From positions 1 to 28,605 of IMG/VR virus record IMGVR_UViG_3300025326_000164: a stretch of DNA of 28,605 bases; one strand, 5' to 3'. This document shows, one piece after another, positions 1-28,605 of the stretch (positions within the stretch are counted from its first letter, which is position 1; the number at the start of each line of letters is the position of its first letter). This DNA is from a virus. Below the pieces are notes generated by a model. It was not told where the DNA came from and made no database searches. It saw nothing but the letters and a program-made list of their open reading frames with translations. The translations under genes were made by a program, and so were the position numbers.

Positions 1-1
1 A

Positions 2-430
2 GAAGCCGGAGGATACTCAAAAGTACCAGCACCCACCAAAACATACAAACACGAAGACGGCACAGAGGTAGTAGTAGAGGCAGGTAAAGTGGTTGACATT
101 AAAAAGCCAAAAGCACCTGAAACTCCCGCTACTGACTTCACCGCTTTTGCTAACGAACTTTTCAAAGCATTTCCTAAAACAGATTTGACGGCTATTGAGG
201 CATCGCTTTCTGAATTGAAAGCAACCCTTTCAGCAATCTCTTTAGAGAAAACCGAACTGAAGGCGAAAGTGGACAAATTTGAAAATTTCAAGACCGAAGT
301 GATTTCTATTCTTGAAAAATTTTCTGCTGAACCTTCAGCCAAAAGCACACAAGGAGCTAAGACCAACTCAGCTAACGAGCAATTATCGTTAGAAGATTGG
401 CGCAACAAATTCATGAAACACCAACCTTAA
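2..430 (+). CDS. Scaffold-like protein, 3' part (5' end outside window)
   Basis: The frame is open from base 2, so the true start lies upstream; a GTG at 89 is only an internal candidate. The visible 142 residues begin with a short segment containing EDGTEVVVEAGKVVDI, a pattern I associate with the C-terminal part of protease/scaffold proteins of Bacteroidota phages. A helical, charged, coiled-coil-like stretch (LSELKATLSAISLEKTELKA onward) and a polar tail follow. It ends 18 nt before the major capsid gene, the usual place of a scaffold, which would guide procapsid assembly and then be removed. Whether a protease domain precedes it cannot be seen. Function is inferred from position and composition. 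Confidence 0.6.
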   Translation, partial: EAGGYSKVPAPTKTYKHEDGTEVVVEAGKVVDIKKPKAPETPATDFTAFANELFKAFPKTDLTAIEASLSELKATLSAISLEKTELKAKVDKFENFKTEVISILEKFSAEPSAKSTQGAKTNSANEQLSLEDWRNKFMKHQP

Positions 431-448
431 CCTTAACAAAATAACATC

Positions 449-1417
449 ATGGCATTAGACTTAGGAGGATTAACAGCATACATTGAGGAGAACAGAGAAG
501 ACCTCATGTCAAAAGCCATTCTTGGCTCAACAGCATTTCAGCACGTCACTATTATTGATGGAGTGAAATCCACCGTGAAAGTGGCAGAATTGGAATCCAC
601 CGTGCCATTTCAGGCGGGCGGAGGATGTAACGCTGTTACAACATCAGGAACGACTACCATCTCTCAGGTTTCTCTTGCCACAAGCGCGGTAGAATTCTCT
701 GAAAAAATATGTTTACAATCTCTTGAAGACTATTTCACACAGAAATATATTCCTAAAGGTGCTAAACCTGATACAATGTCTATTTATTCAGACGTTATAA
801 ACCGTAAAATTGCAAACATCGCTCTGCAAGTAGAACAGCTTGCGTTTCAGGGAAATACGGCTTATACAAACAGTACGGTACTTAAACAGGCGCACGGATG
901 GATTAAGCGTATTGACGACGATGCCAATGAAGTGATTGCAACTGCTCAGGCAAGTCTTACGACATCAACAATTCGCACAGTAGTAAATGAGATAGTATTC
1001 CAAAAAATACCATCTGCTGCTTACGCAAAAACTCCTGTTCTTTTGATGGGAATGGAGAATTTCAGATTATTGTTACAGAAACTTTGGGAAGATAATGCTT
1101 TCAATTACTTTCCCGGAGCCAACGACCTTGCGTCAAACAGCTTACTATATCCCGGAACTAACATCCGTATCTATGGTATAGCCGGTCTCAACAATGATAC
1201 TGCGGTTGACACAGGGGCTCTGAATACTACTGTCAAGAACAGAATGATATGCGCTTATAAAGAGAGCTTATTGCTTGGTGTTGACATGATGTCTGATATT
1301 GCTAATCTGGAGACATGGTATGAGAAGAAAGACCGTGCCATCTGGATTTACGGACGCTTCCGCATCGGTACAGCAGTTAGATTTCCAAGCCATATTGTAA
1401 CTTACGCTAACACATAA
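449..1417 (+). CDS. Major capsid protein
   Basis: Predicted 322-residue main shell protein of the phage head, presumably with the HK97-type fold. An N-terminal helix (ALDLGGLTAYIEENREDLMS) is followed by a long alpha/beta body typical of Bacteroidota phage capsid proteins, with a central segment (INRKIANIALQVEQLAFQGN) that looks like the spine-helix region. The ATG at 449 follows an A-rich leader and no other start is plausible. It follows the scaffold-like gene and ends just before a strong hairpin terminator, as expected for a highly expressed gene. Length and position fit well. The assignment rests on family resemblance, with no single diagnostic motif. Confidence 0.8.
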   Translation: MALDLGGLTAYIEENREDLMSKAILGSTAFQHVTIIDGVKSTVKVAELESTVPFQAGGGCNAVTTSGTTTISQVSLATSAVEFSEKICLQSLEDYFTQKYIPKGAKPDTMSIYSDVINRKIANIALQVEQLAFQGNTAYTNSTVLKQAHGWIKRIDDDANEVIATAQASLTTSTIRTVVNEIVFQKIPSAAYAKTPVLLMGMENFRLLLQKLWEDNAFNYFPGANDLASNSLLYPGTNIRIYGIAGLNNDTAVDTGALNTTVKNRMICAYKESLLLGVDMMSDIANLETWYEKKDRAIWIYGRFRIGTAVRFPSHIVTYANT

Positions 1418-1421
1418 TCTT

Positions 1422-1446
1422 AAAGGGGGGTTAATTCCCCCCTTTT
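1422..1446 (+). terminator. Rho-independent terminator after capsid gene
   Basis: A perfect 9-bp stem AAAGGGGGG / CCCCCCTTT (1422-1430 with 1437-1445) encloses the 6-nt loop TTAATT, 4 nt after the capsid stop codon. The T run is short, so it may be partial and allow read-through. The stem is symmetric and could act on both strands. Confidence 0.75.
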
Positions 1447-1460
1447 AATATATCTACCAC

Positions 1461-1991
1461 ATGGCTTGCGCTCTAACCACATCATTACAACTTAACTGCC
1501 GCGACAGCGTAGGCGGTTTAAAAGAGATAAAGATTCACGCTCATCCCGGACTTACCGAAGTGGGCGATGCTTATTCTGTATCTTCAGGAGTTGTGACGAT
1601 TGCAGCGCAGGGAGGTAATAGGTTGGATTGGTACACATGGAGTTTGGAGAAAGAAACGTGTTCTTTTGATGAGAATATTACTACGAATGTTCCTAACGGC
1701 ACTACCTTTTATCAGCAAGAATTAAAAGTAATTTTCAATAAGTTTTCAACTAAGCTAAGAAATGAGATTGCCATTTATGCTCAGACCCCTGTTCAATTAG
1801 CGGTCCGGGATATGAATGATAACTATTGGCTGATAGGAATGGATTATGGTGCAGACCTGACGGCGGGTAAACATTCCAGCGGTACGGCGCGTGGCGACAG
1901 AAGCGGAACAGAATTAACTTTCATGGCAAAAGAAAGCCAGTCAATATTGAATATGTCAGCAGCGACTTATAACTTACTTGTAACCGTATAG
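1461..1991 (+). CDS. Tail-tube-like structural protein
   Basis: 176 residues. The N-terminus MACALTTSLQLNCRDSVGGL followed by KEIKIHAH matches a family of Bacteroidota phage structural proteins that I recall as tail-tube-like: an invariant Cys near the start, then C-R-D-S-x-G-G. The C-terminal half (QTPVQLAVRDMNDNYWLIGM, then GDRSGTELTFMAKES) is beta-rich and suggests a tube-forming fold. The gene sits between two hairpin terminators, so it may be expressed as its own unit at high level. It could instead be a head-decoration or other virion protein; the tail-tube role is an inference. Confidence 0.55.
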   Translation: MACALTTSLQLNCRDSVGGLKEIKIHAHPGLTEVGDAYSVSSGVVTIAAQGGNRLDWYTWSLEKETCSFDENITTNVPNGTTFYQQELKVIFNKFSTKLRNEIAIYAQTPVQLAVRDMNDNYWLIGMDYGADLTAGKHSSGTARGDRSGTELTFMAKESQSILNMSAATYNLLVTV

Positions 1992-2014
1992 CAATATGCG
2001 TTTCCATTCACTTT

Positions 2015-2038
2015 AAGGGCGACTTCGGTCGCCTTTTT
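2015..2038 (+). terminator. Rho-independent terminator with TTCG loop
   Basis: The stem GGCGAC / GTCGCC (2018-2023 with 2028-2033) is closed by a stable TTCG tetraloop, extended by AAG/TTT pairing (one G-T) and followed by TTTTT. It lies 24 nt after the tail-tube-like gene. Confidence 0.85.
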
Positions 2039-2051
2039 AGTTAGAAAACAA

Positions 2052-2447
2052 ATGCAAACGATAACTAAAAATACTAACAACACCTTAATCTTTACGCTCG
2101 AAGAAAAAAGAACGCTGACAAGTCCTTATTATCTTGTAAGGGTGGAGGGCAGGAGTTCGCGGACGGTAAAAAGATTTATTTTAGCATCAGAACAAAGCAG
2201 CTACACAGATAGATATAATAAATTTACCGTCACAGAAAGTACGACGGAGGTACTGACAAGCGGAACAATAAGTTTAACGAGCGAGGTACATGATTACAGG
2301 ATTTATGAACAATTAAGTTCTACTAATTTGAACGAGGATGCTTCTGATAATAAAGTACCTTTGGAGTATGGATTGTTAAAAGTTTTAGGAACAGATAACA
2401 CTTATAAATATCCAAGCGGTGAAAAAGAGTATAAATACCCCACCTGA
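2052..2447 (+). CDS. Hypothetical virion-associated protein
   Basis: 131 residues, beta-rich and polar, with no membrane segment. MQTITKNTNNTLIFTLEEKR and the later EVHDYRIYEQLSSTNLNEDA suggest a small all-beta domain; similar short genes occur beside capsid and portal genes in Bacteroidota phages. It starts 14 nt after the TTCG terminator, and its last 29 nt overlap the GTG-started portal frame. The overlap vanishes if the portal starts at the ATG at 2464. A structural role is inferred from position; no specific function is recognised. Confidence 0.6.
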   Translation: MQTITKNTNNTLIFTLEEKRTLTSPYYLVRVEGRSSRTVKRFILASEQSSYTDRYNKFTVTESTTEVLTSGTISLTSEVHDYRIYEQLSSTNLNEDASDNKVPLEYGLLKVLGTDNTYKYPSGEKEYKYPT

Positions 2448-4179
2448 TTACAAAAATAGTATCATGGTGCTTAAGATGGCAGCCCATGATGTACCCCAAT
2501 TTAAGGAGGTACATGGAAAGAACTTTGTTTATTACGGAAATCGTAATGAATATCCCGATTATCTTCTTGACTTATATAACCGTTCAGCTAAACATAACGC
2601 TATTGTCAACGGAAAAGCTAAGTATGTCTTCGGAAGTGGGTTTGAAAAAGAGGGTGATGAGATTGTAAACGCTGAGAATGAAACTTTGAATGATGTCGTA
2701 AAGAAATGTATACTGGATGTCGAGTTGTTTGCCGGTTTTTATGTTGAAGTTATCTGGGACAAAGGAAAAAAGAATATAGCGGAACTTCGCCATGTTTGTT
2801 TTTCAGATGTGAGGAGTAATAAAGATAATACTCAGTTTTATTACACAGACACTTGGACAAAGTCTTATTTGAATGACAAGGATGAGCCGACTGTAACCGG
2901 CATATCAAACCCGCAGAGTAACAAGGACTGGCAGGTTTATGCGCCTTACGATGAGAAAAATAAAACAGGAAAGCAGTTATTCTTTTATAAGGGATACCGT
3001 CCCGGACTTAAAACATATCCTTTACCTGAATATCAGGGGGCGATAGTTTATATTGATATAGACGTTCAGATTGCCGATTATTGGAATAATGCTATCCATA
3101 ACGGACTTAGTGCATCACATATCATTAATTTTTATAACGGCATACCGACTGAGGCAGAACAGGAGAAGTTAGAAGAGGGAATCAGTGATAAGTTAACAGG
3201 GGCGAGAAGTTCAAAGTTTATACTGAATTTTGCTGATAAAAAAGATAATGGAAGTGAGATTCAGAGCCTTGCACCGGAGGACTTAGACAAGCATTTGCAG
3301 ATACTTAATGAAACAGTCCAGCAAGAAATCTTTTCGGGGCATCATATAACAAGTCCGATGTTATTCGGAATAAAGACAGCAGGGCAATTAGGGGGGAGAA
3401 CAGAATTGATAGAGGCGAATGAATTGTTTCAAAATCTATATGTTAATCCGAAACAGCAATTGGTTGAAAAGCTGATAGGGATATTAGCGAAGGCAAAAGG
3501 CATTAAAGGGGAGTTGAAACTTGGGAAGATTGAGCCGATAGGTTATCAGTTTTCTGAATCAATAATTAGAGATGTTATACCTCATGAGGCGATAGCCGAT
3601 ATGGTAGCTTCGAGGATGGGAATTGATTTAAAAAAGTATCCTAAAAGAATTATTCCCGAAGCACCTGCTAAATTTTCTGTTAAATGGGAAGAAAGGATTT
3701 TAGATGAATTTAAAAAGCGGGGCAAGAAACGAGGCGGCGTAGTTATCTCACAACGCCCGATGGAATCAGCATATATTAAAAATCTTGCTGAAAATGAGGC
3801 GCAGTTTATTGACTTTGCTAAAAAGGAAATCAAGAAAAACCCATCTATTGTCCCTGTTATAAATCCTTTAAAGCCGCTCATTAGCCCCACAGGAGAGCCG
3901 ATAGGACGTATTAGTGTGGTTTATACTTATGCTTTTAGAGATGCTATTCCCGTTAAGGACAGGGACTCAGAGGAGCACCCCTCAAGGGATTGGTGTGTAG
4001 AAAGAATGGAAGAAGCAGCATCGGGTAAAACGTGGACACGGGAGGAAATAGAGGGAATGACAAATGATATTGGTGAGAGTGCATGGGAGATGCGCGGGGG
4101 GTGGTACACGGCTCCGGGCACAGATACTTCTTTGCCTTATTGCCGGCACGTATGGATTCAACAAGTAATAATTACATAA
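2419..4179 (+). CDS. Portal protein with minor-head-like C-terminal segment
   Basis: 586 residues from GTG 2419, or 571 from the ATG at 2464, which avoids the overlap and is equally likely. The portal forms the dodecameric vertex through which DNA is packaged. Portal-like features are the early KNFVYYGNRNEYPDYLLDLY segment, VNGKAKYVFGSGF, and the helical core with HHITSPMLFGIKTAGQLGG. The last ~130 residues carry a different motif set: RGGWYTAPGTD (about 559-569) and PYCRHVW (about 573-579), a Gly-rich/Cys-Arg-His-x-Trp ending seen in MuF/SPP1-gp7-type minor head proteins. That suggests a portal fused to a shortened minor-head region. The gene lies downstream of the capsid gene, the reverse of the common order. 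Confidence 0.75.
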   Translation: MKKSINTPPDYKNSIMVLKMAAHDVPQFKEVHGKNFVYYGNRNEYPDYLLDLYNRSAKHNAIVNGKAKYVFGSGFEKEGDEIVNAENETLNDVVKKCILDVELFAGFYVEVIWDKGKKNIAELRHVCFSDVRSNKDNTQFYYTDTWTKSYLNDKDEPTVTGISNPQSNKDWQVYAPYDEKNKTGKQLFFYKGYRPGLKTYPLPEYQGAIVYIDIDVQIADYWNNAIHNGLSASHIINFYNGIPTEAEQEKLEEGISDKLTGARSSKFILNFADKKDNGSEIQSLAPEDLDKHLQILNETVQQEIFSGHHITSPMLFGIKTAGQLGGRTELIEANELFQNLYVNPKQQLVEKLIGILAKAKGIKGELKLGKIEPIGYQFSESIIRDVIPHEAIADMVASRMGIDLKKYPKRIIPEAPAKFSVKWEERILDEFKKRGKKRGGVVISQRPMESAYIKNLAENEAQFIDFAKKEIKKNPSIVPVINPLKPLISPTGEPIGRISVVYTYAFRDAIPVKDRDSEEHPSRDWCVERMEEAASGKTWTREEIEGMTNDIGESAWEMRGGWYTAPGTDTSLPYCRHVWIQQVIIT

Positions 4180-4180
4180 A

Positions 4181-4753
4181 ATGGCAGTTACCATAGGACT
4201 ATTTATAAATCCGGCGGCGATAAAGAACACCACTTATATTGACGAAAATATTGACGAAAAATATATACGTGTGGCTATTGAGGTGGCACAGCAGTTGTGG
4301 ATTGAGCCGATAATAGGAAGTGGTATTTACGACCAGCTTCAGACACAGATTAACGCCGGTACGCTAACATCGTTAAACACTACTTTGCTTCAAGACCATA
4401 TACAGCCGGCGATGGAATATTGGACGCTTTACGAATTAGTAGAACCGCTTCTTTACAAGTTTAATAATAAGAATATCGCTAAGAAAACATCTGATAATTC
4501 TAACCCGATTGACCTTGACGAAGCGGTGCATCTTAAGGGAAAGTTTAAGAATATAGCCGAGTATAAGACAGAGCGGCTTCGATTATACTTAATAGAAAAG
4601 GAAGTGGACTATCCTTTGTATCTGAATCCGGGTACTGCATCCAACGTCATTAATCCGACAGGAAGCGGACTTGTGAGCGGGTCAGGATTTTATTTAGGAA
4701 AACAAGGGACAGGGGAAAGAGAGCCGAGAACTTCTAAATACGGGAATTGCTGA
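4181..4753 (+). CDS. Head-tail connector-like protein
   Basis: 190 residues, mostly helical, starting 1 nt after the portal stop. The segment YIRVAIEVAQQLWIEPIIGS followed by GIYDQL matches the N-terminus of a head-tail adaptor family in Bacteroidota phages, in which a small helical protein docks beneath the portal ring. The C-terminus (GSGLVSGSGFYLGKQ) is Gly/Ser-rich and probably flexible. The next gene overlaps its stop by 1 nt (TGATG), so the two are likely translationally coupled. Family resemblance and position between portal and tail terminator support the call; the exact adaptor class cannot be determined by eye. Confidence 0.6.
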   Translation: MAVTIGLFINPAAIKNTTYIDENIDEKYIRVAIEVAQQLWIEPIIGSGIYDQLQTQINAGTLTSLNTTLLQDHIQPAMEYWTLYELVEPLLYKFNNKNIAKKTSDNSNPIDLDEAVHLKGKFKNIAEYKTERLRLYLIEKEVDYPLYLNPGTASNVINPTGSGLVSGSGFYLGKQGTGEREPRTSKYGNC

Positions 4754-5205
4754 TGACGACAATTAAACAGATAGAGGGAAATTTTAAAAGTATCGCAACT
4801 AATCATTTGCAGATAAATGCCTATGAATATGGGGATATTTTTAATACCGCTACCAGCGGAACTATAAACTATCCTATGTTATTTGTTTCGCCAGAGGGGA
4901 GCACAGCAAAGAAAGGCGAGGTGGGATATAAATACCGATTATTCGTGATGGATGTGGTGCAAAAAGGAAAAGAAAACGAAGTGGACGCTTCGAGCGATAC
5001 TCACCAGATATTGCTTGACGTACTCACAGAACTATTTAAAGGCGGACAGCAGGCAACAGGCGGGACTTACGCCTTTGAATTAAAACTTGACAATATTTCA
5101 ATAACCGATTTCACCGAAAAGTTTGACGATGAAGTGGCGGGAAACTACTGCGACATCACGCTATGGGCGGAGTGGGATAATAATCAATGCGCAATACCAA
5201 TTTAA
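4753..5205 (+). CDS. Tail terminator / completion-like protein
   Basis: 150 residues. The ATG at 4753 overlaps the previous stop codon (TGATG), a better start than the in-frame TTG at 4747. Recognisable features are MTTIKQIEGNFKSIATNHLQ at the start, an internal PMLFVSPEGS, and near the end FDDEVAGNYCDITLWAEW followed by CAIPI, an ending shared by a family of small alpha/beta proteins next to connector genes in Bacteroidota phages and prophages. Such proteins cap the tail tube and join it to the head. The role is inferred from family pattern and order. Confidence 0.6.
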   Translation: MTTIKQIEGNFKSIATNHLQINAYEYGDIFNTATSGTINYPMLFVSPEGSTAKKGEVGYKYRLFVMDVVQKGKENEVDASSDTHQILLDVLTELFKGGQQATGGTYAFELKLDNISITDFTEKFDDEVAGNYCDITLWAEWDNNQCAIPI

Positions 5206-5220
5206 TAAAACAAAAATACA

Positions 5221-6102
5221 ATGGCAATTCATTTAGTAGACAGCGGAGCGACAATCTCCTTAGAATTTACAGTGGACTATGATGCCGGAAAAGGCGTTAT
5301 CTCCGCACAGTTGATAAACATAAATAAGGACGACTTCGAAGTAAGTCATTCCGGGAATTATGTAATTGTCAAGGGCAAAGACCCGAAAGACGAATGGAGA
5401 ATCCTTTATTCAGACGTAACAACTCCATCGGGAGCTTCCGCCTCTGCGGTACGTGTGCTGATAGAGGCATTTCAAGATACCTCAGCATCAACAGTTACTC
5501 TCGCTGCGGGGTCAGCGTTAATTGGAAAGGTAGGGATAGACCAAACAACTCCCGGAACTACAAACAAGGTAAGTTTAGGAACTGATACCATTACTGCTGT
5601 TACAACTGTAACTACATTAACATCTGGTAATGTAGGTGGATTTAGTGTTTTATCAGTAACTACTCCAACGCTTAGTGTGGCAGGTGCATACGCTACAGGT
5701 GATTATATAGGTACGTCAACAACACCGGCATCTTTTACAAATGTTGTAAGAGCGTCTGGAGGTACAGGGATAATCAAAAGTATTCGTATCACAGATTTTG
5801 TAAACACAGCAGCAGTAGCAATGGAGCTATGGATTTTTAATGCAACATTTACAGCACCAACAGATAATGCTGCTTGGGCTGCAACAGATGCAGAAATAAA
5901 TACTTGTCTTGGAGTAATTCCCATTAGTACATCAAAATGGTATACAGTCGGCTCTACCGGAAAAGTTTATATGGATGACACTCTTGGGATAGTAATTAAG
6001 CCGGCAGTAACATCACTATTCTTTGCATTGGTAGCAAGAGGAACAACACCCACATGGGCTAATGGTGATTTAACAATAGCATTGGGAATTCTACAAGACT
6101 AA
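5221..6102 (+). CDS. Beta-rich tail/appendage structural protein
   Basis: 293 residues, rich in Thr, Ser, Ala, Val and Gly, no membrane segment. The N-terminal 70 residues form a compact-looking domain. Near residue 103 is GKVGIDQTTPGTTNKV, a motif repeatedly seen in phage tail-associated proteins. The C-terminal part (MELWIFNATFTAPTDNAAW, then KWYTVGSTGKVYMDDTLGIV) looks like a beta-sandwich often found in appendage proteins. The next gene begins 1 nt after its stop. A role in tail fibre or baseplate is likely; receptor specificity is unknown. Confidence 0.6.
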   Translation: MAIHLVDSGATISLEFTVDYDAGKGVISAQLININKDDFEVSHSGNYVIVKGKDPKDEWRILYSDVTTPSGASASAVRVLIEAFQDTSASTVTLAAGSALIGKVGIDQTTPGTTNKVSLGTDTITAVTTVTTLTSGNVGGFSVLSVTTPTLSVAGAYATGDYIGTSTTPASFTNVVRASGGTGIIKSIRITDFVNTAAVAMELWIFNATFTAPTDNAAWAATDAEINTCLGVIPISTSKWYTVGSTGKVYMDDTLGIVIKPAVTSLFFALVARGTTPTWANGDLTIALGILQD

Positions 6103-6103
6103 A

Positions 6104-6901
6104 ATGTCTAATTCATATATAAATAATAATATTGTATTAACTAATAGTTATGATATAGGTACAATAGAGTATAATTCATTTTTAACCACTCCATTATCTG
6201 CATCAAGATTAAGAATTGTTGATACATTAGTAAGAGCGTTAAAATACTCTGGTAATTGGACATTAATAGACCGGCTTTGGCTTTTTGCATCTGAAACACA
6301 GCAGGGGGCGCAGATAAGTTTGGTGAATCCATCATCAACAGCTATTACAGAAGTAAACGCCCCCGCATGGGTGGCAAATCAGGGATATACAAGCAACGGG
6401 ACAACAAGTTATCTGAATAGCAATATCAATATTGCAACAGGCACAGTTCAATATACGCAAAACAACGCATGTATAGGTCTTTATAGTAGAAGCAATGTGG
6501 CAGAAGATTTATACGACATGGGTGTATTTGACGGCGGTACCACAAGGAGGGCGCAGATAATCAGCAGAAGCTTAACAGACACAATGAACGCGGCTTTGAA
6601 TTCAAACACTAATTCTACGATGGCTAACACAAGCTCAAGTGGATTGATGATTTCGGCAAGAACCGCTTCAGATTTAACAACATTTTATCGCAATGCCGTT
6701 AGTCTTGGAACAATCAATGCTGCAAGTGCGTCAATTTCCAGTTATAATCTGTTTGTTCTTTGTTTGAACGCAACAGGGTCAGCTACCGGGTATAGTACTA
6801 AACAAATATCAATGTCCCTCATAGGAGCAGGAAGTATTAATCAACTTTCTTTATATAATTCCATACAAGCATATATGTTATCAATCGGTTCTGCTGTTTA
6901 G
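6104..6901 (+). CDS. Tail-fibre-like protein, lectin-type beta domain
   Basis: 265 residues, rich in Asn, Ser and Thr. The segments WVANQGYTSNGTTSYLNSNI, CIGLYSRSNVAEDLYDMGVF and TTFYRNAVSLGTINAAS resemble concanavalin-like jelly-roll domains of phage fibre proteins in Bacteroidota phages. The C-terminal SLYNSIQAYMLSIGSAV looks like a terminal helix. It lies between two other beta-rich proteins, so it probably belongs to the receptor-binding apparatus. The lectin-like fold is an inference from pattern. Confidence 0.55.
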   Translation: MSNSYINNNIVLTNSYDIGTIEYNSFLTTPLSASRLRIVDTLVRALKYSGNWTLIDRLWLFASETQQGAQISLVNPSSTAITEVNAPAWVANQGYTSNGTTSYLNSNINIATGTVQYTQNNACIGLYSRSNVAEDLYDMGVFDGGTTRRAQIISRSLTDTMNAALNSNTNSTMANTSSSGLMISARTASDLTTFYRNAVSLGTINAASASISSYNLFVLCLNATGSATGYSTKQISMSLIGAGSINQLSLYNSIQAYMLSIGSAV

Positions 6902-6944
6902 GATATAATTATGAATAATTATACAAGATACTCTACCCCCGCCC

Positions 6945-7505
6945 ATGCCTAACCCTATAATATATAGAAAAATAGTGACTAAAATTATCGTAGCTCAAAC
7001 ATCAACGAAATCAGGAGGAACTTTTGCCAACGTAGATGAGTCTGGCGGAGTTGCCTGGACAACCCCTTCCAATGCTTCGGCAAGTGATGATGTTCGAACC
7101 ACCTCTTTAATGGGAGCGGTTGACCATACGGATTATTGTAAGGCTACGAATTTCGGATTCACTATTCCGACTCAGGGGGTCATAGACGGGATTGTCGTGG
7201 AAGTGGAAAGGAGAGGCACGCAAGCTACCGTAGTTGGCATAACAGATAAATTTATTTATTTGGTGAAGGGGGGCATTGATGGGGGTGGAACGAATAACGC
7301 AGACATAGTTACCGTATGGCCTACTTCCGATACTTATAAAACCTACGGAACATCAACTGATTTATGGGGACAAACATGGATACCAGAAGATATTAACGCC
7401 TCGAATTTCGGGTGCGAAGTTTCCGCTCTAAATGTAGGATGGGACATTGGAGATGAGACAGCCAGTATAGACCACATAAGAATAACAATTTATTATAGAG
7501 CATAA
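6945..7505 (+). CDS. Appendage beta-sandwich protein
   Basis: 186 residues. It has a characteristic pattern of phage appendage proteins: AWTTPSNASASDDVRTTSLM, then an I-x-G-I-V-V-E-V-E-R-R strand, then VWPTSDTYKTYGTSTDLWGQ followed by TW.PEDINASNFG, ending in IDHIRITIYYRA. Many phage genomes carry such a protein near fibre genes, with no assigned function. Its stop overlaps the next start by 1 nt (TAATG), indicating coupled translation. It may form a knob on the tail tip. Confidence 0.55.
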   Translation: MPNPIIYRKIVTKIIVAQTSTKSGGTFANVDESGGVAWTTPSNASASDDVRTTSLMGAVDHTDYCKATNFGFTIPTQGVIDGIVVEVERRGTQATVVGITDKFIYLVKGGIDGGGTNNADIVTVWPTSDTYKTYGTSTDLWGQTWIPEDINASNFGCEVSALNVGWDIGDETASIDHIRITIYYRA

Positions 7506-7738
7506 TGGAAAACTTTTACAAAATAACAAAAGCAGAAGCATCTCTGATAGGGTATTTTGAATATGCTCAAAACAAGGCATTTAACCCTTTCGTCGGGGAA
7601 CAGGTAGATGGTAATTATTTGATTTCTGAAACTATGTATGATTTATTGAATGGAAGCGATGAATTTAAAAAAATCAGCTTTGGCGGAAAAACCACAATTA
7701 CTAAAGGAAATTTAGATACAAAAATTACCAATTTATAA
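7505..7738 (+). CDS. Small hypothetical tail-region protein
   Basis: 77 residues, soluble, no recognised motif. Start and stop overlap the neighbouring genes by 1 nt each (TAATG on both sides), so it is almost certainly translated as part of this string. Its place between the last appendage gene and the lysis genes would suit a fibre chaperone or assembly protein, but nothing in the sequence proves that. Confidence 0.55.
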   Translation: MENFYKITKAEASLIGYFEYAQNKAFNPFVGEQVDGNYLISETMYDLLNGSDEFKKISFGGKTTITKGNLDTKITNL

Positions 7739-7986
7739 TGGAATTTAATACTATGGCAGAAAGAACTCATAGACAATATCTGAGCGACATGGACAAGAAG
7801 ATTGACCGCATCCACACCATATTAATCGGTGACGAGGAGGCGAAGCAAGACGGATTAGTTCATAAGGTCGAAAGGAACAGTGCCTACATACGTAAAGATA
7901 AAAAATTCAAATGGACGGTGGCAACGATGTTATTCGGGGGGACAGGGTCATTCATGGCATGGGCTAAGACGCATTTAGGGTTATGA
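7738..7986 (+). CDS. XhlA/holin-like lysis-associated membrane protein
   Basis: 82 residues. The N-terminal 50 residues are charged and coiled-coil-like (YLSDMDKKIDRIHTILIGDE, then GLVHKVERNSAYIRKDKKFK). One hydrophobic segment near the C-terminus (WTVATMLFGGTGSFMAWA) could span the membrane. This arrangement, with the dimerising region in front of a single C-terminal membrane helix and a basic KDKKFKW junction, is that of XhlA-type proteins that cooperate with phage holins. It overlaps the endolysin gene by 4 nt (ATGA). Precise holin class is uncertain. Confidence 0.6.
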   Translation: MEFNTMAERTHRQYLSDMDKKIDRIHTILIGDEEAKQDGLVHKVERNSAYIRKDKKFKWTVATMLFGGTGSFMAWAKTHLGL

Positions 7987-8435
7987 AGATAAGCACACAT
8001 TTTTATGTCGAGGATTTTGTCCCTAAAATAATTCACACTCAATTTGGGGATAAATCAATATGGTTTATTTCTAAATTTATGGTGGACTATGCCGAGCTTC
8101 TTTGGTCGAGGTATAATAAGCAGGTAATTATAAATAACTGGAAAAGCGGAGGCACTCTTGAAAACAGGGGATTTAGAACACCCGACGCTTTAGTTGGCGG
8201 AAAACTATCGCAGCATAAATTTAGAAACGCCATTGACACGAATGTCGCGGGGGTTTCTCCCGAAGAGGTAGCAAAAGATATTATTGATAATTTTACTATA
8301 TATTCAAAGGTTGGATTAACTACGATTGAAGATGTGAAATTTACCACAGGAGATGTGGGAGGTGATTTAAAGGGATGGAATCACGGGGACGCGCGATGGA
8401 CTAACCAAAGGGATATATTAATAGTGAAGCCGTAA
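7983..8435 (+). CDS. Endolysin, peptidase M15 (D-Ala-D-Ala carboxypeptidase-like)
   Basis: 150 residues, the usual size of single-domain M15 endolysins. Zinc ligands are visible: SQHKFRNAID at 76-85, corresponding to S-x-H-x6-D (His78, Asp85), and GWNHGD at 131-136, providing the W-x-H-x-D motif with His134. The usual Gly in the first motif is replaced. The enzyme would cleave peptide bridges of peptidoglycan to free progeny phage. There is no signal peptide, so export depends on a holin, and candidate holins flank it on both sides. Confidence 0.8.
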   Translation: MKISTHFYVEDFVPKIIHTQFGDKSIWFISKFMVDYAELLWSRYNKQVIINNWKSGGTLENRGFRTPDALVGGKLSQHKFRNAIDTNVAGVSPEEVAKDIIDNFTIYSKVGLTTIEDVKFTTGDVGGDLKGWNHGDARWTNQRDILIVKP

Positions 8436-8469
8436 AAGGAAAATACAAATCAATTAAAAACCAAATACC

Positions 8470-8751
8470 ATGACAGCAGAAAAAGAGAAAACAGCAGTAG
8501 GGAAATTCCTACAAAATATTGGCATACCGATTCTTAAAGGAGGAATCAAATCCATCCCGTTTGTCGGTAATATTGCAGTAGATATTATCGAAAATATCAC
8601 GAAGAAAGACCTTGCCACAGGCACACCGAAGAGCCACAATCAATTTGTTTTGATTATAGAGGTAATCGGCGCATTGACGCTGGCATACCTTGTAATCAAA
8701 GGAATCATTCCTATTGACCAATTGCTTGAATATATCAAAGGAGTAGTATAA
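8470..8751 (+). CDS. Holin-like small membrane protein
   Basis: 93 residues. An amphipathic N-terminal half (VGKFLQNIGIPILKGGIKSI) precedes one strongly hydrophobic segment (FVLIIEVIGALTLAYLVIKG, about 58-77) and a short C-terminal tail. Small size, a transmembrane helix and location 34 nt after the endolysin support a role in membrane permeabilisation. No holin family is recognised with certainty. The two membrane proteins around the endolysin may work together. Confidence 0.5.
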   Translation: MTAEKEKTAVGKFLQNIGIPILKGGIKSIPFVGNIAVDIIENITKKDLATGTPKSHNQFVLIIEVIGALTLAYLVIKGIIPIDQLLEYIKGVV

Positions 8752-8762
8752 CGCTGTCGGGA

Positions 8763-8873
8763 ATGTTTTATCTCGACCTGCTACAGAACCCTCAACGCCC
8801 AAAGTCAAACTTCTGGGTGTGTTGGTTGCTATGTATAGTGATACTCGCTTTTGTTTATGTCTTTTCTAAGTAA
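8763..8873 (+). CDS. 36-residue membrane peptide of the lysis region
   Basis: A short frame from ATG 8763 to TAA 8871-8873. The N-terminal 16 residues (MFYLDLLQNPQRPKSN) are polar and the rest is one membrane helix (FWVCWLLCIVILAFVYVF) ending in SK. It begins 11 nt after the holin-like gene and ends at a hairpin region. No lipobox is present, so it is not an obvious outer-membrane spanin, but it could be a lysis accessory or antiholin. It is easily overlooked because of its size. Confidence 0.5.
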   Translation: MFYLDLLQNPQRPKSNFWVCWLLCIVILAFVYVFSK

Positions 8874-8940
8874 TTGCCCTCTGATTATGGTTAATACTTT
8901 GGGCAATCCTATAAGCCACCTCTACGTGTAAGTGGCTTTA
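8873..8940 (+). terminator. Double hairpin at end of late genes
   Basis: Two stems follow each other: ATTGCCC / GGGCAAT (8873-8879 with 8901-8907) and AAGCCAC / GTGGCTT (8913-8919 with 8932-8938). Only a short T-rich stretch follows. It lies between the late genes and the first early-type promoter, so it probably ends late transcription. Confidence 0.5.
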
Positions 8941-8966
8941 GGTAATTTATTTCCAAAATAATTTTA

Positions 8967-8996
8967 TTGTGTATTCAAATATTATATGTATGTTTG
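8967..8996 (+). promoter_or_regulatory. Bacteroidota-type promoter
   Basis: A -7 box TATGTTTG (8989-8996) matches TAnnTTTG, and TTG at 8967-8969 lies 19 nt upstream as the -33 element. The next start codon is at 9012, so the leader would be about 10 nt. Confidence 0.7.
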
Positions 8997-9011
8997 CATT
9001 AAATATTGAAT

Positions 9012-9212
9012 ATGTCTAAAAATCTTTTATCCGTTTCCGACTATGCTGACCTATGCGGAGTGAGCAGGGCAGCTATCTATCTTCGCATAGGTAGGGGCGT
9101 AATCATCCCACAGACAGCAAGCAATGGCAAATACGAGGCATTAGTGATAGATACCGCCTTCTATCCACCTCGCAAGATGAAGGCAGGTAGAAAGCCCTTT
9201 AAAATAGCTTAA
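9012..9212 (+). CDS. Small helix-turn-helix DNA-binding protein
   Basis: 66 residues from ATG 9012 (an in-frame TTG at 9006 is less likely). SVSDYADLCGVSRAAIYLRI forms a clear helix-turn-helix of the MerR/excisionase type: a helix, a turn at GVS, then a recognition helix. A basic C-terminus (RKMKAGRKPFKIA) could add DNA contacts. It has its own promoter and stands between the late region and the early genes, so it may be a switch regulator or excisionase-like factor. Confidence 0.6.
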   Translation: MSKNLLSVSDYADLCGVSRAAIYLRIGRGVIIPQTASNGKYEALVIDTAFYPPRKMKAGRKPFKIA

Positions 9213-9273
9213 ATTTTATTGCTTTGATTATCAATACTTTACGATATTGTTAGTAAAATAGTTTACTTTTTAC

Positions 9274-9302
9274 TTGACATATCAAAAATGTGCTTATCTT
9301 TG
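9274..9302 (+). promoter_or_regulatory. Bacteroidota-type promoter, near-leaderless
   Basis: TTG (9274-9276) and TATCTTTG (9295-9302) are spaced 18 nt apart, a good match to the -33/-7 consensus. The ATG at 9307 lies 4 nt after the -7 box, so the transcript would start at or next to the start codon. Confidence 0.75.
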
Positions 9303-9306
9303 TCTT

Positions 9307-9519
9307 ATGAATAACAAGGACTACATAACACTAATCACAATGATAACTTCACAAAACGACAGAATTATAAACGAACTCTTACACACTCTCCCCAACAAGG
9401 AGTTGATGCGGAAGATTAAAGAGGCAAGAAAGAAAGAGCGTAATAAAAAAAAGGAGACAGGATTTATGTCGCCTGAAAAATTCTTTCAAACGAAACTTTT
9501 TAATAAAACATATCTATGA
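9307..9519 (+). CDS. Small hypothetical early protein
   Basis: 70 residues from ATG 9307; an upstream in-frame TTG falls inside the promoter and is rejected. The sequence is helical and very basic in the middle (MRKIKEARKKERNKKKETGF), so nucleic-acid binding is possible, but no family is recognised. It overlaps the next gene by 4 nt (ATGA). It is the first gene of what looks like the early operon. Confidence 0.55.
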   Translation: MNNKDYITLITMITSQNDRIINELLHTLPNKELMRKIKEARKKERNKKKETGFMSPEKFFQTKLFNKTYL

Positions 9520-9752
9520 ATACGAAACGCTCACGACAATACATGAAGATAAAGCGCAGTATAAATAGCTGCGTTAATCACCAGCAACTTCAAACAGTTA
9601 TCTCAATGATTTCAAACCATAAGGACAGCAAAGAGGCGGAAGCACTTCTTGAGTTGTATAACAAACAGAATGTGGAACTCAATCCCGACCTACATGAAGA
9701 AGAAATAGTAACCGCATTTAACAGGCATTTATGCAGTGAAAATAATAATTAA
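9516..9752 (+). CDS. Small hypothetical early protein
   Basis: 78 residues, helical. A basic N-terminus (MNTKRSRQYMKIKRSINSC) is followed by an acidic C-terminal half (DLHEEEIVTAFNRHLCSENN). It overlaps the upstream gene by 4 nt, indicating coupling. No family is recognised. Confidence 0.5.
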   Translation: MNTKRSRQYMKIKRSINSCVNHQQLQTVISMISNHKDSKEAEALLELYNKQNVELNPDLHEEEIVTAFNRHLCSENNN

Positions 9753-9769
9753 CACTAATAAATAAATCT

Positions 9770-9949
9770 ATGAAACGCCCCGAAGTAAACCGAAAAGAAT
9801 TAATAAAAATTCTTTCAAGATATGCAGAAGATACAGTTTTAGGATTTGAAGAACTTGAATTGTTTATAAAACAAACGGCGGTGGATTATGCAAAAAAGCA
9901 ATTTGAATCATTAAAACAATCTCTGAACGAAGTTGAAAACAAAAATTAA
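9770..9949 (+). CDS. 59-residue hypothetical protein
   Basis: ATG 9770 to TAA 9947-9949, 17 nt after the previous stop and preceded by the A/T-rich leader typical of this genome (AATAAATCT). The product is highly charged and helical (MKRPEVNRKELIKILSRYAE, then FEELELFIKQTAVDYAKKQF), like many small phage early proteins. Its stop lies at the base of the folded element that follows. Confidence 0.45.
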   Translation: MKRPEVNRKELIKILSRYAEDTVLGFEELELFIKQTAVDYAKKQFESLKQSLNEVENKN

Positions 9950-10016
9950 TATCCAGTCAGAACCCCTCGTGGTCTCTCTGAAACAAGCCGGAACGTATGG
10001 AAGGCGATTGGATATT
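9948..10016 (+). ncRNA. Candidate structured RNA (three-way junction)
   Basis: The outer stem pairs AATATCCAGTC (9948-9958) with GATTGGATATT (10006-10016): 11 bp with one G-T. Inside are CAGAACC pairing with GGT-TCTG across a 3-nt bulge, then AAACAA, then GCC...GGC. It lies in the gap in front of the ssDNA-binding protein gene and could regulate its translation. It does not match any riboswitch or ribozyme core I know. Confidence 0.35.
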
Positions 10017-10072
10017 TTATTAATAATAAAAATCAAACCAATAAACAATAACAATTAAACCCAACAAACCAA

Positions 10073-10612
10073 ATGAGACAAAATCAAACAAATGACTTTT
10101 TGCCAGACAATTATGTCGCGCCAAAAGGAAACTCAAACTACATGAAATTTGAGAAAGGCGAAAACAAATTTCGCATCCTATCACGCCCTATGATGGGATG
10201 GTTAGATTGGCAAGATAAAAAGCCACTCCGCTTTTCAATGAGTGCAAAGCCGGACAAACCAGTTGATGCTAACAAACCAATAAAGCACTTCTGGGCTATG
10301 ATAGTATGGAACTATTTAAAAGAAGAAATTCAAATTCTCGAAATAACACAAAAGAGCGTTCAATCAGCTATTGAACAGTTGGCAAAAGACGCTGACTGGG
10401 GTAATCCGTTCTCTTATGACATCAAAGTAATTAAGGAGGGTGATGGCATGGACACGGAATATACCATTAATCCTGTTCCGCATAAGCCGATTAATGCAGA
10501 GATATTAGAGGCATTTAAAGCCAAGCCATGCTTTTTGGGGGCTTTATATCAAGGGGCTGACCCTTTTATAAATCATGGACAAATAACACCTTTGAATGAT
10601 TTGCCATTTTAA
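10073..10612 (+). CDS. Phage single-stranded DNA-binding protein
   Basis: 179 residues. The N-terminal FLPDNYVAPKGNSNYMKFEK and NKFRILSRPMMGWLDW match a Bacteroidota-phage ssDNA-binding protein family, and the protein ends in PLNDLPF, an acidic-plus-aromatic tip like those SSB proteins use to recruit replication partners. It would coat single-stranded DNA during replication and recombination. A folded element precedes it and a hairpin follows, so expression may be controlled separately from its neighbours. Confidence 0.6.
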   Translation: MRQNQTNDFLPDNYVAPKGNSNYMKFEKGENKFRILSRPMMGWLDWQDKKPLRFSMSAKPDKPVDANKPIKHFWAMIVWNYLKEEIQILEITQKSVQSAIEQLAKDADWGNPFSYDIKVIKEGDGMDTEYTINPVPHKPINAEILEAFKAKPCFLGALYQGADPFINHGQITPLNDLPF

Positions 10613-10672
10613 TCCAGACAATAACTCCCCTTGCGCATCAGGCGTACCATCAAACGGAACAAAGGGAGCAAA
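10613..10672 (+). promoter_or_regulatory. Hairpin-forming spacer after ssDNA-binding gene
   Basis: CTCCCCTT near 10625 can pair with AAGGGAG near 10663 (one bulged C), enclosing two short stems. It starts with TCCAG-CA like the element before the ssDNA-binding gene, so the two may be related. There is no T tract, so it is not an obvious terminator. Confidence 0.3.
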
Positions 10673-10686
10673 TAAAACTAAAAAAT

Positions 10687-11169
10687 ATGGGAGCGTCAAA
10701 AGAAATATTTATGGAAATGCGTGAGCAGGAAATGACACAGGCGGAGGGTTTGCCATCCATCGCAGAAACCTTTTCCAAAAGCACACAGATTGCTATGGCT
10801 GACAGATTTACTGCAAAGGTGAATGAAGGCGCGGAAAACCCTTTAGATGCCTTTATTCGCTTAAGAAATATCGAGAAAGCATTAGAGATAGCTCTTGACC
10901 GCCTTAAACCTCTTGCTTTGATAGAAGGAGAAAAATTGGCAAAATCAGGAGAGAAGGTACATGGCGTTCATGTATCAGTAGTTGGAGGCAAACGAACATT
11001 TGATTATTCTAATGATAAAATATGGAATGAAGTAAAAGAAAAATTAAAAGAGCGAGAGGAATTTTTAAAAGGGTTGAAAAAAGAAATGGCTGATGTGGAC
11101 ACCGGCGAGATAATTTCACCGCCGGTAATTAAATATTACAGCGAAACGCTTTATTTGAAGTTTGATTAA
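10687..11169 (+). CDS. Conserved hypothetical phage protein next to SSB
   Basis: 160 residues, mainly helical. IRLRNIEKALEIALDRLKPL and VKEKLKEREEFLKGLKKEMA are amphipathic, and the end SPPVIKYYSETLYLKFD forms a short beta hairpin. I recall proteins of this kind following ssDNA-binding genes in Bacteroidota phages but know no function. It probably belongs to the replication or recombination set. It is the last normal core gene before the cassette array. Confidence 0.55.
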   Translation: MGASKEIFMEMREQEMTQAEGLPSIAETFSKSTQIAMADRFTAKVNEGAENPLDAFIRLRNIEKALEIALDRLKPLALIEGEKLAKSGEKVHGVHVSVVGGKRTFDYSNDKIWNEVKEKLKEREEFLKGLKKEMADVDTGEIISPPVIKYYSETLYLKFD

Positions 11170-11179
11170 AAAGAAAACT

Positions 11180-11218
11180 ATGAGCAATAAAGACTATGCA
11201 GAAAGAGATAAATTTTAA
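11180..11218 (+). pseudogene. Truncated small gene at left edge of array
   Basis: ATG 11180 follows a normal A-rich leader (AAAGAAAACT) and encodes only MSNKDYAERDKF before TAA. This peptide resembles the first residues of small early proteins common in Bacteroidota phages. The disruption lies about 20 nt before the first GTTA half-site, so the gene was probably cut when the cassette array arrived. Confidence 0.35.
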
Positions 11219-11417
11219 TAGCGACAAGGCTGCTGTTAACGGTCTGGCTGCAAATGGGCGGCTGTTAAAAATACCTCTTATTGATATTCGGAATATGTCG
11301 GTAAGTGAGATAGCAAAATACATAGAGGGGATTACCCAAACCGAAATTTGTAAGGATAAAAAATACTGTGATGAACTTTGTAATATTTTCAGAAATAAAC
11401 CTTTAAACATAACATAA
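11196..11417 (+). CDS. Hypothetical protein reading through a half-site
   Basis: 73 residues. Codons 14-25 (VNGLAANGRLL) are encoded by a GTTA half-site and its flank, homologous to the flank before the gene at 12054, so the N-terminus is partly recombination-site DNA. A shorter product from ATG 11295 (MSVSEIAKYIEGITQTEICK...) would lack that part and may be the original protein. The rest is helical with several Cys but no clear zinc motif. It overlaps the next gene by 1 nt (TAATG). Confidence 0.4.
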   Translation: MQKEINFNSDKAAVNGLAANGRLLKIPLIDIRNMSVSEIAKYIEGITQTEICKDKKYCDELCNIFRNKPLNIT

Positions 11418-11665
11418 TGGAACAAAAACTCAAACAACTCGGATTTAGAAAAGTTCATCCTGACGCAGTAGATAAAAAATATTTCTATTGGCAAAAGAAT
11501 TTTAAACACCCATTTTTGAAAGGGCTACATATCATCGTTGATGAAAGGGTGAATGTTTATTGCCTTGAAGCACAGACGAAAACACAAAACGACATCAATA
11601 TATATTCGGGAGGAAGAAACGAATATAATTTGTTGGCAGTAATAAAATGGTTGAAATGCCAGTAG
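11417..11665 (+). CDS. Small hypothetical cassette protein
   Basis: 82 residues. The start overlaps the previous stop (TAATG). MEQKLKQLGFRKVHPDAVDK, YFYWQKNFKHPFLKGLHIIV and the C-terminal EYNLLAVIKWLKCQ suggest a small alpha/beta fold. It is the second gene of the first cassette group and overlaps the next frame by 19 nt. No function is recognised. Confidence 0.5.
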   Translation: MEQKLKQLGFRKVHPDAVDKKYFYWQKNFKHPFLKGLHIIVDERVNVYCLEAQTKTQNDINIYSGGRNEYNLLAVIKWLKCQ

Positions 11666-11835
11666 TAAACTATAATGTGGAAATTTCGGGAATACCAATA
11701 GAGAATCCCGAAATGGAAAAAGTAATTTCCGACCACCTGACGAAGAAGAAAATATCTATTGACGAAAAAACCTTAAAAGAAGTAACGATGGCAGTAATGA
11801 AACATATCTATAAACTTAACATGGAAGTGCAATGA
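11647..11835 (+). CDS. Small hypothetical cassette protein
   Basis: 62 residues from ATG 11647, overlapping the previous gene by 19 nt; ATG 11656 is an alternative start. A beta-like start (VNYNVEISGIPIENPEMEKV) is followed by a helix-rich end. It is the last gene before the first complete palindrome. No family recognised. Confidence 0.45.
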   Translation: MVEMPVVNYNVEISGIPIENPEMEKVISDHLTKKKISIDEKTLKEVTMAVMKHIYKLNMEVQ

Positions 11836-11882
11836 GTATGGGCTGTTGGCTGCTAGCCAAGTAGCTAAAGACAAATTGCAAA

Positions 11883-12017
11883 TAACATTTCGGGGCTAAC
11901 CGAAGGCGGGAAAACAGAGGTAAATTTGTAGTAATGAAATCAATTAAAATCAATAATAACCGTAACAGAAAATACCCGCTTTTGGCAAGCCCTTGTTATT
12001 GGCTGATGCAAATGGGC
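11883..12017 (+). repeat. attC-like site 1 plus 5' flank of next cassette
   Basis: TAAC at 11883 and GTTA at 11995. Arms 11893-11910 (GGGCTAACCGAAGGCGGG) and 11975-11992 (CCCGCTTTTGGCAAGCCC) pair at 14 of 18 positions. The 3' flank 11995-12017 pairs at 21 of 23 positions with 12605-12627, beyond the downstream gene. The loop contains a short ORF. Confidence 0.65.
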
Positions 12018-12032
12018 GGCTGCTTGGATTGA
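11934..12032 (+). CDS. Possible 32-residue leader ORF in site 1
   Basis: ATG 11934 in the site loop is preceded by TAAATTTG (11921-11928), a -7-like box. The frame crosses the GTTA half-site and stops at 12030-12032, 21 nt before the start of the gene at 12054. Two other cassette genes have the same arrangement, so it may act by translational coupling. Peptide function is not expected. Confidence 0.3.
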   Translation: MKSIKINNNRNRKYPLLASPCYWLMQMGGCLD

Positions 12033-12053
12033 AATATTAAAAACTAAAATACA

Positions 12054-12584
12054 ATGGCAAGAGTAATAACATTTAGCAGAAAATTTCCTTCTTATCATCC
12101 CGAAAAAGGAAATGAAACATATTTTGTAGAGCAATTATATAATTCGCTTTATGAAAAAAGTGGAGATTGGTCTGATGCAATAGACCCAGATGGAAAAAAT
12201 ACTTCTTATGTAATACCATTAAATCATTCTATTGCCGATAAGAAGCACCATACAATAAGAGATGGAAGGCGTTGGAAAGTTGGAGATAAATTTTCTCCGA
12301 GAGTTTGGAGCGATAAGCCATATAAAAGCAAACAGATAGTTATTGCTCCAGACATTGAGATAAAAAAGATTTGGGACATTGAGGTTAGTATTAATGATTA
12401 CGGAATAAAAACTATTTGTGTAAGTGGAAAAACATTTGCAATAATTGGAGAGCAAATTATCGGCAATGGTAAATTACAAAAATTGGCAAAGAATGACGGA
12501 TTGACAACTATACAATTACATCATTGGTTTAACAAGCCGTTTGAAGGACAAATAATATGTTGGAACGAAAGCATAAAATATTGA
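12054..12584 (+). CDS. ASCH-like (PUA fold) protein
   Basis: 176 residues. The core KKHHTIRDGRRWKVGDKFSP followed by RVWSDKPYKSKQI and IAPDIEIKKIWDIEV matches an ASCH/PUA-type family I recall from Bacteroidota phages: a G-x-R-W-K-V-G-D strand pair and a Trp-rich end (HHWFNKPFEGQIICWN). Such folds bind RNA or nucleotides. MARVITFSRKFPSYHPEKGN is the typical family start. It is the sole gene of its cassette, and a 23-nt inverted repeat flanks it (11995-12017 and 12605-12627). The family call is fairly firm; the substrate is unknown. Confidence 0.6.
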   Translation: MARVITFSRKFPSYHPEKGNETYFVEQLYNSLYEKSGDWSDAIDPDGKNTSYVIPLNHSIADKKHHTIRDGRRWKVGDKFSPRVWSDKPYKSKQIVIAPDIEIKKIWDIEVSINDYGIKTICVSGKTFAIIGEQIIGNGKLQKLAKNDGLTTIQLHHWFNKPFEGQIICWNESIKY

Positions 12585-12604
12585 TGGTGTTTGTATTGGC
12601 TGTT

Positions 12605-12650
12605 GCCCATTTGCATTTGCCAATAACGGTTCGGGGCTTGGCGAGGTTTT
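12605..12650 (+). repeat. attC-like site 2, 5' half only
   Basis: The outer arm 12605-12627 (ending GCCAATAAC) matches the flank before the preceding gene. TAAC at 12624 is followed by GGTTCGGGGCTTGGCGAGG, the same 5' arm as other sites. No complementary 3' half with GTTA follows before the next gene, so this site is truncated, probably by deletion. Confidence 0.55.
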
Positions 12651-12684
12651 CACTTGCGGAAATAGAACACTAAACTAAAAAAAT

Positions 12685-13014
12685 ATGATGCAGATAATAA
12701 AACAAACAGATGAAGAAAAAATGGCTATGTATATGAAAGAGCAAAAAAAAAAACTTGCAGAAATGTTAATCCAATGCAACAAAGTTTTGAATAGCACACT
12801 CAGAGCAAGTGAAAATCTTGTCCAAGCCCCTGTTATGCTTAGTGGCTGGCAGGCGTGTCCGAAATGTAATGGGCAAGGAATTATGAATAAGCCACCATAC
12901 ATTGCTGGCGACCAACAAGGATGGATGAGTTCACAAATGAGCCATGCTTGTGATGTATGTGACGGCAAAAAAATTATCTCGATAGTTGGAGGCAAACCAC
13001 CTGCCAGCCATTGA
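12685..13014 (+). CDS. Coiled-coil protein with DnaJ-like zinc motif
   Basis: 109 residues. A charged N-terminal helix (DEEKMAMYMKEQKKKLAEML) leads to CPKCNGQG (about 58-65) and CDVCDGKK (about 89-96), a paired C-x-x-C-x-G-x-G arrangement like the DnaJ zinc centre. Small proteins of this sort are common in phages; a role as adaptor or nucleic-acid binder is possible. The C-terminal GGKPPASH is encoded at the edge of the following palindrome. It is the only gene in its cassette, which has lost its 5' half-site. Confidence 0.5.
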   Translation: MMQIIKQTDEEKMAMYMKEQKKKLAEMLIQCNKVLNSTLRASENLVQAPVMLSGWQACPKCNGQGIMNKPPYIAGDQQGWMSSQMSHACDVCDGKKIISIVGGKPPASH

Positions 13015-13017
13015 GCA

Positions 13018-13163
13018 TAACGTTTTGCGGCTTGCTTTTGTGCGGGATTTTGAAAACTAAATTGTCTAACGAATTAAAAATAAACTATGAAAAACAAATT
13101 ATCAAATCAAAACGTCAGCCCGCATAGAAGCAAGCCGCTGTTAAATGTCTGGCTGCCCGCGCT
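13018..13163 (+). repeat. attC-like site 3 plus flank of reversed-gene cassette
   Basis: TAAC at 13018 and GTTA at 13140. Arms 13027-13046 and 13119-13138 pair at 18 of 20 positions. The flank 13140-13163 pairs with 13761-13783 beyond the next gene (GGCTGCCCGCGCT with AGCGCGGGCAGC, plus ATTTAAC). Confidence 0.65.
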
Positions 13164-13168
13164 GTCTT

Positions 13169-13720
13169 TCATTTCTTGTCGTTGGTTAAAGTGTCGTGCG
13201 TATTTGTCTGAGGAGTATCTGTTTTGGAAATATGTGTGGTCTGTCCGAAATGAACCGTCCGGGATTGTGCCCTGTCTGTCGAATGGATGGTACTTTGCGA
13301 TTGGGCTATGGTCGGTGATTGGTTGTCTGTGCTATGCTTGTCTATTTGTGCAATGGTTATATCATAAATTGCTTTTCCTCCTCCAATGAGAGATAAAATA
13401 AAAGTCGGCAATAATAGATTAGCTTTCCATCTTGACACTTTTGCGTCATGGTATAATTTTTCTCGTTTTACTTTTTCGTCCTTTTCTATTTGCTTAATTT
13501 CTTTTTCATATTCAAAATATTTATCTACTCCAATGTCTTCTAATTGTATATCTAAAACTTGTTTAAAATATTGTTTTTCATTTAAATATGACCAACAATC
13601 ATTTTTCACTATATGTGTCATTGTCCCTTTTGTCAAGTTGGTCAATTCGGTTTCTGTCAATTGTTTGTCCTTATTATCAACAAGAATTTTCCAAAAGCTA
13701 AGTAAATCTTTGTCGTCCAT
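13169..13720 (-). CDS. Membrane-anchored coiled-coil protein, reversed cassette gene
   Basis: 183 residues, the only convincing gene on the minus strand. The N-terminal half is helical and charged, with a likely coiled coil (EYEKEIKQIEKDEKVKREKL). A hydrophobic segment (ANLLLPTFILSLIGGG, about 105-120) precedes a Thr/Ser/Gln/His-rich low-complexity tail that runs almost to the half-site. The leader upstream of its ATG is A-rich, like other starts here. It lies wholly between two half-sites, so the cassette carries its gene against the array. Such genes in integrons usually need their own promoter. No family recognised; a toxin, defence or superinfection role is only a guess. Confidence 0.6.
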   Translation of the reverse strand: MDDKDLLSFWKILVDNKDKQLTETELTNLTKGTMTHIVKNDCWSYLNEKQYFKQVLDIQLEDIGVDKYFEYEKEIKQIEKDEKVKREKLYHDAKVSRWKANLLLPTFILSLIGGGKAIYDITIAQIDKHSTDNQSPTIAQSQSTIHSTDRAQSRTVHFGQTTHISKTDTPQTNTHDTLTNDKK

Positions 13721-13760
13721 TATCTTATTTTATTGTCTGCTGTCTACGGCTGCTTGTATT

Positions 13761-13914
13761 AGCGCGGGCAGCTTGCATTTAACGAAAAAGTATTGGCGAA
13801 GGGCGGGATTAGAAGCACAAATGATTGTTAAACCACAAATGTTAATTAGATGGACAAAACTTTAAATACAGCACAATGCCCGCCTTTTGCCAATACGGTG
13901 TTAGGCGCAGTGGC
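13761..13914 (+). repeat. attC-like site 4 with cassette flanks
   Basis: TAAC at 13780 and GTTA at 13900. Arms 13790-13807 and 13879-13896 pair at 16 of 18 positions. The 5' flank belongs to the reversed-gene cassette. The 3' flank GTTAGGCGCAGTGGC (13900-13914) pairs at 14 of 15 positions with 14556-14570 beyond the methyltransferase gene. Confidence 0.65.
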
Positions 13915-14545
13915 TTCACAGGTGTTCAATGAGGATTGCGTAGAGGCATTAAAACGCTTTTCTGATAATCACTTTGACTTGGCTATTGTTGACCCGCCTT
14001 ATGGCATTGGAGAGGCTAATGAGAAAAGGATGCAGAGCAGACATCATTCGCAAAAAAAATATAAGGGAGGCGATTGGGATAACGAAGCACCAAGCCCCGA
14101 ATATTTTAGCGAACTGATGAGGGTATCTAAAAATCAAATTATTTGGGGAGCAAACCATTTCATAGAACGCATACCGATAAACAGCAGTTGTTGGGTGTTT
14201 TGGGATAAAGACCAATACGGGGACTTTGCTGATGGTGAGTTGGCATGGACATCATTCAAAACTGCAGTAAGAAAGTTTAAATGGACATGGAACGGATTTA
14301 GGAAACAGCAACCAGAAAACAGAATACACCCAACACAAAAGCCAGTTGCGTTATATGAATGGTTATTGCACGAATACGGAGCAGAGGCTAATTTGATTTT
14401 AGATACCCATGTGGGGAGTGGAAGTAGCAGGATTGCTTGCCATAAGGCGGGTAAACAATTTACAGGATTTGAAATAGATAAAGATTATTACGATGGACAA
14501 GAAAAGCGTTTTAATGACTTTGTATCGCAACTCACATTGTTTTGA
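13850..14545 (+). CDS. Site-specific DNA methyltransferase (N4/N6, beta-type order)
   Basis: 231 residues. The catalytic motif DPPYGIG is at 48-54 and the AdoMet-binding region LDTHVGSGSS at 184-193, with HPTQKP at 160-165. Motif IV before motif I defines the beta group of amino-methyltransferases (PF01555 type). It methylates A or C in a specific DNA sequence; as a stand-alone phage enzyme it may protect phage DNA from host restriction. The first ~17 residues (MDKTLNTAQCPPFANTV) are encoded by the 3' half of the preceding attC-like site. No later ATG gives a complete protein, though GTG codons at 13898, 13910 and 13922 are possible starts. Confidence 0.8.
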   Translation: MDKTLNTAQCPPFANTVLGAVASQVFNEDCVEALKRFSDNHFDLAIVDPPYGIGEANEKRMQSRHHSQKKYKGGDWDNEAPSPEYFSELMRVSKNQIIWGANHFIERIPINSSCWVFWDKDQYGDFADGELAWTSFKTAVRKFKWTWNGFRKQQPENRIHPTQKPVALYEWLLHEYGAEANLILDTHVGSGSSRIACHKAGKQFTGFEIDKDYYDGQEKRFNDFVSQLTLF

Positions 14546-14555
14546 GGGATGCACT

Positions 14556-14694
14556 GCCATTGCGCCTAACGGACGAGGGTTGCCGCAGTTAAAAAATATA
14601 CAATGAAAAAAAATAACAAGGACATATTTTTTAATTGGCGAAGCGAACGTGCAACCCTATGTTACCTGTCTGTATTTTTTTTCAGAAAAGGGGC
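14556..14694 (+). repeat. attC-like site 5 with cassette flanks
   Basis: TAAC at 14567 and GTTA at 14661; inner arms AGGGTTGC (14576-14583) and GCAACCCT (14651-14658) are perfectly complementary. The 3' flank, 14661-14694, pairs with 15306-15338 across the two-gene cassette: GTTACCTG and TATTTTTTTTCAGAAAAGGGGC are identical in both arms, with only 3-4 bases differing between. Confidence 0.65.
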
Positions 14695-14716
14695 GGCTGT
14701 TTGTATTAAACTTTAA
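14603..14716 (+). CDS. Possible 37-residue leader ORF in site 5
   Basis: ATG 14603 follows an A-rich leader (AAAAAATATACA) in the site loop. The frame crosses GTTA and the cassette flank and stops at 14714-14716, 3 nt before the start of the next gene. That spacing suits coupled translation. The peptide has no recognisable domain. Confidence 0.3.
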   Translation: MKKNNKDIFFNWRSERATLCYLSVFFFRKGAAVCIKL

Positions 14717-14719
14717 ACT

Positions 14720-15001
14720 ATGAGTAAAAAACATAATCACACTAAAGCACTTGTGGCAATCGCTGCACACTTTATAAATAAACGCAAAGCAATAGAAGAA
14801 CTTCCGAATCTCGAAGGCAATCCTAATCGTTGCGTTTACTATAATGTTTCTTTTCCGAAATGGAAACGAGAATTGAGAAAGCAACAATTATATTATCCAG
14901 CACTTAAATTTCAAAAGCTGGATGATGAAATGTTGAAACATTATTACAATGAAGGATTTGAACCGATAGATGCTTGCAATGATATGTTAACAGCAACCTA
15001 A
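14720..15001 (+). CDS. Small hypothetical cassette protein
   Basis: 93 residues, basic in the middle (SFPKWKRELRKQQLYYPALK) and acidic at the end. No domain recognised. It is the first of two genes in its cassette; the second follows after 12 nt. The leader TTAAACTTTAAACT is typical of this array. Its function may be nucleic-acid related given the basic patch, but this is weak. Confidence 0.5.
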   Translation: MSKKHNHTKALVAIAAHFINKRKAIEELPNLEGNPNRCVYYNVSFPKWKRELRKQQLYYPALKFQKLDDEMLKHYYNEGFEPIDACNDMLTAT

Positions 15002-15013
15002 TAAATAAAAAAT

Positions 15014-15274
15014 ATGAAAACAGCAAAAGAAATTTTACATTCCAAAGACAGACAATTTCAAGAAGAAACTTTTGCTTATAATGAACAAACCATTATTGAA
15101 GCGATGGATGAGTATGCTGCACAATTTATTCATCCAACTAATTGTTATCAATGCGAGGGGACTGGAAATATTGTGATAAGTATAAATCCAGATGGGCAGG
15201 ATTATACTCAAACCTGTATGAACTGCAAAGGGGTTGGTAAAGTAATTATGTTACCAATGCAACAAAATACTTAA
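15014..15274 (+). CDS. Small protein with two C-x-x-C-x-G-x-G motifs
   Basis: 86 residues. An amphipathic N-terminal segment (YNEQTIIEAMDEYAAQF), frequent in short phage proteins, precedes CYQCEGTG (about 44-51) and CMNCKGVG (about 68-75). The pair forms a DnaJ-type zinc site. Similar motifs occur in the protein at 12685, so the array seems rich in mini zinc proteins. The second gene of its cassette; partner and role are unknown. Confidence 0.55.
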   Translation: MKTAKEILHSKDRQFQEETFAYNEQTIIEAMDEYAAQFIHPTNCYQCEGTGNIVISINPDGQDYTQTCMNCKGVGKVIMLPMQQNT

Positions 15275-15305
15275 TATGATGAATGTATTTTGTTGTTGGC
15301 TGTTA

Positions 15306-15437
15306 GCCCCTTTTCTGAAAAAAAATATTGCAGGTAACGGATTAGGGCTATGAGAAGAAAAATTTATCAATATGAGCCAATGATAAGGGAAATTTTATTT
15401 CTTATAGCCCTTGTTATCGGTCTGGCGGTTAAAGGGG
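15306..15437 (+). repeat. attC-like site 6 with cassette flanks
   Basis: TAAC at 15335 and GTTA at 15413, the shortest full site (82 nt). Inner arms 15344-15356 (AGGGCTATGAGAA) and 15399-15411 pair at 12 of 13, and the stem continues into AAATT. The 3' flank 15413-15437 pairs with 16019-16042 across the next two genes, including GCGGTTAAAGGGG / CCCCTTTAACCGC. Confidence 0.7.
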
Positions 15438-15451
15438 TGGCTGTTGAATAG
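15350..15451 (+). CDS. Possible 33-residue membrane leader peptide in site 6
   Basis: ATG 15350 inside the palindrome opens a frame encoding a basic start (MRRKIYQYEPM) and a hydrophobic stretch (ILFLIALVIGLAVKGVAV). It crosses the GTTA half-site and stops at 15449-15451, 21 nt before the next gene. It could be a leader ORF for coupling or, less likely, a real membrane peptide. Confidence 0.3.
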   Translation: MRRKIYQYEPMIREILFLIALVIGLAVKGVAVE

Positions 15452-15472
15452 AAACTTTTAAACTAAAATAAT

Positions 15473-15706
15473 ATGAAACAATTGGAAGAAAAATTCGAGA
15501 AACTACTACTTAAAAGCAGAGATGCTGATTTGATAGATGCTTATGCAAATTTAAAAGAGGCATTAAATAAAGCAATGGAAGATGCTACAAGAGTGATAAA
15601 ACATTACAATTCGCTGCCAGATAAAGCGGATTTATTCTGCGGACATTGCGGGAAAAGAAAAAATTTTAAGGGTGATGGTACTATTGAACAATTATGTATA
15701 TGCTAA
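15473..15706 (+). CDS. Small helical protein with C-terminal zinc-ribbon-like cysteines
   Basis: 77 residues. A helical N-terminus (LEEKFEKLLLKSRDADLIDA) is followed by CGHCGKRKNF (about 57-66) and a terminal CIC, giving C-x-x-C...C-x-C. The last Cys is the final residue, so the zinc site is compact or incomplete. It opens a two-gene cassette. Between it and the next gene (15707-15766) no half-site is left. Confidence 0.5.
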   Translation: MKQLEEKFEKLLLKSRDADLIDAYANLKEALNKAMEDATRVIKHYNSLPDKADLFCGHCGKRKNFKGDGTIEQLCIC

Positions 15707-15766
15707 GGATGCTGTCGGTTAAATTGAGAATCTTAAACTAAATATAAACTAAAAACAAAACAACAA

Positions 15767-15988
15767 ATGACAACAAGAGCAAAATTCAATGTTGCCGAGA
15801 TTGCTAAGTATGGCAATGGCGGTGGCGCAAAAGTTATCCTACTGCCTGTAACAGGTAACAGCGAGGAAAACAAAACCTTTTGGAGCGCAACTCCAAGTGG
15901 AAAAATCGAAATGTTTATCAATAATCCAGAGGCAGTGAAACAATTTGAAGCCTTTGGAGAATTTTACATTGATTTCACGAAGGCGTAA
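15767..15988 (+). CDS. Conserved small phage protein
   Basis: 73 residues. KVILLPVTGNSEENKTFWSA followed by TPSGKIEMFINNPEAVKQFE and a final FGEFYIDFTKA match a small protein family I know from Bacteroidota phages, where it usually sits near replication genes and has no assigned function. A beta-barrel-like fold is probable. Finding a core-type phage gene here shows that cassettes capture phage genes or that the array and phage share a gene pool. Confidence 0.55.
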   Translation: MTTRAKFNVAEIAKYGNGGGAKVILLPVTGNSEENKTFWSATPSGKIEMFINNPEAVKQFEAFGEFYIDFTKA

Positions 15989-16018
15989 GGTCATAGGGGT
16001 GGTGGCTGTTGGCTGCTG

Positions 16019-16168
16019 CCCCTTTAACCGCTTGCCGATAATGGCTGCCGCGCTTTGTGCCGGGCGCGGGGTGTGCGCTTCGCACCCCTTCGCGCATGGC
16101 ATCAAAGGGCGTTGTTATCGGACGGGTCGCCCGGACGATACAACCGCCTTTCGCGGCAGCCATTATCG
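16019..16168 (+). repeat. attC-like site 7: nested palindromes, no gene
   Basis: CGATAATGGCTGCCGCG (16036-16052) pairs perfectly over 17 bp with 16152-16168, giving a degenerate TAAT/ATTA site. Within it are further hairpins: CTTTG-TGCC (16053 on) pairs with GGCA-TCAAAG near 16098, enclosing GGGGTGTGCG / CGCACCCC, and GTTGTTATCG pairs with CGATACAAC before the closing arm. The stretch is more GC-rich than its surroundings. Confidence 0.6.
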
Positions 16169-16420
16169 AACAGGACACGCCTTTCATGGCTGTTGGGCGG
16201 CCTGTTCGATAACGTATTGCAGGTTGGCGCAGGATTTAAAATTGCTAAACAAAACACAAATAGAAAGACCATGAAAAAAGAAGACATAATAAAATGCTTA
16301 CAGGAAGCAACGATAAAAAACATAACAGAAAAAGGCGTTGAATGGAAGCTCCTATTTGAAGATGGGGCTGATGCAATTTTAAAACTTGCCGCCCAACCTG
16401 ATGTTATAAAATCGGTTTGC
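16163..16420 (+). repeat. attC-like site 8 and gene-less mini-cassette
   Basis: TTATCGAACAGG (16163-16174) pairs perfectly with CCTGTTCGATAA (16201-16212) around only 26 nt, an empty mini-cassette. TAAC at 16210 and GTTA at 16403 then bound a long site: arms include TTTAAAATTGC (16235-16245) with GCAATTTTAAA (16373-16383) and AGGTTGG with CCAACCT. The flank 16403-16420 pairs with 16498-16514. Confidence 0.6.
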
Positions 16421-16498
16421 GATTGCGGGAAAGAGGCAACAACTCATTTGTGCGAAAAATGTTTAGATGATATAGAATCAATGGATGGTGGAGGATAG
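16271..16498 (+). CDS. Zinc-ribbon mini-protein spanning two array modules
   Basis: 75 residues from ATG 16271. The first ~44 residues (to AAQPD) are encoded inside the long site 8; the rest (VIKSVCDCGKEATTHLCEKC...) lies in the next bracketed module, 16403-16514. The cysteines C-x-C...C-x-x-C form a zinc-ribbon-like set. The junction VIKSVC is encoded by the half-site GTTATAAAATCGGTTTGC. The same junction and module ends recur at 17008-17113 with different contents, so this protein looks like a chimera assembled by recombination. An upstream in-frame extension into the palindromes is rejected. Confidence 0.5.
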   Translation: MKKEDIIKCLQEATIKNITEKGVEWKLLFEDGADAILKLAAQPDVIKSVCDCGKEATTHLCEKCLDDIESMDGGG

Positions 16499-16573
16499 CA
16501 AACTGTTTTATAACGGTTTCGGGGCTTTATTTAGTGCGGGAGTTGCTTGCACAAATTTGTCCCGAAGCAGAAA
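16498..16573 (+). repeat. attC-like site 9, 3' half degenerate
   Basis: GCAAACTGTTTTATAAC (16498-16514) closes the zinc-ribbon module. TAAC at 16511 is followed by GGTTTCGGGGCTTTATTTAG; TTCGGG can pair with CCCGAA near 16561, but no GTTA remains. The site seems decayed or truncated. Confidence 0.5.
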
Positions 16574-16593
16574 CATAATTAAAAACTGAAAAT

Positions 16594-16824
16594 ATGAAAA
16601 AAGCAAAGAAACCCGCATTGAATAAAGCCCCTGTTACCAGCAGTGCTTCTCCGAAATTAGAACACTTGGTAATAGTAGGAAAATTCAATGATGGAAAATG
16701 TAGGCAAGTGTTGATACAACCTAAAACGCAAGATGTAATTATCTCGGCTATATTGGCTTGTGAAGGTCAATTAAGAATATTAGAAACAGCACTTGACGGA
16801 CTTGATATTGAGTTACCGTCTTAG
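16594..16824 (+). CDS. Small hypothetical cassette protein
   Basis: 76 residues. A basic, Ala/Pro-rich start (MKKAKKPALNKAPVTSSASP) precedes a compact alpha/beta-like part (LEHLVIVGKFNDGKCRQVLI, then ISAILACEGQLRILETALDG). No family recognised. The only gene in its cassette; the leader AATTAAAAACTGAAAAT is typical. Confidence 0.5.
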   Translation: MKKAKKPALNKAPVTSSASPKLEHLVIVGKFNDGKCRQVLIQPKTQDVIISAILACEGQLRILETALDGLDIELPS

Positions 16825-16833
16825 CATTGCTGG

Positions 16834-17011
16834 TAACGTAATTCGGGTTGCCGTAGTGCGCCCATAAAAATAAAAACTATGACCAGAGAATATTCATAAG
16901 GAAAGTATCTTGGAAATAAAAGATACGAATACAATAACGCAGACATAGATTTAATGCGTGAAGATTTAGATAAAGTAATTGATTACCACGCATTACGGCA
17001 ACCCGATGTTA
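16834..17011 (+). repeat. attC-like site 10
   Basis: TAAC at 16834 and GTTA at 17008. Arms 16843-16860 (TCGGGTTGCCGTAGTGCG) and 16989-17006 pair at 17 of 18 positions, the best stem in the array. Like site 8 it is long because its loop holds the start of an ORF. The flank 17008-17026 pairs with 17096-17113. Confidence 0.65.
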
Positions 17012-17112
17012 TAAAATCGGTTTGCCAAAAGTGCGGTGCTGAAATGGAAGGAGCAACTTATAAGGGTTATAAAATGTGTCATGTATGCAGAGAGTGGCAA
17101 ACTGTTTTATAA
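16879..17112 (+). pseudogene. Broken zinc-ribbon mini-protein (in-frame TAA at codon 7)
   Basis: ATG 16879 has a normal leader (AAAAATAAAAACT), but TAA at 16897-16899 interrupts the frame, which otherwise runs to 17112. The remainder encodes GKYLGNKRYEYNNADIDLM..., then QPDVIKSVCQKCGAE and CHVCREWQTVL, a four-Cys zinc-ribbon. It has the same two-module build and the same VIKSVC junction as the gene at 16271. A C-to-T change of CAA would explain the stop; initiation at ATG 16954 could still give 52 residues. Confidence 0.5.
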
Positions 17113-17166
17113 CATACAATATAGATTGCATAGCATCTAACTAACTAATAACTAAAACAATAAACT

Positions 17167-18039
17167 ATGGAAATTTCCAAGTACATGGATGAGTATAGAA
17201 AAGAACTTGAGAGAAAGTTCTTTAGACCAAAGAGCATAGATGTATATGTTTCTTGTATTGGAGTATTTTTAAATTACTTCGACCAGAAGAAAACCCATCC
17301 AATAAAGATTAACGAATCGGACATTAAAGAATACCTATGGAAATTTGCTGAACAGAATACACAGCGGGCGCATCACTCGGCAATTAAATGTTTTTATAAA
17401 TACACTCTGAGGCAACCAAATAAATTTAAGTATATTGAATATGCGAAGCGCAATAGAAAACTTCCCATTGTTTTATCTATCGAAGAAATGCAGAGAATTA
17501 TATTTACTGCTTCTAACTTGAAACACAAAACAATTCTTTGCCTGATGTATTCTACCGGAATGAGGGTGGGAGAGGTAATCAATCTGAAACTATCCGACAT
17601 TGACCGCTCTCGTATGGTTATTAATATTCAGGATGCTAAAGGTGGAAAAGACAGGCAAGCTACTTTAGACCCTCTCGTATTACAATTAATGGAAATTTAT
17701 TACAGACAATATAAGCCGAATGTGTTTTTGTTTAATGGGCAATTTGATTTACGATATTCAGCAAGAAGTATCGCTCAGTTCTTACGGGACTATGCTTATA
17801 AAACGGGAATAAAAAAGAAAGTTCATCCGCATTTAATCAGACATTGCTATGCTACGCACTTATTGGAAGCGGGAATAGATATGTCGGTACTTCAAAAAGT
17901 ATTGGGGCATTCGTCTATTTCAACTACTCAGATTTACGGACACATCAGCAATAATATTGTTTCAAAAATTATTACCCCCGTTCAGTTTATTGCTAATAAA
18001 AACTTTCAACTGCCCACCCAACAAAGACTATCCGCATGA
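17167..18039 (+). CDS. Tyrosine recombinase (XerC/XerD-like integrase)
   Basis: 290 residues. N-terminal SAM-like core-binding domain 1-95, catalytic domain 100-270. Catalytic residues visible: Arg133 (TGMRVGE), Lys158 or Lys161 (AKGGKDR), His222 and Arg225 (HPHLIRH), His248 (LGHSS) and nucleophile Tyr257 (TQIYGH). It joins and exchanges DNA at specific sites. The length and the short region between the Lys and the H-x-x-R motif are Xer-like; the extra ~16-residue insertion that defines integron integrases is not evident. It starts 53 nt after the end of the cassette array and overlaps the next gene by 4 nt. It is either the phage integrase or the enzyme that moves the cassettes, or both. Confidence 0.85.
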   Translation: MEISKYMDEYRKELERKFFRPKSIDVYVSCIGVFLNYFDQKKTHPIKINESDIKEYLWKFAEQNTQRAHHSAIKCFYKYTLRQPNKFKYIEYAKRNRKLPIVLSIEEMQRIIFTASNLKHKTILCLMYSTGMRVGEVINLKLSDIDRSRMVINIQDAKGGKDRQATLDPLVLQLMEIYYRQYKPNVFLFNGQFDLRYSARSIAQFLRDYAYKTGIKKKVHPHLIRHCYATHLLEAGIDMSVLQKVLGHSSISTTQIYGHISNNIVSKIITPVQFIANKNFQLPTQQRLSA

Positions 18040-18413
18040 TACAAGACACTCACGGAAATACCATCACCATAACCGCCGGACAGGTAAGACTTCATCTCAA
18101 AGGAATGAAGCCGAGATTGGTGGGTACTATTAATGACACCACCAGAACGCTTCACGTCAAACGTATCAGAGAGAAGCATTTGATGAGGGTGAATAACTCT
18201 TATGGATTCAACCACCACATCTTAGCCAATGCCAAGAGATTTGATAAGATTCTACTGGAGGATAACTATGGGCAATGGGAGATACCTGTAAAGTTTATCT
18301 TAGAGCATGGTTCGTTTCTACACTTTCAAAAACTCGGATTCGAGAAACAAATCTTTTTACATATTAATTATCTTAATGCTTATGAAAGAAAAATCACAGT
18401 ATCGTCCCTCTAA
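18036..18413 (+). CDS. Conserved hypothetical protein linked to the recombinase
   Basis: 125 residues, starting with an ATGA overlap of the recombinase. Basic and beta-rich N-terminus (VRLHLKGMKPRLVGTINDTT), then FDKILLEDNYGQWEIPVKFI and LEHGSFLHFQKLGFEKQIFL. I recall proteins with this last pattern in Bacteroidota phages but know no function. Coupling to the recombinase suggests a partner, such as a directionality factor, or simple co-transcription. Confidence 0.5.
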   Translation: MIQDTHGNTITITAGQVRLHLKGMKPRLVGTINDTTRTLHVKRIREKHLMRVNNSYGFNHHILANAKRFDKILLEDNYGQWEIPVKFILEHGSFLHFQKLGFEKQIFLHINYLNAYERKITVSSL

Positions 18414-18582
18414 CCGTGTACGCTCCTCAGAGGAGTTGCAGAAGCCCTTTGAACAGAGGAAGTATAAGTCTGTTGATACGGCAAAGGACAGGGAGATATT
18501 ACCGTTTGGTGTTTATTTCACACAGGAGAAAGCGGAGAGAAGGATGGCGATGGTGATGGAGTTTATAAACAGCAAGAGGTGA
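18382..18582 (+). CDS. Small basic hypothetical protein
   Basis: 66 residues from ATG 18382, overlapping the previous gene by 32 nt. A longer frame from 18307 is unlikely because it would overlap more and adds a Leu/Ile-rich stretch. The product is highly charged (MKEKSQYRPSNRVRSSEELQ, then KAERRMAMVMEFINSKR). No family recognised. It ends just before the regulatory region of the replication genes. Confidence 0.45.
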   Translation: MKEKSQYRPSNRVRSSEELQKPFEQRKYKSVDTAKDREILPFGVYFTQEKAERRMAMVMEFINSKR

Positions 18583-18586
18583 GGTG

Positions 18587-18630
18587 TTGATAACTTAATA
18601 TCAAAGATTTGAAAATTGGTTTTATATTTG
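18587..18630 (+). promoter_or_regulatory. Replication-gene promoter with operator-like palindrome
   Basis: TATATTTG (18623-18630) fits the TAnnTTTG -7 box; a clear -33 TTG at the right spacing is missing. Upstream, TTGATA-ACTTAA-TATCAA (18587-18604) is a perfect 6+6 palindrome that could bind a repressor or activator. Confidence 0.45.
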
Positions 18631-18752
18631 CAATGTAATTCAAAACTTGTCAATGAAAATAACCCTATTTACATTTTAAAATAAGTTCACAACGCGGAGG
18701 CGAACACTTCCTTTCTGACAAGTTTGGATTACATCGCCCCACGTTCGTGAAC
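18630..18752 (+). ncRNA. Candidate pseudoknot leader with interleaved inverted repeats
   Basis: Repeat A (18630-18652) pairs with A' (18716-18737): about 20 of 22 positions with a 1-nt bulge, core AAACTTGTCA / TGACAAGTTT. Repeat B (18685-18702, GTTCACAACGCGGAGGCG) pairs with B' (18735-18752) at about 15 positions. The order A-B-A'-B' means both helices together form a pseudoknot, or they exclude each other as a switch. It ends 13 nt before the initiator gene. A MITE-like insertion with 23-nt ends is an alternative reading of A/A'. Confidence 0.45.
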
Positions 18753-18765
18753 ATTTTTATTACAA

Positions 18766-19581
18766 ATGAGCAAGGAACTTCCATATTTTAAATTCATTCC
18801 GACCGAATATTTGCTCGGAACTATAAGTTTTCAGAAAGAAAAAATTCAGGGTACATTCACATTGGTCTGTTGCTACTACTGGCAAAGACATTGTGATATT
18901 ACCCTTACTTTGCTTAACCAGTTGTTAAGCAAACGTCAAGCAAACGTCAAGCAACTTATCAAAGCTGATATAGTGAAGCATGACGAAAAAACAGATAAAA
19001 TAAATATAGATTTTTTAGATGAACAATGGCATGAACTCAGTAATCTTTATGAAAAAAGAAGTAAGGCTGGAGCAATAGGAGGTAAGCAATCGTCAAGCAA
19101 TCGTCAAGCAATCGTCAACGATACCTCAAGCATTAAGATAGAGATAGAGAATAAGAAAGAGATAAAAGATAAAGATAAAGATTCCTTGCGAACTTTGTTC
19201 GCTGAAATGAAAAAGTTTTTTATGGAAGAATACAGAAAAAAAATAAACACAGATTATTATTGGGGCGCTAAAGATGCTGTTAATTTAAACCAATTAATCA
19301 CTAAAATTAAATACAAAATAAAAGAAAAAGAAAAACGCTCTGGCGAAAAAGAAAAAGAAAATTATGACGAAGAAATTTTAACCGGATTCAAGCATTTAAT
19401 ACTTTCATCAAAAGACAAATGGATTAACGCTCAATTTTCAATACCTATTTTTAATTCAAAGTTCAATGAAATATTTACTCAAATTTTAACTAACAATGGA
19501 AAACCAATTATCAACGCAAGAACAATGGCTGATGCTATGGAAAAAGAATTTAACCCAAAGCAAGGCAATACAGCTATTTGA
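18766..19581 (+). CDS. Replication initiator-like protein with internal origin
   Basis: 271 residues. The N-terminus (ELPYFKFIPTEYLLGTISFQ, then KIQGTFTLVCCYYWQRHCDI) has the look of phage replication proteins with a winged-helix DNA-binding domain (DnaD / lin1244-type). The middle is low-complexity and Lys-rich (about 124-143), a linker encoded by A-rich DNA, and the C-terminal part is helical. Its coding sequence contains 11-bp iterons and a palindrome, as in lambda gene O, so the protein probably binds its own gene to start replication. It has a dedicated promoter and folded leader, and overlaps the next frame. Confidence 0.6.
   Translation: MSKELPYFKFIPTEYLLGTISFQKEKIQGTFTLVCCYYWQRHCDITLTLLNQLLSKRQANVKQLIKADIVKHDEKTDKINIDFLDEQWHELSNLYEKRSKAGAIGGKQSSSNRQAIVNDTSSIKIEIENKKEIKDKDKDSLRTLFAEMKKFFMEEYRKKINTDYYWGAKDAVNLNQLITKIKYKIKEKEKRSGEKEKENYDEEILTGFKHLILSSKDKWINAQFSIPIFNSKFNEIFTQILTNNGKPIINARTMADAMEKEFNPKQGNTAI
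18909..19190 (+). other. Putative phage replication origin (iterons inside initiator gene)
   Basis: A perfect palindrome TTTGCTTAAC-cagtt-GTTAAGCAAA (18909-18933) leads into two tandem AAGCAAACGTC units (18927-18948) and a partial third. A second cluster holds three identical AAGCAATCGTC units (19084-19116) and a degenerate fourth. The 11-bp period is not a multiple of three, so encoded residues differ between copies and the repeat is conserved as DNA. A purine-rich, AT-rich tract (about 19128-19190) follows and could be the unwinding element. Confidence 0.6.
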
Positions 19582-20116
19582 AAATAAAGACAAAATGCTT
19601 TTAAGTCATATCTGTATTAATCTTACAGTAGAGCAAGCATTTAATAGCGGAGCGCATTTTGCTATATTAAAAAAGTGGAATGAACAAGGTATAACACTAA
19701 CTATTGCAACGATGCTAACAGAATTATTATTATCTGTTCCAAACAATATGACAACAGAAGACATTGTTTATATGGCAAGAAGTATAGTAATTGATAATGA
19801 AAACTGGAAGCCGGATGACATTCTCTTAATTTTTAGAAATGCAAAGCAAGGAAAATATGAAAAAATATACGGAAATTTTTCATATCAGGATTTTAATAAA
19901 TGGGCAGATGCTTATGCAAAAGAAAGACAAAATTATGTTGACAATAAACATTTATCTACCAAAGCCCCCATCACTACCACGATTGAAAGCAAGCAGAGAA
20001 TTTTCGAGGACAGGCAAAAACAATATCCTATCCTGAATGATAAGACAGAGAAGATAAATTTAGACGATGCTTTGAAATCACTTGGTAAATCAATAACCAA
20101 TGGCAAAGCGAGTTGA
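19496..20116 (+). CDS. Helicase-loader-like replication protein
   Basis: 206 residues if it starts at 19496, which overlaps the initiator by 86 nt; ATG 19532 or 19595 (after the upstream stop) are alternatives. The core LTIATMLTELLLSVPNNMTT followed by DIVYMARSIVIDNENWKPDD, then ILLIFRNAKQGKYEKIYGNF and NKWADAYAKERQ, matches a phage replication family seen after initiator genes, probably loading the DnaB helicase. Its C-terminus overlaps the nuclease gene by 17 nt. Role inferred from pattern and position. Confidence 0.5.
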   Translation: MENQLSTQEQWLMLWKKNLTQSKAIQLFENKDKMLLSHICINLTVEQAFNSGAHFAILKKWNEQGITLTIATMLTELLLSVPNNMTTEDIVYMARSIVIDNENWKPDDILLIFRNAKQGKYEKIYGNFSYQDFNKWADAYAKERQNYVDNKHLSTKAPITTTIESKQRIFEDRQKQYPILNDKTEKINLDDALKSLGKSITNGKAS

Positions 20117-20372
20117 TGACAATCAAAAAGAAATAGTTCGCAATCTAAGACAGCTTGGGTGTTCTGTGCAATCTCTTTCTTCTCTTGGCAAAGGATGTCC
20201 TGATTTATTAGTTGGCATAAAAAAACGTAATTGGCTGATTGAACTAAAAGACGGTAAGAAATTTTCCAGCCAGCAGAAATTAACGCCGGACGAAATCAGG
20301 TGGCATCAGACATGGAATGGGCAGGTGAATGTCTGTAATTGTATTGAACAGATACTTGAGGCAATAAAATAA
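20100..20372 (+). CDS. VRR-NUC-like nuclease
   Basis: 90 residues, the size of single-domain VRR-NUC proteins. GKGCPDLLVGIKKRNWLIEL followed by KDGKK contains the PD...E-x-K catalytic set of the PD-(D/E)XK fold (Asp in PDLL, Glu and Lys in IELKDG). The QKLTPDEIRWHQTWNGQVNV segment is the typical continuation. Such phage enzymes act on branched DNA, possibly resolving recombination or replication intermediates. It closes the replication gene group. Confidence 0.75.
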   Translation: MAKRVDDNQKEIVRNLRQLGCSVQSLSSLGKGCPDLLVGIKKRNWLIELKDGKKFSSQQKLTPDEIRWHQTWNGQVNVCNCIEQILEAIK

Positions 20373-20373
20373 T

Positions 20374-20381
20374 TAACTTTG
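20374..20381 (+). promoter_or_regulatory. -7 box TAACTTTG, near-leaderless start
   Basis: TAACTTTG fits TAnnTTTG and ends 7 nt before the ATG at 20389, so the transcript would begin at or very near the start codon. TTG at 20356-20358 is only 15 nt upstream, a shorter spacing than usual. Confidence 0.4.
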
Positions 20382-20388
20382 CTTTTGA

Positions 20389-22044
20389 ATGGGAAAGCAA
20401 GAATTGATAACTCAGGTATCTGCCGACAAGAAATATATCGGCTTTTGTAAAAAACTTCTCAAAGGAAATACACTGTATAAAGATTTATTTCAGGATTTAT
20501 TAGTAGAGCTTCTTGAATATCCTGATAAGAAATTTGATAAGATAGATTGCCAAGATTGTTTTGTTTTCAAGATGCTTTCCAATATGGTCAATTCCAAGAC
20601 CAGCAGATTCCATTACAAATACAGAAGGTCTGTTGACAAAGAGGAGTTTAAAAGAATTTACACAGACCATTACGACCATAGCATAGACACAAAGGCGGAG
20701 ATTGTTAATAAAACAATAAATAAATTATACTGGTATGATAAAAAAATACTACGTTTGTGGTTGAATGGAAAGAGCATACGCAGTATTTCAAAGGACAAGC
20801 ACATCCCTCTTTATTCCGTTCAGCAAACATTAAATAATGCACGGACGGAAATTAAAAGAGAAGTAAAAATGGATGAACTCGGACACCGATTAAGAGTATT
20901 ACTTGTTTGTCAGAGAGAAAAGACAGCTCTTCAATATCACAGGCAATACCAACCCCATGAACGCCTTAATAAAACAAACTCAGATTTTGCGGTAGAATTA
21001 ACCCACGGAGATGGGCAGGATGCGAACATTAACACAATGAGTGATGAGCAATTACAGCAGTATCAAATAATTTATTTCCTCCGCCAGATAAGTTTTGTAC
21101 CGGAAAATGTAAATCCAATTCTTATAAGATTAAAACGTCTTGGGTTAAAAGTAATTTTAGATATTGATGACTACTGGAATCTTCCGACTGAACATTACTG
21201 GTATAAATTATATAGCGATAAAAAGGTTGCCGATAATACCATTAACGCTCTCAGGCAAGTGGACTGGGTGATAACAACTACTCCATATTTTGCTGATAAG
21301 ATAAAAGAATTTAATTCTAATATAACGGTAATTCCAAACTGCATTTCTCCTGATGCGAAGCAGTTTGAAATAAGAAAAATAGAATCAGAAAAGTTAAGGT
21401 TCGGATGGATAGGCGGTCTATTTCATGTTCCAGACATAAAAGAAATTGAATCTAATTTTAAACTTTTAAACGAGCGACATCGAAACAGAGATATGGCAGA
21501 TAAATTTCAAGTATCAGTTGGTGGATTTAGTTGCAATTATCAATACAAGGAAATAGAAAAGACTTTTACCGCTGATTATTTTTTCCGAAATACCGATGCT
21601 ACGTATTACAATTACCTTCAGCAATGCACCCCTGCAATGGAACATATTTCTTTTAACAAGCCATATCGAAGGTTATGGGGAAGGAGTATAGAAACATACG
21701 GACAACTTTACAATGAGATAGATGTCGCCCTCGTCCCGCTGAAAGAAAATGAGTTCAACAAATGTAAAAGCGAACTAAAGATTGTTGAAGCGGGATGGAT
21801 GAAGAAAGCAGTAATTTGTTCCGACACTTCTCCATACAAAGAATGGATTAAGGATGGCGTTAATGGGTATTTAATAAAGCCGGAAAGAAAAAATTTAGAT
21901 TGGTATACAAGGATAAGGAAACTTACTATGAATCCTGAAATGGCAAAAGACATGGGTGAAGCATTGCATGAAACTATTAAAGAAAATTTTGATATGGATA
22001 AATGGAATATTACAAGAGCAGATTTATATAAAAGTTTGATATGA
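20389..22044 (+). CDS. Sigma-factor-like domain fused to glycosyltransferase (GT-B)
   Basis: 551 residues. Residues 1-160 look like a phage/ECF-type sigma factor: LYKDLFQDLLVELLEY (region-2-like), then NKLYWYDKKILRLWLNGKSI and SISKDKHIPLYSVQQTLNNA (region-4-like helix-turn-helix). From MDELGHRLRVLLVCQ (161 on; ATG 20869) a GT4-type glycosyltransferase follows, with RFGWIGG (337-343) and KSELKIVEAGWMKKAVICSD (460-479), the acidic nucleotide-sugar-binding motif, plus DGVNGYLI. No stop or frameshift separates the halves. Re-initiation at 20869 could make a free glycosyltransferase. It has its own promoter-like box and starts the glycan gene region. Confidence 0.7.
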   Translation: MGKQELITQVSADKKYIGFCKKLLKGNTLYKDLFQDLLVELLEYPDKKFDKIDCQDCFVFKMLSNMVNSKTSRFHYKYRRSVDKEEFKRIYTDHYDHSIDTKAEIVNKTINKLYWYDKKILRLWLNGKSIRSISKDKHIPLYSVQQTLNNARTEIKREVKMDELGHRLRVLLVCQREKTALQYHRQYQPHERLNKTNSDFAVELTHGDGQDANINTMSDEQLQQYQIIYFLRQISFVPENVNPILIRLKRLGLKVILDIDDYWNLPTEHYWYKLYSDKKVADNTINALRQVDWVITTTPYFADKIKEFNSNITVIPNCISPDAKQFEIRKIESEKLRFGWIGGLFHVPDIKEIESNFKLLNERHRNRDMADKFQVSVGGFSCNYQYKEIEKTFTADYFFRNTDATYYNYLQQCTPAMEHISFNKPYRRLWGRSIETYGQLYNEIDVALVPLKENEFNKCKSELKIVEAGWMKKAVICSDTSPYKEWIKDGVNGYLIKPERKNLDWYTRIRKLTMNPEMAKDMGEALHETIKENFDMDKWNITRADLYKSLI

Positions 22045-22049
22045 AAATC

Positions 22050-22123
22050 AGGAGCATAGCTCAGCCGGTCAGAGCATCTGGCTTACATCCAGAGAGTCGG
22101 GAGTTCGAATCTCTCTGCTCCTA
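22050..22123 (+). tRNA. tRNA-Val (anticodon UAC)
   Basis: Full cloverleaf: acceptor AGGAGCA / TGCTCCT (7 bp), D stem GCTC / GAGC, anticodon stem TCTGG / CCAGA with loop CTTACAT, variable loop GAGTC, T stem GGGAG / CTCTC with loop TTCGAAT, and discriminator A. The anticodon at 22084-22086 is TAC, reading valine GUA. CCA is not encoded. It lies 5 nt after the fusion gene. Confidence 0.95.
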
Positions 22124-22129
22124 CAAAGT

Positions 22130-22294
22130 GTCGGAACACAGAGGGGAAGAGTTTGTAAAATAAACGAAAGTATAGCAAAAGAAATAAAATTGAAATTAAA
22201 AAATGGATATAAACAAAATGAGTTAGCGAAAGAATACAATCTCAACCAAAGTAATATATCATATATTAAAAATAAAACATGGGCGCACGTATAG
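22130..22294 (+). pseudogene. C-terminal fragment of HNH homing endonuclease
   Basis: The frame ending at TAG 22292-22294 encodes IKLKLKNGYKQNELAKEYNL followed by NQSNISYIKNKTWAHV, a helix-turn-helix typical of the C-terminal DNA-binding domain of NUMOD/HNH endonucleases. It is open back to the tRNA but has no ATG (only an in-frame TTG), and no HNH domain is present. The last 16 nt overlap the next gene. It is probably a remnant of an endonuclease that once inserted here. Confidence 0.5.
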
Positions 22295-23016
22295 GAGTTG
22301 GAGTAACGACATACATCAGATTAAAACATTTAGAATTGTGTGTTAAACAAATAAAAAAACATACTTCTGATTATACCATTTATGTCGCCAATGATTCTAA
22401 AGAAAGAAAAGGAATTGCTTTTAGAAAAAATCAATGTTTGAAAGTATTAAAAGATTGTGATTATATATTTCTGTTTGACGATGATTGTTTTCCGATTAAA
22501 GAGGGATGGGCTGAATTTTTTATCGAAGCACATAAAGCAAGCGGACAGCATCACTTTATGTTTCTAAAAGAAACACCGACGATAAAAAGAATAGGGACAC
22601 ACATAGGGCAGATAGAATCTAATCAGGTATTAGATACAATGAAAATAAAAATATCTGCCAATGTGATAGAGATTTACGAATACAATAACTGCGCCGGTTG
22701 CTTTTTATTTCTTACTAAAGAAGTGATTGAAAAGGTGGGGGGATATGGGCAGTACCCAATGCCCTATGGGTTTGAACACGCCGGTTTTTCTCAAAGAATA
22801 TTTAATGCGGGGCTTACTCCTTTAGGCGCATACACTTGTCCTGCCGGCATTGAAGAGTATATTTATTCTATGGATTATATGTTTGATAAACCTTTTAATA
22901 AATTAGTTAATCATTCTCCGTCAATATCAAATGAATTTCATAAATTAGAAAGTTATTTAAAACAAAATCAGGAAGCATATATTAAAGATATACAAATTAT
23001 ATATCAGCCGTTATGA
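22279..23016 (+). CDS. GT2-like glycosyltransferase
   Basis: 245 residues. A GT-A fold is suggested by IGVGVTTYIRLKHLELCVKQ at the start and the metal-binding FDDDCFP at 66-72 (DxD-like). AGCFLFLTKEVIEKVGGYGQ followed by YPMPYGFEHAGFSQRIFNAG is the usual acceptor-side region, with an E-x-x-x-x-x-R-like pattern. It transfers a sugar from a nucleotide-sugar donor. It overlaps the following gene by 4 nt and heads a long operon of glycan genes. Confidence 0.7.
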   Translation: MGARIGVGVTTYIRLKHLELCVKQIKKHTSDYTIYVANDSKERKGIAFRKNQCLKVLKDCDYIFLFDDDCFPIKEGWAEFFIEAHKASGQHHFMFLKETPTIKRIGTHIGQIESNQVLDTMKIKISANVIEIYEYNNCAGCFLFLTKEVIEKVGGYGQYPMPYGFEHAGFSQRIFNAGLTPLGAYTCPAGIEEYIYSMDYMFDKPFNKLVNHSPSISNEFHKLESYLKQNQEAYIKDIQIIYQPL

Positions 23017-23699
23017 AATTCCTATACGCCTTCGCATCTCGCAGCCGTCCTGATAAATTTATAGCCGGCGTGGAGAATATTTATATCAATTCCCGCAATA
23101 AAAATTTTGACATACTTGCCGCTTTAGACATTGACGATACAACAATGAACAATGAAAACATGATTGAGAAGATGAAGCGATACGACAAACTATACCCGAT
23201 ATGGGGGGCTTCAAAAAACAAAATTGACGCTATCAACAGGGCAATGATACAAGCACCTGAATATGACTTGCTAATAAACATGAGTGATGATATGACTTTT
23301 ATTGAAAAGGGATATGATGAAATCATTGAAGCGGCAATGAATAAATATTTTCCTGACGGCGATTGCCTGCTTCATTTCCCAGACCAGAATCAAGGCGAAA
23401 ATTGCATGACCATGAGTATCATGGACAAGAAATATTATGAGCGGTTTAATTATATCTATCATTCTGATTATGAAAGTTTATGGTCAGACAAAGAAGCGGA
23501 AGATGTAGGTAAAATATTGGGCAGATACAAATTTATAAATAAAAGAATATTTAATCACTATCACCCTTCCTTCGGACATACGCCTTACGATAATCAGTAC
23601 GATAAAACAGAGGGCAGATATGACAGGGCGATAAGGGATAGGGATGAGCAGACATACATAAACAGAAAGGCAAATAATTTTTATTTGAATGTTACTTAG
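23013..23699 (+). CDS. GT-A-type glycosyltransferase-like protein
   Basis: 228 residues. MKFLYAFASRSRPDKFIAGV, a DYDLLINMSDD-type motif (SDD at 91-93) and the later NKRIFNHYHPSFGHTPYDNQ give the layout of GT-A enzymes, though the family assignment is less certain than for its neighbours. It overlaps both adjacent genes (4 and 11 nt). The target sugar is unknown. Confidence 0.6.
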   Translation: MKFLYAFASRSRPDKFIAGVENIYINSRNKNFDILAALDIDDTTMNNENMIEKMKRYDKLYPIWGASKNKIDAINRAMIQAPEYDLLINMSDDMTFIEKGYDEIIEAAMNKYFPDGDCLLHFPDQNQGENCMTMSIMDKKYYERFNYIYHSDYESLWSDKEAEDVGKILGRYKFINKRIFNHYHPSFGHTPYDNQYDKTEGRYDRAIRDRDEQTYINRKANNFYLNVT

Positions 23700-24255
23700 T
23701 ATTCTTGTCCCGTCCCTCGAAAGCAGAAGCCATGAGTTGGTTAACCTGAAGGCGGATTTATTCAGGCAGATAATTCATTGTAAGGCAGAGGACGATGTTG
23801 AAATACTTACCGATATTGACAATGGCGAGATGACTATTGGTGCAAAGCGAAACAGACTATTATCCCGGGCAGGCGGAAAGTATCTTGCTTTTTTCGATGA
23901 CGACGATTTCCCCGCATCCAACTATATAGAAAAACTGCTTGAATGTATTAAAACCGATTGTGATAATTGCTCCATGACAGGAGTGATTACCTGGGATGGA
24001 GAGCGACCTGAAATATTTGAACACTCATTGAAATACAAAGAATATAAAACCACCACGAATCCTGTTAAATACGAGCGTTATCCTAACCACCTTAATGTGA
24101 TTAAAAGTTCTATCGCAAAGCAGTTAAAGTTCCCAGAAATAAATCACGGAGAGGACACAGACTATGCAACTCAGATTTTTAAAAGTGGATTATTGAAAAA
24201 AGAAACTGCTATTGATGGAATACTTTATCATTATAATTATAAAACACACAAATGA
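23689..24255 (+). CDS. GT2 glycosyltransferase
   Basis: 188 residues. LLSILVPSLESR at the start, GAKRNRLLSRAGGKYLAFFD followed by DDDFP (68-75) are classic GT2 features: the nucleotide-binding strand, the R-N-x-x-L-x-x-A-x-G-x-Y motif and the metal-binding acidic cluster. HGEDTDYATQIF supplies the E-D catalytic region. Short but complete for a single-domain enzyme. Overlaps the next gene by 4 nt. Confidence 0.75.
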   Translation: MLLSILVPSLESRSHELVNLKADLFRQIIHCKAEDDVEILTDIDNGEMTIGAKRNRLLSRAGGKYLAFFDDDDFPASNYIEKLLECIKTDCDNCSMTGVITWDGERPEIFEHSLKYKEYKTTTNPVKYERYPNHLNVIKSSIAKQLKFPEINHGEDTDYATQIFKSGLLKKETAIDGILYHYNYKTHK

Positions 24256-25166
24256 ATCTGGCAATTTCCTACGCATTATTCGGGTTTGACCGCGAACGGG
24301 CTGCTAATTGTTTCGATTTCAACAGTTACGCGAGAGGTTTGATGCTCTGCTTACGCTTCAATCGCTTGCTTTATCCTGAATGGAAAACCATTCTCGAAAC
24401 CGACCATGCCACATATGCCGGGTTTGAGCCGTTATTTAAAGCGTTGGAAGAAAAAAATATTATTAGAATTGAAAAGAACGCAAACAACGCCCCATTGTGT
24501 GAGGCAATGTTATGGCGGCTAAAACCTGTGTTCTGGACTAATAAATCAGACCAGACGTGGGAGTTCTCTCACGTTCTCTGCCGTGACCTTGACAGCCCAG
24601 CCACCTATCGGGAGGCGCAAGCTGTTCAGTATTGGGTGGGTACGAATAAGGCGATGCACGCTATTACAGACAGTGTGAGCCACGATGTGCCTTTGCTTGG
24701 TGGAATGATAGGTGTGCGCCCTGATGGCTTCTCTGCGAGGCTTAATGTGAATACATGGGCAGATATGATGAAAATAAGCAGGAGAGATTTAAGCTCAAAA
24801 GGAAGCGACCAATTATTTTTAAACTCTCAGGTCTACCCCCGCTTTGCGGAGAAAGGAACAGACAGCATCACGCAGCATTATTTTAATGGACACGGAAAAA
24901 CATTTTTATCTGACTGGCATACCTGTGGTTGCCATCCGCCATCAGGACACAATAATGACTGCCCGAATAATATACCGCTTGACATATCTGAGGAGTTAAA
25001 AGAAACCAATAGCATTTGCGGACATATCGGAAGTAGCGGATTTTATCCTCCCCCCACATTTAATGTATTAAGAAAATATAAAGAGAGATTTACTGATTTA
25101 CTGGAAATAGAAAAACAATATTCAGATATTTTTTACTGGACTAAAGACGGAACTTTTGATGAGTGA
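24252..25166 (+). CDS. GT-A glycosyltransferase-like protein
   Basis: 304 residues. ISYALFG near the start, HVLCRDLDSP (DxD-like at 112-114) and the acceptor region SKGSDQLFLNSQVYPRF fit a GT-A enzyme. A Cys/His-rich stretch (SDWHTCGCHPPSGHNNDCPN, about 221-240) is unusual and might bind metal. The following small frame overlaps it by 8 nt. Confidence 0.6.
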   Translation: MNLAISYALFGFDRERAANCFDFNSYARGLMLCLRFNRLLYPEWKTILETDHATYAGFEPLFKALEEKNIIRIEKNANNAPLCEAMLWRLKPVFWTNKSDQTWEFSHVLCRDLDSPATYREAQAVQYWVGTNKAMHAITDSVSHDVPLLGGMIGVRPDGFSARLNVNTWADMMKISRRDLSSKGSDQLFLNSQVYPRFAEKGTDSITQHYFNGHGKTFLSDWHTCGCHPPSGHNNDCPNNIPLDISEELKETNSICGHIGSSGFYPPPTFNVLRKYKERFTDLLEIEKQYSDIFYWTKDGTFDE

Positions 25167-25326
25167 CTTTAAATGTATATATCAGGATGCGGATATTTCT
25201 ATTATAGAAAGAAAAATATATTTACAGGATTCAACGGATGAACAGAGAACAATCATACTGAAAACAAAAGAAAAAGAATTTGTTTTTGAATTTGTTTTTG
25301 GTAAATTAATTAATGCACATGAATAA
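25159..25326 (+). CDS. 55-residue hypothetical protein in glycan operon
   Basis: ATG 25159 overlaps the upstream stop by 8 nt and its own stop overlaps the next gene. The product is acidic at the start and beta-like at the end (KEKEFVFEFVFGKLINAHE). It fills the only gap in the operon, and this tight fit is the main evidence that it is translated. No family recognised. Confidence 0.45.
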   Translation: MSDFKCIYQDADISIIERKIYLQDSTDEQRTIILKTKEKEFVFEFVFGKLINAHE

Positions 25327-26086
25327 AAAAATAGTTGTCATCAGCACTAATAACAACCCTGATTATTATTGGTATATTCCTTATCAGGAAAAAGCGTGGA
25401 ACACTTATGGGTGGGAAGTGTGTATAGTGATAACGCAAGATGTAGATATTGGAAAATTAAATTTAACTATGAGGCAATCGCAATATAATCCATATCCCAC
25501 ATCTATAATACCCATGCCTGCCATAGAAGGATTGAGAACTGAAACTATTGCACAGGCGGGGCGTTTATATGCCGCTAATTACTTACCAGACGATGCTTTA
25601 ATAATGACCTGCGATATGGATTTAATACCATTATCAGATTACTGGCATCCGAAGATTGAGGACATAACAGTTTATGGACACGACCTTACTTGGCGTAGCT
25701 TTTATCCGATGGGTTATATAGCCATGAGCGGAAATAACTGGAAGAAATATATGAATCTTAATGGCAATACGCATGATGAACTTATACGAGATGCCAAAGA
25801 AATAGAAGTTGCTTACCATCCTGATTGGAATAGCTGGTGGAATCACGACTGGACATTGATAACAAAAAGACTAAAACCATTTGAGAAACAAATAACTTTC
25901 ATTGACAGGGGTCAGATTGAAATAGGCGGAGCTACACTTGCAAAGGGTAGAATTGACCGGCATAACTGGGAGGTAACACAAAACCAACCCGAACCTTTTA
26001 TTGATATGCACTGCGAGAATAACAACGTAATGCATCCTGTTAAGTTAGAGCCGTTCTTAAAAGTGTTTAATAAGTTTTATCCATGA
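25313..26086 (+). CDS. GT-A glycosyltransferase with DMD motif
   Basis: 257 residues from ATG 25313, or 255 from ATG 25319. NKKIVVISTNNNPDYYWYIP starts the Rossmann-like half; ALIMTCDMDLIPLSDYW carries the metal-binding DMD at 101-103. MGYIAMSGNNWKKYMNLNGN and SWWNHDWTLITKRLKPFEKQ form the acceptor half. Overlaps neighbours by 14 and 4 nt. Confidence 0.65.
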   Translation: MHMNKKIVVISTNNNPDYYWYIPYQEKAWNTYGWEVCIVITQDVDIGKLNLTMRQSQYNPYPTSIIPMPAIEGLRTETIAQAGRLYAANYLPDDALIMTCDMDLIPLSDYWHPKIEDITVYGHDLTWRSFYPMGYIAMSGNNWKKYMNLNGNTHDELIRDAKEIEVAYHPDWNSWWNHDWTLITKRLKPFEKQITFIDRGQIEIGGATLAKGRIDRHNWEVTQNQPEPFIDMHCENNNVMHPVKLEPFLKVFNKFYP

Positions 26087-26721
26087 ACTGTATTACCTCC
26101 GTTGCCTTCCGCGAGCCGTATCTAAGGCATAGCCATACTCAGGAGATAAGGGTGAAAGAGTTGTGTTCCGATGTATCAATTTTAACTTACAGGAATCAAC
26201 TACCTTGTAAGGGGAGAATACATACCAATACCGATACCCTTGTCGGCGAATTTCAAAAATCACTATACGGATTCAAACCTCATGCAATTCAATTAGCGAT
26301 AGACAAAGGATATAAAAAAATAATTTGGTTTGACCCTTCCGTATTACCTACTACATCCGTTCAAATTCTTTTTGATGCCTTAGACGAACATCAGATGGTA
26401 GTTGTTAAAGGAGATGCGCCACTTTCTAAAATGACGAATCAAAAAGCAAAAGATTGGTTTGGGGTTACAGATGAACAGATTGCAGGTATTAATCACATTG
26501 GTGGAACTGTTTATTGTTTTAACTTTAATAATAAAAAAGTGGTAGAAGTATTTAATCTTTGGAAGAAAGCAGAGGAAGCCGGGATATTTCAGAATCAGGA
26601 TGCTTTTATGAAAGGAGACCATTGGTGCGATGAGAGTTGCATGGCTTTATCTATGTTTAAATGCGGGGTTAATCAATATAGTGAATCGAATTTTCGCTAT
26701 ATTAACCAAAAAGAAATATGA
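26083..26721 (+). CDS. Glycosyltransferase-like protein (GT-A-related)
   Basis: 212 residues. YKKIIWFDPSVLPTTSVQIL is the strand-plus-acidic motif expected at a GT-A metal site, with WFDPS in place of DxD. INHIGGTVYCFNFNNKKVVE and NQDAFMKGDHWCDESCMALS resemble the acceptor-binding half of related enzymes. Because the acidic motif is incomplete, it may be catalytically different. Overlaps both neighbours by 4 nt. Confidence 0.5.
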   Translation: MNCITSVAFREPYLRHSHTQEIRVKELCSDVSILTYRNQLPCKGRIHTNTDTLVGEFQKSLYGFKPHAIQLAIDKGYKKIIWFDPSVLPTTSVQILFDALDEHQMVVVKGDAPLSKMTNQKAKDWFGVTDEQIAGINHIGGTVYCFNFNNKKVVEVFNLWKKAEEAGIFQNQDAFMKGDHWCDESCMALSMFKCGVNQYSESNFRYINQKEI

Positions 26722-27593
26722 AACCCCTCCACCTCGACCAAATCCATAACTCACCCTTCATTGAGGCGTGTACACATATATGGAGTGACGATGTAAGCCG
26801 CACAGAAAAGGGCGGTGTTTGGGATTATTATGTGGCTATATCAAAACAATTCAATAAACCATTAATTGACCATACCAATTTACCTGAATCGGGAGTTATC
26901 TTTGTCGGGATGTGCCACTTGCTCGAAACCACATTCAACTCAATGCCAAGGCGCGGAAGTTACATAATAGTTCACCGCACCAACGATAGACCATTCACGC
27001 AGCTTATGTACGATTGCAAACCAAAAAGTGTCAGGCATATCTATACTGTGGACTGTCAAGTAAATAAACCCGATGTTTCGGCTATACCTTTCGGCAACGC
27101 TTCAATAAATGGAGAGGATGACTTAGTAAAGCAGATTGCAGTAGAGCCTAAACGACCAACGAATAAAAGTTTATTCCTTTGCTACAATACCAATCTCAGC
27201 ACACCACACAGAAATGCTTCAATCCCGATAATGAAAACCAAGCCGTTTGCCTTTGTTTATGAGTTAGAATACCCTCACAAACAAATGGCTGCCGATGAGT
27301 TTTACAGGAACGTACACGACCATAAATACACAATGGCATTAGCCGGATGCGGGGCTGATGCTTCTCGGCAATGGGCTGCAATCCAGTTAGGCTCTATCCC
27401 TATCGTTACCGACTGCGCTGAAATGCGACACTTCGAAGATTTGCCAATTATTTTCTGTCCTCAAAATATGGAGGATATTACTATGGATTGGCTTGAAAAA
27501 CAAGACATAAGCGGTAAGAGTACGCAGCGAATGCGTATGTCTTATTGGGCGAATCATATAAACGAAAAGAGAAAAGAATATGGAATTAATTGA
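26718..27593 (+). CDS. Exostosin-like (GT47-type) glycosyltransferase
   Basis: 291 residues. The C-terminal region YTMALAGCGADASRQWAAIQ followed by LGSIPIVTDC is the exostosin-type donor-binding signature (G-x-G-x-D-x-x-R-x-W-E/A-A-x-x-x-G-x-I-P-V). The N-terminal half (HNSPFIEACTHIWSDDVSRT, then PRRGSYIIVHRTNDRPF) is a second Rossmann-like domain, consistent with a GT-B fold. It overlaps the next frame by 14 nt. Confidence 0.65.
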   Translation: MKPLHLDQIHNSPFIEACTHIWSDDVSRTEKGGVWDYYVAISKQFNKPLIDHTNLPESGVIFVGMCHLLETTFNSMPRRGSYIIVHRTNDRPFTQLMYDCKPKSVRHIYTVDCQVNKPDVSAIPFGNASINGEDDLVKQIAVEPKRPTNKSLFLCYNTNLSTPHRNASIPIMKTKPFAFVYELEYPHKQMAADEFYRNVHDHKYTMALAGCGADASRQWAAIQLGSIPIVTDCAEMRHFEDLPIIFCPQNMEDITMDWLEKQDISGKSTQRMRMSYWANHINEKRKEYGIN

Positions 27594-27699
27594 AGTCGGC
27601 GGGCACACCATAGATAAATCAATATTGTCAGATGGATGTGGGATGTCGAGGATTTATTTTCTCAGATTATTTCACAGAAAACCAAGTTTATTGTATTGA
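27580..27699 (+). other. Out-of-frame N-terminal stub of FkbM methyltransferase
   Basis: ATG 27580 overlaps the upstream gene and encodes MELIEVGGHTIDKSILSDG, which looks like the true N-terminus of the FkbM protein that continues in another frame from about 27632. A small deletion around GATGGATGTGG (27632-27640) would cause this. Confidence 0.45.
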
Positions 27700-28177
27700 C
27701 CCCGACCCGGATGTTTTCTATGATAAAAATCCATTATCTAATAGTTTTATATATATGAATGTTGCCATCTCAGACAAAGTAGGAGATTCGCAGTACTACG
27801 AGAACGGAGAGGCAACCTGTCTAAAACAACTCCACCACTACCAAGACCATCGCATCAAACCTTGCAAGACAATTACAATGGACGACCTCTACAAGATAAC
27901 AGGCGAGAATGTAGACATCCTAAAGCTCGACTGCGAAGGGGCGGAATATATTATATTAGGAGAAACATTCAAACCAATACCCAAACAGATAAGCGTGGAA
28001 ATGCACAGGCATTGTGTACCAGAAATGCACGATAGAGAATATCCGAAAATTGTAGAAAGGCTAAGTAGGGATTATGTAGTTGCAAACGACCCCGCATACG
28101 AAAGAAGACACGGGTGTCCAGAGAATTGGTGGGATGTATTATGGATTCGTAAAGACATATTCAATGGAAATATTTAA
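27632..28177 (+). CDS. FkbM-family methyltransferase, N-terminus disrupted
   Basis: 181 residues from ATG 27632. DVGCRGFIFSDYF (2-14) is the AdoMet-binding motif I; VYCIDPDPDVFY supplies motif II; VDILKLDCEGAEYIILGE (94-111) is the family signature. FkbM enzymes O-methylate sugars and other hydroxyls, so it may methylate the glycan made by the preceding enzymes. The normal first ~20 residues lie in a different frame just upstream (27580 on), so the gene is either shortened or needs a frameshift. It overlaps the next gene by 14 nt. Confidence 0.75.
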   Translation: MDVGCRGFIFSDYFTENQVYCIDPDPDVFYDKNPLSNSFIYMNVAISDKVGDSQYYENGEATCLKQLHHYQDHRIKPCKTITMDDLYKITGENVDILKLDCEGAEYIILGETFKPIPKQISVEMHRHCVPEMHDREYPKIVERLSRDYVVANDPAYERRHGCPENWWDVLWIRKDIFNGNI

Positions 28178-28574
28178 AGACATTAAGGGGTATGAAAATA
28201 CCTATCAAGTTAGTAACTACGGCAGAGTAAAAGCATTACACAAGGTAGTTAAAATGCCAATGGGTGGTAGTAGAATTTATGATGAAAAGATACTGTCACC
28301 TAGAGTTGGAAATCACGGGTATCAATATGTTAATTTATGTGCCAAATCATTCACCGTTCATAGGTTGGTTGCCAATACGTTTTTAGAAAACCCCAATAAA
28401 TATAAATGTGTTGGACACCTTGACGATATAAAAACAAATAACCACATTGATAATTTAGAATGGTGTTCTCATAGTCAGAATAACAAAAGGGCTTACGACA
28501 CTGGAATAAAAAAATTTAATACTAAAATGAAAATTGATTCTGATGGGAGATTTAAATTTGTAAAATGGCAATAA
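28164..28574 (+). CDS. HNH homing endonuclease (NUMOD4-HNH)
   Basis: 136 residues from ATG 28164. N-terminal NUMOD4 motif FKDIKGYENTYQVSNYGRVK, then the HNH_3 domain with VHRLVANTF, GHLDDIKTNNHIDNLEWCSH and SQNNKRAYDTG. Such enzymes cut DNA to spread their own gene. Family members often end with a helix-turn-helix that is missing here; a matching fragment lies at 22130-22294. It sits inside the glycan operon, overlapping the genes on both sides (14 and 10 nt). Confidence 0.8.
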   Translation: MEIFKDIKGYENTYQVSNYGRVKALHKVVKMPMGGSRIYDEKILSPRVGNHGYQYVNLCAKSFTVHRLVANTFLENPNKYKCVGHLDDIKTNNHIDNLEWCSHSQNNKRAYDTGIKKFNTKMKIDSDGRFKFVKWQ

Positions 28575-28605
28575 TTGGACACGGAGATTTAGCGTCAGTA
28601 TTAAT
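28565..28605 (+). CDS. Start of a further gene (cut by window end)
   Basis: ATG 28565 overlaps the endonuclease stop by 10 nt and gives MAIIGHGDLASVL before the window ends. I recall this start from short-chain epimerase/dehydratase-like proteins in phage glycan clusters, where I-I-G-H-G-D would be the nucleotide-binding loop. Too little is visible to be sure. Confidence 0.35.
   Translation, partial: MAIIGHGDLASVL

Follow-up and report, generated by a model that had tools for sequence, protein, structure and literature searches.

The window analysed here, the whole 28,605-nucleotide stretch of viral DNA (IMG/VR record IMGVR_UViG_3300025326_000164), is a Bacteroidetes-type phage with an integron-like row of cassettes adjoining its own recombinase gene, and it carries the tailed-phage genes for a portal, head proteins, an SSB-like protein and an endolysin. 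It is rather likely that this row is a phage-borne, integron-like cassette array, in which whole units move at TAAC boxes while the re-pairing of fronts and tails at GTTA boxes gives rise to chimeric proteins. Both the anatomy and the history of the array are well supported: its architecture, the reading frames that cross its boxes, the breakpoints, the selection acting on the coding sequence and the adjacency to the recombinase gene are all directly observed. The novelty resides in the combination of a non-IntI recombinase with genes that straddle the boxes, an arrangement that allows chimeric proteins to arise by exchange.

An inverted-repeat search over 8.7–17.25 kb revealed a chain of abutting hairpins, with TAAC / GTTA boxes between them, which ends 53 nt upstream of the tyrosine recombinase gene. 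Two kinds of hairpin alternate in this chain, namely a short-loop, attC-like hairpin (the N hairpin), which begins after TAAC, stops at GTTA and contains a start codon in its loop, and a long-loop body hairpin, which spans GTTA to the following TAAC and has arms of up to 34 nt (14661–14694 pairing with 15306–15338). Many ORFs of the array start in the N hairpin, pass in frame over GTTA and end in the body, e.g., ORF 12685–13014 of cassette 2 (crossing GTTA at 12832, QAP/VMLSG, where the slash marks the crossing point), the DNA methyltransferase ORF 13850–14545 of cassette 4 (GTTA at 13900, NT/VLGAV) and ORF 16594–16824 (GTTA at 16633, KAP/VTSS). The features are as follows:

11883–17113, + strand: cassette array, from the inverted-repeat search; the attC-like scan finds 7 sites, all on +
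11887–12627, + strand: cassette 1, attC-like hairpin 11887–11994, body 11995–12627 with ORF 12054–12584
12628–13021, + strand: cassette 2, attC-like hairpin 12628–12831, body 12832–13021
13022–13783, + strand: cassette 3, attC-like hairpin 13022–13139, body 13140–13783
13784–14570, + strand: cassette 4, attC-like hairpin 13784–13899, body 13900–14570
14571–16041, + strand: cassettes 5 and 6, attC-like hairpins 14571–14660 and 15339–15412
14661–15338 and 15413 to about 16041, + strand: bodies of cassettes 5 and 6, with arms up to 34 nt
16214–16402, + strand: N hairpin with the start codon and front half of ORF 16271–16498, arms 16220–16245 pairing with 16373–16400
16403–16514, + strand: body/tail module 1, from GTTATAAAATCGGTTTGC to GCAAACTGTTTTATAAC, encoding VIKSVC and a Cys-rich tail
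16515–16837, + strand: next cassette, attC-like hairpin 16515–16632, body 16633–16837
16838–17007, + strand: N hairpin with the front half of the broken ORF (ATG 16879, stop TAA 16897–16899), front family as in loci L083 and L086
17008–17113, + strand: body/tail module 2, encoding VIKSVC and a different Cys-rich tail
17114–17166, + strand: attI-like leader, with ATA[CG]AATATA directly after the terminal TAAC
17167–18039, + strand: XerA-like tyrosine recombinase of 290 aa, lacking the IntI-specific insertion

The sites at 14571–14660 and 16214–16402 were read by eye and are missed by the attC-like scan, the latter hairpin being under its threshold. The G+C-rich stretch at 16036–16213, with overlapping small hairpins (16036–16052 pairing with 16152–16168) and a degenerate box TAAT, probably represents one or two decayed cassettes. 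The likely gene of cassette 3, 13169–13720 with 183 aa, is oriented against those of the neighbouring cassettes, being on the minus strand. DnaJ-like CxxCxGxG zinc motifs are found in two cassette proteins (12685–13014 and 15014–15274), so that such Cys-rich modules also exist outside the VIKSVC family. Moreover, the methyltransferase cassette body is self-complementary along its length, with nested arms of 15–22 nt around one centre and within coding sequence (z-score of the fold −11.8; a maximum of 23 in 12 synonymous-codon shuffles, versus 39, 35, 35 and 26), and arms lie at corresponding positions in L044, L048 and partly L014. This self-complementarity suggests that the whole cassette has been selected to fold as a single strand. 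Beyond the array, ORF 18766–19581 (phrog_29280) contains repeated 11-bp units AAGCAA[AT]CGTC at 18916–18948 and 19084–19127, possibly iterons of a replication origin.

The sequence-only reading had concentrated on two ORFs near the end of the array, proposing that different first halves and different second halves are joined through a junction encoding VIKSVC, where protein halves may be swapped. This junction, GTTATAAAATCGGTTTGC, is indeed located in frame in both ORFs (16403–16420 and 17008–17025, + strand), with only 0.07 chance matches with up to three mismatches expected in the window, and the common ending claimed for both modules is equally present, GCAAACTGTTTTATAAC ending at 16514 and 17113. 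The module size, given as 107–112 nt with an end at 17112, is correct for the first module (112 nt) and had to be amended for the second, which measures 106 nt and ends at 17113. The modules are bounded by inverted repeats, as had been described, and both fold as hairpins (z of −2.8 for module 1, where 2 of 200 shuffles fold as well, and −4.3 for module 2, where none of 200 does). ORF 16271–16498 is intact; the second was rightly read as broken, being otherwise in frame with the junction, and the front half of its family is intact in its relatives L083 and L086. Neither the fronts nor the tails exhibit similarity beyond the common arms, and BLASTP of the two fronts and two tails at E up to 10 returned a single 5-residue match only, which rules out a tandem duplication of the two ORFs.

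These junction modules turned out to be part of the larger array, their junction one box among many. About 50 viral contigs and three Bacteroidetes MAGs carry it: the exact 18-mer is found in 21 viral contigs and a slightly degenerate form in 50, a few of them by chance. In the genome collection, three of the 12 exact matches are real (L030, L033 and L035), and the other nine, without a proper hairpin, are about the number expected by chance; across 395 genomes in the phylum, the junction was found in one other genome, again without a hairpin. Many combinations of N- and C-terminal halves through the same junction, proposed as a check on the swapping of protein halves, were looked for in the viral contigs and found. 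The proposed swapping is thus supported; an enzyme as its agent is inferred and not demonstrated.

The attC-like sites were scanned on the fetched loci with the pattern TAAC-(3..8)-arm...arm-(0..4)-GTT[AG], which yielded 180 raw matches, corresponding to 170 distinct sites, versus 12 in reversed sequences. Their boxes are paired, the repeats being inverted and imperfect, and the spacers are asymmetric, mostly 5–6 nt at the left, TAAC side and 1–2 nt at the right, GTTA side; in these respects, they qualify as integron-type attC sites. The position frequencies of the boxes fit TAAC/G and T/GTTA, without RRRY. A scan with a longer attC consensus matched one contig only, so there is no single fixed arm sequence, and a search of Rfam gave only weak matches, far under the gathering score of each family. 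An ATG ORF that starts in the short hairpin and runs at least 60 nt over GTTA is present at 91/170 sites, compared with 12/170 on the opposite strand, and at 61/138 versus 11/138 once the VIKSVC family is left out. The codon phase of GTT is 0 in 65 cases, 2 in 21 and 1 in 4; phase-2 bodies, mostly methyltransferases, come after phase-2 fronts, many of which end in AKP immediately before the box.

In the VIKSVC family, 57 of 61 tail modules have an open front frame containing ATG, 34 stop at the TAA inside TTATAAC, and 51 match C-x(1,2)-[CH]...CxxC, with the first Cys encoded by the arm. Differences between homologous halves are distributed as 64/27/138 over the three codon positions in 502 codons, which shows that both halves are translated and constrained. 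The tail arms fall into two types, AAAA/TTTT and AAGT/ACTT, and of the 46 modules in which both arms could be typed, 43 have matching types on the left and right. One and the same front half is found with both arm types, which places those crossovers within the GTTATAA box, to the left of arm position 8; L014, with a K-type left arm and an S-type right arm, is not explained by a cut at GTT. The chimeras are mostly 55–110 aa long and consist of a short front, probably helical according to our own reading of the sequences, and a Cys-rich tail that is inferred to be probably zinc-binding. Searches of Pfam and PHROGs with five chimeric proteins gave weak matches only, none at a curated cut-off. 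That chimeras are made and useful is inferred, and it is a guess that they interfere with proteins of the host or of rival phages.

Fronts and tails were clustered separately and the loci compared pairwise at the DNA level, where three kinds of sharing were observed: whole units, tails alone and fronts alone. The same front is followed by different tails in L003/L059/L062, L060/L071, L055/L063, L083 and the window module at 17008, L074/L053 and L033/L075, and the same tail by different fronts in L003/L010, L060/L074, L071/L014 and L012/L061, the breakpoints between front and tail being located at the GTT box. Whole units are shared by L061/L064, where the identity of 99.3% covers exactly −192..+108 and the flanks differ, by L067/L072 (99.1%), and by L025/L075 and L005/L015 (89%), and their homology ends sharply at the TAAC boxes. 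The evidence that units move precisely is comparative only, resting on L061/L064, L067/L072 and L014/L017. Tails alone are shared by L003/L010 (89.7% over −1..+115) and L060/L074 (89.4% over −1..+111), and fronts alone by L003/L062 (91%) and L055/L063 (89%). With all arrays taken together, GTTA marks the end of 46 homology blocks, with a peak just past its 4 nt, and TAAC the beginning of 57; GTTA exchange also occurs outside the VIKSVC family, and some attC-like sites are 96–97% identical, yet have different bodies. In the VIKSVC family, the most recent exchanges (99–100% identity) are all of complete front and tail units at TAAC, and front/tail re-pairing is seen at 70–91% identity only; therefore, re-pairing at GTTA in this family may be old or may result from another process.

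As side observations, L014 (6248–8005) and L017 (9524–9644) are about 100% identical except for an alternative joint at TAAC boundaries: in L017, TTATAAC of one boundary is joined directly to the sequence past a TAAC boundary 1,640 bp downstream. This joint is the product expected of a TAAC x TAAC deletion and could reflect natural cassette excision or an effect of assembly; since L017 continues through a short-homology join that is possibly an assembly error, the event is suggestive only. L061 carries a cluster of 12 tRNA genes plus tmRNA (7736–9299) on the same contig, and the flanks of its shared unit, at about 3390–4000, contain tRNA-like T-arm sequences.

The recombinase (P0001) is XerA-like, scoring 128 bits with the PDB structure of XerA and 196 bits with NF040815 (cut-off 220). 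TIGR02249 matches it at 160 bits (cut-off 265) and in two separate stretches; in the alignment with IntI4, 35 residues stand against 78 in IntI4, and the protein aligns with XerA in one piece. It thus fails the criterion of the integron-specific insertion of the IntI type. The array lies directly beside the recombinase in all seven loci with a related gene (100–25% identity), and the relatives, which are 79, 58, 49, 40, 31 and 25% identical, all start about 50 nt past the terminal TAAC. A VIKSVC-type tail is terminal in the arrays of the window, L091 and L094, and the leader sequence is kept in the three closest loci (window, L024 and L025); the leader is attI-like, its function as attI being inferred. 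A recombinase of the window type is present in only 6 of 40 array-bearing contigs, which counts against the proposal, though many of these contigs are fragments. The Cellulophaga phage Ingeline_1 and record MT839798 have a related recombinase, but an array was not found in them. By inference, the boundary box may be read as TAA/C on the + strand and G/TT on the − strand. The attC-like hairpin would then have integron polarity on the minus strand, the genes would run antisense to this polarity and the recombinase would be divergent from it, as in ordinary integrons.

In the proposed mechanism, the XerA-like recombinase probably inserts and removes TAAC-bounded units at the attI-like site before its own gene, each unit consisting of an attC-like hairpin and a body hairpin. 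With the start codon and the protein front in the attC-like hairpin and a frame that continues over GTTA into the body, the move of a whole unit would transfer a complete gene, and re-pairing of hairpin and body at GTTA would generate a chimeric protein. The body of VIKSVC-family units is a small Cys-rich tail, and many of their fronts and tails have been re-paired. Cutting of both boxes by the recombinase and its use of folded single strands are inferred. The weak step is the role of the recombinase in front/tail re-pairing, which is likewise inferred, no reaction having been observed. A dedicated combinatorial protein assembly, in which the recombinase cuts both boxes of each attC-like hairpin and fronts and tails are re-paired in frame, is put forward only tentatively, as a possibility with less than even prospects.

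It is conceivable, albeit on balance unlikely, that the recombinase moves cassettes at TAAC only and that re-pairing reflects homologous or template-switch recombination within the conserved 18-nt arms, between phages with a common host, leaving the chimeras as a by-product. The lower identity of re-paired halves compared with the most recent whole-unit moves and the unlike left and right arms of L014 fit this explanation; however, mappable crossovers lie left of arm position 8 instead of being spread along the arm, and the homology ends at GTTA extend beyond the VIKSVC family. The conserved inverted arms, the length of about 110 nt and the many unrelated neighbours could also point to the VIKSVC tail being a MITE-like mobile element that inserts behind ORFs and provides a new C-terminus. 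This reading is largely refuted and very improbable, since the tails form many unrelated clusters between conserved arms, the opposite of what marks a MITE family, namely a related interior; moreover, the module ends are the boxes of all other bodies in the arrays, and the module follows an attC-like hairpin. Covariation in the tail arms, where two arm pairs have double changes in 9 and 10 sequences, is among the evidence for the array but cannot tell DNA from RNA, so the hairpins might act as RNA, in termination or translational control, with ordinary phage mosaicism behind the modularity. Mosaicism, however, predicts neither breakpoints within a few bases of the boxes nor arrays that consistently end beside a recombinase, and little weight can be given to this explanation.

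The array works like an integron, an activity that is inferred, and is not classed as one because its recombinase has no IntI insertion and its genes point in the wrong direction. As in integrons, it abuts a tyrosine recombinase gene with an attI-like sequence between them, and its units have imperfect inverted-repeat sites with boundaries at a GTT/AAC box. Unlike in integrons, the recombinase is colinear with XerA, the ends of the bodies also form long hairpins, and the genes run towards the recombinase; whereas integron attC sites lie 3' of the cassette gene, here the gene starts inside the attC-like hairpin and crosses a second box, and the integron R box consensus GTTRRRY / RYYYAAC is not met by TAAC/G. 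In shufflons and other C-terminus switches, a recombination box within the coding sequence likewise allows the exchange of protein ends; their segments invert within one locus, whereas the present modules are common to different phages and joined in direct orientation, and a non-systematic inspection showed no tail module in inverted form. In Treponema integrons, the recombinase and the cassette genes also have the same direction, but the recombinase is transcribed towards attI and the cassette genes away from it (PMC3607928), while in the present array it is the genes that are directed towards attI and the recombinase that points away from it. Methyltransferase cassettes also occur in phage CALINs. 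The set of CALINs and integrons from phages in Qi et al. 2023 (PMC9892861) includes phage P12002L, which has the present site type; the accessible portion of that paper describes no through-site ORFs, front/tail re-pairing or non-IntI recombinase. The literature, searched without most subscription journals and any preprints, gave no account of ORFs running through attC with re-pairing.

Cultured Polaribacter phages carry such arrays, which makes the proposal directly testable. Leef_1 (L126, 3849–5946) has the same type of array before an integrase gene, with a spacing of about 50 nt, and its gene Leef1_37 starts in a hairpin and then crosses GTTAGC (LTIP/VVSF). The lytic phage P12002L (L129, about 31117–40949) contains about nine sites, alternative box readings being counted once, and several of these sites are crossed by ORFs, among them P12002L_0060 (SLNG/VGCS); a relative of the recombinase could not be recognised in this phage, which also counts against the proposal. 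According to the accessible part of Qi et al. 2023 (PMC9892861), P12002L_attC2 was recombined with attI1 by IntI1, although the correspondence of that site to those described here is unverified.

Among the arrays compared, one attC-like site can be found joined to several bodies and one body to several sites, the breakpoints lying at a single box, and a protein is altered by every such re-pairing. If true, a dedicated assembly would amount to a bacteriophage counterpart of exon shuffling, and would offer a direct view of attC sites becoming attached to new genes, a process that, to our knowledge, remains an open question of integron biology. If it is the recombinase that carries out the re-pairing, phages would own a site-specific route to new small proteins built from swappable halves.

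Follow-up and report, generated by a model that had tools for sequence, protein, structure and literature searches.

A probable replication origin built of one-turn iterons inside a phage initiator gene

We propose that the gene at 18766–19581 (plus strand; 271 aa) of a 28.6-kb virus record, the whole of which was analysed and is here called the window, is a phage replication initiator gene that holds the replication origin within its coding sequence, where it would be bound by the N-terminal domain (NTD) of its own product. We give this reading a probability of about 0.85. It is based on repeats, conservation at the DNA level, position, predicted fold and gene neighbourhood, and from these we infer that replication starts here, that the protein binds the iterons, that the adjacent purine tract melts and that a helicase is loaded. 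The initial annotation had placed an iteron origin in the initiator gene, and iteron conservation, a primase/helicase or DnaC-type neighbour in relatives and a predicted winged helix support that functional assignment. The window, probably from a Bacteroidota virus, encodes a portal protein and a tyrosine integrase. The gene product matches the phrog_29280 profile (E=6.8e-18, residues 1–134), whose function is listed as unknown, and a Pfam search of it returned zero matches; it is assigned as an initiator from the profile match together with the predicted NTD fold and the primase/helicase neighbours of its relatives. Three parts can be distinguished in it: a winged helix (residues ~12–80), a helix and linker (~82–140) and a variable C-terminal region.

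Two clusters of direct repeats, both with a period of exactly 11 bp, can be read from the plus strand of the gene. Cluster 1 (18927–18959, codons 54–65) consists of two copies of AAGCAAACGTC (18927–18937 and 18938–18948) and a partial unit, AAGCAACTTAT (18949–18959). Cluster 2 (19084–19138, linker codons) holds three copies of AAGCAATCGTC (19084–19094, 19095–19105 and 19106–19116), followed by the degenerate units AACGATACCTC (19117–19127) and AAGCATTAAGA (19128–19138). Exact AAGCAAWCGTC occurs five times in the 28.6-kb contig, always inside this gene, and the two highest-ranking lag-11 windows of the contig are these clusters. With a matrix made from cluster 2, cluster 1 scores 32.2, no site outside the gene exceeds 10.2, and no iterons are found in the region upstream of the gene. 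The two clusters thus stand as the initial annotation had described them (two units plus a partial one, and three plus degenerate ones), and so does the AT-rich purine tract that it had noted within the reading frame: at 19136–19185 (plus strand) lies a stretch of 80% purine and 74% A+T that adjoins the iterons and, by analogy with lambda and SPP1, is a candidate DNA unwinding element. What had been called a perfect 10-bp palindrome does have perfect 10-bp arms and does overlap the first iteron, but the arms are split by 5 nt, so that it is an inverted repeat (18909–18933, read directly from the sequence), with TTTGCTTAAC at 18909–18918 as the left arm, an inverted half-iteron, and GTTAAGCAAA at 18924–18933 as the right arm, which overlaps the first iteron.

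Relatives of the initiator were not found by a single-sequence search of IMG/VR, and phmmer against the PDB detected none; a scan of genome contigs gave only four loci. An alignment query of IMG/VR returned 331 relatives, of which 80 loci were kept, and these, together with phage records and the window, yielded a family set of 63 members below 90% identity. It thus comprises 62 distinct relatives besides the window, mostly from IMG/VR and from phages of Flavobacteriia, and 60 usable members were counted. Raw period scans were dominated by lags 6, 12 and 18, owing to the purine tract; in the period tests purine-rich windows were excluded, and the final counts also leave out these three lags. 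Synonymous shuffles, which leave every protein unchanged, served as the null model and make the comparison a DNA-level test for each member.

With purine-rich windows excluded, mean best-window matches across the family have maxima at lags 11, 22 and 33, in addition to lags 6 and 12 of the purine tract, and the best lag-11 windows gather at ORF nt ~125–151 and ~312–341. Relative to synonymous shuffles, the family sums at lag 11 reach z=16.6 in the linker (ORF nt 300–375) and z=9.1 in the winged-helix (wHTH) segment (ORF nt 120–190), with z=10.7 and z=9.2, respectively, at lag 22; the remaining lags that are not multiples of three lie between z=-7.4 and z=3.2. Among twelve lags, 11 was the best out-of-frame period in 50 of the 60 linkers and in 36 of the 60 wHTH segments (codons ~40–65); two control segments taken from these genes gave 2.2 and 5.2. 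Taken individually, 48 of 60 members have a linker array at p≤0.05; among the 12 that fall short, L040, L052 and L087 are poor, L079 has a period of ~10 bp and the rest have visibly degenerate arrays. The 48-nt stretch of the gene that is richest in purine begins within ORF nt 320–440 in 42 of 60 relatives, and in five complete phages as well as the window the top-scoring iterons fall within the initiator gene.

The letters of the unit change from lineage to lineage, while the place of the array, its 11-bp period and the A/G-rich tract that follows it persist. The unit is AAGCAATCGTC in the window, TAGCAATGCTA-like in many members, GCAATGCGACC in morran, AAGCCACCCTT in L048 and L074, AAACCCAAACG in L058 (with L062 similar) and TTCAACCACCC in L053. 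Conservation of the iterons despite protein drift had been put forward as a check on the origin, and relatives at ~25–46% identity do retain the 11-bp linker array, with differing units. Because 11 is not a multiple of three, successive units lie in different codon frames, and in 35 of 37 genes of the AGCAA group the units occupy two or three frames. A repeat that recurs in differing frames cannot be explained by the protein, and therefore the 11-bp arrangement is selected at the DNA level, as the initial annotation had argued from a period out of step with the codons. The lag-11 excess of the family bears this out, as does the window itself, whose best lag-11 window (22/22 and 28/33 matches) went unmatched in 5,000 synonymous shuffles of the gene. 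Two relatives (L029:3001-4125 and L076:3001-3999) have an additional domain inserted where the origin would lie, in the linker; that of L076 has a weak T5orf172 match (E=0.024), and by this resemblance such domains may be nucleases of the homing type, sited at the origin.

The NTD model is confident (pLDDT about 90–93 over residues 21–90), and its helices at 25–40, 47–53 and 55–66, followed by a beta wing at 71–80, show the order of a winged helix, in which helix alpha-3 (residues 55–66) is, by position, the predicted recognition helix. Fold matches of the NTD in the PDB are mostly winged-helix proteins, all of them weak, with a best E of 0.1 and none significant; the DnaD N-terminal domain is in the top ten, also weakly (E=0.13). 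Individual relatives match HTH_5, HTH_24, Rep3_C and the phage C-terminal domain Phg_2220_C. Cluster 1 coincides with the codons of the predicted alpha-3, so that the codons of a candidate reader spell out its candidate site. In the AGCAA-type branch one and the same unit is present in the wHTH codons and in the linker: the wHTH segment scores a mean of 12.9 against the unit of its own linker, compared with 8.95 (sd 0.55) against the units of other genomes, a value reached in 0 of 10,000 permutations. It is also the best further unit match within several kb in 23 of 46 loci, where ~1.6% would be expected. A wHTH cluster was sought in the AAACCC-type and AAGCCACCC-type groups and was not detected there. 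From these comparisons we infer that cluster 1 is a functional site. It would be tempting to go further and to suggest for one large branch that the stretch of DNA coding for the recognition helix also holds the target site of this helix, in which case reader and site could not mutate independently; we advance this as a tentative idea that is somewhat more likely to be wrong than right. If it is true, such coupling would be a built-in route of co-evolution to new origin specificities and phage incompatibility groups.

The neighbourhood of the gene is also of the replication type. Relatives of the initiator are present in Cellulophaga, Flavobacterium and Leeuwenhoekiella phages, annotated as 'hypothetical protein', and in annotated phages their genes stand upstream of one for a TOPRIM primase/helicase or a 'DNA replication protein', either immediately or at a distance of one gene. 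Among members of the metagenomic set, the following gene falls in a primase/helicase cluster in 31 and in a DnaC-like cluster in seven (neighbour clusters were named after the annotated phage members L005, L006 and L004). In the window this place is taken by an overlapping gene (19496–20116, plus strand; 206 aa) that matches phrog_35728, of unknown function, with E=2.5e-8. Neighbour clustering shows that it occupies the position usually held by a primase/helicase or helicase loader in relatives, but the window's gene itself has no recognisable helicase or loader identity, which counts against the initiator and origin reading. The protein encoded after the initiator in another genome, L012, ends, as judged by eye, in a DnaA domain-IV-like stretch (DHATVMHGIK), and this likeness suggests a host-type DnaA piece adjoining a phage initiator.

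Several further features of the surroundings were observed. The gap before the initiator gene (18620–18775) contains a strong hairpin (z=-3.96 for the 156-nt stretch, with none of 200 shuffles as stable), possibly a leader RNA, a terminator or a copy-control element, for which neither an Rfam nor a phage DNA match was found. Immediately downstream of the replication genes lies a cluster of glycosyltransferase-like genes (20389–24255), the first of which also has, in the N-terminal part, a stretch that weakly resembles a sigma factor. A tRNA-Val gene (anticodon tac) at 22050–22124 sits between two glycosyltransferase genes and may be a phage tRNA or the remnant of an attachment site; the integrase gene is at 17167–18039.

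Other explanations of the repeats have to be weighed against an origin. The iterons might be an intragenic operator through which the initiator or another regulator controls transcription of its own replication operon. Many initiators double as autoregulators, the iterons with the inverted half-iteron resemble operator arrays and a structured leader lies just upstream of the gene. However, the iterons are located 160–370 nt inside the gene, and the matrix finds none in the upstream region; a purine/A+T tract adjoins the array throughout the family, the gene neighbourhood is of the replication type, and the most similar architectures known (those of lambda O, SPP1 gp38 and pSK41 Rep) are origins, all of which makes an operator unlikely. 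An array of sites for something other than the encoded protein, either a host factor (DnaA or an IHF/HU-like protein) or a partition or recombination system, appears very unlikely. Partition and recombination proteins, too, use tandem sites at one-turn spacing, and the binding of the initiator to the iterons is putative; yet the array invariably lies within a gene for a DNA-binding protein and follows this gene, and its unit differs so strongly among phages that recognition by a conserved host protein such as DnaA would be precluded.

The repeats could also be a coding minisatellite, produced by replication slippage in a flexible linker and functionless as DNA. Low-complexity, lysine-rich linkers such as this one are a common place for slippage, but an 11-bp step shifts the frame, so that slippage could keep only multiples of 33 bp. 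Moreover, diverse units hold the 11-bp period at the same place, the matching cluster sits in an ordered helix rather than in a linker, and the result of the synonymous shuffles (0/5,000) speaks against the same idea, which is largely refuted and retains hardly any probability. An origin within the initiator gene is thus the reading that we prefer.

As an architecture, an in-gene phage origin is of an already known kind, and two of its elements, direct repeats in the initiator ORF and an adjacent A+T-rich tract, are present here. The ori of lambda, including that of Stx phages, likewise has direct repeats and an A+T-rich tract in the middle of initiator gene O, bound by the initiator, with replication gene P next, and its tract is also A/G-rich, like that of the window. 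It differs in its four (or six) iterons, for which the annotation gives a length of 18 bp and a spacing of ~20–24 bp, and in a best lag of 20, compared with 11 here; no iteron cluster is annotated in its helix codons. Neither the window protein nor any of 56 members has a Pfam match to the lambda O family. The parallel drawn earlier with lambda ori in an unrelated initiator therefore holds for the architecture and for the unrelatedness, and not as homology. In SPP1, oriL consists of direct repeats and an A+T-rich unwinding element inside gene 38, is bound by gp38 and is followed by helicase loader and helicase genes (PMC6316719); the likeness is one of description, and SPP1 has a second origin, oriR, of which no counterpart is seen here.

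The RepA_N initiators (pSK41 Rep and PLE RepA) are described as having an N-terminal winged helix, structurally DnaD-like, that binds repeats (PMC5703833, PMC7145576), and in pSK41 the repeats are reported to be central in rep, in the part that encodes the linker (PMC5703833). As far as these descriptions go, the family studied here shares with them an N-terminal winged helix, here predicted, and repeats in linker codons, and differs in repeat length (PMC7145576), in belonging to a tailed phage rather than a plasmid or satellite and in the second cluster, which is absent from these descriptions of RepA_N systems. Pfam matches to RepA_N (PF06970) and Lin1244_N/DUF4373 (PF14297) were found neither in the window protein nor among 56 members. 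In P1, oriL is said to lie inside repL and to be impaired by synonymous changes in an A/T-rich region (PMC9948254); an origin within the initiator gene would be common to both, and the abstract of that source names no iteron array. The rep gene of TP901-1 has a 15-bp repeat, not one of 11 bp.

Among DUF4373 initiators, those of fecal phage L007, Vibrio 1.155 and mEp515 show 11-bp linker arrays after the NTD and then a purine tract, with a marginal profile similarity of L007 to the window NTD (probability 33%). DUF4373 as a universal 11-bp family was rejected, as its members have a mixture of 11-bp, 21-bp or no period. Iterons spaced by one helical turn may be more widespread among phage winged-helix initiators. 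Three DUF4373-type loci (L092, L093 and L111) have, in the linker after the NTD, a 5-bp TAAAG-like purine-tract repeat out of codon frame, where the family of the window initiator has AAAGAT-like tracts. What is new in this family is that a one-turn period is conserved despite turnover of the unit, and that a second cluster lies within the predicted recognition-helix codons. A search of open-access literature found no description of the origin of this initiator family, which is not proof of absence.

Most likely the origin would work by the logic that is documented for lambda O, SPP1 gp38 and pSK41 Rep. The winged helix of the NTD would bind the 11-bp direct repeats, one unit per helical turn, such that protomers could stack on one face of the DNA, on the linker cluster first, with binding probably extending to the cluster in the NTD's own helix codons. 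The resulting nucleoprotein array would strain and open the adjacent A+T- and purine-rich tract, after which the C-terminal part and the product(s) of the downstream gene(s) would recruit the replicative helicase. A GC-skew extremum at this point, named in the initial annotation as a check, was not found at the gene in the window, whose skew is uninformative; in five complete phages the GC-skew minimum lies ~4–6 kb upstream of the gene, which is suggestive but confounded by gene orientation and is therefore not counted among the evidence.

If the origin reading is right, a family annotated as 'hypothetical proteins', of which IMG/VR has 331 relatives or more, gains a probable function as initiator and origin, and phages such as Cellulophaga phi19:1 and Flavobacterium morran gain a probable origin position. 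A winged helix, a linker with an out-of-frame period of 11 bp and then a purine tract would together provide a simple, sequence-only signature for phage origins. The diverged iterons and their initiators form a natural series, useful for studying how initiator–origin pairs change and how cross-initiation is avoided.
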